Source: Candidatus Wildermuthbacteria bacterium
GTDB taxonomy: Bacteria; Patescibacteriota; Minisyncoccia; Minisyncoccales; UBA10102
Assembly (NCBI GenBank): GCA_016203455.1
Contig: JACQMR010000007.1
Span: forward strand, 1 to 60,123
Length of the DNA stretch: 60,123 nt
Direction: 5' to 3'
Positions within the stretch are counted from its first letter, which is position 1. The number at the start of each line of letters is the position of its first letter. This document shows, one piece after another, positions 1-60,123 of the stretch. The position numbers and the translations under genes were made by a program. A model generated the notes under the pieces. It did no database searches. It saw only the letters and a list, made by a program, of their open reading frames with translations, and was not told where the DNA came from.

Positions 1-51
1 GTTTTGCTTTGTATTTAAACTACGCAACCTGGATATTAAATTGAAAAAATT

Positions 52-507
52 ATGATCACATACAAACACACTCAAATTGGTTACCTGATGCTGGTTATTA
101 CGCTTGTCGTGCTGGTGTTTTTCGCGTGGATTCAAATTACGGCCAGAGCCGAAACTCCTTCGTACGATTCCGGCGCCAATTTTGCCGGTACCTTCATCAT
201 GGCACCTATTCTGTTTATTCTCGCTTCGTTTTCAACGCTTACCGTTTCCATTCACGAACAATTTTTGAAAATTTGTTTTGGTTGGGGAATTTTTTGCAAA
301 AAGTTTTCGCTAACCGATATTGCTACAGTCAGAAAAGTAAAAAATCATTGGTATTACGGTTGGGGCATCAGGTTGCGGTTCTGGCCGAAGATGTGGATTT
401 TTAATGTTTCCGGCTTTGACGCCGTTGAGCTCACCATGCAAAACGGAAGAATCTATCGCATCGGAACGGACGAGCCGGAAAAACTTGAGGCCGCGATCAA
501 GCAGTAG
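52..507 (+). CDS. Small membrane protein with PH-like C-terminal part, hypothetical
   Basis: 151-aa ORF, two hydrophobic N-terminal segments, soluble beta-rich tail. Confidence 0.6.
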   Translation: MITYKHTQIGYLMLVITLVVLVFFAWIQITARAETPSYDSGANFAGTFIMAPILFILASFSTLTVSIHEQFLKICFGWGIFCKKFSLTDIATVRKVKNHWYYGWGIRLRFWPKMWIFNVSGFDAVELTMQNGRIYRIGTDEPEKLEAAIKQ

Positions 508-585
508 GCAGTAAACTTACTTTTGGTTGGACTATTTTTTAGTGGGAAATCTGGTACGGTGAAAAGCAATTATTAGTTGAGGCAG

Positions 586-604
586 AACTTAACTCGGTTA
601 AGTT
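586..604. repeat. Palindrome AACTTAACTCGGTTAAGTT (divergent member of AACTTAG palindrome family)
   Basis: 8-bp arms AACTTAAC/GTTAAGTT, 3-nt loop, intergenic. Confidence 0.6.
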
Positions 605-857
605 GAGCCCAATGGTGGTAAATGGTTTGATTAGATGGGATGGCATCACCCCTGGTTCGCTCGAAGTTCCTTCGGGATACTTGATTGAACGCTTTGAGTA
701 GGGTGATGAGGATGCGATTTCAGTATGAGCGGCTCTGCAAAGGGTCGCTCATTTTATTTATCTCCAAGGCGAATTTTTCTTGATAGGAAAATATTTTTGC
801 AATAACATACCAATAGCACAATTGCTGTTTCATCTGGCAAACTAGGAGGATGTCAGC

Positions 858-1703
858 ATGGATGTCGGAAACTTCAGAGCAATGCTGGAAGTCCAGTGGG
901 CCAAAGGCAATTTTGTTTGCGTTGGACTTGATAGCGAGTTTGCCAAGATTCCTGATTTTGTTCATCAAGGGGGCAACAGCAAGGGCGCTACCATAATTGC
1001 GTTTAATCGCGCAATTGTGGAAGTTACGGAAGACATTGTGTGCGCGTATAAGCTCAACAGCGCGTTTTACGAAGCGCATGGTGACGAAGGTATTGTTGCT
1101 CTGCAACAAACCATTGCGCATATTCATGCCATTGCGCCGAGCGTTCCGGTGATTCTTGATGCCAAACGCGGGGATATTGGTACCACGAATGCGGGCTATG
1201 TGGAGGCGGCATTCGGATTTTTGCGCGCGGACGCGATCACGGTGAGTCCGTATCTTGGAGCCGAAGCGCTTCGGCCGTTCCTTGAGCGGGCGGAGAAGGG
1301 GATTATCGTTCTGTGCCGCACATCCAATCCGGGCGCGGGGGAGTTTCAGGATCTGTTGGTAAGCGGCGAGCCGCTCTATCGCTTGGTTGCGCGGTGCGTG
1401 GCAAGCGAGTGGAATAAGAACGGCAACTGCGCGCTTGTCGTTGGCGCAACCTATCCCGATGAACTCCGCGAAGTCCGCGAACTTATCGGCGATATGCCGA
1501 TTCTCATTCCGGGCATTGGCGCGCAAGGCGGCGATGTGAAGGCGGTTGTTTCCGCCGGTCAAGATAGCCGCGGGCATGGCATGATTATCAACTCCTCGCG
1601 CCGCATCATCTTTGCTTCAAGGGGCCCCGACTTTGCGGAATCTGCCCGCCAAGAAACTGAAAAGCTTCGCGATATTATTAACCAGTGCAGAGAAAATATT
1701 TAA
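858..1703 (+). CDS. pyrF: Orotidine-5'-phosphate decarboxylase
   Basis: CVGLDSE, ILDAKRGDIGTT and PGIGAQGGD motifs; RBS aggagg upstream. Confidence 0.93.
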   Translation: MDVGNFRAMLEVQWAKGNFVCVGLDSEFAKIPDFVHQGGNSKGATIIAFNRAIVEVTEDIVCAYKLNSAFYEAHGDEGIVALQQTIAHIHAIAPSVPVILDAKRGDIGTTNAGYVEAAFGFLRADAITVSPYLGAEALRPFLERAEKGIIVLCRTSNPGAGEFQDLLVSGEPLYRLVARCVASEWNKNGNCALVVGATYPDELREVRELIGDMPILIPGIGAQGGDVKAVVSAGQDSRGHGMIINSSRRIIFASRGPDFAESARQETEKLRDIINQCRENI

Positions 1704-1708
1704 TTCTG

Positions 1709-1740
1709 GGGTCGTCATCGCTGGGTGGCGACCCTTTTTA
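1709..1740 (+). terminator. Rho-independent terminator after pyrF
   Basis: GGGTCGTCA-TCGCTGGG-TGGCGACCC followed by TTTTTA. Confidence 0.75.
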
Positions 1741-1750
1741 TTTGTAACAA

Positions 1751-1769
1751 AACTTAGTTTACCTAAGTT
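1751..1769. repeat. AACTTAGTTTACCTAAGTT palindrome, followed by GGTCTT
   Basis: Near-identical to copies at 2464, 3022, 4058. Confidence 0.75.
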
Positions 1770-1859
1770 GGTCTTCTCTGTTATTTTAAATGTCAAAATG
1801 AAAAGGGGCTGCCAGGTATTGTAATCCTGTACAGCCCCATTTGGGTTCGCAGATTTTTC

Positions 1860-2276
1860 TTATGCCGCCGCGAACCCTGATCCGTCCCTGTTGTGGTAGA
1901 CGAGCAGTGAGCTCGCCACCCCCGCAGGGATGATATCTGTGGAGAAGGGGAGATCCTCGGACCTCACCTCCTCCACCTCAGCCAGGGTGGAGTTGATAGA
2001 TTTGATCTTACGGATTTTCATTCGCAGGTCCTCGATGGTCCCCCGGGCGCCGAGGGACCCATCCACCTCCACCAGGAAGTATCCCTCTTTGAGGGAGACG
2101 AGGACTTGGTCCTCTCTCGAGGCCAGGTCCCCCGTCCGCCGAATAAAGATGGCCTTGGCCAGGTCCCCATTCCGGGTGAGGATATACCTCCCCCGGAAGG
2201 TGCTTGTGAAACTCCCCCCGCCTACCCAGTAGGCGGGTTTGCCGGTTCTCGTGCGCTCTATTTCAAGCGTCGCCAT
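1860..2276 (-). CDS. Hypothetical protein (MATLEIERTRTGKPAYWVGGG...)
   Basis: Internal ATG at 2276 with upstream GGAG on minus strand; 138 aa. Confidence 0.6.
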   Translation of the reverse strand: MATLEIERTRTGKPAYWVGGGSFTSTFRGRYILTRNGDLAKAIFIRRTGDLASREDQVLVSLKEGYFLVEVDGSLGARGTIEDLRMKIRKIKSINSTLAEVEEVRSEDLPFSTDIIPAGVASSLLVYHNRDGSGFAAA

Positions 2277-2340
2277 GATCTTCTCCTTCTTCCAGGCTCG
2301 GTGAGTTAAAACTCTTGAGCGAGGAGAGCGTGCCGCATAA

Positions 2341-2395
2341 GTATAGTAGCGGCGGGGTACCCACTTCTTCAGTAGGTATTCCGCCACCACTATAC
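2341..2395 (-). promoter_or_regulatory. Long imperfect hairpin in the leader of the 1860-2276 minus-strand gene
   Basis: GTATAGTAGCGGCGGGGTACCCACT-TCTTC-AGTAGGTATTCCGCCACCACTATAC. Confidence 0.55.
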
Positions 2396-2463
2396 AGGCA
2401 GTAGCGTACTTTTTATATTATAACACGGTACCTTTAATAAGTCAAGTACCTCTGGTTGGGCAA

Positions 2464-2482
2464 AACTTAGTTTAACTAAGTT
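2464..2482. repeat. AACTTAGTTTAACTAAGTT palindrome
   Basis: Perfect 9-bp arms around a single T; followed by GGTCTT. Confidence 0.8.
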
Positions 2483-2544
2483 GGTCTTGAAGAGAGCGTA
2501 GGTCCCCTTTATTTATTTCTGGCACGGCGTATAATACAACCTAT

Positions 2545-2979
2545 ATGAAGCAATTCAATATATATCTCAATTTCGCGGGTAATACGGAGGAAGCGTTTCA
2601 TTTTTATAAGTCCGTGTTTGGGGGAGAGTTTACCGCGCTTGTCCGGTTTAAGGATATGCCCATGGAGGGCGTAACCATACCGGAGCAAGATAAAAACAAA
2701 ATCATGCATATCGGCTTGGCAATGGGGAAAGACGCGGTGCTTATGGGAACCGATGCGTTGGAATCTCTTGGGCAAAATCTTGTGCAGGGCAATAATGTGC
2801 ATATTTCCATTCATCCGGAAAGCAAAGAAGAAGCAGACAGGATTTTTAAGGAGCTTTCTGCCGGAGGGGTCGTGGAAATGCCCATTGCTAACCAGCCGTG
2901 GGGGGATTATTACGGAAGTTTCAAGGACAAGTTTGGGATGCAATGGATGGTGAATTGCTCGCATGCAAAGCCGCAGTAA
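2545..2979 (+). CDS. VOC/glyoxalase-like (PhnB-type) protein
   Basis: INFAGNTEEAFHFYKSVFGGEF..., WGDYYGSFKDKFGMQWMVN. Confidence 0.85.
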   Translation: MKQFNIYLNFAGNTEEAFHFYKSVFGGEFTALVRFKDMPMEGVTIPEQDKNKIMHIGLAMGKDAVLMGTDALESLGQNLVQGNNVHISIHPESKEEADRIFKELSAGGVVEMPIANQPWGDYYGSFKDKFGMQWMVNCSHAKPQ

Positions 2980-3021
2980 GATTTTCTTTTAAGTATAGTG
3001 AGGATGGTTTCTTTGGCGCGA

Positions 3022-3040
3022 AACTTAGTTCAACTAAGTT
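3022..3040. repeat. AACTTAGTTCAACTAAGTT palindrome
   Basis: Same family; flanked CGA...GGTTTCG. Confidence 0.8.
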
Positions 3041-3093
3041 GGTTTCGTTATAAATCTACTCGCAAAGTTGGTAGATAAAAGCTCAAAATAATT

Positions 3094-3417
3094 ATGGAAA
3101 CTAAAAATGTAAAACTTGTTGTTTTTGTCCCCCTCTCTCACGCTGATATCGTGCGCCAAGCTCTCAGCGAAGCCGGAGCTGGGAAAATTGGAAACTATGA
3201 CTTCTGCTCTTTTTCTTCTCGCGGCACGGGTCGTTTTCGCGGTAACGAAAAAACAAATCCCGCTATTGGTAAAACTGGAAAATATGAGGCGGTTGAAGAA
3301 GAAAGAGTTGAAGTAATTGTGCCGCGAGAAATTTTGAAAGAAGTTATTGAGAAAGTAAAAAGTGTTCATCCGTACGAAGAAGTCGCTTTTGATATTTATC
3401 GTTTGGAAAGTTTATGA
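3094..3417 (+). CDS. NIF3/YqfO-like small domain protein
   Basis: KLVVFVPLSHADIVRQALSEAGAGKIGNYDFCSFSSRGTGRF...HPYEEVAFDIY. Confidence 0.75.
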   Translation: METKNVKLVVFVPLSHADIVRQALSEAGAGKIGNYDFCSFSSRGTGRFRGNEKTNPAIGKTGKYEAVEEERVEVIVPREILKEVIEKVKSVHPYEEVAFDIYRLESL

Positions 3418-3995
3418 GCACTCAAAGACAAAACTGCGTAATAATCCACGGCTGTCCCTCATATATTGAGAAAGCTATGAATCCTGAAACGAGGACTTAT
3501 GACAAACACTGGATTCCGTGGCTCAAACAACATCTCATCGCCATTGGTATAAAAGCGGAAACGCCGCTTATGCCCGACCCATGGGAGCCAAATTATCAAA
3601 AATTCAAAGCCGAATTTGAAAAATACGAAGTCAACGAGAACACAATTTTAATTGGGCATAGTTGCGGCTCCGCTTTTTTGGTTCGCTGGCTTGGTGAGAC
3701 AAAAAGAAAAGTTTTCAAGCTTATTCTTGTTGCTCCGTGGAAAATTCCCAATAAAGATGACGAGTTTGGAAAGGAATTTTATGCCTATACGATTAATGAG
3801 GACATAAAATCGCGCGTGGGTGAAATTGTGATGTTCACCGCCGATGACGAGGAGGATAAAGGCAAAGAAAGTTTGAAAATTTTTCATCAAGTATTGGGCG
3901 GAGAAGTTATAGAATTGAAAGGGCATGGACATTACACACTTGGCGACATGGGGACAGAGGAATTTCCAGAATTATTGGAGATTATAGTAAAATAA
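3414..3995 (+). CDS. Alpha/beta hydrolase, RBBP9/YdeN-like
   Basis: IIHGCPS..., ILIGHSCGSAFLVRWL nucleophile elbow, GHGHYTLG; ATGA overlap with upstream gene. Confidence 0.8.
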   Translation: MSTQRQNCVIIHGCPSYIEKAMNPETRTYDKHWIPWLKQHLIAIGIKAETPLMPDPWEPNYQKFKAEFEKYEVNENTILIGHSCGSAFLVRWLGETKRKVFKLILVAPWKIPNKDDEFGKEFYAYTINEDIKSRVGEIVMFTADDEEDKGKESLKIFHQVLGGEVIELKGHGHYTLGDMGTEEFPELLEIIVK

Positions 3996-4057
3996 AACAG
4001 CCGCCGATTTTTTTCAAAAAAGAAAGCCGAGCCACGCGTGGATTCTTCATGGGGCGA

Positions 4058-4076
4058 AACTTAGTTTAACTAAGTT
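4058..4076. repeat. AACTTAGTTTAACTAAGTT palindrome
   Basis: Perfect copy, followed by GGTCTC. Confidence 0.8.
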
Positions 4077-4168
4077 GGTCTCCGTAAAAACCTTGAGGAT
4101 CTTACGCCCTATGTGGGGCGCGAGATTTTTTGTGGAGATAAGGAGTGCTTATGACGGGCTAGGTGGGC

Positions 4169-4196
4169 TTGACATTTTTGCATTAAGATTTAATAT
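4169..4196 (+). promoter_or_regulatory. Sigma70-type promoter
   Basis: TTGACA - 16 nt - TAATAT. Confidence 0.7.
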
Positions 4197-4202
4197 GGGA
4201 AC

Positions 4203-4390
4203 TGGAAAGTCGCCAGCGGGCTTCCGATTCCAAATGACAGCTGGTTCTTCCGCGCAGACGATTCCCGGTCCGCGGGGGAACTTAACAGGGATATTCTGGC
4301 GATAGCGTGCTCCTGCGCCAGGAGAATACAGAGCACCAAGGGCTCCCAATGAAACTCGTTACGAGTGGATTTGAGGAGCCCTGATCATTT
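4203..4390 (+). ncRNA. Candidate structured non-coding RNA, family not assigned
   Basis: Strong promoter, no convincing ORF; nested stems GTGCTC/GAGCAC, CTCCTG/CAGGAG, GGGCTCC/GGAGCCC enclosing ACTCG-TTA-CGAGT. Confidence 0.45.
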
Positions 4391-4588
4391 TAAGGAGGCA
4401 ATTTCTTAAACTTTTTTGTTTTTTTATGAACCCTGTGTTTGAGAGCTCTCTCCGTATGAGAAGATTTTTGGGATGGGGCCGGTTTTTCTCAACGGGTTTT
4501 TGGAGAAACGCAAGCGGTAGGCGCGGGTGGACAAGAGCGGTGGAATGTGATACCGATATGACAACGGATTTTGTGGGAGGTGGCAAGG

Positions 4589-4909
4589 ATGAAGCCACAA
4601 GAGGGACTTACTCTCCTGGTTGCGGTTCAGCGATACAGGCGCGGACAGTGCCCCAATTGTGGAACAAGCAGGGGAGGAGTCAGAGGAGTAGAAATAAGAC
4701 ATCGCTTGCGCGATGTCCATTGTCACACTTGCGGGTGGTCATGGCCCAATGAGCTTTTGCCCCAAGATTTAGGGGAGATGCTCCAATTGGAGTTTGGTCC
4801 GCCGTTCGTTTCTGAAGCATCAGAAGCGTTGCGGACTCCTGCTGTTCCGCGCGGAACATGGGTTTGTCAAATTATTCTTTCTTTCCTCAAGAAACTTTGG
4901 CCAGGATGA
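4589..4909 (+). CDS. Zinc-ribbon-like hypothetical protein
   Basis: CPNC...CHTC pairs; start MKPQEG preceded by a GGAGGTGGCAAGG RBS-like sequence. Confidence 0.55.
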   Translation: MKPQEGLTLLVAVQRYRRGQCPNCGTSRGGVRGVEIRHRLRDVHCHTCGWSWPNELLPQDLGEMLQLEFGPPFVSEASEALRTPAVPRGTWVCQIILSFLKKLWPG

Positions 4910-4962
4910 ATTCCCGGCCTTTTTTATTGCGCGAATATGGCGCGGGGGATAGTGTATATATA

Positions 4963-5064
4963 ATGAGCGTTTGGAATAAGAAAATGAGCTGGCGGGTTGT
5001 GATATTCGTTTCTCTCGCGGCGGGATGCTTGATTATGCTTGGAGAAATCTTTTTGCTTTCTTGA
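4963..5064 (+). CDS. 33-aa single-TM peptide, hypothetical
   Basis: MSVWNKKMSWRVVIFVSLAAGCLIMLGEIFLLS. Confidence 0.3.
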   Translation: MSVWNKKMSWRVVIFVSLAAGCLIMLGEIFLLS

Positions 5065-5087
5065 GATTTTTGTGGTATTGTGCATGT

Positions 5088-5291
5088 ATGACCAAGAAAC
5101 AAAGTTTTTTGTTGGAGCACAACAGGTTGTCTTCCGCGGATTTGCAGGCAACGCTATCCTTGCTGGCTCGTTTTAAGGCGGATAAGCCTTTGATTGTGAA
5201 AGACGAAACATGGGTTGTTGAGAAACTGCGCCGCCCGTTTATTTTTTGGCTTACCTCGTTTTCTTCCGCCGAAAGAAAAGCAATGGGCTAA
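5088..5291 (+). CDS. Hypothetical 67-aa protein
   Basis: ORF from ATG at 5088 (MTKKQSFLLEHNRL). Confidence 0.4.
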   Translation: MTKKQSFLLEHNRLSSADLQATLSLLARFKADKPLIVKDETWVVEKLRRPFIFWLTSFSSAERKAMG

Positions 5292-5322
5292 AGAAAAACC
5301 CCGCCGCGGATGGGGGGTTGGT

Positions 5323-5898
5323 TTAGTTTTGCCGGAAGACGGTTTCCGGCTGTTCATTCATCCAGTTCAGGAAGTGTTCTTTAAATTCCGGATCTCGCAT
5401 GATCGCGGCCATTCGGTTGGTGTCTTTTTGAACTTCTTCTTTGCGTTTTGGATGTGTTACGGGCTGGTCCCATACTTCTCGCCGATACCAGTCCTTGGCG
5501 TTTGCCATGGCGGCAATGGCATAGGTAAATGCGAACATGGGCGCCAGAGCTTGAGTATTGAATCGAGGTAGCCCGGTTATGACTAATGCCAGCTCGTATA
5601 GGCATTCTTTTAGTTGGGCTAATTTTTCCTCGACATTTGGTGAAACTGCATAGGTGATACAATTGTCGCTTCCGCACATCCCAATTGTGCGGATCTCTAT
5701 TTGGGCGGGATCCTCTCGCGTCAGCAGGGCAATTTTCCCAGTTGAGATTTGTTGGATTTCTCTTAATATCCACATGTTTCGCCTGTCTTCCGGAATGTTT
5801 GTCCAGAAAAGGAGGTACAGGTGGAGGTCTCGTCTGGTGACCGCTTGGATCCATCCTTCATTTATCCCGGCTCGGGAGGTGAGTGTGGCTGTGGTCAT
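5323..5898 (-). CDS. Hypothetical protein
   Basis: Start MTTATLTSRAG at 5898 with GGAG RBS on minus strand. Confidence 0.55.
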   Translation of the reverse strand: MTTATLTSRAGINEGWIQAVTRRDLHLYLLFWTNIPEDRRNMWILREIQQISTGKIALLTREDPAQIEIRTIGMCGSDNCITYAVSPNVEEKLAQLKECLYELALVITGLPRFNTQALAPMFAFTYAIAAMANAKDWYRREVWDQPVTHPKRKEEVQKDTNRMAAIMRDPEFKEHFLNWMNEQPETVFRQN

Positions 5899-6077
5899 AG
5901 TCGCTTTCGTCTCCTTTGCAATTTCTGTTTTGATAGCTATTGGTAGTATATATGATGAGGAGAAAAAAGTGTATATGTTGACGCTTGCCGTGCTTGCCGG
6001 CAGTATGTTTTGACAGTATTTTTTTTGTGTTCTATAGTGAGCGCGGTTTATTTTGATATTGTCCATAGGAGGATTCT

Positions 6078-6407
6078 GTGGCACAAATAAGATATTGCGT
6101 CAGGCATCCAGACCCCGATATCCCAGGGGATTCCTGGGAAGCGGCTGTAGAATTTCCGCAAATTATTCTGGCAGCGCTTATCGAGAGCTTACCGCCAAGA
6201 GTTTCATTCCCAGACGAAACGGTTACAATTTATTTTTCTGCTGGAGGGGAGGCTGAAGTTAAGGCGCGGGCGAGCGATTGGATATCGCGCCTTAAGACGG
6301 CCTACTATGGCATACCCCAGGAGGATCGGGAAGATTTTGAGATAAGAGAAGATTTTATCTTTTGGAATTTATCTGATAAAAGCGTGGTGACAATCGTATC
6401 TTTGTAA
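6078..6407 (+). CDS. Hypothetical protein (GTG start)
   Basis: AGGAGG RBS then GTG; followed by terminator. Confidence 0.55.
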   Translation: MAQIRYCVRHPDPDIPGDSWEAAVEFPQIILAALIESLPPRVSFPDETVTIYFSAGGEAEVKARASDWISRLKTAYYGIPQEDREDFEIREDFIFWNLSDKSVVTIVSL

Positions 6408-6409
6408 CG

Positions 6410-6438
6410 CCCGATCTTAACGATCGGGTTTTCTTTTT
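6410..6438 (+). terminator. Rho-independent terminator
   Basis: CCCGATC-TTAAC-GATCGGG then TTTTCTTTTT. Confidence 0.8.
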
Positions 6439-6443
6439 AACGG

Positions 6444-6471
6444 TTGACACGGTGAAAGATTGCGCTACTAT
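6444..6471 (+). promoter_or_regulatory. Sigma70-type promoter upstream of winged-helix gene
   Basis: TTGACA - 16 nt - TACTAT. Confidence 0.6.
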
Positions 6472-6503
6472 TGCGGTATTCCGCACCTTGAAGGAGCAAA
6501 TGT

Positions 6504-6815
6504 ATGCCGAAAGATCGTGTTTTGGCGGCAGATTTACAGGCAGAAACATTTTTTTTGGACGGTCTCCCGATCGGATTCAGCGAAAGGGAGAGGGCGTTGG
6601 TTTTATGCCTCGCGCAAGCGCGCGGTCAGTTTGGGACAAAATCCCGTATTATGATGGCCGTGTGGGGGCAAGAGGTGAGAGAAGCCACCTTGCGCAAACT
6701 GGTTCAGAAGGTACGGCGGCGCATTGGGGATGATGCCGATAATCCACGGTGGATTATTACGGAATTTGGCATGGGCTACCGACTCAAAAATTTCTCTCCC
6801 ATAGAAAGTTTGTGA
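6504..6815 (+). CDS. Winged-helix (OmpR/PhoB C-terminal-type) DNA-binding protein
   Basis: LRKLVQKVRRRIGDDADNPRWIITEFGMGYRL typical Trans_reg_C ending; no receiver domain. Confidence 0.75.
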   Translation: MPKDRVLAADLQAETFFLDGLPIGFSERERALVLCLAQARGQFGTKSRIMMAVWGQEVREATLRKLVQKVRRRIGDDADNPRWIITEFGMGYRLKNFSPIESL

Positions 6816-6825
6816 GACCAGTCAA

Positions 6826-6852
6826 AGCAGGATCTCGCATCCTGCTTTTTTA
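6826..6852 (+). terminator. Rho-independent terminator
   Basis: AGCAGGAT-CTCGC-ATCCTGCT then T tract. Confidence 0.8.
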
Positions 6853-6878
6853 TTTCTTTTGCGTTAGTATACAGATAC

Positions 6879-9086
6879 ATGAAAAAGAGCGCGTTGGATA
6901 TTGTGTATACCTGCCCCATGCACCCGGAAGTGCAAAAAACCGAACCCGGCAAGTGTCCGGGGTGCGGCATGGATTTGATTTTGGAGAAGAAAAAGGCCGC
7001 GGAAGGCAGTCGCGAACATGCCGGACACGGCATGCAAAAGATGCCTGCCCCGACAGGAGTGGAGGGGAGCCATATGGATCACGAAGCGGCAATGACAAAT
7101 CCCGCGATGGCCAAGAATATGGAAACGGATATGCGCCGCAGGTTTCTTGTTTCGCTTCTGCTTTCCGTTCCCATTTTCTTGTATTCGCCGGTGGGCATCA
7201 ATTTTTTTGGACTCAACCTTCCCGCGCCCATTCCGGTAAACTGGGTTCTTTTTATTCTTACAACGCCGATTGTTTTTTGGACCGGCTCAATCTTTATCAC
7301 CGGCGCCTATTATTCGCTTATAGCCAGGAAGCTCAATATGGCCGTTCTTATCGCGACCGGCGTTTTGGCGGCCTATCTTTTTAGCGTTTTGCTGACTTTC
7401 ATACGGCCTGGTTCAGAAACATTTTACGAGGCGGCGGCTTTGCTTGTTACTTTCGTGTTGTTTGGACACTGGATGGAAATGAAATCGCGCCGCGGAACTT
7501 CAGACGCCTTGCGCGCGCTTTTTGATCTTGTGCCGCCAAAAGCAAATGTCATTCGCGGGGGCAAGGAGATCAACATTCCCAGCGCGCAAATCCTTCGGGG
7601 CGATATTGTGGTGTTGAGGCCCGGAGACAAGGTGCCGGTGGACGGAAAAATCATTGAAGGCGAAACTTCCATTGACGAGTCGCTTGTTACCGGAGAATCC
7701 ATCCCGGTTGTTAAAACCATTGGAGCGGACGCCGTGGGGGGATCGGTAAATCTTACCGGTTTTGTAAAGGTTCAAGCAGTAAAAGTGGGATCGGAGACAG
7801 TATTGGCGCAGATTATACAAATGGTGGAAACCGCGCAGAATTCCAAAGCTCCTGGACAGCGCATAGCAGACAAAGCCGCCGGCTGGCTGGTTGTTCTTGC
7901 GATTGGTTCTGGATTCGCGGCGTTTTTGGGGTGGTATTTTGGCGCGGGAGCGGGTCTGCTTGCCGCGCTCACATTCGCTGTGTCAACGGTTGTTATCGCA
8001 TGTCCCGATGCCTTGGGGCTTGCCACGCCAACGGCGGTTGCCGTGGGTACGGGCATTGGGGCCAAACACAACATTCTTATCAAGGACGCGGCCACGCTGG
8101 AGAATGTGTCCCGCTTGACCGCTATTGTTTTGGATAAAACCGGCACGCTTACTGAAGGCAAGCCAAAAGTAACTGAAGTTGTCGTTCGTTTAGGATATGA
8201 CGCGCGCGAGGTTTTATTGGTTGCCGCTTGCGCGGAGCGTGGTTCAAACCATCCCATCAGCCTTGCCATTTTAGAGGAAGCGCGCAAGAACGGCCTTGAG
8301 GCGAATGAAAAGACGGAAAAATTTGAGAGCATCGGCGGCCAGGGAGTGAAAGCTGTGGTAAACGGAAAGTTTGTTTTTGCCGGCACGGAACGGCTGATGA
8401 GGCAAAACAACATTGATTTGTCGCCAATAAAAAAAGATATTGACCGTCTTCTTGCCACGGGAAACACCATGAGCATTGTCGCAATTGACGGGCAGGCGGC
8501 AGGAGCCATAGGCGTTGCCGATACGGCGCGCGCGACCGCGAAAAAGACCGTTCAAAAACTCAAAGAGCTTGGGCTTGAGGTTGTCATGATTACCGGAGAC
8601 CATGAGCAGGTGGCCAGGGCGGTATCGGCCGAGCTTGGCATAGACCGCTATTTCGCGCAAGTGCTTCCCGAAGAAAAGGCAATGTATGTTAAAAAACTTC
8701 AGGATGAGGGCAAGTTTGTGGCTATGGTTGGAGACGGCATCAACGATGCTCCGGCTTTGGCGCAGGCGAATATCGGCATTGCCATTGGAGCAGGCACGGA
8801 TGTGGCGATAGAAACGGGAAATATCGTGCTTATGAAATCAGATCCCTACGACATTGTGGCCGCCATGCGGCTTTCCAAGGCGACCGTAACCAAAATGAAG
8901 CAGAACTTGTTTTGGGCGGCAATCTATAATGTATTGGCTATTCCTCTCGCGGCCGGCGTGTTCTATAATTCTTTTGGATGGTCGTTGCGCCCCGAAATTG
9001 CCGCTTTGCTTATGTCGGCATCTTCAATTATTGTTGCCACAAACGCGGTACTGCTTAAGCGGGTGGAGCGGAAATTGCATATATGA
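6879..9086 (+). CDS. Heavy-metal (copper) translocating P1B-type ATPase with N-terminal YTCPMHPEV metal-binding domain
   Basis: YTCPMHPEVQ, DKTGTLTEGKP, GDGINDAPAL; TM motif ACPDALGLATP. Confidence 0.93.
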   Translation: MKKSALDIVYTCPMHPEVQKTEPGKCPGCGMDLILEKKKAAEGSREHAGHGMQKMPAPTGVEGSHMDHEAAMTNPAMAKNMETDMRRRFLVSLLLSVPIFLYSPVGINFFGLNLPAPIPVNWVLFILTTPIVFWTGSIFITGAYYSLIARKLNMAVLIATGVLAAYLFSVLLTFIRPGSETFYEAAALLVTFVLFGHWMEMKSRRGTSDALRALFDLVPPKANVIRGGKEINIPSAQILRGDIVVLRPGDKVPVDGKIIEGETSIDESLVTGESIPVVKTIGADAVGGSVNLTGFVKVQAVKVGSETVLAQIIQMVETAQNSKAPGQRIADKAAGWLVVLAIGSGFAAFLGWYFGAGAGLLAALTFAVSTVVIACPDALGLATPTAVAVGTGIGAKHNILIKDAATLENVSRLTAIVLDKTGTLTEGKPKVTEVVVRLGYDAREVLLVAACAERGSNHPISLAILEEARKNGLEANEKTEKFESIGGQGVKAVVNGKFVFAGTERLMRQNNIDLSPIKKDIDRLLATGNTMSIVAIDGQAAGAIGVADTARATAKKTVQKLKELGLEVVMITGDHEQVARAVSAELGIDRYFAQVLPEEKAMYVKKLQDEGKFVAMVGDGINDAPALAQANIGIAIGAGTDVAIETGNIVLMKSDPYDIVAAMRLSKATVTKMKQNLFWAAIYNVLAIPLAAGVFYNSFGWSLRPEIAALLMSASSIIVATNAVLLKRVERKLHI

Positions 9087-10699
9087 ATAAAAAATATCCT
9101 TTCATCGGTTTTGGTATCGCGGTTTTTGGCGTTATCGGGGCCATCTTTCTGTTTTTTAATTTAAGTAAGGCGCCGTACGGCGCGAGCGGCGGGTACTCAA
9201 GTTCTGATACTGCCGGATTGCCTTTGGCAAAATCCGCGGAAATCGTTGAGTTAAAAAACGGCGATACATATAATCTTACCGCGGGTTTTGTGAAGAAAAA
9301 GATTGGCAACGGCACATATAGAATGCTTGCGTATAACGGTTCAATCCCGGGGTCTTTGATTAAGGCGGAACAGGGCGCGGAGGTTGCCGTTGTTTTCAAG
9401 AATGATACCGATATGAACACAACAATTCATTCGCACGGTGTTCGGCTGGACAACGCTTTTGACGGCGTGCCGGATATTACGCAAAAACCGGTGCGGCCCG
9501 GCGAATCTTTTACATACACCATAGCGTTTCCGGACGCGGGCATGTATTGGTATCATCCCCATGTCCGCGAGGATTACGCGCAGGAGCTTGGGCTGTACGG
9601 CGGATACCTCGTGGAGCCGGCGGAGCGGGACTATTGGAATCCGGTAAACCGCGAACTTCCTCTTTTTCTTGACGATATTCTTATAGAAGATGACCGGATT
9701 CGTTTAAGCAAAAGCGAAGCCGATCACGCTCTTATGGGCAGATTCGGCAATGTAATGCTGGTGAACGGCGAGCCGGACTATCGTCTTGAAGCGAAAAAAG
9801 GCGAGATCATCCGTTTTTATATTATCAACGCGGCCAACACTAGGACATTTAACTTTGCGGTTTCCGGGGCCGTCATGAAGCTTGTCGGGGGAGACGGAGG
9901 CGCCGCCGAAAAAGAAGAATGGAAAGACGCCGTTATTATAGGGCCTTCAGAAAGAACGGTTGTAGAAGTTTTGTTTGAGAACGAGGGAGAGTACGCGCTT
10001 TTGAATAAAACTCCGGATAAGACCTACGCGCTTGGAAAGGTTTTGGTTTCGGCAGATGAAATTTTGCCGTCTTACGCTGTGGCGTTCGCGGAGCTTCGCG
10101 CCAATGCCGCCGCAATCAAACGCATTGATCCATATCGCCAATATTTTGACAGGCCGATTGACAAGCGTCTCGCTCTTACTCTTGATATGCCCGGCATGAT
10201 GAGTGCGTCCGGAGGGCACATGATGCCGGACGGAACCATGATGGGCGGTTCGGCTTTGCCTGCCACGGGCGGAATGGGTATGATGAGCGGAGTTCTTGAC
10301 GGAGGCATTGAGTGGGAAGATACCATGCACATGATGAACGAGACGGTAAAAGCCGGAGCCGCGGAATGGAAGATTGTTGACCAAGATACGGGCAAAGCAA
10401 ATATGGATATTGACTGGAGTTTTACAGCCGGCGATGTCGTGAAAATCAGGATTGCCAATGACGCGGGTTCTGCTCACCCCATGCAACACCCCGTTCATTT
10501 TCATGGACAGCAATTTTTGGTGCTTGACCGCGATGGCGCGCCGCAAACGAATTTGGCATGGAAAGACACGGTTCTTGTTCCCGCGGGAGAATATGTTGAT
10601 ATTCTATTGGATGTTTCCAATCCGGGGGAATGGATGGCGCATTGTCATATTGCCGAGCATTTGGAAGCGGGCATGATGTTTGATTTTAGGGTATTATAA
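9083..10699 (+). CDS. Multicopper oxidase (CueO-like, Met-rich insert)
   Basis: HSHGVRL, YWYHPHVRED, HPVHFHGQQF, HCHIAEHLEAGMM copper motifs. Confidence 0.92.
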   Translation: MNKKYPFIGFGIAVFGVIGAIFLFFNLSKAPYGASGGYSSSDTAGLPLAKSAEIVELKNGDTYNLTAGFVKKKIGNGTYRMLAYNGSIPGSLIKAEQGAEVAVVFKNDTDMNTTIHSHGVRLDNAFDGVPDITQKPVRPGESFTYTIAFPDAGMYWYHPHVREDYAQELGLYGGYLVEPAERDYWNPVNRELPLFLDDILIEDDRIRLSKSEADHALMGRFGNVMLVNGEPDYRLEAKKGEIIRFYIINAANTRTFNFAVSGAVMKLVGGDGGAAEKEEWKDAVIIGPSERTVVEVLFENEGEYALLNKTPDKTYALGKVLVSADEILPSYAVAFAELRANAAAIKRIDPYRQYFDRPIDKRLALTLDMPGMMSASGGHMMPDGTMMGGSALPATGGMGMMSGVLDGGIEWEDTMHMMNETVKAGAAEWKIVDQDTGKANMDIDWSFTAGDVVKIRIANDAGSAHPMQHPVHFHGQQFLVLDRDGAPQTNLAWKDTVLVPAGEYVDILLDVSNPGEWMAHCHIAEHLEAGMMFDFRVL

Positions 10700-10750
10700 A
10701 AGAAAGGTCAGAGGAGGAGTGTTAACAAAATACGCAATATAATCAATCAT

Positions 10751-10867
10751 ATGATGGGATACGGATACAACGCGCTCGGTTTCATTACATGGGCAGTTTT
10801 GCTGGTTGACGCCGTTCTTATAGGCATCTGGCTTTTCAAAAGAATTGCCAGTGATAAAGAAAAGTAA
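10751..10867 (+). CDS. 38-aa single-TM membrane peptide in copper cluster
   Basis: MMGYGYNALGFITWAVLLVDAVLIGIWLFKRIASDKEK; below length cut of supplied ORF track. Confidence 0.55.
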   Translation: MMGYGYNALGFITWAVLLVDAVLIGIWLFKRIASDKEK

Positions 10868-10945
10868 AGAAAGCGGCGGCTTTGCGCGCCCGCGGGCCGG
10901 GTCCGCGGATTTTGTTTTGCGCCGATTGGAAACACGCTGTACACT

Positions 10946-11413
10946 ATGTGTATGATTCCCATAAGAACCGCGGACGCGTTTCTCATATCTTTCTTTAGAA
11001 AACTCGCGCTCCCGCTTTCTCGCGCGGGGTTGTTTACGGTATTTTTTTGGTTTGGTATTTTAAAGGTTTTTGGATTGAGTCCGGCAAGCGAATTGGTGCG
11101 GAGCTTGTTTGAAAAGACCATTCCCGTTATGGATTTTTCCGTTTTTCTTGTTGCGTTTGGACTCTTTGAGTGTCTTATCGGCATATTGTTTGTCGTTCCG
11201 CGCATGGAGCGCGTGGTTATGCCTTTGCTCTTTTTCCACATGGCAACAACTTTTATGCCTCTGGTGTTTTTGCCGCAGGAAACATGGAGCGGATTCTTGG
11301 CGCCAACGCTGGAGGGCCAGTATATCATTAAAAATCTTTTGCTTATCGCGAGCGCGGCCGGGATTTTTGGCCATCTTTCCATTATGTCTGTAAAGAGAAA
11401 ATCAGGAGCATGA
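10946..11413 (+). CDS. DoxX-like integral membrane protein
   Basis: About 4 TM; LSRAGLFTVFFWFGILKVFGLSPAS. Confidence 0.6.
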   Translation: MCMIPIRTADAFLISFFRKLALPLSRAGLFTVFFWFGILKVFGLSPASELVRSLFEKTIPVMDFSVFLVAFGLFECLIGILFVVPRMERVVMPLLFFHMATTFMPLVFLPQETWSGFLAPTLEGQYIIKNLLLIASAAGIFGHLSIMSVKRKSGA

Positions 11414-11465
11414 TGCCCCGCGTCTTTTTTGTGTCTCCCTCGCGGGCTTATTGATTCTTATGTTT

Positions 11466-11486
11466 AAACTAAATCGGATGTAGTTT
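11466..11486. repeat. Hairpin AAACTA-AATCGGATG-TAGTTT, copy 1
   Basis: 21-nt identity with 12869-12889. Confidence 0.8.
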
Positions 11487-11575
11487 GCACTGAACTTGCG
11501 CAGGAGGATGTTGACAGAACTCCCTAGATACGAAAAAATGATGAAATGGTTTCTTAAGATTCAAACAATAACATT

Positions 11576-12805
11576 ATGCGCACCTTTATATCTGGTCGTC
11601 CATTTGTTCTCGTTGTCTTGCTCGCAACACTCCTTGCGGGAGGAGTAGGATATTTTTTGTTAAACCAAAAAGAGACATTCTCATCTTTTAGGGAAATTCA
11701 GCAACATCCCCAAGCATACGACGGCAAGGAGATTAAATTGACAGGAAGGATTGTTCGCAATGACGGCGTATGGTTTGGTTTGCCGTATGAGCTGGCAGAA
11801 TCAGGGAAGACGCCCGATCAAGCCGTGCGCATCCCTTTGGCGGGAGACAATTTAGATGCGTATGTTTCTTTTTTGTTTGACGGCAAGGTCTATACCGAAA
11901 TCGCAAACAGAGAGGTTGCGATCAAGGGCGTGGTTCGGTACATTGGTGAGGTGACGGATGCGCCTCCTTTTCATATTCAGGTGGACCGCATCGAAGGATC
12001 GTCTGAAACAGAAGCAACGCCGGCCAAAGAATCCTCCGATGCTCTTGAAAAGGAAGGGTATTCCCAATCCCAAACAGAATTAAAAGAGATTGTCGCCAAA
12101 AATCATACGCGCGTTCTTTGCCGGGACAGTGAAAATATGGAAGAGTGTCAGAAGTTTGTCAACGATATATTCTTTGAAGATCAACCTCTTTTGTCAGGCG
12201 TTGCTGATGAGGATGTTTCCTTGCGCGCCTATTTGGATGAAAAACTTGGCGTAGATGTTCAATCAATTTGGCGCGCCGTAACTTTCCGAGATCTTGTCAT
12301 GGCATTTGTAGGGCCGGTTGCTCCTGGATATACGAAAACGCTTTGTCCTGTTTGGTTTAACAGGAGAGAGGGAGAATGGTATGGGAAAACGCTTGCTGAA
12401 TGTTCGATCTACGGCCCAGCGTTTGATCCCACTCCTCTCCAGCTCATTGAGGGTCAGGCCCCTTTCTTTCTGGCAGAGGACAATCCGATCGTAGGGACAT
12501 GTGTGCCCGTGAGCAGTTCGTACCGTCTGTATTGGTTTCGCAACGGCAATTTAGAGGAGGTCTGGTCTGCTATGCTTGTAAAAGCAACGGGGACTGAACA
12601 GTTGGCGGCAAAAGTGCGTTTTGAAGATCGTAACGGAGACGGAAATAAAGAGATTATCTACGAAGGAGAACATGAAATTTGCGCGCCGGAAGAGGAATCC
12701 AAATGCTACATTGCCGAATGTAAAGGCAAGCATATCAAGGAAACATTTGAACAGATATACTCTTGGGATAGTTTGCAAGGAAAGTTTGTGAGCGAAGTCC
12801 CCTAA
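11576..12805 (+). CDS. Exported/membrane-anchored hypothetical protein with OB-like N-terminal region
   Basis: N-terminal TM; YDGKEIKLTGRIV...VAIKGVVRYIGEV. Confidence 0.6.
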   Translation: MRTFISGRPFVLVVLLATLLAGGVGYFLLNQKETFSSFREIQQHPQAYDGKEIKLTGRIVRNDGVWFGLPYELAESGKTPDQAVRIPLAGDNLDAYVSFLFDGKVYTEIANREVAIKGVVRYIGEVTDAPPFHIQVDRIEGSSETEATPAKESSDALEKEGYSQSQTELKEIVAKNHTRVLCRDSENMEECQKFVNDIFFEDQPLLSGVADEDVSLRAYLDEKLGVDVQSIWRAVTFRDLVMAFVGPVAPGYTKTLCPVWFNRREGEWYGKTLAECSIYGPAFDPTPLQLIEGQAPFFLAEDNPIVGTCVPVSSSYRLYWFRNGNLEEVWSAMLVKATGTEQLAAKVRFEDRNGDGNKEIIYEGEHEICAPEEESKCYIAECKGKHIKETFEQIYSWDSLQGKFVSEVP

Positions 12806-12865
12806 CGATTTCAGGCCGGAGTATTATCGCAATATCCTTGTCTAGGTTAGATACATATCCTATTC

Positions 12866-12892
12866 TTCAAACTAAATCGGATGTAGTTTGAA
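12866..12892. repeat. Hairpin TTCAAACTA-AATCGGATG-TAGTTTGAA, copy 2
   Basis: 9-bp perfect arms, loop identical to copy 1. Confidence 0.8.
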
Positions 12893-12960
12893 CCGTATTT
12901 GCGACAGTCGGGGTTTTGTGGTATGTTTTTTGCAGGAAATTTTACGACAGGGGAAGAATT

Positions 12961-13722
12961 ATGCCAGACAAATTAGAGGAGGCCGTCCTCCTTTTCAAGG
13001 AGGGAGATCTCGGCGGGGCTTTGCGTCTTGCGGAGGAGGTGCTCAAAGACCGCTTTCGTATTGAAGAAAATGAGGCGGCGCGTCTTGCGCTCCGGAATCA
13101 GGGCAAAACAGAGGATGCCCTGGCCGCGATTGACGTGGCCATACAAGAGGCGGGTGGCGGCGTTTTGCTGGGTCGCTTGCTCCATGACAGGGGCACGACC
13201 TTGCAAGGGGCAAAGCGGTTTCAAGAATCCTTGGAGTTCCTGGGCGCGGCGTTCCTGTTGCGCCAGGGATCAGGGGATTTCTTGGGTGCTTCCTACTCTC
13301 GGTTTCAGATGGCTATGTGCCGTTTTGTTGCCGGGGGTTCGGAGGCCGCGCTCGCGCAAGAGTTTAAGAGCGCGGCGGCAATGCTTGAGGACCTTCTGGA
13401 GAGGTTGAAAGATTCTCTGGAGGTTTCTCACGAGGGGAATCTTCGGCAAAATCTGGCGTTTTGCATTCAGCAAGACGGCAGGCACGGGGAAGCCCTGGAA
13501 CTTTACCGGGAGGTCTTGTTATTCCGCCAGCAGGCGGGAGACAATCGCGGTTATGCCATGACGCAATCGCGCATGGCAGAGTGTCTGTTAAATCTGGGTC
13601 ACTTGCGCGAAGCTAATGAGGTCGCGCATAGGGCCCTGCTCTACTTTGAATCCATCGGTGATCTCAACAGAATAGCGCAGGTGCGCTACACCATAAAAAA
13701 GATCGCCGAAACACGAACCTAG
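12961..13722 (+). CDS. TPR-repeat protein
   Basis: Repeated helical hairpins (GEALELYREVLLFRQQAGDNRGYAMTQSRMAECLLNLG). Confidence 0.7.
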   Translation: MPDKLEEAVLLFKEGDLGGALRLAEEVLKDRFRIEENEAARLALRNQGKTEDALAAIDVAIQEAGGGVLLGRLLHDRGTTLQGAKRFQESLEFLGAAFLLRQGSGDFLGASYSRFQMAMCRFVAGGSEAALAQEFKSAAAMLEDLLERLKDSLEVSHEGNLRQNLAFCIQQDGRHGEALELYREVLLFRQQAGDNRGYAMTQSRMAECLLNLGHLREANEVAHRALLYFESIGDLNRIAQVRYTIKKIAETRT

Positions 13723-13796
13723 AAAAATAGGGGGGAGGGTATAAAGCCAGCCCCTTTTTCTTTGCGCGGGAGCGGTTTCCATGTATAATCGGTTGT

Positions 13797-15257
13797 ATGA
13801 AGACGCAAGAGGACAAAGGCAAAGATAAGCGCGTTACTCCCAGGGCGGAGGATTATTCTCAATGGTATTTGGATGTTATTGAGTCGGCCGAGCTTGCCGA
13901 GCATGCCCCGGTGCGGGGGTGCATGACCATACGGCCCAACGGGTATGCCATCTGGGAGCGTATTCAGCGCGTATTGGATGAGGAGTTTAAGAATACGGGC
14001 GTGCAGAACGCCTATTTCCCTTTATTCATTCCGGAGAGTTTTTTCAAAAAAGAAGCGGAGCATGTCAAAGGATTCGCTCCTGAAATTGCCGTGGTAACGC
14101 GCGCCGGAGGAAAAGAATTGGAGGAGCCGCTGGCGGTGCGCCCCACTTCAGAAACCATTATAGGGGAGGCATTTTCCCGATGGATTCAATCTCACAGGGA
14201 TTTGCCCGTGTTGCTTAATCAATGGGTAAATGTGGTGCGGTGGGAAATGCGCACTCGTTTGTTTTTGCGCACCAGCGAATTTTTGTGGCAGGAGGGCCAT
14301 ACCGCGCACGCCACCGAGGAAGACGCGGAAAAAAGAACCCTTCAGATGCTGGAAATATACCGGAAATTCGCGGAAGAGGTTATGGCGGTTCCCGTGATAG
14401 CCGGCATAAAATCCGACTCTGAAAGATTCGCGGGTGCCATACGGACCTATACCATAGAAGCAATGATGCAAGACGGCAGGGCTTTGCAGTCAGGCACTTC
14501 CCACAATCTTGGGCAGAATTTCGGCAAAGCGTTTGATGTAACTTTTCTTGATGAAAAAGGGGAGAGGCACTTTGTGTGGCAGACGAGTTGGGGCGTAAGC
14601 ACGCGTCTCATCGGGGGCCTCATCATGACCCACAGCGATGACAAAGGATTGGTGCTGCCGCCTAAAATGGCTTCCCGCAAGGTTGTGATTATTCCTATAT
14701 TTAAAGAAGACGGGGATGAAAAAGCAAGAGTTACGCGGTCATGCAAAGAAATTGCGGACGCATTGGCCTTTTTGGGCAGGGAAGCGTTTGTGGATAACAG
14801 GGATCAGCATACGCCGGGGGCAAAATTTCATGAGTGGGAGAAAAAAGGCATTCCTGTGAGAATTGAAGTTGGTCCCAAGGATGTGGAGAAGGGCGAGGCG
14901 GTTCTTGTAAGGCGGGATACCGGGGAGAAAACGCCGGTTCCGGTTTTGGAAATCAAAGCAAGAGTGGAGGCGCTTCTTGAAGATATGCAGAAGAATTTAT
15001 TTGACCGCGCTTTGGAATTTCAAAAAGCAAAATCTCATCGCGTGGATTCGTATGAGAAGTTCAAAACCATACTGGAAACCGCTCCCGGATTTTTGTACGC
15101 TCACTGGTGCGGGAAAGCGGAGTGCGAAAAGATCGTGAAAGAAGAAACGCAGGCAACTATCCGGTGTATTCCGTTTGAAGAAAAAGAGGAGCCGGGCGCG
15201 TGCGTGAAATGCGGAGTTACTTCCAAGAAGCGCGTGTTATTCGCGAAAGCGTACTAG
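13797..15257 (+). CDS. proS: Proline--tRNA ligase (archaeal/eukaryotic-type)
   Basis: [45 protein letters not shown]-terminal [16 protein letters not shown]. Confidence 0.95.
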
Positions 15258-15284
15258 AGAGAACTTGTATTTTGTATCTTGTTT

Positions 15285-15330
15285 ATCCTTAACCCCGTTA
15301 AGTTATCCACACCTTAACGGGGTTAAGGAT
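15285..15330. repeat. DnaA-box-loop hairpin copy 1
   Basis: ATCCTTAACCCCGTTAAG-TTATCCACAC-CTTAACGGGGTTAAGGAT, perfect 18-bp arms; contains stop codon of obg. Confidence 0.9.
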
Positions 15331-16309
15331 TTATGGGTTCTTGTTGTAATTTTTGCTGTTTTATTTTGTTGAGGATTTTTTTGGCGTTTTCAATCGCGCC
15401 AATGTCATGGATTGACAAGGCACTTGCGTTTGGATTGAGTTTTTTGAGTTGGGCGAGTTTTTCTCGCGTTTCTTCTTCCGGACGCAAATCTGATTTTGCG
15501 AGAAACAGATACTCTTCTTTCTCCAAAAGCAGGGGATTGTATGCCCCAAGTTCTTTGCGTATGATGCCGTAGTCCCCGGCAACATCGTTTGATTCCGCGG
15601 ATACCAGATGAAACAGGATGCGGGTTCTTTCAATATGCCGCAGGAATTTTACGCCCAGTCCTTTTCCGGTTGACGCGCCTTCAAGAATTCCGGGAAGATC
15701 GGCGATGATCAATTCGTAATGCGCGCCAAGATGGGGTTCCAGCGTTGTGAACGCGTAGTTTCCAATTTTGCTGTTGGCATTGGTGAGTTCGTTGAGCAAG
15801 CTTGATTTGCCCGCGTTGGGCAGTCCCACAAGACCTACATCGGCGATGAGTTTTACTTCAAGGCGGATTTCGTATTCTTTGCCCGGTTTTCCTTTTTGAA
15901 ATTCTTTAGGACTGGTGTTCGCGGCGCTACGAAAATGAAAGTTGCCTTTGCCGCCGTGTCCTCCTTTTGCTATCAGGAGTTGTGTTTTTGCGGAAATGAT
16001 CTCCGTGTCTTCTTGGGTGGTGAGATTGTGAACAATGGTTCCCAAAGGAACTTGGATAACCATGTCTTCCCCGTTGTTTCCGTGCCGTGTTTGTCTTTGT
16101 CCGTTTCCGCCGTCTTGCGCCTTGAATACTTTTTTGTTTCGCATGCGGTTAAGCGCGGCAATATCCGGGGTTCCTTGAATATAGATGTTTCCGCCGTTGC
16201 CTCCGCTTCCTCCGGTTGGGCCCAAGCTCATCATATTTTTATTGAACGCCACAATGCCGTCTCCTCCTTTGCCAGATGCCACCGTGATTGTCATATCGTC
16301 TATAAGCAT
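15323..16309 (-). CDS. obgE: GTPase Obg
   Basis: Gly-rich GKGGDGIVAF..., GLPNAGKSSLLNELT, DLPGILEGAS. Confidence 0.95.
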   Translation of the reverse strand: MLIDDMTITVASGKGGDGIVAFNKNMMSLGPTGGSGGNGGNIYIQGTPDIAALNRMRNKKVFKAQDGGNGQRQTRHGNNGEDMVIQVPLGTIVHNLTTQEDTEIISAKTQLLIAKGGHGGKGNFHFRSAANTSPKEFQKGKPGKEYEIRLEVKLIADVGLVGLPNAGKSSLLNELTNANSKIGNYAFTTLEPHLGAHYELIIADLPGILEGASTGKGLGVKFLRHIERTRILFHLVSAESNDVAGDYGIIRKELGAYNPLLLEKEEYLFLAKSDLRPEEETREKLAQLKKLNPNASALSIHDIGAIENAKKILNKIKQQKLQQEPINP

Positions 16310-16460
16310 GGCGTTACTCTATCATGAAACCGAAGAATGCCGTACCATGGAGGAATAACGAATAACTCATAACAAAGAACGAATAGCCAGAGTGCTCAAT
16401 GCAGAAATTAGGAGTTAGGCATTGTTTGTAATTTGGAATTTGTAATTTGGATTTTTTGGC

Positions 16461-18242
16461 ATGAGTATTGTAGCGGATTTTAAACTGCCTGTTATCATTT
16501 TGACCGGAATTCTGGTTTCCGGCGCCCTGTGGTTTTTTGGTTTTGGCGCGTTTGCCTCCGCCCTGCTTGTTCTTGTTGCGGTTTTGGGAAGCTACGATTT
16601 GTTTCGCGAGATTATAGGTTCTCTTTTGAAAAAACAGTTTGCTTTAGATTATATCGCGGCGTTGGCAATCGCCGCGTCTTTGATTTCGCAGGAATTTTTG
16701 GTTTCCGCGGTTATAGCTTTAATGATCTCGGGGGGCAAGAATTTGGAAGAGTACGGCGTTGCCAGGGCCCAGAGGTCTTTGCGCCAGCTGGCAGACCGCA
16801 TCCCAGGCGAAGTTTTGCTGTGGGAGGCGGGGAAGCCGTCTCAAAAGCAAAAGATCGGCGATATTGTACCCGGCCAGGAAATTCTTGCGCGCAAAGGAGA
16901 GGTGTTGGGCCTGGACGGCGTGCTGGTTTCGCCCGAAGCTCTCTTTGACGAAGCTTCTCTTACCGGAGAGCCGTATCCCGCAGAGAAAGTGAAAGGCGAT
17001 GCCGTAAAGAGCGGAACGGTGAATGTGGGAGATGCTGTTGTGGTGCGGGTTTCGCGCGCCGAAAAGGACTCCGTATATGAAAAGATTGTCGCCATGGTGA
17101 GAAAAGCCCAGGAAGAAAAAGCCCCTTTGGTGCGCTTGGCAGACAAATACAGCGTCGCGTTTACCGTTATTTCGCTGGCTATCGCTGGCATCGCGTTTAT
17201 TATTTCCCAGGATTTCAGCAGGGTTCTCGCGGTATTGGTGGTGGCTACTCCGTGTCCTTTGTTGCTGGCAACTCCCATTGCTCTGCTTGGGGGCATGAAC
17301 GCGGGCGCGAAAAAACGGATTATTATAAAAAAGCTTGCGGCTTTGGAAGCGCTTTCCCGCGCGAACGCTATTATATTTGATAAAACGGGGACACTCACTC
17401 TGGGAAAACCCCGTGTAACGCTGTTTAGAAATGTGTCTCTCATATCAGATATAGATTGTTTGAGTATTGCAGAGAGTATTGAGAGAAGTTCTTTGCATCC
17501 TTTGGCAAAAGCGGTTGTGGCGTTTGCCAGAGAACGGCAGGCGCCCGTGCTGTACGCTGACGCGGTTCAAGAAAAAATCGGCTATGGAATTTCAGGAGTT
17601 GTGAACGGAGCGGAATATGCCATGCGAAAAGCTCCGGGACAGGAAGGCATGGCCATAGGTTTGTATAGGGGAGATACTCTGCTGTGCGTGTTTTCATTTG
17701 AGGACCAAGTGAAAGCCGGAGCGAAAGATATTGTGGAATTGCTGGATAGCCAGGGTACGGAACTGTATTTGTGCACGGGCGACAAAAAAGAGGCGGCGCG
17801 AAAAATTGCCGAGCATATCGGCGTAAAGAATGTGTGTGTTCGGGCGGAATGCACGCCTGAAGATAAGCAAGAAAGCATTCGCAGTTTGCAGGCCGAAGGA
17901 AAGACAGTTGTCATGGTGGGGGATGGCATCAACGACGCACCGGCCCTGGCTTTGGCTAATGTTGGCATGGTGTTTGCCGCCGAGGAGCAGACAGCCGCGT
18001 CTTCAGCCGCGGACATTGTGTTTTTGGGGGGCGATTTTTCTCTTGTGATGGAGTCGTTTGCCATTGCAAAGCGCGCGGTCTCGGTTGCCATGCGGAGCAT
18101 TGTGTTTGGCATTTCAGCGAGCGTTATCGCCATGGTGTTTGCGGCGTTTGGGTTTGTGGCGCCTGTCGCGGGAGCGTTTCTGCAGGAGGCCATTGATGTG
18201 GCGGTTATACTGTATGCTTTGCGGGCTAGCAGAGGGGTTTGA
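16461..18242 (+). CDS. P1B-type ATPase with TPCPLLLATP motif, no N-terminal metal-binding domain
   Basis: DKTGTLTLGKP, GDGINDAPALALANVG. Confidence 0.9.
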   Translation: MSIVADFKLPVIILTGILVSGALWFFGFGAFASALLVLVAVLGSYDLFREIIGSLLKKQFALDYIAALAIAASLISQEFLVSAVIALMISGGKNLEEYGVARAQRSLRQLADRIPGEVLLWEAGKPSQKQKIGDIVPGQEILARKGEVLGLDGVLVSPEALFDEASLTGEPYPAEKVKGDAVKSGTVNVGDAVVVRVSRAEKDSVYEKIVAMVRKAQEEKAPLVRLADKYSVAFTVISLAIAGIAFIISQDFSRVLAVLVVATPCPLLLATPIALLGGMNAGAKKRIIIKKLAALEALSRANAIIFDKTGTLTLGKPRVTLFRNVSLISDIDCLSIAESIERSSLHPLAKAVVAFARERQAPVLYADAVQEKIGYGISGVVNGAEYAMRKAPGQEGMAIGLYRGDTLLCVFSFEDQVKAGAKDIVELLDSQGTELYLCTGDKKEAARKIAEHIGVKNVCVRAECTPEDKQESIRSLQAEGKTVVMVGDGINDAPALALANVGMVFAAEEQTAASSAADIVFLGGDFSLVMESFAIAKRAVSVAMRSIVFGISASVIAMVFAAFGFVAPVAGAFLQEAIDVAVILYALRASRGV

Positions 18243-18278
18243 TGAAAAGCGCCGGGGCGGGTATACTGATACATTCGC

Positions 18279-19238
18279 ATGATATTTTCCATTCTTTTTT
18301 TGGTTGCCGGTCTTGTACTGCTGATTAAGGGCGCGGACTGGCTTGTGGACGGCGCGTCTTCTCTTGCCGGGCGTTTTGGCATATCGGCTTTGGTGATTGG
18401 TCTTACCGTGGTTGCGTTTGGAACATCGGCCCCCGAATTCATTATTAACATTTTCGCAAGCGTGAACGGCGCCACGGATATTGCCATAGGAAATGTGGTG
18501 GGTTCAAACATCGCAAACATATTGTTGATTTTGGGGATTTCTTCGCTTATATTTCCGCTGACTGTTACCAGGGGCACCGTGTGGAAAGAGATTCCTCTGG
18601 CGCTTCTCGCGGTTTTGATTATTGCTTTTATGGCAAATGATGCTTTGCTTGAAGGCAAGGGTTTTTCGGAAATCGGGCTGGTGGATGGTCTCGTTTTGCT
18701 GGCGTTTTTCAGCATATTTCTGGCGTATGTTATCGCGATATCTAAAAACGGATCCGCGAAATCCGAAGGGCCCGTAAAGCAGTACGGCATGCCGGTTTCC
18801 ATGGTCTTGTGCGTTGGAGGGTTGATTTGTCTGGGGGTTGGCGGAAAGTTTGTGGTGGACGGCGCCATGGCAATCGCTCAATCACTGGGGTTGAGCCAGG
18901 CGTTTATCGGCCTGACCGTCGTGGCTGTCGGGACAAGTTTGCCCGAACTGGCGACATCCGTTACCGCGGCGCGTAAAAAGAATTCAGATATCGCGGTTGG
19001 AAATATCGTAGGTTCAAATATTTTTAACATTTTTTGGATTTTGGGCGCGTCTGCCGTCATAAAGCCCCTGGTGTTTTCTCCCGCGCTAAACGCGGATATC
19101 GCAATCGGCATAGTGTCTTCATTTCTTCTTTTTCTTTTTATGTTCGTGGGCGCGCGCCATACCCTGGAGCGCTGGCAAGGCGCGTTCTTTGTTGTTGCGT
19201 ACGCGGCATACATCTTGTATTTGCTCATGCGCGGATAA
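18279..19238 (+). CDS. Calcium/sodium antiporter (CaCA family, YrbG-like)
   Basis: Two alpha repeats TVVAFGTSAPEFIINIFAS / TVVAVGTSLPELATSVTAA. Confidence 0.9.
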   Translation: MIFSILFLVAGLVLLIKGADWLVDGASSLAGRFGISALVIGLTVVAFGTSAPEFIINIFASVNGATDIAIGNVVGSNIANILLILGISSLIFPLTVTRGTVWKEIPLALLAVLIIAFMANDALLEGKGFSEIGLVDGLVLLAFFSIFLAYVIAISKNGSAKSEGPVKQYGMPVSMVLCVGGLICLGVGGKFVVDGAMAIAQSLGLSQAFIGLTVVAVGTSLPELATSVTAARKKNSDIAVGNIVGSNIFNIFWILGASAVIKPLVFSPALNADIAIGIVSSFLLFLFMFVGARHTLERWQGAFFVVAYAAYILYLLMRG

Positions 19239-19256
19239 TAAGATAGGGTAATCTGC

Positions 19257-20735
19257 ATGGGAGAAGTAATCATACGATTCAACGCGGTATCTTTTGGATA
19301 CGGCCATAACAAACCCGTTTTGAACACGGCGGATTTCGTTTTGCGCAGGGGAGCAAAGTTCGCGCTTATGGGCCAGAACGGCGCTGGCAAGAGCACTATA
19401 TTTCGTCTTATTGCCGGAGAGTTAGAGCCCGAGGAAGGGGCGATTCACAAGGCAAAGAATTTGAGTATCGCCGTTTCCCGGCAGATTATTTCACGAGACC
19501 AGCTCCAGCTCACGGTTCGGGAATTTTTTGAAAAGTGTTTTTCCCAGCCGTCCTTCGCCAAGGCTTCGGCGGGCCTAGGTAAAATTTATGATATTGACCC
19601 CAAGATTGATAAAGTGCTGGAGGTGGTGAATCTGCATGCTCCGCATGACAGGATCGTTGGTTCGTTTTCCGGAGGACAGCAGGCGCGGCTTTTGCTGGCA
19701 TCGGCTCTCATTCAGGACCCGGATGTATTGCTGTTGGATGAACCTACGAACAATCTGGATAAAGCAGGGATCGCGCATCTTACGAAGTTTTTGGTTGAGT
19801 ACCAGAAAACCTGCATTGTGATTTCTCATGACGCGAATTTCTTGAACGCGTTTACCCAGGGCGTGCTGTATTTGGATATTTTTACGCATAAGACAGAACA
19901 GTACGCGGGCAATTATATGGATTTGGTTGAGGAGATTTCAGCACGCATTGAAAAAGAGAACAGAAAAAACGCCCAGCTCGCAAAGCAGATTCAAGAGAAC
20001 AAAGATAAGGCAAACTTCTTTGCCAATAAAGGCGGTCAGATGCGCTTGGTTGCCAAGCGCATGAGAGAGAAGGCGGAAGAGATGGAAGAAGCAAAGGTGG
20101 ATGTCCGCAAGGAGGACAGAACCATACGGCCGTTTATTATTCCCTCCCAGTCAGATATTGGCGGGGAGATACTTTCCATTACTTCGTTTTCTGTCATGAA
20201 AAATCATAAGCCGGTTTCCAAAAAAACCAATATCTCTATGCGCAAGACAGAACACTTGCTTATTTCAGGTCCCAATGGCATTGGCAAAAGCACTTTGCTT
20301 GAAACATTGGCCGGGGGCAAGGCGAAAGGAGCGGTTATAGCCCCGGGAGTCCGCGTGGGGTATTATCGCCAGGATTTTTCAACGCTTGATTTTGAAGATA
20401 CCGTGTACGACTCTTTGAGCAAGGTTTCAGAAAGCGGCTCTGAAGAACATCTTCGCTCCACCGCCGCGGGGTTTTTAATAACCAACGATCTTCTGTATGC
20501 AAAAATCGGGGACTTGTCTGAAGGGCAAAAGGGCTTGGTTTCTTTCGCGCGGCTTGTTCTGCAAAAACCGGGCCTTCTCATTTTGGATGAGCCCACAAAC
20601 CATATCAATTTCAGGCATATCCCGGTCATTGCCCAGGCCTTGAACAAATATGATGGGGCCATGATTTTGGTAAGCCATGTGCAGAGTTTTGTGGATCAAA
20701 TTCGCATAGATCAGATTTTGGACTTGGAAAAGTAA
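19257..20735 (+). CDS. ABC-F family ATP-binding protein
   Basis: Two Walker A (GQNGAGKST, GPNGIGKST), SGGQQARLLLASALIQDPDVLLLDEPTNNLD. Confidence 0.93.
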   Translation: MGEVIIRFNAVSFGYGHNKPVLNTADFVLRRGAKFALMGQNGAGKSTIFRLIAGELEPEEGAIHKAKNLSIAVSRQIISRDQLQLTVREFFEKCFSQPSFAKASAGLGKIYDIDPKIDKVLEVVNLHAPHDRIVGSFSGGQQARLLLASALIQDPDVLLLDEPTNNLDKAGIAHLTKFLVEYQKTCIVISHDANFLNAFTQGVLYLDIFTHKTEQYAGNYMDLVEEISARIEKENRKNAQLAKQIQENKDKANFFANKGGQMRLVAKRMREKAEEMEEAKVDVRKEDRTIRPFIIPSQSDIGGEILSITSFSVMKNHKPVSKKTNISMRKTEHLLISGPNGIGKSTLLETLAGGKAKGAVIAPGVRVGYYRQDFSTLDFEDTVYDSLSKVSESGSEEHLRSTAAGFLITNDLLYAKIGDLSEGQKGLVSFARLVLQKPGLLILDEPTNHINFRHIPVIAQALNKYDGAMILVSHVQSFVDQIRIDQILDLEK

Positions 20736-20742
20736 CGCAAAA

Positions 20743-20788
20743 ATCCTTAACCCCGTTAAGGTGTGGATAACTTAACGGGGTTAAGGAT
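20743..20788. repeat. DnaA-box-loop hairpin copy 2 (inverted relative to copy 1)
   Basis: ATCCTTAACCCCGTTAAG-GTGTGGATAA-CTTAACGGGGTTAAGGAT. Confidence 0.9.
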
Positions 20789-20795
20789 TTTTCAT

Positions 20796-21254
20796 ATGCC
20801 TCATATAAACAAGTTGATTGATTTTACGGTTGTCGCGTATATTGCGCGCGAGGGGAGAGTTCTTATGGTGTTCCACAAAAAACTTGAGAAGTGGCTTCCT
20901 CTGGGCGGGCATATTGAACCGGACGAAGATCCCGATCAGGCGCTCTTGAGAGAAATCAAAGAAGAAAGCGGGCTGGAAGATATTGAAATACTTGGGACAA
21001 AGCCGGAGCTGTCTGCTCTTGGCACCAAGTTTCTGTACGCCCCCGCGTTTATGGATATTCATGATATTTCGGAGGGACACCGCCATGTGGGGTTAATCTA
21101 TTTTGCAAGATTAAGAAGCGGAGATCCCCGGCTTTCTCAAAGCGAACATAACGAGATTCGCTGGTTTTCCGCGAGCGATCTTGGGGACGCGCGGTATAAT
21201 CTTTTGCCAAGCATAAAATTCTACGCGGCGCAGGCATTGCGCCAAGTCAGGTAG
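20796..21254 (+). CDS. NUDIX hydrolase
   Basis: GGHIEPDEDPDQALLREIKEESGLE Nudix box. Confidence 0.9.
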   Translation: MPHINKLIDFTVVAYIAREGRVLMVFHKKLEKWLPLGGHIEPDEDPDQALLREIKEESGLEDIEILGTKPELSALGTKFLYAPAFMDIHDISEGHRHVGLIYFARLRSGDPRLSQSEHNEIRWFSASDLGDARYNLLPSIKFYAAQALRQVR

Positions 21255-21363
21255 CATGCTAGAGATGGCATAATCATGGCGTATTCCTCGCCATGACCGC
21301 ACCGGCTCCTCCTCGGATTAGAGGAAAACGAAAATGGGCAAATGAGCCCAAGGAGATATAATC

Positions 21364-22041
21364 ATGAGCACGGAATTCGCATCCGCCGGACTTACCGCCG
21401 GCCAATTCAAAGCCATCGTCAAGAAGCTCGGTGGCCACGACATGGCGTTCCGTTTTCTCCACGATGAACCCTCGGTTCCCGAACCGACCAGTTCGTGGCG
21501 CGAAGAAGACGGCGTCATCTATTTCTCGGTCATTAGCAACGGCACGAGCGGAGAGGGCTGGATCATCCGGCTGGAAAGCAAAGGCTTCCGTGTGGGAAAC
21601 TACGCCAAGCAGGTGCTCCGTTCGCCGGACTTCAAGCCGACCAACGGCGTGACGACCGAAGTCGCCGTGCTCAAGGGCATGCTCTTCAAGGGCAACGCTC
21701 GGATTACAGAGAAGATCCGCGCCGAGGCCGACAAGCGCAAGCTGACCAAGCCAAACGCCGAACTGGCCTGCCTCATTCGTGAGAAGTTCACGGACAAGGA
21801 GATCGAAGTCATGGGGCTGTGGTACATCGTTGCCATGCACGAACCCATTAACGACTCCGACGGCGATCCGAGCTTGCTGGGCGCGAGCCGTAACGACGGT
21901 GGTCGCTGGCTCGGCGCGTGCAGCGGCAGGTCTGACCGCGGGTGGGATCGTGGCGGCGGGTTCGCGTTCGCCGTGTCGCAAAGTCGGTTCTCAAAACTAA
22001 TGCTCTTGGGATTAATAATCCTTTTGACTCTAGCCCTTTAG
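21364..22041 (+). CDS. Hypothetical protein with C-terminal region resembling a DGR variable region
   Basis: RBS aaggagatata; C-terminus LLGASRNDGGRWLGACSGRSDRGWDRGGGFAFAVSQSRFS. Confidence 0.6.
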   Translation: MSTEFASAGLTAGQFKAIVKKLGGHDMAFRFLHDEPSVPEPTSSWREEDGVIYFSVISNGTSGEGWIIRLESKGFRVGNYAKQVLRSPDFKPTNGVTTEVAVLKGMLFKGNARITEKIRAEADKRKLTKPNAELACLIREKFTDKEIEVMGLWYIVAMHEPINDSDGDPSLLGASRNDGGRWLGACSGRSDRGWDRGGGFAFAVSQSRFSKLMLLGLIILLTLAL

Positions 22042-22042
22042 C

Positions 22043-22077
22043 CCTGTTCCGATCCGTCGGAGCAGGGTTATTTTTTA
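22043..22077 (+). terminator. Rho-independent terminator
   Basis: CCCTGTTCCGA-TCCG-TCGGAGCAGGG then TTATTTTTT. Confidence 0.8.
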
Positions 22078-22089
22078 TAAAATAAAAGT

Positions 22090-22110
22090 AAACTTGGCCC
22101 GACCAAGTTT
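22090..22110. repeat. AAACTTGGCCCGACCAAGTTT palindrome (variant)
   Basis: 8-bp arms AAACTTGG/CCAAGTTT. Confidence 0.6.
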
Positions 22111-22203
22111 GAAGCATTGTTTACCTTTTCGTTTTACTCCGGTGTTGATTTGGAGTATATATATGGTATATGAAATCACAGCCGGATAAAGGAGGGAAAT
22201 CAA

Positions 22204-22626
22204 ATGATGCAAGCTCGCAATCTTCAAGAGGTTACGCGAGAGGTTGAGGGGTTTAGGGATGCCTTGGGGCATCCCATGGATTTAAAAATCATCCCTCTCG
22301 TTATTGGGTTGCAAAGGTGGGGGGTTAAAACAACAATGTCATGCCAGGGGCATCCAGACGCGCTGCGTTTTCCATGGGTCATGATTGAGTGGAATAGTTT
22401 GCCATTGGCTTGCGCGTTGGTCATGCAAAATTACAGCGACAAGTTGCTTTCGTCCAGTAATATTGTATGGGTGCTTGAGCCGTGGGTCTCTCCCAGGATC
22501 CGCACTCGCGAGCAAGGGTTATGGAAGTTACCGCGTTTGCAACAAGAGGCGATCGCATTGGGCGTATTTCTTCAGACAATTCCGGACGACTATTTCGCCG
22601 CCGCCCCGTTCTTTGCGACCCTGTAA
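22204..22626 (+). CDS. Hypothetical protein
   Basis: RBS AAGGAGGG upstream; flanked by terminators. Confidence 0.6.
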   Translation: MMQARNLQEVTREVEGFRDALGHPMDLKIIPLVIGLQRWGVKTTMSCQGHPDALRFPWVMIEWNSLPLACALVMQNYSDKLLSSSNIVWVLEPWVSPRIRTREQGLWKLPRLQQEAIALGVFLQTIPDDYFAAAPFFATL

Positions 22627-22627
22627 T

Positions 22628-22660
22628 TCTCCGGTTAGAAAAAACCGGAGATTTTATTTG
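22628..22660 (+). terminator. Rho-independent terminator
   Basis: TCTCCGGTT...AACCGGAGA then TTTTATTT. Confidence 0.75.
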
Positions 22661-22667
22661 CGCGTGA

Positions 22668-22706
22668 CAACAAAAACGGCCCGATTGCTCGGGGCCGTTT
22701 TTGTTT
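22668..22706. terminator. Likely bidirectional terminator
   Basis: AACAAAAACGGCCC-gattgctcg-GGGCCGTTTTTGTT. Confidence 0.7.
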
Positions 22707-22717
22707 TCGTTCCGGAA

Positions 22718-23032
22718 TTACCAGGATCTTCCACCTCTTTGATCTCTGCGGTCAAATCCGCCTTCGTTTCTTGCCGGTCTTTCGGTCATGGGGCGGGCTT
22801 CATTTACCGTGAGGCGTCTGCCGTCCAGCTCCTGATCATGCAGGCGGGCAATGGCGGCATCGGCATCGGCGTCATTCACCATCTCTATAAATCCAAATCC
22901 TTTGGATCTTCCGGTCATGCGATCGGTGATGATGGCGGCAGAAGCCACTTCGCCGATTTCAGCGAACGCGTTGCGCAGGGTGTCTTCGGTGGTGGAGTAG
23001 GAGAGTCCTCCCACAAACAATTTTTTTGCCAT
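22718..23032 (-). CDS. RRM-type RNA-binding protein
   Basis: KLFVGGLSYSTTEDTLRNAF...GRSKGFGFIEM RNP1/RNP2. Confidence 0.93.
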   Translation of the reverse strand: MAKKLFVGGLSYSTTEDTLRNAFAEIGEVASAAIITDRMTGRSKGFGFIEMVNDADADAAIARLHDQELDGRRLTVNEARPMTERPARNEGGFDRRDQRGGRSW

Positions 23033-23325
23033 AGTTTTTTATGATTAAGTTGATAAAAATGTCTGAATAAGTCGACGGGACTCTACCGCTTGTTGGCAAC
23101 CGAATGTGTACGGAAAAACGCAAAAGCTTTGAGTTGCTTATATGACAAGCGCATTGTATCACGGGAAGGGAAGGGGCGCAAGCAATGTCAGTTTTTAGTT
23201 TATAGTTTTTAGAAACTCCTTTATCTCCTTCCATTGAGAAATTGTTTGTGATTTGGAATTTGTGATTTGGAATTTTTTATGCGTACGGTTGACTTTTTGT
23301 GATTTTTTCTGTATTATTACTGCTT

Positions 23326-25128
23326 ATGAACTCGCTTCGCAACATAGCAATCATCGCGCATGTGGATCACGGCAAGTCCACGCTCGTGGACGCGCTTTTG
23401 CGCCAGTCAGAAACAAACCTCGGCAAGGTGGAGGCGGGCGAATTAATCATGGATTCAAATGAATTGGAGCGGGAGCGCGGTATTACCATTTTTTCAAAGA
23501 ACGCCGCCGTTATCTACAAGGGAACAAAAATCAATATCATAGATACTCCCGGGCATGCTGATTTCGGAGGAGAGGTGGAGCGCGTGCTGAACATGGCAGA
23601 CGGTTCTTTACTGCTGGTTGATGCGCAGGACGGCCCTATGCCCCAGACGAGATTTGTGCTGAAAAAGGCGTTTGAGGCAAAGCATAAAGTCATTGTGGTG
23701 ATCAATAAGATTGACAAGCCCAACGCGAGAGTGGAGTTTGTGCATGAAAAGATCATAGAGCTGTTTATGGACTTGGGAGCAACGGACGACCAGCTTAATT
23801 TCCCCGTGATTTACGCGGCCGGAAAATTGGGTTTGGCCGGAGCAGAACCGAATCTTGCCAACATGACCGATATTGTGCCTTTGTTTAATGCGATTGTTGA
23901 GCATATTCCGGCTCCAATAGTGGCAGACGGACCTTTGCAGATGATGGTGGTGTCCATTGGATACGACAACTACCAAGGAAGAATTGCCATTGGGAGAGTG
24001 CACAGGGGCATATTGAAAAACGGCGCGCAGATAGCGCATATTTCGCGCGAGGGGATAAAGAAAAATTGTAAAATCACTTCTCTAACAACTTATTCCGGCT
24101 TGGCGCGGATTCCGGCGGAAGAAGTCGGAGCGGGCGATATTGCCGCCGTTGCGGGAGTGCCAGATGTCAACATTGGAGACACCATCTCCGACGCGGAACA
24201 GGCGGAGGCGTTAACCCCCATTGCCATTGAGAAGCCAACGGTGAAAATGATTTTTTCGGTGAACAACTCTCCGTTTTCCGGACAAGAAGGCACTTATTGC
24301 ACTTCCAGGAACTTGCGGGATCGGTTGTTCAAAGAGCTGGATAATGATGTCGCTTTGCGCGTGGAAGATACCGACTCGCCCGATGAATTCGCCATTTCCG
24401 GAAGAGGAGAGCTTCATCTTTCCATCTTAATTGAAAAAATGCGCAGAGAGGGATACGAATTCCAGGTGTCAAAGCCCGAGGTTATATTCAAGGAAGAAGG
24501 GAAAGAGATTCTAGAACCCGTGGAAGACGCGTGGATAGAAGTGCCGGATGAATATTCGGGCATGGTGATCCAAAAAATGGCATTGAGAAAAGGCGAGTTA
24601 AAGAACATGAAAGTGGAAAACGGCATTACCTATTTTCATTTCTTTATTCCCACGCGGGGTCTCATAGGATTCCGCAATGAGTTTTTGCTTGAAACCAAAG
24701 GCATGGGTGTGATCAACTCGCTGTATTCGGGATATTTTCCGCGCATTTCTGGACTGGAGACCAATCCGCACGGGTCGCTGATCGCATATGAAACCGGCGT
24801 TACAACCGCGTACGCGCTTTTGAAGTCCCAAGAACGGGGCGTTATGTTCGTGGAACCCGGCGAAAGAGTATACGAAGGGCAGGTGGTTGGAAAAAACGCC
24901 AAGGAAGACGATCTGGTGGTTAATGTGTGCAAATCAAAGCATCTAAACAACTTTCGAGCGAAAGCCGAGGCGGTGACGGATGATCTTGTTGCAAAAAGAG
25001 TTCTGTCTTTGGAGCAGGCGCTGGAATACATTGGGGGAGATGAATTGCTTGAAGTAACCCCCAAGAACATCCGGTTGAGAAAGCGGGTTTTGCAGAATAA
25101 TCTGCGAAAGAAAGCAGATGAAGATTGA
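23326..25128 (+). CDS. typA: Translational GTPase TypA/BipA
   Basis: NIAIIAHVDHGKSTLVDALL, DTPGHADFGGEVERVL, NKIDKPNAR, PTRGLIGFRNEFL. Confidence 0.95.
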   Translation: MNSLRNIAIIAHVDHGKSTLVDALLRQSETNLGKVEAGELIMDSNELERERGITIFSKNAAVIYKGTKINIIDTPGHADFGGEVERVLNMADGSLLLVDAQDGPMPQTRFVLKKAFEAKHKVIVVINKIDKPNARVEFVHEKIIELFMDLGATDDQLNFPVIYAAGKLGLAGAEPNLANMTDIVPLFNAIVEHIPAPIVADGPLQMMVVSIGYDNYQGRIAIGRVHRGILKNGAQIAHISREGIKKNCKITSLTTYSGLARIPAEEVGAGDIAAVAGVPDVNIGDTISDAEQAEALTPIAIEKPTVKMIFSVNNSPFSGQEGTYCTSRNLRDRLFKELDNDVALRVEDTDSPDEFAISGRGELHLSILIEKMRREGYEFQVSKPEVIFKEEGKEILEPVEDAWIEVPDEYSGMVIQKMALRKGELKNMKVENGITYFHFFIPTRGLIGFRNEFLLETKGMGVINSLYSGYFPRISGLETNPHGSLIAYETGVTTAYALLKSQERGVMFVEPGERVYEGQVVGKNAKEDDLVVNVCKSKHLNNFRAKAEAVTDDLVAKRVLSLEQALEYIGGDELLEVTPKNIRLRKRVLQNNLRKKADED

Positions 25129-25227
25129 AGATTAGTTTTTAGTTGGTTTGCCCCGAGCAGTATCGAGGGGTAGTTTGCAGTTTTTAGACATAAGATACAA
25201 AATACGATATACAACATACGGTTCGTT

Positions 25228-25641
25228 ATGATTTTCAAGCATCTTTTCTTTATAGGGTGGGCTCCGGCGCTTGTTCTGCTCGCGCAGGGGGCGGTTGTTT
25301 CATGGACTCATCTGTATTGGACATTTCCCTGGCTGGATATTCCCGCGCATTTTTTGGGAGGAGCGAGCATCGCCATCGCGGGCGGTAACGCAATTGCTTC
25401 TTTAAACGCGGCGGGGCGCGTTCCTTTTTTGCCCCGCTTTTTTTCTGCTGTATGCGTTTTTTCGTTTGTCGCGCTGGCGGCAGTGGGTTGGGAATGGTTT
25501 GAATTCTTGGGGGATTATCTGCTTGGCACGAATATGCAGGCAACCACTCAAGACACCATGGCCGATTTTCTTTTCGGGCTTTTGGGCGGCGCGTGCGTTC
25601 TCATTTTGCAAAGTATGTATTTTAAGCGGAGGGTTTCTTGA
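25228..25641 (+). CDS. Integral membrane protein
   Basis: 3-4 TM segments; DIPAHFLGG, WEWFEF. Confidence 0.6.
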   Translation: MIFKHLFFIGWAPALVLLAQGAVVSWTHLYWTFPWLDIPAHFLGGASIAIAGGNAIASLNAAGRVPFLPRFFSAVCVFSFVALAAVGWEWFEFLGDYLLGTNMQATTQDTMADFLFGLLGGACVLILQSMYFKRRVS

Positions 25642-25673
25642 TAAGCGCGATTCGGTTTCGTATACTAAACGCA

Positions 25674-26417
25674 ATGGATTCTTTGTTGTATATCATAGGA
25701 GCAACGGCGGGCATTAGTTTGCTTTCGTTTTCGGGAAGTTTTCTTTTGTTTTTCAAGCACGCGGTATTAGAAAAAGTATCTTTGTTTTTAGTTGCTTTGG
25801 CGGCCGGAGCTTTGCTTGGAACCGCGATTCTGCATCTCTTGCCCGAGGCGCTGGAGCAGGGGTTTCCTCCCGAAAGTTTATTTGTGGTGCTTATTGGATT
25901 TTGCGTTTTTTACATGGGGGAAAAACTCATGCATTTGCATCACGGCGCGGAGGGCAAGGGCGAGCACGGACCCCGCTCTTTGGGAGCGTTAAGTTTGCTC
26001 GGGGACGGACTGCATAACTTTGTGGACGGGGTTGTTTTGGCGGCCGCGTTTCTTGTTGACATAAAACTCGGGTTGGTAACAACGGCCGCGGTTGCATTGC
26101 ACGAGGTTCCTCAAGAGATCGCGGAGTTTGGGGTATTGCTGTATTCAGGGCTTTCAAAAAGGAGGGCATTGCTGTTGAATTTTTTATCCGCGACAACGGT
26201 TATATTGGGAGGCGTATTCGGGTTTTTCGCGCATGGACTCTACGCGTCTTTCGTGCCTGCGGTTTTGGCGTTTGCCACGGGCACCTTTTTGTATATTGGA
26301 GCTTCCGGATTCATACCCGAGGTAAAAGAGGAGCGGCATCCGGGCAAAACCGCAGGACTCTTTTTGGTGTTTGTTTCCGGCCTTTTGTTAATGTGGCTTT
26401 TTGCCGGGCTGGAATAA
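25674..26417 (+). CDS. ZIP family metal transporter
   Basis: LGDGLHNFVDGVVLAAAF and ALHEVPQEIAEFGVLL signature. Confidence 0.9.
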   Translation: MDSLLYIIGATAGISLLSFSGSFLLFFKHAVLEKVSLFLVALAAGALLGTAILHLLPEALEQGFPPESLFVVLIGFCVFYMGEKLMHLHHGAEGKGEHGPRSLGALSLLGDGLHNFVDGVVLAAAFLVDIKLGLVTTAAVALHEVPQEIAEFGVLLYSGLSKRRALLLNFLSATTVILGGVFGFFAHGLYASFVPAVLAFATGTFLYIGASGFIPEVKEERHPGKTAGLFLVFVSGLLLMWLFAGLE

Positions 26418-26435
26418 AAAGAATATGATAAGGGA

Positions 26436-27008
26436 ATGATTCTGGGATTCTTGGACTGGTATACCGTGTTTGTCATTATGCACCTTATCGGGGTTACCCT
26501 GGGAGCGGGCGGAGCTTTTGTTTCAGATGTTATGTTTTTTGCCAGCGTGAAAGATAAAAAGATTTCGTATTCGGAACTCCGGTTTTTAAAACTCGGGGGC
26601 AAGGTTGTCATAGTGGGGTTGTGCGTGCTGGTTGTTTCGGGCGTTCTGCTGTTTTCTCTGGATCCCGCGAGATATATGGAGTCGTCCAAGTTTTTGGCTA
26701 AAATGACCATTGTGGCTGTTCTTATTTTAAACGGCGTGTTATTCCACGCGGTTCATATGCCCATGCTTAATCGTTTGGAGGCAAATCCTTTGCCCACTTC
26801 CGCCGAGTTTTTCAAGAAGAGTTCTTTATTTGTCGCGAGCGGCGCGATCTCTCTGGTTTCATGGCTGTTCGCTCTTTCTTTGGGAGCGATTTCTTCTATT
26901 CCGTATCCGTACTGGATGATTATGGCGGTGTATGCCGCGTGCGCCGCGGGCGCTGTGGCCGGAGTGATTATGCTCAAGAAACGATGGTTTTTCTTGACGA
27001 AACGATAA
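26436..27008 (+). CDS. Integral membrane protein
   Basis: About 5 TM segments. Confidence 0.6.
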   Translation: MILGFLDWYTVFVIMHLIGVTLGAGGAFVSDVMFFASVKDKKISYSELRFLKLGGKVVIVGLCVLVVSGVLLFSLDPARYMESSKFLAKMTIVAVLILNGVLFHAVHMPMLNRLEANPLPTSAEFFKKSSLFVASGAISLVSWLFALSLGAISSIPYPYWMIMAVYAACAAGAVAGVIMLKKRWFFLTKR

Positions 27009-27165
27009 GAGTGCGGTATAGTTAATTTCGTACTAGAGTCGAGTACAGGTTCGCGCTCCGATAAAGTAGGGCGCGTCAGGCAAAGTACTACAAAGATTAT
27101 TTTAATCAAGTTGTACTTCTTCTCTCGTGGAGGAAAATTCCGGAGAGAAATCTTTTCAGAGGCCT

Positions 27166-27300
27166 ATGGTTCAAGGATCGTGGCCCTGCGCCGATTGCGG
27201 CACAGTGATCACCGAGCTTCCTTTTGAGCCAAGACCCGGAAGCCAGGTTCGGTGCAAAGAGTGCTTCCGCAAGTCAAAACCGGCCAGGAGAGATTTCTAA
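27166..27300 (+). CDS. 44-aa zinc-ribbon protein
   Basis: MVQGSWPCADCGTVITELPFEPRPGSQVRCKECFRKSKPARRDF; CxxC...CxxC; below length cut of supplied ORF track. Confidence 0.6.
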   Translation: MVQGSWPCADCGTVITELPFEPRPGSQVRCKECFRKSKPARRDF

Positions 27301-27302
27301 AT

Positions 27303-27338
27303 CAAACCAAATCCCCGCCGCAAGGCGGGCTTTGGTTT
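27303..27338 (+). terminator. Terminator-like hairpin
   Basis: AAACCAAATCCCCGCC-GCAA-GGCGGGCTTTGGTTT. Confidence 0.55.
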
Positions 27339-27401
27339 GCGCGTTTTTCTATTTTGTGGTATGGGCAAGGTAGCGTGAATGTTTGCCGCTGGAGGTATAC
27401 A

Positions 27402-27650
27402 ATGAAATGGATGGTATGCCGCGGTTGCTCGGCGTATGTTGACGCCGCGCAATCGCTCCGAACTTGCCCGAATTGCAGGCAAGATCTTGAGGGAGCGGAC
27501 CTTACGGTCCTTGCTCCCGCAGTATTGCGCTATCTGGCGCGATACTACCCTCCTGACTGGGGGGGCATCTGGACCTCCGATCTTTCGGCATTTGCGCCGG
27601 AACTGGCGCAACGGTTGGGACCTCGCCTCGCTAGTATTATTCGTGCTTAA
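27402..27650 (+). CDS. Zinc-ribbon hypothetical protein
   Basis: GGAGGT RBS; CRGC...CPNC. Confidence 0.6.
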   Translation: MKWMVCRGCSAYVDAAQSLRTCPNCRQDLEGADLTVLAPAVLRYLARYYPPDWGGIWTSDLSAFAPELAQRLGPRLASIIRA

Positions 27651-27677
27651 ATCAAGCACGATTTTTTTAGACGCAAC

Positions 27678-28484
27678 ATGAACATGGTTGAGTATGCGAA
27701 AGAAATTCAGTGGCTGATCCGCGAGAAATACGGGGGAGTTTTAACGGCGAAAGCAAAAAAAGATATTGAGCGCATCAAAAAAGGGGAGCCGGTTGATTTT
27801 GTTATCGGGTTCGCGGAGTTCGCGGGTTGCGTCATTGATTTGTCGTTTCGCCCATTGATTCCGCGGTCGGAAACCGAGTATTGGGTTTTTCAGGCAGTGG
27901 AAGATATTCAGAACTCTGCCAAAAAAGACACTCGTACCCCGTGTCCCGTGCGGGTTTTGGACCTGTTTTCCGGTTCCGGATGCGTTGGCATGGCTCTGCT
28001 CAAACATATTCCGCGCGCAGTTGTTGATTTCGCGGAAAAAGACAAAAAACTGCTTTCTCAAATTCGTTTGAATATCAAAAAGGGGCGGGCGGATCAATTG
28101 TTCACAACCAAGAAGGTCATTAAACAGAGGCGATATCGCGTTATATATTCTGATGTGTTTTCTGGCATACGCGGGGAATATGACTATATCCTTGCCAACC
28201 CGCCGTACATAGCAGAATCAAGAAAAAATAGAGTACAGTCCTCGGTATTGAAATATGAACCAAAAGAGGCGCTGTTCGCGGGCAAAGACGGATTGTCTGT
28301 TATCAAGCGGTTTCTTGCGTCGGCGAAGAAGTATCTTGCAAAGCAAGGAAAAATCTATCTTGAGTTTGACTCGCCTCAAAAGCCCGCCATTGAAAAACTG
28401 CTCAAACGGCATGGCTATTCCCGTTGGCATTTTTTTAAAGACCAGTACTCCAAATGGCGCTTTGTCGTCATATCTTCCCTTTAA
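27678..28484 (+). CDS. HemK/PrmC-type SAM-dependent methyltransferase
   Basis: VLDLFSGSGCVGMALL, ILANPPYIAES. Confidence 0.85.
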   Translation: MNMVEYAKEIQWLIREKYGGVLTAKAKKDIERIKKGEPVDFVIGFAEFAGCVIDLSFRPLIPRSETEYWVFQAVEDIQNSAKKDTRTPCPVRVLDLFSGSGCVGMALLKHIPRAVVDFAEKDKKLLSQIRLNIKKGRADQLFTTKKVIKQRRYRVIYSDVFSGIRGEYDYILANPPYIAESRKNRVQSSVLKYEPKEALFAGKDGLSVIKRFLASAKKYLAKQGKIYLEFDSPQKPAIEKLLKRHGYSRWHFFKDQYSKWRFVVISSL

Positions 28485-28529
28485 AACTTATCCTGCCTTA
28501 GCTGTGGATAACTAAGGCAGGATAAGTTT
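28484..28529. repeat. DnaA-box-loop hairpin copy 3 (different arm sequence)
   Basis: AAACTTATCCTGCCTTAG-CTGTGGATAA-CTAAGGCAGGATAAGTTT, perfect 18-bp arms. Confidence 0.9.
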
Positions 28530-28559
28530 GAATGAGAATCATGGTAGAATGGTTGTATT

Positions 28560-30209
28560 GTGATGAATTTGAAAGAGGAATTGCAAAGCATTTTGCGGGG
28601 GGAAGTGAATGATTCGCCCGATTTGCTGAAGGCATACGGCAGGGACGCGAGTTTGTTTGAAGTGTTGCCCCGCATTGTCGTGTTCCCAAAAGACGCCAAA
28701 GATATACAGGCGCTGGTGAATTTTGCCCAGGAGCATCCGGAAGAGCGAATCTCTTTGACTTGCAGGTCCGGCGGAACCGATATGACCGGCGGGCCTCTCG
28801 GGGAGAGTATTATCGTGGATATGACCCGCCATTTCAACAAGATTTTGGAGATTGGCAATGGCATGGCGAGAGTTCAGCCAGGCGTCTACTACCGCGATTT
28901 TGAGAAAGTTGCAAAAGAACAGGGCCTGCTTTTGCCTTCGTACCCTGCTTCCAAAGACATTTGCACGGTTGGGGGCATGGTGGCTAATAATTCAGGAGGC
29001 GAGAAGACATTATCATGGGGCAAGACCGAGGATTATATCCTTGATTTGAAAGTGGTTCTTGCCGACGGGCGTGAGCATGACATTCGTCCGATTTCTTCGC
29101 TGGAATTGGAAGGAAAAATGAACGATCCGGAGTTTGAGGGGGATATATATCGGAACACATTCTCTTTGGTGCGAGATAACGCGGAGGAGCTCAAAGAGGC
29201 CAAGCCCAAAGTTTCCAAGAATTCCGCGGGATATTATCTCTGGAATGTATGGGATGGGAGTTGTTTTGATTTGACAAAGCTGTTCGCGGGTTCCCAGGGA
29301 ACGCTTGGCATCGTGACGGAAATAACATTTCGCCTTATCTCTCCCAAGAAGCATTCCGCTCTTTTGGTGTTATTTTTGTATGATCTTGCTCCTTTGGCGG
29401 ACATCGTGGATGTTTTGCTGAAAAGAAAGCCGGAGACGCTGGAATCGTATGACGATCAAACGCTGAAATTTGCCCTTACGCATATTCCGGATTTCTTTAA
29501 GATTCTTGGCGGAAGTTTTTTCTCGCTTGGCGTTCAGTTTTTGCCCGAATTGTTTATGTTTTTACAAGGAGGATTTCGGTTGCCCAAGGTAGTGGCGCTT
29601 GCCGAATTCACCGGGGATTCGGAAGAAGAGGTGTCTGAAAAAGCGCGGCATGCCCAACATGATCTGCGAAGGTTTTCTTTGCGGACAAGAGTAGCTCAAA
29701 ACGATGCCGAAGAGTTGAAATTTCTCACGGTGCGCAGGCAAAGTTTTAATCTTTTGCGCCATCATGTGAAAGGCGTTCGTACCGCTCCGTTTATTGACGA
29801 CATTATTGTCTCTCCCAAGGTTTTGCCCCAATTTTTACCCCGGTTGCAAGAGATTCTTAAAAAGCATCCTTCTTTGGTATATACGATAGCGGGCCATGTG
29901 GGCGACGGAAATTTCCACATTATTCCTTTAATGGATATGCAAAAGCAAGAAAACAGGGATATGATTCCCGGCATGATGAAAGAGGTGCATGATTTGGTGT
30001 TTTCTTTTGGGGGCTCCATGACCGCAGAGCATAATGACGGCATTATACGAACTCCATTTTTGAAAGATATGTACGGAGAAAAGATCGTGGATTTGTTCCG
30101 GAAGACCAAAAAGATTTTTGACCCGATGAATATATTCAACCCGGGAAAAAAAGTGGAAGGTTCGTGGGAATACGCGGCCACCCATCTTATACGGGAAAAT
30201 AATACATAA
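28560..30209 (+). CDS. FAD-binding oxidoreductase (GlcD / D-lactate dehydrogenase-like)
   Basis: CRSGGTDMTGG, SKDICTVGGMVANNSGG, AGHVGDGNFHIIP, MNIFNPGKK. Confidence 0.9.
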   Translation: MMNLKEELQSILRGEVNDSPDLLKAYGRDASLFEVLPRIVVFPKDAKDIQALVNFAQEHPEERISLTCRSGGTDMTGGPLGESIIVDMTRHFNKILEIGNGMARVQPGVYYRDFEKVAKEQGLLLPSYPASKDICTVGGMVANNSGGEKTLSWGKTEDYILDLKVVLADGREHDIRPISSLELEGKMNDPEFEGDIYRNTFSLVRDNAEELKEAKPKVSKNSAGYYLWNVWDGSCFDLTKLFAGSQGTLGIVTEITFRLISPKKHSALLVLFLYDLAPLADIVDVLLKRKPETLESYDDQTLKFALTHIPDFFKILGGSFFSLGVQFLPELFMFLQGGFRLPKVVALAEFTGDSEEEVSEKARHAQHDLRRFSLRTRVAQNDAEELKFLTVRRQSFNLLRHHVKGVRTAPFIDDIIVSPKVLPQFLPRLQEILKKHPSLVYTIAGHVGDGNFHIIPLMDMQKQENRDMIPGMMKEVHDLVFSFGGSMTAEHNDGIIRTPFLKDMYGEKIVDLFRKTKKIFDPMNIFNPGKKVEGSWEYAATHLIRENNT

Positions 30210-30286
30210 GGTGTCCGCAACTGGTTGTATATTCATTAACTCTTGACTTGTTTTGGAGGTGCGGGGTACAATCTTTTTAGGCACAT

Positions 30287-30383
30287 AACAGAAAGAACGG
30301 AATCAGAGGAAGCGGGTGAGATTCCCGCGCTCCCCCGGAACGGTAATCCGCAGTGTGCGGAAAGCCCGGTCGACTGGTTCTGT
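30287..30383 (+). promoter_or_regulatory. Cobalamin riboswitch (predicted)
   Basis: P1 AACAGAA/TTCTGTT; GCGGGTGAGATTCCCGCGCTCCCCCGGAACGGTAATCCGC core; AAGCCCGGTCGACTGG B12-box-like segment. Confidence 0.75.
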
Positions 30384-30452
30384 TAATAGTTTTTTGTCTT
30401 TCGCGGGAAAGAAATGCGCATGATGTTTTTTTAAGTCAGCATCTGTGCTTCA

Positions 30453-30478
30453 AAGCTCTCCCGGGGAGTTTTTTTGTT
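30453..30478 (+). terminator. Possible riboswitch expression-platform terminator
   Basis: CTCTCCCGGGGAG followed by TTTTTTT, before the first ORF. Confidence 0.55.
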
Positions 30479-30525
30479 TATTCCGCATGTCAGTTTTTTA
30501 TGAGTATTGCATGATATTCAGCGAT

Positions 30526-30969
30526 ATGAAGGGGATATTCGCCAGATACGGGTTGTTCGCGGTTCTTTCCATAAGCGCTGGTGGATTCGCATTTTTCTCC
30601 TTTATTTGGGGTAGGACAGGATATGATGTCCTACCTTTGGCAAATCAGGAAACCTGGGCGCAGGAACAAGTTGCCGTTTTTCTTGACTTTCAGGGGGAGA
30701 GATATAAAGCGGAGCTAACGGCAGGAAGTTCGGCGCTTGATCTCATGGAATACGCGCGCCAATCCGGCCAATTCAGTTTTGAGGGCAGAGAGTATCCCGG
30801 AATAGGGTTTTTTGTGGACGAGGTTGCCGGAATCAAGCAAGACCCGAGAGAGAGAAAGTATTGGATATATTATATTAACGGAAAGAAGGCAACTGTCGGG
30901 GTGTCTTCATATAAACTGCAAGAAGGAGATGTAATTTCCTGGAAATACGAGGATGATGAAAATTTTTAG
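30526..30969 (+). CDS. Membrane-anchored DUF4430 (transcobalamin C-terminal-like) protein; upstream starts at 30487/30445 possible
   Basis: N-terminal TM; GIGFFVDEVAGIKQDPRERKYWIYYINGKKATVGVSSYKLQEGDVISWKYED. Confidence 0.75.
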   Translation: MKGIFARYGLFAVLSISAGGFAFFSFIWGRTGYDVLPLANQETWAQEQVAVFLDFQGERYKAELTAGSSALDLMEYARQSGQFSFEGREYPGIGFFVDEVAGIKQDPRERKYWIYYINGKKATVGVSSYKLQEGDVISWKYEDDENF

Positions 30970-32668
30970 CATAGGGTTGCTTGTTGTTGCCGGATGTATG
31001 TTTGCCGGGATCTCTCACGGAGCCAGCGTCAATGTAACGCTTCTTGTGGCGGGCCCGGGGGGTTTAATGACGAACACTGCCGTTGCGGTGCCTGATTCTT
31101 GTTCTGTTGAGGATTCGGCAGGAGTTGCGCATGTGTTCGGGGGCAATAGCTCCGTGTGCGCCTTGCGGGTTGCGGCAGAGGGAGGCCTGATATCAGGATT
31201 TGAGATTACCGACTGGGGTTTTGGTTTTAGCTTAGACAGCATCGGGGGAGTTTCAAACGAGCCGGACTGGAGCGAATTCTGGATTATATGGAAAAACGGG
31301 ACGCTTTCAGACCTTGGCATTGATCTTACAACTCTTGCAAATGGAGACGAATTATCTTTGGAATTCGGCCCCTGGCCCGGTGATGGCGCTGTCGTGGAGA
31401 CGGGCGGAGGACCCGTTGTCGCAGGTCCTCTTCCGGCAACATTTAATCAGGAACAAGCCGCGCTTTTTCTTGTTTTGAATCAGAATGAAGACGGTTCGTT
31501 CGGGTCTTTGCCTTTTTTGTCCGATTGGGTGGCAATTGCGTTTGGTGCATACGAAGGACAGAGCGCGAGCGTGGCGAACGCAAAGAATGCCCTAGCGGGA
31601 TTTTTGAAAGAAGATGCTACTTTGGATTCCCTGACCGATTATGAAAGAAGAGCCATGGCATTGCTGGCGTTGGGCATGGATCCGAGAAATGAGGGCCCCG
31701 TAGATGTTATCGCGAAAATTGAAGAGCAGTTTGACGGAGTGCAATTCGGGAGTCCTTCAGCCGCGAACGACGATATATTCGCTCTTTTCTCTTTATTGAA
31801 ATCCGGCTACGCAAGAGAAGACGAGATGATAAAGAAGAGTTTTGAGTTTGTCAGGTCTTTTCAAGCAGAAGACGGATCGTTCGGGGGAGTAGACATGACT
31901 GCCGCGGTTATACAGGCATTTGCGCTTGCGGGCATGGAAGACGAGAGCGTATCGCGCGCCCGCGCGTATCTTCTTTCACGGGAAGTTCGTCCGGGAGATT
32001 TTGGTAACGCGTATTCAAGTTCGTGGGCTCTTCAGGCGCTTTCCGCTTTGAACGACCGCGCGGATGCTTCATGGCTTGCTTCTCTTCAGGAACAAGACGG
32101 GGGATTGGCAGAAGAGACGCTTGATAACCGCGTATGGATTACGGCTTACGCGCTCCCCGCGGTTTTGGGAAAGGCATGGGGGGACATTTTGATTACGGCT
32201 TTGCCCGCCGCGGTTTCGTTTGAAACGGACGAAGGCATGGGTTTATCCAAGGGGGAGGGCGATGGCGTATCCGCCCCTCTAACGCTTGAGGAGATTCAGT
32301 TCCGGGTGGATGCGGTTGCTTTTGAGGTTGAGGCGCTTAAGCCCCAGGTTGCCTTATTGCGCGCTGAATATCTCGCGCGTCTTGAAGCGCAATCGCTTGC
32401 CGCGGGCGGAGAGAAAAAGCAGGTTCAAGAATATGTGGCGACTGCAACTGCCGCGGAGCCGTCGCTTGATTTTCAAGATGTTTCGCCTTCAACGGTTAGA
32501 TTTGACGAGGCGAGTTTTTCAGCGGATGTCGCAGGCGCGGTATCTCCCCGTTTCTTTCAGTCGCCGGGAGGCCTTATTGCCATGGCTGTTGGTCTGGGTA
32601 TGTTGATTTTTCTTATCTTGGGCAAGGGAAGGTTTACTTTTGCGGCGTTTTTGAGAAGAGCCGCCTAG
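30953..32668 (+). CDS. Secreted transcobalamin-like protein: DUF4430-like domain, alpha/alpha-barrel (terpene-cyclase-like) domain, C-terminal TM anchor
   Basis: Signal peptide; NQNEDGSFGS, QAEDGSFGGVDMTAAVIQAFAL, LQEQDGGLAEETLDNRVWITAYALPAV; C-terminal LIAMAVGLGMLIFLILGKGRF. Confidence 0.7.
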   Translation: MMKIFSIGLLVVAGCMFAGISHGASVNVTLLVAGPGGLMTNTAVAVPDSCSVEDSAGVAHVFGGNSSVCALRVAAEGGLISGFEITDWGFGFSLDSIGGVSNEPDWSEFWIIWKNGTLSDLGIDLTTLANGDELSLEFGPWPGDGAVVETGGGPVVAGPLPATFNQEQAALFLVLNQNEDGSFGSLPFLSDWVAIAFGAYEGQSASVANAKNALAGFLKEDATLDSLTDYERRAMALLALGMDPRNEGPVDVIAKIEEQFDGVQFGSPSAANDDIFALFSLLKSGYAREDEMIKKSFEFVRSFQAEDGSFGGVDMTAAVIQAFALAGMEDESVSRARAYLLSREVRPGDFGNAYSSSWALQALSALNDRADASWLASLQEQDGGLAEETLDNRVWITAYALPAVLGKAWGDILITALPAAVSFETDEGMGLSKGEGDGVSAPLTLEEIQFRVDAVAFEVEALKPQVALLRAEYLARLEAQSLAAGGEKKQVQEYVATATAAEPSLDFQDVSPSTVRFDEASFSADVAGAVSPRFFQSPGGLIAMAVGLGMLIFLILGKGRFTFAAFLRRAA

Positions 32669-32700
32669 TTCTCTTGTGAATAACAAGGTATACTGAACGC

Positions 32701-33156
32701 ATGAAGATTTATCTCGCGGCAGATCATGCAGGATATGAATTGAAGGAGGCGGTAAAAGAATATCTGTTGAGCAAAGGCATGGACACAGACGACCTCGGCG
32801 CGTTTTCTTTTGACGAAGCGGATGATTATACCGATGTTGTCATACCGGCCGCCAGAAAAGTGGCAGAAGACGAGAAAGAAAGCAGGGCGTTTGTTTTTGG
32901 GGGATCGGGGCAGGGAGAGGCGATAGCCGCGAACAAGATACCCGGAATTCGGGCGGCCGTGTATTACGGAGGACCCCTGGATATTGTTGAACTGTCCAGA
33001 CGGCATAATGACGCTAATATTCTTTCGTTTGGCGCCCGATTTTTATCCCAGGACGAGGCGTTTCGCGCGGTTGACTGCTGGCTGGAAACGGAGTTTGAAA
33101 GTGGAAGGCATGGCCGGCGGCTTGAGAAGATTAGAGCGGAGGAGTTTGGCGCGTAA
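32701..33156 (+). CDS. rpiB: RpiB/LacA/LacB sugar-phosphate isomerase
   Basis: IYLAADHAGYELKE, FGGSGQGEAIAANK, SRRHNDANILSFGARF. Confidence 0.9.
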   Translation: MKIYLAADHAGYELKEAVKEYLLSKGMDTDDLGAFSFDEADDYTDVVIPAARKVAEDEKESRAFVFGGSGQGEAIAANKIPGIRAAVYYGGPLDIVELSRRHNDANILSFGARFLSQDEAFRAVDCWLETEFESGRHGRRLEKIRAEEFGA

Positions 33157-33158
33157 CA

Positions 33159-33791
33159 ATGCAAAAGATTATCCCAGCGATTCTTACTCTTGATTCTTCC
33201 GCTCTGCAAAAGCGTCTTGCTGTATTGCGCGGCAAATCAAAGTGGGTACAGATAGATATTATGGACGGAACATTCGTTCCTAATACTTCTGTCGGCATCT
33301 CTGAATTGGGCGAAGCGTTTGAGGAGTTTAATCTGGAGATTCATTTGATGGTTTTGCATCCGGAACGCTATCTTGAGGATTGTTTTTCCATTGGCGCAAA
33401 GAGGGTGTATGTTCACGCGGAGAGCGCGAAAGAACTCGCCGAGATTCTCTTGCTTATGAAAAAGTATCCTTTTGACAGGGGAGTCGCGATAAATCCGGAA
33501 ACACCTATCTCCGGTATTCTCAAGGTCGCAAATGATGTGGACGCGCTTTTGGTGTTAGGGGTTGTGCCGGGAGCGCAGGGTCATGCGTTTATTCCTTCAA
33601 CCATTCAAAAAATACGAGAAGCCAGAAACGCGTTTCCTGATATGACCATAGGAGTGGATGGAGGGGTGAGCGAGGCGAATGTCCGAGATGTGTTTGGCGC
33701 GGGAGTTGATTACGCCGTGGTTGGAAGCGGAATATGGGAGAACGAAGATCCGATCGCGGCTTTCAAGAAGTTAGAGGAGATGGTAAAATAA
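33159..33791 (+). CDS. rpe: Ribulose-phosphate 3-epimerase family
   Basis: VQIDIMDGTFVPN, EIHLMV, VDGGVSEANV. Confidence 0.88.
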   Translation: MQKIIPAILTLDSSALQKRLAVLRGKSKWVQIDIMDGTFVPNTSVGISELGEAFEEFNLEIHLMVLHPERYLEDCFSIGAKRVYVHAESAKELAEILLLMKKYPFDRGVAINPETPISGILKVANDVDALLVLGVVPGAQGHAFIPSTIQKIREARNAFPDMTIGVDGGVSEANVRDVFGAGVDYAVVGSGIWENEDPIAAFKKLEEMVK

Positions 33792-33795
33792 ATGT

Positions 33796-34656
33796 ATGCC
33801 TGCAAAGAAGTCGTATTCTGTCGCGGAATTGGAGGGAAAAGCCAACGAAATCCGCGAGGATATTATACAACTTTTGGTGAAAGCGGGATCCGGCCATACG
33901 GCCGGTCCTTTGGGCATGGCGGATGTGTTTTGCGCTTTGTATTTTAAGGTACTGAAGCACGATCCAAAGAATCCGTTATGGAAAGACCGCGACCGGCTTA
34001 TTCTTTCTAACGGACATATTTGTCCGGTACGGTATGTTGCCATGGCTCACGCCGGGTATTTTCCCAGAGAATGGCTGGGCGCATTCCGCCGGATTGATTC
34101 AATGCTGGAGGGCCATCCTTCCGTAAAAAAGATTCCCGCTCTGGAAACCTCGTCCGGCCCTCTGGGGGAAGGGTTGTCCCAGGCATGCGGATTCGCACTG
34201 GCGGCGCGCATGGACAACGCGAAATATCATACATGGTGTCTGCTTTCTGACGGAGAGCATCAAGAGGGCATGACTTGGGAGGCGGCAATGCTCGCGGGGA
34301 AGTACCGGTTGAGCAATCTCACCGCTATTATTGACCGCAATAACATACAGATTGACGGGAACACAGAGGATGTCATGCCATTAGAACCTTTGCGGGAAAA
34401 ATATGAAGCGTTTGGATGGCATGTAGAGGATGTTAATGGCCATGATATGCGGCAGATTATTTCAACATTAGAGGAGGCAAAGGCAATACAAGAGAAGCCC
34501 ACTTGCGTTATCATGAACACGGTAGCAGGCAAAGGGGTGGCTTTCGCGGAAAACGATTATAGATGGCACGGGATAACTCCGGATGTGGAGCAGGCAAGGG
34601 AGGCATTGCGGGAACTGCGAACATTGCACGGAAAGATTGAGTCAGAGATGGACTGA
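33796..34656 (+). CDS. Transketolase N-terminal subunit
   Basis: GSGHTAGPLGMADVF, DGEHQEGMTWEAAM, DRNNIQIDG. Confidence 0.92.
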   Translation: MPAKKSYSVAELEGKANEIREDIIQLLVKAGSGHTAGPLGMADVFCALYFKVLKHDPKNPLWKDRDRLILSNGHICPVRYVAMAHAGYFPREWLGAFRRIDSMLEGHPSVKKIPALETSSGPLGEGLSQACGFALAARMDNAKYHTWCLLSDGEHQEGMTWEAAMLAGKYRLSNLTAIIDRNNIQIDGNTEDVMPLEPLREKYEAFGWHVEDVNGHDMRQIISTLEEAKAIQEKPTCVIMNTVAGKGVAFAENDYRWHGITPDVEQAREALRELRTLHGKIESEMD

Positions 34657-34699
34657 TTGGGAGGATTGGAAACATGTAAGCAATAAAAACGCCGTAAGA

Positions 34700-34795
34700 A
34701 TGAAAAATGCGAGAAATCAAACCGGAATGTTGATTATTGGCGCCTGTGTTTTTGTGACATTTCTTTTTTTGTATGTGAAACCAAGTATCTTCTAG
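34700..34795 (+). CDS. 31-aa single-TM peptide between the transketolase halves
   Basis: MKNARNQTGMLIIGACVFVTFLFLYVKPSIF. Confidence 0.35.
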   Translation: MKNARNQTGMLIIGACVFVTFLFLYVKPSIF

Positions 34796-34803
34796 CGATT
34801 TTC

Positions 34804-35778
34804 ATGGAACATTATTTGGCACCGAATCATCTTGATGAAGCGAAGGTAATATGGGAGCCCATGAGGAATGGCGCCGGGAAGGGCGTTGCGGAGTTGGGCG
34901 AGATCAAAAAAGATATTGTAGTGCTGGCGGCAGATACCGCCGAGTCATCGCGCGCGCACTATTTTGCCCGCAAGTTTCCCGACAGGTTTATTCAGGTCGG
35001 GGTGGCGGAACAAAATCTTATTGGCGTTTCCGCGGGACTCGCGTACCAGGGCAAGGTTCCGTACGCGTTTACCTACGCCGCGTTTTTGCTGGGCAGGGCA
35101 TGGGAGCCCATTCGCACAACCATAGCGTATCCCGAAAATCATGTGGTGCTGGTGTCTTCTCACGCGGGTCTGGCAACCGGCCAGGACGGCCCCACCCATC
35201 AAATGACAGAAGATATTTCCATTACTCGTTGTCTTCCCGGATTTACGGTTGTTGCCCCCGCAGATTCAGAGCAGGCGAGAAAAGCCGTGCAGGCCGCGTA
35301 TGATCTCAAAGGACCCGTGTATATCAGGAATTGCAGGGAAGCAACCCCCGTGTTTACCACAAAAGATACGCCGTTTGAGATAGGCAAGGCGCAGATTTTG
35401 CGCGTGGGCAAAGACGCTACCGTAATTGGCCACGGATATATGGTGTATTGGCTGTTGCAAATCGCGGAAGAGTTGCAAGAAAAAATATCTCTGGAGGTGA
35501 TCAATGTTCATACGATAAAGCCCTTGGACGAAAAGACGGTTTTGGATTCGGCAAAAAAGACGGGCCGCGTGTTCGTGGCGGAAGATCACAATATTATTGG
35601 AGGATTGGGCTCCGCGGTTGCGGAATTGCTCGGGGAACGGAACCCGGCGCCCGTAAAGAGATGCGGAGTGCAAGATATATTCGCGGAATCCGGAACGCCG
35701 AAGGATTTGTGGAAAAAGTACGGATTAGACAAGGAAGGAACGCAATCGGCATTGCTTGAGTTTATTCGTAACGCATGA
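34804..35778 (+). CDS. Transketolase C-terminal subunit
   Basis: VLAADTAESSRAHYFARKFPDRFIQVGVAEQNLIGVSAGLA. Confidence 0.92.
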   Translation: MEHYLAPNHLDEAKVIWEPMRNGAGKGVAELGEIKKDIVVLAADTAESSRAHYFARKFPDRFIQVGVAEQNLIGVSAGLAYQGKVPYAFTYAAFLLGRAWEPIRTTIAYPENHVVLVSSHAGLATGQDGPTHQMTEDISITRCLPGFTVVAPADSEQARKAVQAAYDLKGPVYIRNCREATPVFTTKDTPFEIGKAQILRVGKDATVIGHGYMVYWLLQIAEELQEKISLEVINVHTIKPLDEKTVLDSAKKTGRVFVAEDHNIIGGLGSAVAELLGERNPAPVKRCGVQDIFAESGTPKDLWKKYGLDKEGTQSALLEFIRNA

Positions 35779-36755
35779 AGCCCGCATTTGATGTTATTTC
35801 AATAGGGGATACGCAGTATGATGTGTTCTTGGAATTGGAGCAGGAAACAAAAGTTTTGAAAAATCCCGAAGACGGCTTTTCGTATCTTGGCGTGGTGTTT
35901 GGAGAAAAAATACCGGTCAAGAAATACACCGCGGTTCCCGCGGTGGGAAATTCGGCGAATGTGGCAATAGGCGTCTCTCGGTTGGGATTGCGGGCCGCTT
36001 TATACACCGTGCTTGGCAAAGACGCCGTGGGCAAAGAGGAGGCGGATATTTTAAAACAAGAGAAAGTGGCGCGGGACTATATCGTTTGGGACAGCAAAAG
36101 AGGAAGTAATTTTTCCGCCGTGCTGAATTACAAGGCGGAGCGCACGATTTTGGTGCATCATGAACCCCGCGAGTACGCTCTTCCGCGGCTCGCTCTTGCC
36201 TCGTGGGTGTATTACAGTTCCGTGGCCGCGGGGCACGATGTGTTGCATGAACAGATTCCCGCGTATTGCGCGAAGAGCGGGGCAAAACTGGCGTTTAACC
36301 CAGGGTCTCATCAATTGCATGAAGGGCCGGACATTCTCGCCCCCATTTTGAGAATAACCGAAGTGTTATTTGTCAATAAAGAAGAGGCGCAGGTGCTCGC
36401 GGGAAAGGAAGACGATATGACAGAACTTATGCGTAAAATCCATGCGCTGGGTCCCAAGATCGCGGTTATAACCGAGGGGCCGAAAGGCGCGTATGTTTCA
36501 GACGGGAAAGCGTTGCGGCGTTTGGGGATATTCCCGGCGCCGTTGGTTGAACGCACCGGGGCGGGAGACGCGTTCGCAACGGGGTTTGTTTCCGCGTTGG
36601 CATACGGCAAGGATATTTCTGAAGCCATGAGATGGGGCGCGATTAACTCCGCTTTTGTGATACAATATATCGGCGCGAGGGAAGGTTTGCTGAAAAAAGA
36701 CGCCATGGATCGCGCGCTTTCTGATAATCCGCAATTTATGCCAACAATTCTATGA
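35775..36755 (+). CDS. PfkB-family carbohydrate kinase
   Basis: ERTGAGDAFATGFVSAL; ATGA overlaps both sides. Confidence 0.88.
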   Translation: MKPAFDVISIGDTQYDVFLELEQETKVLKNPEDGFSYLGVVFGEKIPVKKYTAVPAVGNSANVAIGVSRLGLRAALYTVLGKDAVGKEEADILKQEKVARDYIVWDSKRGSNFSAVLNYKAERTILVHHEPREYALPRLALASWVYYSSVAAGHDVLHEQIPAYCAKSGAKLAFNPGSHQLHEGPDILAPILRITEVLFVNKEEAQVLAGKEDDMTELMRKIHALGPKIAVITEGPKGAYVSDGKALRRLGIFPAPLVERTGAGDAFATGFVSALAYGKDISEAMRWGAINSAFVIQYIGAREGLLKKDAMDRALSDNPQFMPTIL

Positions 36756-37660
36756 ATGTAGTTCATGTTACAAGCAAAATTCCGCAGGAAGGTTTGGATT
36801 TGTTGATACGGCAGGGGTACCAAATACGCACGGGGCCTTTGAGCAAAGCAAGAGGAGCGCATGCTTTGCTGTGCATGTTGACAGATACAGTAGACGAGAA
36901 AACCATGGACAATATAGGCCCCCAATTGAAGGTTATTTCCAATATGGCCGTGGGACTGGATAACATTCAGATTGACGAGGCGATTAAGCGGGGTATTTCA
37001 TTTGCCAATACGCCCGGGGTTCTCACGGAGGCCGTTGCCGAGCATGCGGTCGCGTTACTGCTTGCGGTTGCCAGAAGAATCGCTGAAGCCGATGTTTTCG
37101 TAAGGGCAAAGAAATACAAGGGTTGGCAGGCCGATCTCTTGCTTGGCCAGGAGTTACAGGGGAAATCCGCGGGTATTTTGGGATACGGGAGAATCGGAAG
37201 CAGGGTTGCCGATATTCTGGAAAAAGGATTTGGCATGAAAGTCCTGTATCACGATGAGCGCAGAAACGAAATCGCGGATCGCAATAAGGCGGAGTATGTT
37301 TCTTTTGAGGATTTGTTGCGGAGGTCTGATGTAGTGAGTTTGCATGTTCCGCTCTTGCCCGGCACGCGTCATTTGATTGGAGAGAAAGAGCTGGGATTGA
37401 TGAAAAAGACCGCGTATCTTATCAATACTTCGCGGGGAGCCGTGGTGCATGAGAAAGCGCTCGCGCAAGCTCTGCGCAACAGCGTTATAGCCGGAGCCGG
37501 GATTGATGTGTTTGAGTACGAACCCAAGGTTGACGCTTTGCTCTTGAAAGAAAAACGCATTGTGCTTACGCCGCACATTGCTTCTGCCAGCAAGGAAGCG
37601 CGGCGCGCCATGGCGGAGCTCGCCGCCAAGAATATCATCGCGGTTTTGGAACGCGTATGA
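36752..37660 (+). CDS. D-isomer 2-hydroxyacid dehydrogenase (SerA/GyaR-like)
   Basis: GILGYGRIGSRVADI, LINTSRGAVVHEKALAQAL. Confidence 0.9.
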   Translation: MNVVHVTSKIPQEGLDLLIRQGYQIRTGPLSKARGAHALLCMLTDTVDEKTMDNIGPQLKVISNMAVGLDNIQIDEAIKRGISFANTPGVLTEAVAEHAVALLLAVARRIAEADVFVRAKKYKGWQADLLLGQELQGKSAGILGYGRIGSRVADILEKGFGMKVLYHDERRNEIADRNKAEYVSFEDLLRRSDVVSLHVPLLPGTRHLIGEKELGLMKKTAYLINTSRGAVVHEKALAQALRNSVIAGAGIDVFEYEPKVDALLLKEKRIVLTPHIASASKEARRAMAELAAKNIIAVLERV

Positions 37661-38628
37661 TGCGAGATGTCATTCTGAATTTTCCGGAGCAGTTACAATG
37701 GAATCCCCGGATTGAGAACGAGGGGAATTTGGAACGCAAAGAAATCGCGGTCGTGTGCGGAATGGGCGGATCTCATTTGGCCGCTGATTTTCTTTCCGCG
37801 TGGGATCCTTCGTTAGATATTATTGTTCATAAAGAGTATGACCTGCGCGGTATTCCAGAGAGCGTATTGTCCGCGAGTTTGATTGTCGTGGCTTCATATT
37901 CCGGAAACACCGAGGAGGCGGTCAGCGCGTTTCTCAAAGCCAAAGAAAAAAATCTTGCCGTGGCCGTTATCGCGAAAGGCGGCGCGCTGTTGGAGCTGGC
38001 GAAAAAAGAATCGGCGCCGTACGCTCGCGTTCCGGACACGGGGATTCAGCCAAGAGCGGCTTTGGGATTTTGTCTTCTTGCTTTGCTGAAGATTTTAGGC
38101 AAAGAAGATATGTTGAAAGAAGCTCAAAAGATTGCCGATATGTTGCGGCCTGAAGCGTTGGAGCGAAAAGGAATGGAAATTGCCGAACAAATTGCCGGAA
38201 AAACCCCGATTTTTTACGCTTCCGGTCAAAACTATCCTTTTGCTTTTTCATGGAAGATTAGGTGCAACGAGGGAGCTAAGATTCCCGCGTTTTGCAGTGA
38301 GATACCGGAAGCAAACCATAATGAAATGACCGGGTTTGATATTATGGCTGGCACCAAAGTTTTATCTGAAAAGTTCTGTTTTATTTTTTTAACGGACGAT
38401 AAAGACGATATAAGGATTCAAAAGCGGATGAGCATTACCATGCAGATGTATGAAGATCGCGGATTTCAGGTTTTGGAAGTTCCGCTGGAAGGAGGGGCAT
38501 TTTTGGACCGGGCGTTTTCTTCTTTGATAACCGCGGATTGGGTTGCCTTGCGGCTGTCTGAAATTTATGGCACGGAACCCGAGCAGGTTCCCATGGTTGA
38601 AGAGTTCAAGCGCCGCATGGCGCGGTAG
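37657..38628 (+). CDS. Phosphoglucose/phosphomannose isomerase-like SIS protein
   Basis: GMGGSHLAADFL, SYSGNTEEAVSAF, EIPEANHNEM. Confidence 0.85.
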   Translation: MMRDVILNFPEQLQWNPRIENEGNLERKEIAVVCGMGGSHLAADFLSAWDPSLDIIVHKEYDLRGIPESVLSASLIVVASYSGNTEEAVSAFLKAKEKNLAVAVIAKGGALLELAKKESAPYARVPDTGIQPRAALGFCLLALLKILGKEDMLKEAQKIADMLRPEALERKGMEIAEQIAGKTPIFYASGQNYPFAFSWKIRCNEGAKIPAFCSEIPEANHNEMTGFDIMAGTKVLSEKFCFIFLTDDKDDIRIQKRMSITMQMYEDRGFQVLEVPLEGGAFLDRAFSSLITADWVALRLSEIYGTEPEQVPMVEEFKRRMAR

Positions 38629-38682
38629 TCGCGTGGAAAACGGTTCTTTGCGTATTGTTGGGCATGGAGGTAGAATAAAAAA

Positions 38683-38955
38683 ATGAACAAGGCATTGTTT
38701 TTGGGAATTGTTTTTTGCTTCTTGGCGGCTGTCGCGGGATTTGCTTATTACGCGATTTTTTTAAAACGCGGCGGCGACGAAATCACTCCCGTTCTTTTAG
38801 AAGAAGAGCAGGGAGGGCTTGGAAGCGAACTTTACGGAAAAACCGCGAATCCGGCGGAAAAGGTCCCGGAGATCAATCCTCTGGAAAAGATACGGGTTAA
38901 CCCATTAGATGGGGTGAACCCCTTTGAAGGAGGATATAAGAACCCTTTTGAATAA
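38683..38955 (+). CDS. Small membrane-anchored protein
   Basis: N-terminal TM then NPLEKIRVNPLDGVNPFEGGYKNPFE. Confidence 0.5.
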   Translation: MNKALFLGIVFCFLAAVAGFAYYAIFLKRGGDEITPVLLEEEQGGLGSELYGKTANPAEKVPEINPLEKIRVNPLDGVNPFEGGYKNPFE

Positions 38956-38959
38956 GAGT

Positions 38960-40654
38960 ATGAGAATTTTTTTATTGATGTGCGTCGCTTTAGGAATTTT
39001 TCTTGCGGGCGGCACGGTATTCGGGGAGAATAAGGACGATATTTCGTATCCGGTTGAAAATTTGGGAAACTGTGCGAATGAGAAAGAGTGCGAGACATAC
39101 TGTAATGCCCCGGAACATCTTGCCGCGTGTTTGGCGTTCGCGGAAGTTCATAATCTTCTTTCCGTTGAGGACATAGCAAAAGCGAAAAAATTTCAGGAAG
39201 CGGGCGCGGTGGGTCCCGGGGATTGCGGAACGGAAAAAGAATGCGAGGCGTATTGTTCTGCTGTTTCGCATATTGACGAATGTCTTGCGTTCGCTGAAAA
39301 GCACGGGTTTATGGAGTCAAAAGACCTGGAAGACGCGAAAAAGATTTCCCGCGCTTTACGAGAAGGCGCGCGGCTTCCCGGAGGATGCGCCACCAAGGAT
39401 CAGTGCGAATTGTACTGCGAGAATTCGGGGCACATGAAAGAATGCGTGGTATTTGCGGAGAAAGCGGGTTTTATGGATGAGGAGGAATTGCGGGAGGCAA
39501 AGCAGGTGCTGAAAGCGCTGGAGTCGGGGGCGTTTCTGCCCGGGAATTGCCAGGGGAAGAAGGCATGCGAGGCGTATTGCGCCGATTCTTCCCATATGGA
39601 GGAATGTTTGAATTTCGGGGTGGCCGCAGGTTTCATTCTTCCCGAAGAAGAGGCGGAAGCCAGAAGAATTTTGCCGTTAATGAAAGCAGGAAAAATGCCC
39701 GGCGATTGCCAGAGAGGCAGAGAAGCGTGCGAGGCGTACTGTTCACAAGATGAGCACAGAGAAGAATGCGCGCTGTTCTTTGTTGAGGCGGGATTTATGA
39801 CGAAAGAGGAGGTAAGCATGTTTAAAAAGACCGGAGGAAAAGGGCCGGGCGGATGCAGAGGAAAAGAACAGTGCGACGCGCTGTGCAATAATCCGGAGAA
39901 TCAAAGCGTATGTTTTGAATTCGCGAAAGAGCATGGGCTCATACCGGAGGAAGAGCTTGAGAATATGAAAGAAGGGATTGGGAAGTTTAAAGAAGGCATT
40001 GCCATGGCTCCGCCCGAAGTCGCTCAATGCTTGGGGGACCGGATTGGACAGGATGTGCTGGATAAAATACGGGCAGGGACATTTTTGCCGAATCCGGACC
40101 TTGGAGAAGAGATGCGCCGTTGCTTTGAGGAATTTTTGCCTGACCGCAGGGAAGGGGATATTGGAGCTGGCGGGAATGATGTTGCCGGCGGGGAGCCCTT
40201 TGGGCAAAATTCTGGCGAGGGCGCGTGTTTAGAGAGGATTTTGGGGCCTTCGCGCGACAGATCCGTACCCCCCACTCCAGAGCAAGAGCGCCGTCTTGCC
40301 GAGGAATGCTTCCCCGAGAGAGAATCTGATCGTTTGCCTTTTCAAGAACAGAGCCGAGATGACTTTAGAGAAGGTTCTCTTGAATTTTCAGATGAGGGCA
40401 TTCAAGTTTCTCCCGAAGATATCCTGCGCAGAGAAGAGATGGAGACCACCATGGAGTTGCGGCAACGAATTATGGAGGAGGAAACGCGCCGCATGCAGAT
40501 GGAAGTACAACTTCAAGAGCAGTTTCAGCATATTCAACAGTTGCAAGAATCGCAAGAATCAGAAGATCGTCGCGCCCCATCTCAAGAATTTCCCGCGGGC
40601 GGGTCTGTCATTGACGCGTTTTTGGGGTTATTCGGAGTTTCATTGATTAAATAA
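38960..40654 (+). CDS. Secreted Cys-rich tandem-repeat protein
   Basis: Signal peptide; 5-6 repeats of C-x5/6-C-x3-C-x4-[HN]-x3-C-x2-F. Confidence 0.75.
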   Translation: MRIFLLMCVALGIFLAGGTVFGENKDDISYPVENLGNCANEKECETYCNAPEHLAACLAFAEVHNLLSVEDIAKAKKFQEAGAVGPGDCGTEKECEAYCSAVSHIDECLAFAEKHGFMESKDLEDAKKISRALREGARLPGGCATKDQCELYCENSGHMKECVVFAEKAGFMDEEELREAKQVLKALESGAFLPGNCQGKKACEAYCADSSHMEECLNFGVAAGFILPEEEAEARRILPLMKAGKMPGDCQRGREACEAYCSQDEHREECALFFVEAGFMTKEEVSMFKKTGGKGPGGCRGKEQCDALCNNPENQSVCFEFAKEHGLIPEEELENMKEGIGKFKEGIAMAPPEVAQCLGDRIGQDVLDKIRAGTFLPNPDLGEEMRRCFEEFLPDRREGDIGAGGNDVAGGEPFGQNSGEGACLERILGPSRDRSVPPTPEQERRLAEECFPERESDRLPFQEQSRDDFREGSLEFSDEGIQVSPEDILRREEMETTMELRQRIMEEETRRMQMEVQLQEQFQHIQQLQESQESEDRRAPSQEFPAGGSVIDAFLGLFGVSLIK

Positions 40655-40664
40655 CGCGCGATAT

Positions 40665-41291
40665 ATGAATTCAGAATTACATTCATTCATAAAAGAGGCA
40701 TTGGAGAAAGGCAAGAGCCGGTCTTCCATTGCCGATGCCTTGGTTTTTGCGGGCTGGCAAGAGGGAGCCGTGAACAAGGCAATGTCTTTTTTTGCCGATA
40801 TTGATTTTCCCGTGCCGGTTCCGAGGCCCCGGCCGTATCTCGCGGCGCGCGAAGCGTTTTTGTATTTGGTGTCTTTTATTACCCTGTATGTTTCAGCATA
40901 CAGTTTCGGCTCTTTACTGTTCTCGTTTATTAACCGGTGGTTTCCGGATGTTCTCCAGTATCAATACGGCGCGTTTGATGTTCCCCGGTACGCCATTGCG
41001 TCTCTTATCATCGCTTTTCCCATATTCTTTTTGATCACCCGGTCTGTAAAGAAAGGCGCGAAAGAAGATCCGGAGCGCAAGGATTCTCGCATGAGAAAGT
41101 GGCTCACCTACGCGACACTGGTGATTGCGGCCGGCGTTCTTATCGGCGATTCAATCGCGGTTCTTTCCGGTTTGCTTGGCGGGGAGCTGACAATCCGCTT
41201 TTTGCTTAAAGCGTTGACCGTGTTTGGAATTGCAGGAGCCATATTCGGCTTCTATCTGTCTGATTTGCAAAAAGAGGAAAAAGACAAATGA
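40665..41291 (+). CDS. DUF5671-like membrane protein
   Basis: YLAAREAFLYLVSFITLYVSAYSFGSLLFSFINRWFPD... Confidence 0.65.
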   Translation: MNSELHSFIKEALEKGKSRSSIADALVFAGWQEGAVNKAMSFFADIDFPVPVPRPRPYLAAREAFLYLVSFITLYVSAYSFGSLLFSFINRWFPDVLQYQYGAFDVPRYAIASLIIAFPIFFLITRSVKKGAKEDPERKDSRMRKWLTYATLVIAAGVLIGDSIAVLSGLLGGELTIRFLLKALTVFGIAGAIFGFYLSDLQKEEKDK

Positions 41292-41773
41292 AACGATTCT
41301 TTTCTTCTTCCGTATTTGTATATCTTGTGATTGCGTTCGTCGCGGGCTCGGTCGCGTACGGGATTTTTTTGTCCGGGTCTCCAGCGGCCAACCGCCTTAT
41401 TCAGTTGGATCAAAGAAGGGTTTCCGATTTACAACAGATCGCGTACGCGGTGGAATATTACGCGGACAGGTATAAGGCACTGCCTAAGGATTTGAATACG
41501 CTGAAAGGGGAATCGGGCGTGTATATAAACTCCGCTACCGATCCGGTTACGGGGGAAAGCTATGAGTATCGGGCGGTGTCTATAGCGGAGTATGAATTGT
41601 GCGCCGTGTTTTCCGCCGAGGCGTTTCCTGCGCAGGTTTCGGGGCAGGGTAGAATGGCAGTACCGGCGAAGCCGTTTTCTGAACAAATATGGGATCATGG
41701 GATAGGCAGGGTGTGTTTTTCCAGGATTCTTCCCCCTGAATGGAGCAGAATGCAACCAGAGGACATTCGTTAA
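41288..41773 (+). CDS. Exported GspG/pseudopilin-core-like protein
   Basis: N-terminal TM; RVSDLQQIAYAVEYYADRYKALPKDLNTL...DPVTGESYEYR. Confidence 0.55.
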   Translation: MKRFFSSSVFVYLVIAFVAGSVAYGIFLSGSPAANRLIQLDQRRVSDLQQIAYAVEYYADRYKALPKDLNTLKGESGVYINSATDPVTGESYEYRAVSIAEYELCAVFSAEAFPAQVSGQGRMAVPAKPFSEQIWDHGIGRVCFSRILPPEWSRMQPEDIR

Positions 41774-41793
41774 TTATTTAAACGCGTTAATAT

Positions 41794-43092
41794 ATGCAAC
41801 AGACAGCAAGTATATTGGTTTTTTGCGGGATATTGTTTGGGTTCGCCACACCGGTGTTTGCCGAAGATGTTGTTGGCGATAGCACGGAAGACGAGGCGGT
41901 TGCGTCTTCCGGTACGCAGACAGTGACTGGCAGTGATTTAGAGGTTGCCGACCCTGCCATTCTGCCTACTTCTCCTTTGTATTTCCTTAAAGAGGTTGGC
42001 AGGGGGATTCGCGGGTTGTTTGCGTTTAGCAAGGTTGCCAAGGCGGAGTTGCAGTTAAAAATTTCCAACGAGAAAGCCGCGGAACTGCGGCTGGTTGAAG
42101 AAAAGAATCCCCGGAACGGCGCGGGCATAGAAAAAGCGCTGGCAAACTATGAGAAAGCCCAGGAAGCATTGAAAGCCCGTTTGGAAAAGCTCTCTGAAAC
42201 ATCGGAAAACCCCAGGGTGGATGAATTGCTCACAAAGATTTCGGATAAAACGGTTGTCCATGAGAAATTATTGCGTGAGATTGCGGATCGCCATATAGAA
42301 ACGCAAGCGTTGAAAGATAAGATTGACCAGACAAAAGAGCGCGTTCGTTTACTGGTTGGCAAGGTGGCGGAAAAAGACGATCCGGAAAAATTCGCCAAGA
42401 GGTTTAAGATGTCGCTGGAAAAAACAGACAAGGGCGAATTGGGCGAGTTGGGTTCTATTGAGGCACTGGACGATATTTTTAGTGTTTTGCCTCAAAAGGC
42501 AAAAGAGCATATTACCCAGGTTCGCCAGGAATTGAAAGAGGAAGCTCGTTTGCGCATTGAGGAGGTGGCAAGAGAGCGTCCGGATCGCTTGGAGGCGATT
42601 GTAAGAAATGTTCCCGGAGCGACATTGAAGCGCGCCGCGGTTCTTGAAGAATTGCGGGCGGTATCTGGTAAAGATGCGGGCGAAGCACTTGGGAAAGCGG
42701 GCGAGGCGATAGAGAATTCTGCGGCAATAAGCCCGGATTTGATGAAAGCAGAACTGGAAAGACAGATAGAACGCGTTGGAAAATTATTGGATGAGGCCGA
42801 GGGCGTTATGAATAGTAATGCGGCGGGTACTTCTCAAGAAGGCGCGCGTCAGCTTGTTGTTCGGGGGCGCGAGCATTTGCAAAAAGCAAAAGACGCACTT
42901 CTTAAGGGTGCGTTGAAAGAGGCGTTTGGCCAGGCGCGCGCCGCCGAGGTCGCGGGCAGAAACGCGGTGGAGCGTATTCAGAAGAATACAGAAAATAAGC
43001 AGAACAGAAGGGGAGGAATTGTTCCGTCTGATATTGCTCCCTCGGATCCGGTTAGAAATTTGCAAATTGAATCAATTGAGTTTGCTCCTTAG
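41794..43092 (+). CDS. DUF5667-like exported coiled-coil protein
   Basis: Signal peptide; PTSPLYFLKEVGRGIRGLFAFSKVAKAELQLKISNEKAAEL. Confidence 0.65.
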   Translation: MQQTASILVFCGILFGFATPVFAEDVVGDSTEDEAVASSGTQTVTGSDLEVADPAILPTSPLYFLKEVGRGIRGLFAFSKVAKAELQLKISNEKAAELRLVEEKNPRNGAGIEKALANYEKAQEALKARLEKLSETSENPRVDELLTKISDKTVVHEKLLREIADRHIETQALKDKIDQTKERVRLLVGKVAEKDDPEKFAKRFKMSLEKTDKGELGELGSIEALDDIFSVLPQKAKEHITQVRQELKEEARLRIEEVARERPDRLEAIVRNVPGATLKRAAVLEELRAVSGKDAGEALGKAGEAIENSAAISPDLMKAELERQIERVGKLLDEAEGVMNSNAAGTSQEGARQLVVRGREHLQKAKDALLKGALKEAFGQARAAEVAGRNAVERIQKNTENKQNRRGGIVPSDIAPSDPVRNLQIESIEFAP

Positions 43093-43096
43093 TGGC

Positions 43097-43720
43097 ATGG
43101 TATTGCATGACAACGAACGAAAGGAACGGGCGGGGCAGATTGTAAAGAAACTCAAAGAATTGTTTCCCACGGCAAAGATAGCTCTCAAATATAACAACAA
43201 CTGGGAGCTTCTTGCGGCCGTGATACTTTCGGCCCAGTGCACGGACAAAAAAGTGAACGAGGTAACGGGACGCCTATTTAAAAAATACAGGACATTAGAC
43301 GACTATGTCAATGCCAACCCGCGGGAATTTGAGCAAGATATACGGCAGACCGGATTTTTTAGGAACAAGGCAAAGCATATTTTGCGGTCAGCTAAGATTG
43401 TGAAAGAAAAGTTTGGCGGGAAAGTGCCAAATACCATGGCGGAGATTCTTACTTTGCCCGGCGTTGCCAGAAAAACGGCTAATGTAGTGCTCGGAAACGC
43501 GTATGGTATAGTGGAGGGGATAGCCGTGGATACCCATGTAAAACGGTTGGCGAGAAAATTCGGTCTTACGGATAATTCAGACCCGGTGAAAATTGAAAAG
43601 GATTTGATGGAGTTGTTGCCAAAGAATGAATGGTTTGATGTTACATATCGCCTTATTGAATACGGGAGGCAGTATTGCAGTGCGAGAAAGCATGATTGCC
43701 ATGATCATCCCCTTGCTTAG
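43097..43720 (+). CDS. nth: Endonuclease III, C-terminus probably truncated by palindrome
   Basis: LLAAVILSAQCTDKKVNEVTGRLF, LPGVARKTANVVLGNAYG, VDTHVKRLA; ends QYCSARKHDCHDHPLA. Confidence 0.9.
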   Translation: MVLHDNERKERAGQIVKKLKELFPTAKIALKYNNNWELLAAVILSAQCTDKKVNEVTGRLFKKYRTLDDYVNANPREFEQDIRQTGFFRNKAKHILRSAKIVKEKFGGKVPNTMAEILTLPGVARKTANVVLGNAYGIVEGIAVDTHVKRLARKFGLTDNSDPVKIEKDLMELLPKNEWFDVTYRLIEYGRQYCSARKHDCHDHPLA

Positions 43721-43741
43721 TAGGGACAGTCCCTACTAAGC
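43715..43741. repeat. Perfect palindrome GCTTAGTAGGGAC-A-GTCCCTACTAAGC, copy 1
   Basis: 13-bp arms; contains nth stop codon. Confidence 0.85.
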
Positions 43742-43755
43742 AGTTTGAAAATTCA

Positions 43756-44742
43756 ATGAAAATTAGAAATTGTAAATTGAAAATTAGAAACGGCAAAGGG
43801 TTTACTCTTGTTGAGCTTTTGGTTGTGATTGCCGTTATCGGCATGCTGGCTTCTATTGTGCTGGTGAGTTTTGGCGGTGTGCGGGAAAAAGCTCGTTTGG
43901 GTCAGATATTATCATTTGCCTCCTCGGTGTATCATTCTTTGGGTTCAGAGGCGGTTGGAGTATGGCGCTTTGAAGACAGTCAATCCGGCACTTCTGTTAC
44001 TGATTCTTCCGGTTACGGCCTTATGGGCACGCTTTCTAATTTAGCGGCTTGGAAGTCAGCAAGCGAGTGCGGTCTTAATTTGGGAGCATGTTTGAATCTT
44101 GCGGGTTCGTATTGGGTGAGTTTTGGAGATCCAAATCAGTTAAAGATTGCTAAAGACCTCACGATTGCCGGCTGGGTGAATATACCGAGCACGGATATTC
44201 TTGGAGGCATACTGGTTCGGAGGGAGGGGGACGAGACGAATAAAGTTGCATACCTTTTTGGGGTAACTCCTATCCCAGGTTATTCAATAGGTACCGTAGG
44301 CCGTCCGTTTTTTGGTATTTTGCCGCCTTCTCCCGCTACTACTTTTGTGTCTGTTCTGGCTCCGGTTTCGTTCGCGATTAATGATAACAAATGGCATCAT
44401 ATTGCTGGAATTTTTAAGCCAGGCGCATTCTTGCGTCTTTATGTGGACGGCAAACTCGTCAGCGAAACGCTAACTGCTGTTTCAAGTATTAGGACTGTTG
44501 GATCGGGCCTCCCTCCTTTAAATGCAACAGGATGGAGTGTAAAGATTGGAGGGAGTGGGAACTCTACAGGAGCGGGGAGAATGTTGAACGCGTGGGTTGA
44601 CGATGTGATGATTTTTACGCAAACGCTGACCGCGGGCGATGTTGAATTATTATATGTCCAAGGGCTTGAACGCCATACACCGGCATTCGAGGAGGAGCTT
44701 AGTAGGGGACAGTCCCTACTAAGCAGTTTGAAAATTCAATGA
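43756..44742 (+). CDS. Prepilin-like LamG/concanavalin-fold protein, copy 1
   Basis: GFTLVELLVVIAVIGMLASI cleavage motif; VWRFEDSQSGTSVTDSSGYGLMG... LamG-type. Confidence 0.8.
   Translation: MKIRNCKLKIRNGKGFTLVELLVVIAVIGMLASIVLVSFGGVREKARLGQILSFASSVYHSLGSEAVGVWRFEDSQSGTSVTDSSGYGLMGTLSNLAAWKSASECGLNLGACLNLAGSYWVSFGDPNQLKIAKDLTIAGWVNIPSTDILGGILVRREGDETNKVAYLFGVTPIPGYSIGTVGRPFFGILPPSPATTFVSVLAPVSFAINDNKWHHIAGIFKPGAFLRLYVDGKLVSETLTAVSSIRTVGSGLPPLNATGWSVKIGGSGNSTGAGRMLNAWVDDVMIFTQTLTAGDVELLYVQGLERHTPAFEEELSRGQSLLSSLKIQ
44697..44724. repeat. GCTTAGTAGGGGACAGTCCCTACTAAGC, copy 2 (one extra G)
   Basis: Near-identical to 43715-43741, read through as codons of upstream gene. Confidence 0.85.
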
Positions 44743-45650
44743 AGATGAGCAATTGCAAATTAAACATGAGAAACGGCGCGGGGTTCACCCTCATTGAGCT
44801 TTTGGTTGTGGTTGCCGTTATCGGCATGCTGGCTTCTATTGCGCTGGTGAGTTTTGGCGGTGTGCGGGAGAAAGCTCGTTTGGCCAAACTTCAGGCATTT
44901 GCTTCCCAAATATACCATGCTTTGGGAGCGGAGGCGGTTGGAATATGGCACTTTGAAGATTCCAGCAGTCCATCGCAGGATTCTTCAGGGTATGGTCATA
45001 ATGCGACTTGGAATGGTACTCTTGCCGGTAAAACCGAAGCAGAATGCGGCTTGGGTTTTGGGAAATGTTTGGAGTTTGATACTGGGGAATATTTGGAAGT
45101 TCCTGGTAGTAATAGCACAACCTCGGTCCTTAATTTTGGCACTTCTACGGATTTCACCATTTCTGCGTGGGTGTATCCGGATATCTATACGGGACAAGGC
45201 GCGAATGTTTTTGTCTTTAAGGGTGATGCCGGAGGAAATGTAAAGGGATATTTGCTTGGATGGGCAGGCGCATCCGGAGCAGAAAAAGCGGTTTTTTATG
45301 TGAAGCATTGCAAGGATCCGTCTAATTGTGGCCCCGTTCTTACGGGTACTACAGTTTTGAGTAAGAAAAAGTGGCATCATATCGCAGGGGTAGCCGATCG
45401 CGATGGCAACGCCGTGTTATATGTTGATGGCAAGGCGGAGGCCAATGCCGATCTTAGTTGTGTGAATTGCGGAGGAGATATAAATTATGCTAGCACCTTT
45501 AAAATAGGCATACTAACCCTTGGCGCATGGCGTTTTGATGGTATGCTAGACGAGATATCTGTGTACCGTCAGGCACTGACCGCGGGCGATATTGAGTTAT
45601 TATACGCGAAAGGTTTGGGGGAGCGATTGCTTGGATATGGAAATCCATGA
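44739..45650 (+). CDS. Prepilin-like LamG/concanavalin-fold protein, copy 2
   Basis: GFTLIELLVVVAVIGMLASIALVSFGGVREKARLAKLQAFAS. Confidence 0.8.
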   Translation: MKMSNCKLNMRNGAGFTLIELLVVVAVIGMLASIALVSFGGVREKARLAKLQAFASQIYHALGAEAVGIWHFEDSSSPSQDSSGYGHNATWNGTLAGKTEAECGLGFGKCLEFDTGEYLEVPGSNSTTSVLNFGTSTDFTISAWVYPDIYTGQGANVFVFKGDAGGNVKGYLLGWAGASGAEKAVFYVKHCKDPSNCGPVLTGTTVLSKKKWHHIAGVADRDGNAVLYVDGKAEANADLSCVNCGGDINYASTFKIGILTLGAWRFDGMLDEISVYRQALTAGDIELLYAKGLGERLLGYGNP

Positions 45651-46066
45651 AGCATATTTTAGGAGATCAAGATACCCATATCATAGTTTGCGAACGGGGC
45701 GAGGATGCTTTGCGAGAACTTAAGCAATTTTGCGCGGAACAAAAGATTGCGGCGGGCTGGTTTCAGATGATTGGGGCGGCAGGAGAGGTGGAGTTCGCGT
45801 GGTATAATTTAGAAACTAAAGAATTTGAGTGGGCAATACTCAAAGAAGATGTGGAGATCGCCTCTCTTTCTGGGAATGTTTCAACGCTGGACAATGATAT
45901 TGTTTTGCATTGCCACGGGGTGTTCTCTAACAGGAAGATGGCGGTAAAGGCGGGGCATGTGAGGCGGCTGGTGGTTTCCGGCGCGTGCGAGATTATTTTA
46001 CGCGAGTTTTCGGGTAAGATGAATAGGGTATATGACGAAAACACGGGATTAAACCTGCTTTCGTGA
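45647..46066 (+). CDS. PPC/DUF296-domain protein
   Basis: IIVCERGEDALRELKQF...GAAGEVEFAWYNL...LSGNVSTLDNDIVLHCHGVFSNRKMAVKAGHV. Confidence 0.85.
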   Translation: MKHILGDQDTHIIVCERGEDALRELKQFCAEQKIAAGWFQMIGAAGEVEFAWYNLETKEFEWAILKEDVEIASLSGNVSTLDNDIVLHCHGVFSNRKMAVKAGHVRRLVVSGACEIILREFSGKMNRVYDENTGLNLLS

Positions 46067-46069
46067 AAA

Positions 46070-47191
46070 ATGCCGCGTCTTTTTTTTAGTATAGCTGTGC
46101 GCGCGCTTTTGTATATCGGCCCGCTTCTGTTTTTTGTTTTGCTCTCAAGGCCTTTTTTGCCGGCGGACACGGCTATACTGGTTCCCGTTGTTTCTCTTGA
46201 TGCGCGGGGCGAGGAGAATATCGCGCGTACTTTGTCTTTAGAGGAGCAGGTTGGCCAACTGCTTATTCTTGGTTTTGAAGGCAAAACAATGTCTCCCGAG
46301 CTTTCTCTCGCGATAAAAAAGTTTAAGCCCGGAGGCGTGTTGTTGCTGACAAGAAACATTGAGAGCAGAGAGCAGGTGGAATTGCTTGTGGCCGATTTGC
46401 AAGCCATTTCCCCGATTCCTTTATTTGTAGCGGTAGATCAGGAGGGAGGAGTGGTTTCGCGGCTTTGGTGGCAAGACGATACCGCGCCTGTGGAATTTCA
46501 GAATCCGGAGCACGCGTATGCCGTGGGAAAACAAAGGGCGCGCGCGTTAAAAGAACTTGGCATTACCATGAACCTGTCTCCCGTGCTGGACGGCAACAGA
46601 GATATTGATTTTATCTATCCCAGGTCGTTTCAGAGAGACAGCAATTCGGCCGCCCTGCTTGCCGTGGAATACATGAGAGGGCACGAAGAAGAGGGGGTGC
46701 TGGCGGTTGCCAAGCATTTTCCGGGATACGACGGCATTGCTTTTAATCCCGAAGGAGGCGTGATGCCGAAAAAAGCAACTGTTCCAGATATTTCGCTGTT
46801 TCGCCGGGTGTTTTTGGACATGTCGCCCCGCGTTCTCATGGTTTCTCATGTCATATATGAAGAGCTTGGGGGCGTGCCTTTTCCGTTTTCACAGGAAGGC
46901 ATTTCATTTTTGCGCAGGGAATTTGGCGAAGATACTCTGGTTATGTCTGACGATTTGTTAAGCAGGTCCATGGTAGCTGTGTATCCTGTTTCAGAGATCG
47001 GGGTTTTTGCTGTTGACGCGGGCGCGGATTTTTTGCTCGCGGCGGGGTATCCCGATACAAATACCATGGCCGCGTTTGTTGGGGGCGTAACGAAAAAGGC
47101 GGGAGAGGACGAACAATTCCGTTCTCGCGTCTTATCCTCGGCTTCAAAAATTCTGCGCTTAAAAGAGACATACTTGTTGTCTGCTTTTTGA
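46070..47191 (+). CDS. Glycoside hydrolase family 3 (NagZ-like beta-N-acetylhexosaminidase)
   Basis: AVDQEGGVVSRL, MNLSPVLDGN, AVAKHFPGYDG, VMSDDLLSR. Confidence 0.88.
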   Translation: MPRLFFSIAVRALLYIGPLLFFVLLSRPFLPADTAILVPVVSLDARGEENIARTLSLEEQVGQLLILGFEGKTMSPELSLAIKKFKPGGVLLLTRNIESREQVELLVADLQAISPIPLFVAVDQEGGVVSRLWWQDDTAPVEFQNPEHAYAVGKQRARALKELGITMNLSPVLDGNRDIDFIYPRSFQRDSNSAALLAVEYMRGHEEEGVLAVAKHFPGYDGIAFNPEGGVMPKKATVPDISLFRRVFLDMSPRVLMVSHVIYEELGGVPFPFSQEGISFLRREFGEDTLVMSDDLLSRSMVAVYPVSEIGVFAVDAGADFLLAAGYPDTNTMAAFVGGVTKKAGEDEQFRSRVLSSASKILRLKETYLLSAF

Positions 47192-47280
47192 GATAGTATA
47201 GTGGAAGTGTCGCAGGGACCGATAGTAATCAGTACGGCAGATACTAAAAACTAAAAACCACATACTAAAAACTCCCTCCT

Positions 47281-48066
47281 ATGTCTCAATATTATTCAGG
47301 AAAACGGGGCAGAAATCTCTATGAACCCAACGCGAAGGGCCAGTTTCGGCTTTCGCGGTCCCGCATTGAAAACTTTTTGAAATGCCCCCGCTGTTTTTAC
47401 ATAGACAGGAGATTGGGAGTGGATCAGCCGCCCGGGTATCCGTTTACCTTAAACTCCGCGGTGGACGCGCTGTTAAAAAAAGAATTCAACATTCACAGGG
47501 CGGAACAATCCGCGCATCCTTTGTTTTCGCAGTACGGCATTGACGCGGTGCCTTTTGAGCATCCCATGATGGATACATGGAGAGAAACGCTGGAGGGTAT
47601 GCAGTATTTCCATGAGGCAAGCGGGTTTTTGGTAACGGGAGCCGTGGATGACATTTGGAAAAATTCCAAAGGGGAGTTGCATGTGGTGGACTATAAAGCA
47701 ACCGCAAAGAACGGCGAGGTTAGCATAGACGCGGAATGGCAGAAGGGATACAAAAATCAGATAGAAATGTATCAGTGGCTTTTGCGCCGTCAAAAAGACG
47801 GCTTCGCGGTTTCTTCAGTGGGGTATTTTGTATATGTAAACGGAAAAACAGACGCGAAAGCGTTTGATTCAAAGCTGGAATTTGAAGTAAAGGTTATCCC
47901 GTACGAGGGAGACGATTCTTGGGTGGAGGGAAAACTTATGGAGATAAAAGAATGCCTGGATTCTGAAAAACTTCCGCCTGCTTCGTCTGATTGCGATTTT
48001 TGCGTGTACAGAAAGGCGGTTCAGGACGAACTGCTTAAATTCTCGGGCGCAAAGAGCGCGGAATGA
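47281..48066 (+). CDS. PD-(D/E)XK (RecB/Cas4-like) nuclease
   Basis: LSRSRIENFLKCPRCFYIDRRLG, ELHVVDYKATAKN, C-terminal CDFCVYRK. Confidence 0.8.
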   Translation: MSQYYSGKRGRNLYEPNAKGQFRLSRSRIENFLKCPRCFYIDRRLGVDQPPGYPFTLNSAVDALLKKEFNIHRAEQSAHPLFSQYGIDAVPFEHPMMDTWRETLEGMQYFHEASGFLVTGAVDDIWKNSKGELHVVDYKATAKNGEVSIDAEWQKGYKNQIEMYQWLLRRQKDGFAVSSVGYFVYVNGKTDAKAFDSKLEFEVKVIPYEGDDSWVEGKLMEIKECLDSEKLPPASSDCDFCVYRKAVQDELLKFSGAKSAE

Positions 48067-50978
48067 AGTTTGACGAACTCTACGGGAAACTGAATCCCGA
48101 GCAAAAAGAAGCGGTGGATGCCATTGAGGGTCCGGTTATGGTGGTGGCGGGTCCGGGCACCGGCAAAACCCATGTGCTTGCTTTGAGGATCGCGAACATA
48201 CTCAAAGAAACAGACACGGACCCGGAGAACATTCTTGCCCTAACCTTTACCGAAGGCGCCGCTTCTGAAATGAGAAGGCGGCTGTTGGATGTGATAGGGC
48301 CTGCCGCGTATCGCTTGGCTATTTTTACTTTTCACGGGTTTTGCAATGAAGTTATCAAAAGCCATCCCGAGGATTTTGCAGATGTGCTTGGATCAATTCC
48401 CGTGGGAGACGCGGACAGGTGGCGCGTGGCGGAGGGCGTTCTTGAAAAGGGTTTTGCCGTATTGCGTCCTCTCGGAAATCCCTCGTATTATATTGGTCCC
48501 TTGCTTTCCGCGGTGAGCGATTTGAAGCGAGAGGGCATCGGGGAAAAGGAATTTTCCGTATTGGTTGAGAAAGAAGCCGAGGATCTGGCGAGCGAGAGCG
48601 CGCCCGGAACCAAGTATAAAGATTTGGAACGCCGGATTGAACAAAACAGGGAACTCGCCTTATTCTATAAACTCTATGAAGTATCTTTGAAAGAAAGGGG
48701 GTTTTATGATTATGACGACATGATTCTCAAGGTGGTGGAGGAGCTTAACCGCAACGAGGAGTTATTGCGGTCTTTGCAAGAGACATACCATTATGTGCTG
48801 GCAGACGAGCATCAGGATGTGAACAACGGGCAGAATAAGGTACTGGAGATGCTGTGCTCATATCACGATTCGCCCAATCTTTTTATCGTGGGGGATGAAA
48901 AGCAGGCGATTTTCAGGTTTCAGGGCGCGTCTCTTGAAAATTTCAGGTATTTTCGCAAAAAGTATCCAAAAGCAAAAACCGTTTTTTTAAGAAAAAATTA
49001 CAGATCTCATCAGAATGTGCTTGATATTGCCTCTTCTCTTATGGGAGAAAAGCCGGGGACTCTTGAGGCGCAAAATCAGGCGGAAAAAAATAAAATCAAA
49101 ATTTGGGCGTTTGAAAATCCGGAGGAGGAACTGCTTTTTCTCGCGCGAGCAATAAAAAAGAAGATTGACGCGGGCGTTGAGCCAAGTGAAATTGCCGTGC
49201 TGGTGAGGGAGAACAAAGACGCAAAGCAGGTTGCCACGGCTTTGCAAAAGACGGGCATTCCTTTTGTATTGGAAAGCGACGAGGATCTTTTGGAGGACGA
49301 GGATATCAAAAAGTTTCTTTCTATTCTTGAATTGTTTGGGGATTTCGGGAACGAAGAACTGCTGGTTCCGGTTTTGCATGTTGACTTTTTGGGAGTGGAT
49401 CTGCTGGCCGTGTACTCCATTTTTTCTCGCGCAAGAAAGAAGGGGATAAGCGCGTTCGCGGAGTTTCGCCGGGCGGCTCCGGATATATACGAAACGCTTT
49501 TGCGTTTAGCTCAAAAAAGTTCGTTCGCTTCGCTCTTGGATATACTGGAAGAAACAGCGAGAGAAACGGGATTTCTGGCGTATCTTTTAAAGAAAGAAGG
49601 ACAGGAAGAAGAAAAAATGGAGAAAACGCGGAGGTTGTTTCAAAATATCCGCGCCTTGCTTGGGGAGAAAAAACAGTATCTGTTGTCTGATTTTCTTTCA
49701 TATTTGCCGGTGCTGAAAGACCGCGGCATCTCCTTAAAAAAAGGGAGCGTTTCTGCGCGCAAAGGCGTACGCGTGCTTACCGTTCATAGGGCGAAAGGCA
49801 GGGAGTTTTCTTTTGTATATGTCGCGCGGGCGGTTCAAGGCAAATGGGGAGGGAGAAGGACGCATCGTTCATTTCATTTGCCGGAAAGCGCGATGCCGGA
49901 CGGAAAAACACAAGAAGACGAGGAAGAGAGAAAACTGTTATATGTGGCTCTCACCCGGGCAAAAAAAGAATTATCCATAACATACTCCAAAGAGAATGAA
50001 GAAGGCAGGGAGCAGTTGCCTTCGCGGTTTTTGCAAGAGTTGGATTCCGCGCTGACGGATCGCGCGGAGGGTCTGTCTGCGGCAGGTGAGAAATCAGGAA
50101 TTGGCCCGGCAAGCGCGATGAGTTTTTTTCTCGCGCATGCTCCACATCCGGGGCCCTCGCTGAAAGAAAAGGAGTTTCTAAACCAGCTGTTTTTAGAGAA
50201 GGGATTTTCAGTTACCGCTCTTAATAATTATTTGTCTTGTCCGTGGAGGTATTTTTACATGAACTTGGTGCGCATACCGAGCGTGCAGACGGTTTTGCAA
50301 AGATACGGCACTGCGGCGCACGCGGCTCTGAAGATTTTTTTTGACGAATTCAGAAAGCAAGGCGCAAGCAAAAGCTCGCTCATTGTGGCGTTTGAACAGG
50401 AACTCTCCCGCCAGATGATGACAACAGAAGAATACGGGAGGGTTTTGGCAAAAGGGAAAAAAGCTTTGGCGGGGTATTACGATTTTTATTCGGATACCTG
50501 GGAGAAGAACATTTTTAACGAATTTAAGGTTGTGGAGGCCGTAGTCGCTCCAAATCTTCGGCTTACCGGAAGCGTGGATAAGATAGAAATAGTATCGGCG
50601 GGCGAGGTGAATGCGGTTGACTACAAAACCAGGACTCCGCTGTCTCGCAACCATATAGAAGGGAAGACCAAGGCGTCTTCCGGGGACTATAAGCGTCAAT
50701 TGGTGTTTTACAAGATTCTCTTGGACAAATACTGGGATGGAAAGTATACTGTGAGATCGGGCGAGATTGATTTTATTGAGCCGAATGAAAGGGGGATATA
50801 CAAGAAAGAAAAGTTTTCTTTGGAAAATCCGGAAGCTAAAGCCCTGCTGGAGTTGATTAAAAAAACGAGCGAAGAAATTTTGTCTCTCTCGTTTTGGGAT
50901 ACAATGTGCAAAGATAAGGCGTGTAAGTACTGCGCTTTGCAAAAAAGCATACGATCCGATCGGAACTTGCGGGTATAA
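48063..50978 (+). CDS. UvrD/Rep-type helicase with C-terminal PD-(D/E)XK domain
   Basis: VVAGPGTGKTHVLALRI, VLADEHQDVN, VLTVHRAKGREF, AVDYKTRT, CKYCALQ. Confidence 0.9.
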   Translation: MKFDELYGKLNPEQKEAVDAIEGPVMVVAGPGTGKTHVLALRIANILKETDTDPENILALTFTEGAASEMRRRLLDVIGPAAYRLAIFTFHGFCNEVIKSHPEDFADVLGSIPVGDADRWRVAEGVLEKGFAVLRPLGNPSYYIGPLLSAVSDLKREGIGEKEFSVLVEKEAEDLASESAPGTKYKDLERRIEQNRELALFYKLYEVSLKERGFYDYDDMILKVVEELNRNEELLRSLQETYHYVLADEHQDVNNGQNKVLEMLCSYHDSPNLFIVGDEKQAIFRFQGASLENFRYFRKKYPKAKTVFLRKNYRSHQNVLDIASSLMGEKPGTLEAQNQAEKNKIKIWAFENPEEELLFLARAIKKKIDAGVEPSEIAVLVRENKDAKQVATALQKTGIPFVLESDEDLLEDEDIKKFLSILELFGDFGNEELLVPVLHVDFLGVDLLAVYSIFSRARKKGISAFAEFRRAAPDIYETLLRLAQKSSFASLLDILEETARETGFLAYLLKKEGQEEEKMEKTRRLFQNIRALLGEKKQYLLSDFLSYLPVLKDRGISLKKGSVSARKGVRVLTVHRAKGREFSFVYVARAVQGKWGGRRTHRSFHLPESAMPDGKTQEDEEERKLLYVALTRAKKELSITYSKENEEGREQLPSRFLQELDSALTDRAEGLSAAGEKSGIGPASAMSFFLAHAPHPGPSLKEKEFLNQLFLEKGFSVTALNNYLSCPWRYFYMNLVRIPSVQTVLQRYGTAAHAALKIFFDEFRKQGASKSSLIVAFEQELSRQMMTTEEYGRVLAKGKKALAGYYDFYSDTWEKNIFNEFKVVEAVVAPNLRLTGSVDKIEIVSAGEVNAVDYKTRTPLSRNHIEGKTKASSGDYKRQLVFYKILLDKYWDGKYTVRSGEIDFIEPNERGIYKKEKFSLENPEAKALLELIKKTSEEILSLSFWDTMCKDKACKYCALQKSIRSDRNLRV

Positions 50979-50990
50979 GCCATGAATTTC

Positions 50991-51036
50991 ATCCTTAACC
51001 CCGTTAAGTTATCCACACCTTAACGGGGTTAAGGAT
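50991..51036. repeat. DnaA-box-loop hairpin copy 4 (identical to copy 1)
   Basis: ATCCTTAACCCCGTTAAG-TTATCCACAC-CTTAACGGGGTTAAGGAT. Confidence 0.9.
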
Positions 51037-51069
51037 GAACATAAGTTAATTTCGTAACTCTGTAATCAA

Positions 51070-51786
51070 ATGAAACAAGAAACCGTTGTTATTTCTCTGG
51101 GGGGTTCCGTTATTGTGCCGCGTATTTCTGACGAGGGGGGATTGAATGTCGCCTTTTTGAAAGCGTTTAAAGATATGATTGTGTCTGAAATAAAAAAAGG
51201 CGCAAGGTTTGTTATTGTGGCTGGCGGGGGAAAAACAAGCAGGGCGTATCAAAAAGATGCGTCAGTATTTTCTGATGTTACGAAAGACGATCTGGATTGG
51301 ATTGGTATTCAAGCAACGCGGCTTAATGCTTTTGCGCTGAAGGCCCTGTTTGGGGCTTTGGCATATGGTTGGGTTATAGATGGCGAGCCCTCTGTAAAAG
51401 AATTGCGCGCTCTGCGTTCCTCAAAGAAAAAGCTGTTTCTGGCGTGCGGGTGGAAGCCCGGCCAGTCCAGCGATTACGAGGCAGTCGCTTTGGCAAAGAT
51501 GTTTGGCGCGAAGTCGGCGGTAAACGCCAGCAATATTGAGTTTGTGTATGATAAAGATCCGAGTGCGTTTAAAGATGCCAAAGCGATTACGGAGATTTCG
51601 TGGAAAGAGTACAGAAGATTGATACCCGCCAAATGGACTCCCGGTCTCGGAACTCCCTTTGATCCCGTTGCTTCCCGTCTTGCGCAGAAAGAAAAGGTTA
51701 CAGTTAAGATCGTCTGCGGAACCGATCTCACAAACTTTCGCAAAGCAATTTGCCAGGAACCCTTCTCCGGCACCGTTATTGGGTAA
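51070..51786 (+). CDS. pyrH: UMP kinase (archaeal-type amino-acid-kinase family)
   Basis: VISLGGSVIVP, IVAGGGKTSRAYQ, NASNIEFVYDKDPSAFKDA. Confidence 0.85.
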   Translation: MKQETVVISLGGSVIVPRISDEGGLNVAFLKAFKDMIVSEIKKGARFVIVAGGGKTSRAYQKDASVFSDVTKDDLDWIGIQATRLNAFALKALFGALAYGWVIDGEPSVKELRALRSSKKKLFLACGWKPGQSSDYEAVALAKMFGAKSAVNASNIEFVYDKDPSAFKDAKAITEISWKEYRRLIPAKWTPGLGTPFDPVASRLAQKEKVTVKIVCGTDLTNFRKAICQEPFSGTVIG

Positions 51787-51828
51787 TCCTTAGTCTGCTT
51801 AAGCTGTGGATAACTAAGGCAGACTAAG
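51781..51828. repeat. DnaA-box-loop hairpin copy 5
   Basis: GGGTAATC-CTTAGTCTGCTTAAG-CTGTGGATAA-CTAAGGCAGACTAAG; supplies TAA stop of UMP kinase. Confidence 0.85.
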
Positions 51829-51851
51829 TTTTGCGGTATGATTTGTGCAAG

Positions 51852-51880
51852 AATCTGTGCAAGTCGGACTTGCACAGATT
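51852..51880. repeat. Tight hairpin AATCTGTGCAAGT-CGG-ACTTGCACAGATT
   Basis: 13-bp perfect arms, 3-nt loop. Confidence 0.85.
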
Positions 51881-51912
51881 GGGGATGATTTAGTTAAACT
51901 AATGTTATCATT

Positions 51913-52698
51913 GTGAATACAATGCAAAAAGAACAAGTTTTTGGAATTCTTCGCAAAGCAGGAGTGCCTTTACGCAAAGCGTTTGGGAATGTTAAAACCG
52001 TGCGAAGGAAAAAAGGAGACGCTTCAGATGATGTGACCGATCTTGATATCGCGACAGAAAGGTATATTTCCAGAGAACTCTTAAAAGTTGACTCATCCGC
52101 CGGATTTTGCGGAGAAGAGACCGGCGGCCAAAACAATCTGGAGCGTTTTTGGCTGTTAGATCCCATTGACGGGACTTCGCATTTTGTACGGGGTTTGCCT
52201 TTCTGTACAACTATGCTTGCGTTGGTTGAGAACGGGAGTGTTGTCTTTTCTGCGATTTATGATTTTATGAGAAACGAGATGTACTGGGCAGAAAAGAATA
52301 AAGGCGCCTGGAAAGAAGGAGAGCGGATATATGTCAGCAATCGAGGATTGCGAGACGCGTATGTGGGAGTTGAAGCTGATCTAAAGCACGAAAGAGCTTT
52401 AAGATCGTTTGTTTGGCTACAAGCGAATTCGGTTATTGTCCAAACGATTGATTGCGGGTTTGAGTTTGCCATGATAGCTCAAGGAAAGTTGGAAGGCAGA
52501 ATTGCTATTGATCCATGGGGAAAGGATTGGGATTTTGCTCCCGGCGCGTTTTTGGCGAAAGAAGCAGGAGCCGTGGTAAAAAACTTTGGAAGCGAATCCT
52601 ATGATTTTAAAGATCATTCGTTTTTCGTGCTTAATCAAAATACATACGAGGATTTAAAAGCGCGCGAAGATTTTCCTCTGCATGATTTGATATTGTAA
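51913..52698 (+). CDS. Inositol monophosphatase family protein
   Basis: FCGEETGG, LLDPIDGTSHFVRGLPFCTTMLAL, DPWGKDWDFAPGAFLAKEAG. Confidence 0.88.
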   Translation: MNTMQKEQVFGILRKAGVPLRKAFGNVKTVRRKKGDASDDVTDLDIATERYISRELLKVDSSAGFCGEETGGQNNLERFWLLDPIDGTSHFVRGLPFCTTMLALVENGSVVFSAIYDFMRNEMYWAEKNKGAWKEGERIYVSNRGLRDAYVGVEADLKHERALRSFVWLQANSVIVQTIDCGFEFAMIAQGKLEGRIAIDPWGKDWDFAPGAFLAKEAGAVVKNFGSESYDFKDHSFFVLNQNTYEDLKAREDFPLHDLIL

Positions 52699-52736
52699 CT
52701 TGGCCGTCAAAACTCGGTTAGATTGTTTTAAAGATT

Positions 52737-53030
52737 ATGAATATGCTCAAAGCATTTAAAAAATACTTTATCCAATTTGTTGAGTGTCATGGCGGAATGG
52801 CAAACAAGTTATTCCATATAGCGGGATTTGTCTTGATTGGCATTGGTATTTTAGAGAAGAGCATCTTCTTTGTGCTTGCCGGGGGAGTAGCTCAAGAACT
52901 GGGCCATTTTTATCAGTATGCAAAGACCAGAAATCCCAAAGAGAATCCTTTATACTGCATAAGACCCCAACTTCTATTTGCGTATCCATTATTCGCGTTG
53001 ATAATTCTCTATGTGATGCTTGCAAAATGA
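52737..53030 (+). CDS. DUF962/Mpo1-like membrane protein
   Basis: FVECHGGMANKLFHIAG...ELGHFYQYAKTRNPKENPLYCIRPQLLFAYPLF. Confidence 0.65.
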   Translation: MNMLKAFKKYFIQFVECHGGMANKLFHIAGFVLIGIGILEKSIFFVLAGGVAQELGHFYQYAKTRNPKENPLYCIRPQLLFAYPLFALIILYVMLAK

Positions 53031-53204
53031 AATCATCGCTGAAACATATTACCAGGTAATGTTTGAGTCGCCCGATAAAATTCTTTTTGAAGTTGTGTAT
53101 ATTGGGAATAAGTAGCAATTTTAGATAGAATAAAATAACTTAGTTCATTTAGGTTATTCAAAACCAACCTTAGCTCGAAACCAACCTTAGCTCGGTTAAG
53201 TTTT

Positions 53205-53275
53205 TGTGCCGGTTATGTTTTATTTGTCATAACTATTTATGCGGCCGCATGAAAAGATGCGACATACCGATAATT
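53205..53275. repeat. About 71-bp repeat A with central ATGCGGCCGCAT palindrome
   Basis: About 80% identical by eye to 54550-54620. Confidence 0.75.
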
Positions 53276-53279
53276 CGTC

Positions 53280-53327
53280 GGGTAATCCTTAGTCTGCATA
53301 ATGTGTGGATAACTAAGGCAGACTAAG
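53280..53327. repeat. DnaA-box-loop hairpin copy 6
   Basis: GGGTAATC-CTTAGTCTGCATAAT-GTGTGGATAA-CTAAGGCAGACTAAG. Confidence 0.8.
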
Positions 53328-53567
53328 TTTCACAGCTCTTTCTTTGATCCAGATTGGGGTTTCTTCGTTCTGGGTCTTAGGTTCAGTTGACTTAGGCTCC
53401 AAGCCGGCTTCTCCTTTTGCTTTGTAGATTGCTAACCAGCGCTCCAAACTACGCTTGCCATGCGGACAAACCTTAGACGCATCAATTAACCTCACTTCTT
53501 TTCTGGCTATTGGCAGTACCCATTTTAGCTTCTCCTCTTTGATTGTTTTAGTCATATGTATGCTCAT
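53313..53567 (-). pseudogene. Remnant of transposase/integrase N-terminal HTH region
   Basis: KEVRLIDASKVCPHGKRSLERWLAIYKAKGEAGLEPKSTEPKTQNEETPIWIKERAV, truncated inside hairpin copy 6. Confidence 0.55.
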
Positions 53568-53707
53568 TTCTCCATTGTAGGAGAAGCCGCCATATGTGTG
53601 TGCACATTACCGATAAAGCTTGACTTTCTTAAGTAGTCATGTTGTATATAATTCTAAGGCGGTAAATTTTGTATGCCGCCGAAGTACCTAGCAAGGAGGA
53701 TGACGCC

Positions 53708-54334
53708 ATGGCAAAGCCCGTGACCGCATCAACACAACCCATGACTGATGGCCAGATTGAAAATCTGGTCGACAAGTTCCGTGCGGCGGTGCGCAAGCAT
53801 CGGGGTGAATTCGGCTCCGATGCGGCCCAGCAAGCACTGGGGTTCGAGAACCTCGGCATGAAACTGCTGGAGCCGTTTCGCAGGCTCGTGGAGGTGGTCA
53901 GCAGTATGACCGTCCGCCATGTGAAGGTGGATCGTACCCGTACACCGCAGCAGGTTCTCAATGCTACTGGTCGCAGGCAGTGCAAAGACAGGTCCGCGGT
54001 TGCCTCTATGCCTCGCGGCGAGGAAGACGAGGGAGACATCTATTTCTTCCAGGTTGACCTCTCGGATCGTGGTGGTCACATCAGCAATGAGGATCTGGGC
54101 AAGGAGTTCAAGTGCCACGGCTTGAATCCGGTGGATCCGTACAAGCTCGCCCAGGCCAACGCCGATGACCCCGCTTTCGCCGACGAGCATCCCAACGGCA
54201 CTCAATGGAAGGATGCCGACGGAAACTGGTTTCATGCCACCTTCGGCCGCCGGCTTGGCGAGCGCGGCGTGACTGTCTTTCGGGGCGTTAGCGGCTGGTA
54301 TGGTGGCTGGTGGTTCGCTGGCCTCCGCAAGTAG
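53708..54334 (+). CDS. Hypothetical protein with C-terminal region resembling a DGR variable region
   Basis: AGCAAGGAGG RBS; C-terminus HATFGRRLGERGVTVFRGVSGWYGGWWFAGLRK. Confidence 0.6.
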   Translation: MAKPVTASTQPMTDGQIENLVDKFRAAVRKHRGEFGSDAAQQALGFENLGMKLLEPFRRLVEVVSSMTVRHVKVDRTRTPQQVLNATGRRQCKDRSAVASMPRGEEDEGDIYFFQVDLSDRGGHISNEDLGKEFKCHGLNPVDPYKLAQANADDPAFADEHPNGTQWKDADGNWFHATFGRRLGERGVTVFRGVSGWYGGWWFAGLRK

Positions 54335-54515
54335 CTCTTTGATTTTGTATCTTGGATCTTTTTGATCCTTGAGACTTGATCCTAGAGTCTACAGCCCCAC
54401 ATTCGTCTTTCGTCGCAAGCGAAGAATGGATGCGGGGCGTTTTCTTTGTTGCAATAAAAACGGAAGTAGATGAATACGCGAGAGATTACGGCTTCTTGCT
54501 ACTAAACCAAGTCTG

Positions 54516-54540
54516 ATAAACTTAGTTTAACTAAGTTTAT
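54516..54540. repeat. ATAAACTTAGTT-T-AACTAAGTTTAT palindrome
   Basis: 12-bp perfect arms, same family as 2464/4058 copies. Confidence 0.85.
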
Positions 54541-54549
54541 ACTAAGTTT

Positions 54550-54620
54550 ATGCGCCGGATAAGTTTCATGTGTCACAACTATTTATGCGGCCGCATTGAA
54601 AGATATGACATAAGGATAAT
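54550..54620. repeat. About 71-bp repeat B, direct copy of 53205-53275
   Basis: Shared AACTATTTATGCGGCCGCAT core. Confidence 0.75.
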
Positions 54621-54914
54621 TTTAAACTTGGCTAAGGAAAAGAAAAAATCCCAAGATTGACTTGGGGCGTTGGAGAGAAACATCAATTGCGAGATGTTGC
54701 CGGAATGAGCAGGCGGCCTTTGTACCAGTGAGACCCAACCCGGATATTGTTTTCCAGTATCTCTTCCTCCCCTTGAAAGTCGTTAAGCCCGCTTTTTTCT
54801 GGGTGGTTGAGATACAGGAGGTTTCCTTGGCGGAATTCCAGGGGACCTCGGCCGTCAACGAATCTTCCGCCGGTTCTTAACTGATTTTGGGATGTATGAT
54901 ACACTGTTTTTGTT

Positions 54915-55976
54915 ATGAAATTGTCCATTGGAATTGTGGGCCTGCCAAATGTGGGGAAGTCCACCTTGTTTCAGGCGTTAACAAAAAAGCAGGTGGATGT
55001 GGCAAATTATCCGTTTTGCACCATAGACCCCAATGTGGGGGTGGTGCAGGTTCCGGATGAGAGAGCGGGGAAACTCTCGGAGTTTTTTCATTCCGCAAAA
55101 ACCATAGGAGCGGTCGTTGAGTTCGTGGATATAGCGGGCTTGGTGCGCGGGGCAAACAAAGGAGAGGGACTGGGAAATCAGTTTCTTGCCAATATCCGCG
55201 AGGTGGATGCCATTTGCCAGGTGATTCGTTTATTTGAAAACAAAGATATTATTCATGTGGAAAATTCCGTGGATCCCCTGCGGGACATGGACACTATTCT
55301 TATCGAGCTTCTCTTAAAGGATTTGGAAACCGTTGAAAAGCGGTTGGAAAGCGTTGAAAGGGAGGCAAAAAGCCAAAAGAAAGAAGCGATAGCCGAACAG
55401 GCGGCGCTTTTGGGAGTAAAAACCGCGCTTTCTGCCGGCATGCTTGCAAGAGAATATTTTAATGCAAGACCCAAAGAGGAGGAGTCGGTAAGGCATTTGC
55501 AGTTGCTTACCGCAAAGCCCATTTTGTATTTGTTGAACGGCGAGGAGAGTCAGGTTCCTCCAGAGTTGGCAAGGAAATTACAAGAGTCGGGCGCCCCTTT
55601 TGTTGTAATGAACATAAAAGAAGAGGCGGATTTGGGAGGGCTTTCCCATGGAGAATTGAAAGACCTGGGCTTTGAATCAAAACTGCCCTTGCTCATACGC
55701 AAGGCCTACGAGGTTTTGGATTTGATGACATTTTTTACAACGGGCGAAGATGAAACAAGGGCATGGACCATAAGGCGGGGGTCTTTTGCTCCGCAGGCGG
55801 GAGGCGCCATACACAGCGATTTTGAACAAAAGTTTATCCGCGCCATGGTGATTCCCTGGGATAAGTTGCTGGAGGCGGGCGGATATGCGCAGGCAACAGC
55901 AAAAGGATGGATAAGAACCGAAGGCAAAGAATATGTGGCGCAAGACGGCGATGTGATTGAAATTAAACATGGATAG
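54915..55976 (+). CDS. ychF: YchF/OLA1 family ATPase
   Basis: GIVGLPNVGKSTLFQALTKKQVDVANYPFCTIDPNVGVV, C-terminal TGS domain. Confidence 0.95.
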   Translation: MKLSIGIVGLPNVGKSTLFQALTKKQVDVANYPFCTIDPNVGVVQVPDERAGKLSEFFHSAKTIGAVVEFVDIAGLVRGANKGEGLGNQFLANIREVDAICQVIRLFENKDIIHVENSVDPLRDMDTILIELLLKDLETVEKRLESVEREAKSQKKEAIAEQAALLGVKTALSAGMLAREYFNARPKEEESVRHLQLLTAKPILYLLNGEESQVPPELARKLQESGAPFVVMNIKEEADLGGLSHGELKDLGFESKLPLLIRKAYEVLDLMTFFTTGEDETRAWTIRRGSFAPQAGGAIHSDFEQKFIRAMVIPWDKLLEAGGYAQATAKGWIRTEGKEYVAQDGDVIEIKHG

Positions 55977-56282
55977 AGAAAGATGTAATTGCCTGGCGTT
56001 GTTTGAGTGTTTTTATTAGTATGCTTCTTCCCATTCCCTCTCTCCAGAACCGCTTGTCCACGCCTCCGGCTGGCGGGGCAAGCCCCGACGAGAATATCGG
56101 GGCAAGCCCCGAAAAGTATATAAACTGCTCGGGGTAAACTTGGTTCTCGCCCTGCCGACCCCTGTTTGTAATCGTGGGCCAAGCTCGGCAGGATTGCGAG
56201 GCATTCTTTTAAATAGGGAAGGGGAGGAAGCATATCATCAATAATATTTGTCTCGCGCGGTTTTTTCTTTCCAGGATTTTAT

Positions 56283-57452
56283 ATGAAATTCTTTGAGGTT
56301 GTAAAACAGAGCAAAAAATCAAAAGCTCGTTTGGGGCTTCTTTCCACTCCCCATGGAACGGTGCGGACTCCCGCGTTTGTTCCGGTCGCGACCAGAGGAA
56401 CCATAAAGGCAATTCCGCCCAAAGACATTCCTGACATTGGGATTCAAATTGCGTTTGTAAACACCTTTCATCTTGCCTTGCATCCGGGCGGAGAAGTGCT
56501 GAAAAAATTTGGCGGCATTCACAAGTATAGCGGTTTGAACATTCCTTTGATGTCTGACTCCGCCGGGTTTCAGGTGTTCTCGTTAGGCAGAGCTTCAGAA
56601 AGGCAACGAAGAATGAGGACCCGCGAAGGCGATGAAGCTTTGCTTTTGGGCATTACCGAGGAAGGCGCCAGGTTTAGGTCTCCCGTGGACGGTAATGAAA
56701 TCGCGTTTACTCCGGAGTTTTCCATGCAAGAGCAAGCGCGCATAGGCGCGGATATTGTGATGGCATTTGACGAGTGCATTTATTACGGCGCGAGCAAAGA
56801 ATATGCAAAAAAAGCAACGCAAAGAACGCATGAATGGCTTTTGCGGTGCGTTGCCGCCAAAAAAATAAAAAACCCCTCCTCCGTCCGCTCGGCGCGGACT
56901 TTCGCGGGCAAGCAGATGCTGTATGGAATAGTGCAGGGTGGCACATATAAAGATCTGCGCGAGGAGTCGGCCAAGTTTGTCGCAAAACAGCATATAGACG
57001 GCATAGCCATTGGAGGGGTTGCTGTGGGTGAAACGACAAAAGAGATGAAAGACGCGGTTGGGTGGGTTGCCCCATATTTGCCGCCTGAACTGCCGCGGCA
57101 TCTTTTGGGCATTGGCCGGCTGGAAGATATTGTCGCGTTTGTGCGGCAAGGCATGGATTCGTTTGATTGCGTGGAGCTGACGCGCTTGGCAAGGAATGGA
57201 ATCGTGTTTCAGAAAAAAGGAGCTCGTTTTGAAAGATACGATTTGACCGGAACTAAACGATTGCGGGAGAAAGACCCTATTGAAAAGGATTGTCCGTGCT
57301 ACGCGTGCAGAAATTTTTCGGTCGCGTTTATACATCACCTGTTTCGCGAGCGCGAATTACTCGGCTATTATCTTGCCACTTATCACAACCTTTCGTTTTT
57401 TGAGCGAGCGTTTCAAGATATGCGAGAGAAAATAGAGCAGGGAAATCTATAG
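56283..57452 (+). CDS. tgt: tRNA-guanine (queuine) transglycosylase
   Basis: TPAFVPVATRGTIKAI, NTFHLALHPG, SDSAGFQVFSLG, QGGTYKDLREESA, YACRNFSVAFIHHLFR. Confidence 0.92.
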   Translation: MKFFEVVKQSKKSKARLGLLSTPHGTVRTPAFVPVATRGTIKAIPPKDIPDIGIQIAFVNTFHLALHPGGEVLKKFGGIHKYSGLNIPLMSDSAGFQVFSLGRASERQRRMRTREGDEALLLGITEEGARFRSPVDGNEIAFTPEFSMQEQARIGADIVMAFDECIYYGASKEYAKKATQRTHEWLLRCVAAKKIKNPSSVRSARTFAGKQMLYGIVQGGTYKDLREESAKFVAKQHIDGIAIGGVAVGETTKEMKDAVGWVAPYLPPELPRHLLGIGRLEDIVAFVRQGMDSFDCVELTRLARNGIVFQKKGARFERYDLTGTKRLREKDPIEKDCPCYACRNFSVAFIHHLFRERELLGYYLATYHNLSFFERAFQDMREKIEQGNL

Positions 57453-57514
57453 GGTAAAAACAAATAACTAATAACGAATAACCAATGGCTAGAACTACAT
57501 ACTAAAATTTTTTT

Positions 57515-58666
57515 CTAGTATGTTTTGAGATCCACAAGCAGGCCGTCCGCGTCGCGAAGTTCTATGGCATCAAACCTTTGTATGGGGAGATTGGTGTTCA
57601 TGTAGATATGCCAGTCGTTTTTGATGAATCCTGGCGTGCTTTCTTTGCGCAGTACGCATCCTTGATAGGTGAATTCCGGCTGAATGGCGTCAATGTACCT
57701 CGCGCATTCAAGATCAAACGCGATCGCGGATATCTTTGAGTAGTCCGGAGGGACGCACGAGGAGTAGTTCAAGGTTTTGAGAAGATAATTTTGACAAGTT
57801 CTTGAGAAATAGAGCAATTCATACTCGCTTGGTTTTCGCACACTGCAAGAGCCGGCAATGGCTATGGGGAATACAAACTGATTTTTTATATATCCCATGC
57901 AGTCGTTTGGGCGGAAGTTGACCCCAACGCCAAACGGGCCGCGCGCCGAAGAAAGCAGAATCTTATCTTGGGAGGTGGCCACGATGTTTTCTTTAAGCGC
58001 GGAAGAAAATCCGGGAGGCACTAAGCGCACGCCCATGGGTATTGTGTATTGTCCCGCTTTCCCTTTAAGGGTCCAGCCCGTGAGATTGATAGTTTCCCCG
58101 GCCGAAAGTTTTGGGGCAAGGGTAATAAGGGACGGATTTCCCGTTTTAATGCTGTCTATTTTTATTTTTCCATAATAGTGAGAAACGCTTGCACGGAATG
58201 CGCGGAAAGCGGGAGTTGCGTCTGTTTGGTTTCCCAGTTTGGAGCGGACTTGGAATGTATAGATGGCCGTACCGCGCGGAAGTGTTATGGAGCGCGATCT
58301 TCCTTTTGTCTCTTGCCACGCGGTTTCCGCTCCCAAAAGTCGCGTTTCAAAAGAGAGCGTTCCCGGGGCGCTTGAGGAGCCGGAAAATGAGAATGACACT
58401 CGGAACGAGTCGGTAAGCACGGATCCGTTTTCAGGGCCCACGGTAATTTGTGTTTCCAAAATCGCCGGCGTTCCGGCAGGCGTTACGCCCTTGATCGCGG
58501 CGGGTTTTATGGGCGCCACAACAGGCAGGGGCGCCTTTTTTTCCGAGGCCTCGGGGAAAAGCCGGAACTCTTTGACTTGCGTGGAAACTTGCGTGAGCAG
58601 TGTATCTTTTGCGGAAAAAAGAAACGCTCCGATAAGAACAAGAATGGGTATGAGAAATAGAGGCAT
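57515..58666 (-). CDS. Membrane-anchored surface protein with lamin-tail-like domain
   Basis: N-terminal TM; ETINLTGWTLKGKAGQYTIPMGVRLVPPG. Confidence 0.55.
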   Translation of the reverse strand: MPLFLIPILVLIGAFLFSAKDTLLTQVSTQVKEFRLFPEASEKKAPLPVVAPIKPAAIKGVTPAGTPAILETQITVGPENGSVLTDSFRVSFSFSGSSSAPGTLSFETRLLGAETAWQETKGRSRSITLPRGTAIYTFQVRSKLGNQTDATPAFRAFRASVSHYYGKIKIDSIKTGNPSLITLAPKLSAGETINLTGWTLKGKAGQYTIPMGVRLVPPGFSSALKENIVATSQDKILLSSARGPFGVGVNFRPNDCMGYIKNQFVFPIAIAGSCSVRKPSEYELLYFSRTCQNYLLKTLNYSSCVPPDYSKISAIAFDLECARYIDAIQPEFTYQGCVLRKESTPGFIKNDWHIYMNTNLPIQRFDAIELRDADGLLVDLKTY

Positions 58667-58860
58667 AGAGAGGTTGAAACCAAAATTTCTAATGTTTAAT
58701 TCAAAAACAATTTCAAACGTATAATAAAGAATGATTTGGGAGGGAGCAGTGTTTTAGCATTTGAAATTAAGGAATTGTTTTTGAATTTGAGATTTGGATT
58801 TTTCTTATTTTAAGTATAGACCATTTCACGGTTTTTTGGTATAAACGGGGCAGAGATGCC

Positions 58861-59616
58861 ATGAAAGTTGAAGCCGTAAAAACTCATAAAATCACAGCTC
58901 GCGAGTCCGGCATTTTTGAGATACTTGACCGGTATCTCCCTCTGCTGGAGGAGCGTACCGTTGTAGCGGTTACTTCAAAGATCATTGCGTTGTGCGAGGG
59001 GCGTGTTTTGCCTTTGGATGAAAGCAAAAAGGATGACATTATCGTTCAGGAGGCGGAGTGGTATCTTCCCAGGTCTTCCAGTAAATATAATGTAATGATG
59101 ACCATTAAGGGGAGCGGGATATGCTTTTCTTCCGGCGTGGATGAATCAAACGCCAACGGATATTTTGTTTTGTGGCCCAAAGATCCCCAGCAGTCGGCAA
59201 ACGAGATCCGCGAGCACCTGGTGAAAAAACACAGAAAAAAAGACATTGGAGTTATTATTACAGATACCACCTCCGTGCCTCTGCGGTGGGGCCAGAGGGG
59301 AGTATTCGCGCTGGCGCACTCGGGTTTTTCCGCGCTGAACAGTTATATAGGAAAGTTCGATTTGTTTGGACGGCAATTCAAGATGACTTCCGCCGCGGTT
59401 TCTGACGCGCTTGCCGCAACCGCGGTGCTGATTATGGGCGAGGGAGCCGAATGCACTCCTTTGGCGATTTTCACCGAACTTCCGTTTGTGGCGTTTCAGC
59501 GCAGGAATCCCACGCAAAGAGAGATTAATAAGTTGAAAATGAATAAGGAAGACGATTTGTTTACGCCGCTCCTTGAAGCGGTTCCGTGGAAAAAAGGCGG
59601 CTCAACCCCTTTATGA
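58861..59616 (+). CDS. CofE-like F420-0:gamma-glutamyl ligase superfamily protein
   Basis: LEERTVVAVTSKIIALCEGRVLPL, GVIITDTTSVPLRWGQRG, AVSDALAATAVLIMGEGAECTPLAIF. Confidence 0.8.
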   Translation: MKVEAVKTHKITARESGIFEILDRYLPLLEERTVVAVTSKIIALCEGRVLPLDESKKDDIIVQEAEWYLPRSSSKYNVMMTIKGSGICFSSGVDESNANGYFVLWPKDPQQSANEIREHLVKKHRKKDIGVIITDTTSVPLRWGQRGVFALAHSGFSALNSYIGKFDLFGRQFKMTSAAVSDALAATAVLIMGEGAECTPLAIFTELPFVAFQRRNPTQREINKLKMNKEDDLFTPLLEAVPWKKGGSTPL

Positions 59617-59641
59617 CGATAAGATAAGTAAGCAATGAATG

Positions 59642-59685
59642 CCTCTGTTGTTATATTGTGCAATTGCACAATATAACAACAGAGG
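59642..59685. repeat. 44-bp perfect palindrome
   Basis: CCTCTGTTGTTATATTGTGCAA/TTGCACAATATAACAACAGAGG, no loop, abuts an ATG. Confidence 0.9.
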
Positions 59686-60111
59686 ATGGGGGATATGGAA
59701 AAAAAGAAAAAGGCGGTGGTGTTCGGGGTGTTTGACGGGGTTCATGACGGCCATCGTTTTTTGTTTTCGCAGGCCCAGCGGCATGGCGAGGAGCTGATCG
59801 TGATTGTGAGCAGGGATTCTTCCGCGGAACGGTTAAAGAGAAGAAAGCCGAAGTATTCAGAAAAAGAACGGATGAATTTTGTAGCGGCTGAAAACGGAGT
59901 TGGCCGCGTTTTCTTGGGAGATGAAACGCTTTCAACATACGGAGTTTTAGAAAAGATATGTCCCGATGTCGTGTGCTTTGGATACGATCAGGAAACATTG
60001 GAACAAGATTTTCTTTTATGGATGTTAAAAAACGGGGAGCATTACGATTGCGTGCGATTAGAGTCGTTTATGCCGGATGCATATCATACAAGCTTGTTGA
60101 AGAGTTTGTGA
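59686..60111 (+). CDS. Cytidylyltransferase-like nucleotidyltransferase; ATG at 59695 is an alternative start
   Basis: KAVVFGVFDGVHDGHRFLFSQAQ HxGH-type motif. Confidence 0.85.
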   Translation: MGDMEKKKKAVVFGVFDGVHDGHRFLFSQAQRHGEELIVIVSRDSSAERLKRRKPKYSEKERMNFVAAENGVGRVFLGDETLSTYGVLEKICPDVVCFGYDQETLEQDFLLWMLKNGEHYDCVRLESFMPDAYHTSLLKSL

Positions 60112-60123
60112 GTAGAATTTTTA

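Follow-up and report, generated by a model that had tools for sequence, protein, structure and literature searches.

How a bacterium with a minimal genome might come by vitamin B12 is the question raised by this locus, in which a leader resembling a cobalamin riboswitch stands ahead of two genes for transcobalamin-like proteins. Many B12-dependent bacteria have no known importer, a matter that has been called open (PMC6072759, PMC6593275, PMC6977713). The locus lies in a stretch of 60,123 nucleotides, analysed as a whole and referred to here as the window, which belongs to a 519-kb draft genome that is 83% complete. We consider it likely, with a probability of roughly 0.78, that the locus provides B12 sensing and surface capture for a riboswitch-controlled B12 scavenging system, in which import would fall to a membrane protein of the family DUF6580, with PduO and NrdJ acting thereafter.

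The leader was analysed by cmscan. A search of 241 bases matched the AdoCbl riboswitch family RF01482 over the full length of the model (55.9 bits against a gathering score of 50; E 5.5e-10), at positions 30284 to 30422 of the forward strand, and this was the sole Rfam match within the 60-kb window. The more general model, RF00174, also scored above threshold there (32.3 bits). The earlier note had proposed a cobalamin-riboswitch-like leader and named cmscan as the check. The proposal held: the segment that it had delimited, 30287 to 30383, is the aptamer core, the sequence motifs it had listed are present, and Rfam extends the feature with a 3' hairpin to 30422. Comparison of 15 related aptamers revealed compensatory changes, with both sides changed and pairing kept, at 17 of 21 consensus pairs. 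When 60 genomes were scanned, the window aptamer had the best RF01482 score and was the only one over threshold in that scan. The covariance model and the covariation together show that this element is a cobalamin riboswitch; that it binds AdoCbl and regulates the genes behind it is inferred. No second cobalamin riboswitch was found when the draft genome was searched with RF00174.

Pattern scanning and folding located a terminator-like hairpin with a T run at 30452 to 30472 (forward strand), which is the probable expression platform and which the earlier note had also described. One such hairpin was observed against a mean of 0.4 in shuffled sequences, so the feature exceeds chance only modestly and is weak on its own. 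Equally weak is a promoter-like site found by consensus scan ahead of the leader (TTGACT-18-TACAAT; 30243 to 30272, forward strand), which has 10 of 12 consensus matches where 0.5 such sites would be expected by chance. Because of the riboswitch family and the terminator-like hairpin, we infer that the element is an AdoCbl off-switch. It resembles known members of RF01482 and RF00174 (clan CL00101) in its full-length match over the gathering score and its conserved 3' hairpin, and differs from them in that the genes it is predicted to control are transcobalamin-like capture genes and not btuB, btuCDF or biosynthesis genes.

ORF1 (30526 to 30969, forward strand) encodes a protein of 147 amino acids with one N-terminal hydrophobic anchor, indicated by hydropathy, and a DUF4430 domain (PF14478) of the transcobalamin beta-domain type. 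The Pfam match is strong (65.3 bits, cut-off 23.8; E 7e-18). The ATG at 30526 is the likeliest start, since a start at the GTG at 30445 would put the terminator hairpin inside the gene. ORF2 (30953 to 32668, forward strand) encodes 571 amino acids that, on the evidence of Pfam, AlphaFold, Foldseek and hydropathy, comprise a signal-like N terminus, a DUF4430-like domain, an alpha/alpha toroid of 12 helices, a helical spacer and a C-terminal hydrophobic helix. Its DUF4430 match lies at the threshold (22.2 bits in one scan and 25.7 in another, cut-off 23.8); in relatives of ORF2 the domain is clearly above the Pfam cut-off. Cobalamin_bind (PF01122) was matched below threshold (20.7 bits against 25). 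DUF4430 is the name given to the C-terminal domain of transcobalamins in a vertebrate paper (PMC4350170), and the open-access literature searched ties DUF4430 to B12 in vertebrates only.

Searches of the PDB with the single sequences of ORF1 and ORF2 were uninformative (transcobalamin was reached at E 0.11 for ORF1), and profile and fold comparisons were therefore needed. The AlphaFold model of ORF2 has a mean pLDDT of 76.6, with the two domains mostly above 85, and contains the 12 toroid helices. The top Foldseek match was drimenyl diphosphate synthase; bovine, human and rat transcobalamin, intrinsic factor and haptocorrin followed at similar E-values (1e-5 to 4e-4). For the beta domain of transcobalamin taken alone, the TM-score with the ORF2 model was 0.74 (normalised to the beta domain). 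Squalene-hopene cyclases were the best-scoring matches of the toroid profile, and because cyclases and complement proteins or domains have the same alpha/alpha fold, the toroid by itself is not diagnostic. What points to the B12 carriers is its pairing with DUF4430, for which there are no binding data.

That pairing, a DUF4430-type beta domain with a 12-helix alpha/alpha barrel, is shared by ORF2 with transcobalamin, intrinsic factor and haptocorrin, all three of which Foldseek matched. Unlike them, ORF2 is bacterial, membrane-tethered and of beta-alpha order, and it is accompanied by an extra, free-standing DUF4430 protein, ORF1; relatives L022 and L026 have the alpha-beta order of transcobalamin. 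A PHROGs search with ORF1 and ORF2 found no match and hence no sign of phage origin. We conclude that the two are probably surface proteins built like animal B12 carriers, with surface location and cobalamin binding both inferred. The claims made from sequence alone thus fared well: the DUF4430-like domains held clearly for ORF1 and at threshold for ORF2; the alpha/alpha repeats, signal-like N terminus and C-terminal hydrophobic helix of ORF2 were borne out by the model and hydropathy, and its transcobalamin-like fold by Foldseek; and the membrane-tethered B12-capture pair is supported, short of B12 binding itself.

The arrangement recurs in relatives. RF01482 matches were found in 13 of 60 related genomes, and in 12 of these DUF4430 or toroid genes directly follow. 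A permissive scan of 16 DUF4430 loci added one match over threshold (L066), one just under it (L071) and weaker ones. In many genomes toroid and DUF4430 are fused or linked under cobalamin riboswitches, in both domain orders and adjoining DUF6580. The one exception among the 13 genomes, G005, has a riboswitch match without DUF4430, DUF6580 or NrdJ matches. Its weak RF01482 match (33 bits; L025:12212-12360) has the same gene neighbourhood as the window and is possibly a remnant left after loss of the system. No paper joining cobalamin riboswitches with the candidate phyla radiation was found in the open-access literature searched.

The earlier note had also suggested a search for B12-dependent enzymes, and this revealed NrdJ, the class II (AdoCbl-dependent) ribonucleotide reductase, in the same genome (656.8 bits against the NCBIfam TIGR02504 cut-off of 399.95; top family, "vitamin B12-dependent ribonucleotide reductase"). 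On a contig other than that of the window, nrdJ, pduO and DUF6580 stand in tandem. An NrdR-like reading frame, identified by eye, precedes nrdJ; the PduO cobalamin adenosyltransferase (TIGR00636, 159 bits) comes directly after it, and DUF6580, at about 19751 to 20296 of contig C9, starts about 5 bases past PduO. CobS was found in none of 60 genomes, this one included, which argues against the finishing of cobalamin from precursors. The organism, a patescibacterium, probably can neither make nor complete cobalamin, a judgement made without an enzyme-by-enzyme survey of biosynthesis.

Five relatives (L018, L019, L022, L026 and L027) carry a small membrane protein inside the riboswitch cluster. 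That of L018 is DUF6580 (Pfam, E 4e-49), a family without an assigned function, and the same family occupies the other four places. DUF6580 occurs in 29 of the 60 relatives and in 24 of the 25 DUF4430 genomes (Fisher p 9e-11). Because such p-values treat kin genomes as independent and overstate significance, the count was also made with one genome per family, which gave DUF6580 in 7/7 DUF4430 genomes against 2/29 others (p 4e-6). Of the 23 related genomes that hold both genes, 19 have DUF6580 shortly downstream of nrdJ; phylum-wide, the two are on one strand and within 5 kb of each other in 29 of 41 genomes. Between them there is usually PduO; in L031 and L056 the place is taken by a non-homologous CobA-type adenosyltransferase (in L056 by resemblance). 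That one position is filled by enzymes which share a function but are not related is good evidence that the genes are functionally linked. Phylum-wide presence or absence of NrdJ was rejected as proof of linkage, being too weak (86% versus 69%, p 0.017), so adjacency carries the argument. Six of the 29 relatives with DUF6580 have no NrdJ match. Many NrdJ-bearing Patescibacteria are without DUF6580, which would therefore be one route among several.

A scan of GTDB genomes returned 80 DUF6580 loci. Many of the patescibacterial ones repeat the NrdJ, PduO/CobA, DUF4430 and toroid neighbours, and at L134, a locus labelled Actinomycetes, a riboswitch occurs together with DUF4430, toroid-DUF4430 and DUF6580. 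At loci of Bacteroidota, Ignavibacteria, Blastocatellia and others, DUF6580 is accompanied by TonB receptors, periplasmic binding proteins, a BtuG-like propeller or DUF71; bacterial DUF71 has been tied to B12 salvage (PMC3541065). For the two TonB receptors scanned, the best NCBIfam model was a B12 receptor, below the equivalog cut-off. RF00174 was matched at 13 of 15 tested DUF6580 loci outside Patescibacteria. DUF6580 itself has no NCBIfam match and is not mentioned in the open-access literature searched; an earlier prediction is not excluded, most subscription journals having been outside the search. The family may already appear as "putative transport protein" in NCBI annotation.

The AlphaFold model of DUF6580 (30 sequences, mean pLDDT 92) has five long and two shorter helices. 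Among the PDB matches listed by Foldseek, the highest TM-score belonged to BtuM with hydroxycobalamin (0.67/0.69, probability 0.99), and other S components (riboflavin, thiamin, folate) scored 0.45 to 0.65. The E-value of the BtuM match was 0.43 and no listed match was below 0.001; the likeness is therefore one of fold and does not prove homology. BtuM itself resembles S components and sustains B12 uptake with no ECF module (PMC6072759). DUF6580 is like it in size, in its membrane-helix fold and in the lack of an ECF module in the genome. It is unlike BtuM in showing no detectable sequence similarity (a profile of 30 DUF6580 proteins had no sequence match among PDB chains at E up to 10, BtuM included) and in lacking a cysteine at any position that is invariant or almost so; in BtuM of Thiobacillus denitrificans, cobalt is bound through a cysteine (PMC6072759). 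The invariant residues of DUF6580 include R21, N28, D62, N115 and W119.

The earlier note had recognised no transporter in the window, which is correct as far as searched, and had proposed looking in the genome for an ECF or BtuC-type transporter. Neither was found, and DUF6580, on another contig of the same genome, is a different candidate. EcfT (PF02361) was absent from this genome and from all 29 DUF6580 relatives; a BtuC-type/FecCD transporter had no match in the draft, and FecCD exceeded its cut-off, barely, in only 1 of the 29. Since the draft is 83% complete, it remains possible that an ECF or ABC transporter has been missed. The nearest parallel to this line of reasoning is CbrT, which was predicted from an nrdJ-cbrS-cbrT-pduO cluster and later confirmed (PMC5997447). 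As with ECF-CbrT of Lactobacillus delbrueckii, an S-component-like gene is clustered with nrdJ and pduO; CbrT uses an ECF module, whereas no EcfT was found alongside DUF6580. DUF6580 is thus a likely candidate for a B12 importer acting alone, with transport inferred in the absence of transport data. A bolder reading, which we hold to be more likely than not, is that the DUF6580 proteins of Patescibacteria, Bacteroidota, Ignavibacteria and other phyla form a family of B12 importers that has gone unrecognised, each being solitary and S-component-like. In Patescibacteria the importer would be served by riboswitch-controlled, membrane-tethered, transcobalamin-like receptors, which would be the bacterial equivalent of the B12 carriers of animals.

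In the scheme that we propose, transcription at low AdoCbl would read through the leader into the two-gene unit. ORF1, an anchored DUF4430 protein, and ORF2, anchored at its C terminus, would be located on the outer side of the membrane and enclose B12 between beta domain and alpha barrel, as in transcobalamin. They would hand it to the S-component-like DUF6580, a step inferred from linkage only: in this genome the capture genes and DUF6580 are on different contigs, and in several relatives they are adjacent. DUF6580 would move B12 inward without an ECF module, as proposed for BtuM, and PduO would adenosylate it for NrdJ. At high AdoCbl the aptamer would fold, transcription would stop before ORF1 and the leader would be off. 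Surface capture of B12 before import, at loci under cobalamin riboswitches, is also a feature of BtuG/BtuB of Bacteroides. BtuG is a beta-propeller lipoprotein of the outer membrane, whereas the capture fold of ORF1 and ORF2 is transcobalamin-like.

The alternative that survives best, though we think it unlikely, accepts the capture pair as proposed and has DUF6580 move cobinamide, a lower-ligand base or cobalt, while an unidentified importer takes B12. In its favour are the six DUF6580 relatives without an NrdJ match and a fold match that is to the S-component group generally and not to BtuM alone. Against it, the lack of CobS in all 60 genomes leaves cobinamide or the base without a known use, and DUF6580 adjoins an adenosyltransferase and B12-type TonB receptors. 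Less likely still is that ORF1 and ORF2 do not bind B12 and serve surface adhesion or the binding of polysaccharides or terpenoids, the riboswitch being there for another reason. The cyclase-like toroid profile and the drimenyl diphosphate synthase at the head of the ORF2 Foldseek list would fit this; the repeated fusion or linkage of toroid and DUF4430 under cobalamin riboswitches, in both orders and beside DUF6580, and the identity of this pairing with that of transcobalamin, intrinsic factor and haptocorrin speak against it. That the window aptamer is a non-functional remnant ahead of constitutive genes is also very improbable: the weakly supported expression platform and the stranded riboswitch-like match of G005 would allow it, but this aptamer is the top scorer described above and its helices covary among relatives.

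These results show that bacteria, too, have proteins of transcobalamin-like architecture, with the two domains in either order. Taken together, the locus and the rest of the genome offer a sensor, a capture device and, in DUF6580, a specific candidate for the importer, and suggest a route by which minimal-genome bacteria may obtain the cofactor of their ribonucleotide reductase.

Several further observations were made. In seven genomes (G001, G002, G009, G010, G013, G171 and G172) the NrdJ frames are about 1180 to 1300 amino acids long, and a long in-frame insertion interrupts the profile match at position 282 or 153; these insertions are likely to be inteins. In G071, G092, G098 and G124, NrdJ-like genes stand in tandem on a single contig, three or four per genome. 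Near DUF6580 in G056, a genome without an NrdJ match, there is a protein resembling a B12-binding radical SAM enzyme (L019:7450-8871, reverse strand), possibly an alternative use of imported B12. The alpha-beta capture clusters of L020, L022, L023 and L026 include a further gene, situated between the toroid gene and the DUF4430 or DUF6580 genes, for a secreted Ig-like protein that has a hydrophobic helix at its C terminus. In the window, the capture genes are flanked upstream by an FAD-linked oxidase gene (28560 to 30209) and downstream by RpiB, Rpe and transketolase-like genes (32701 to 34656), and these FAD-linked oxidase and pentose-phosphate surroundings recur in genomes of the same family (L017, L021, L023 and L024). 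Further along, positions 38924 to 40654 encode a secreted-looking protein of 576 amino acids in which a cysteine-rich repeat (for example CATKDQCELYCENSGHMKEC) occurs about six times.
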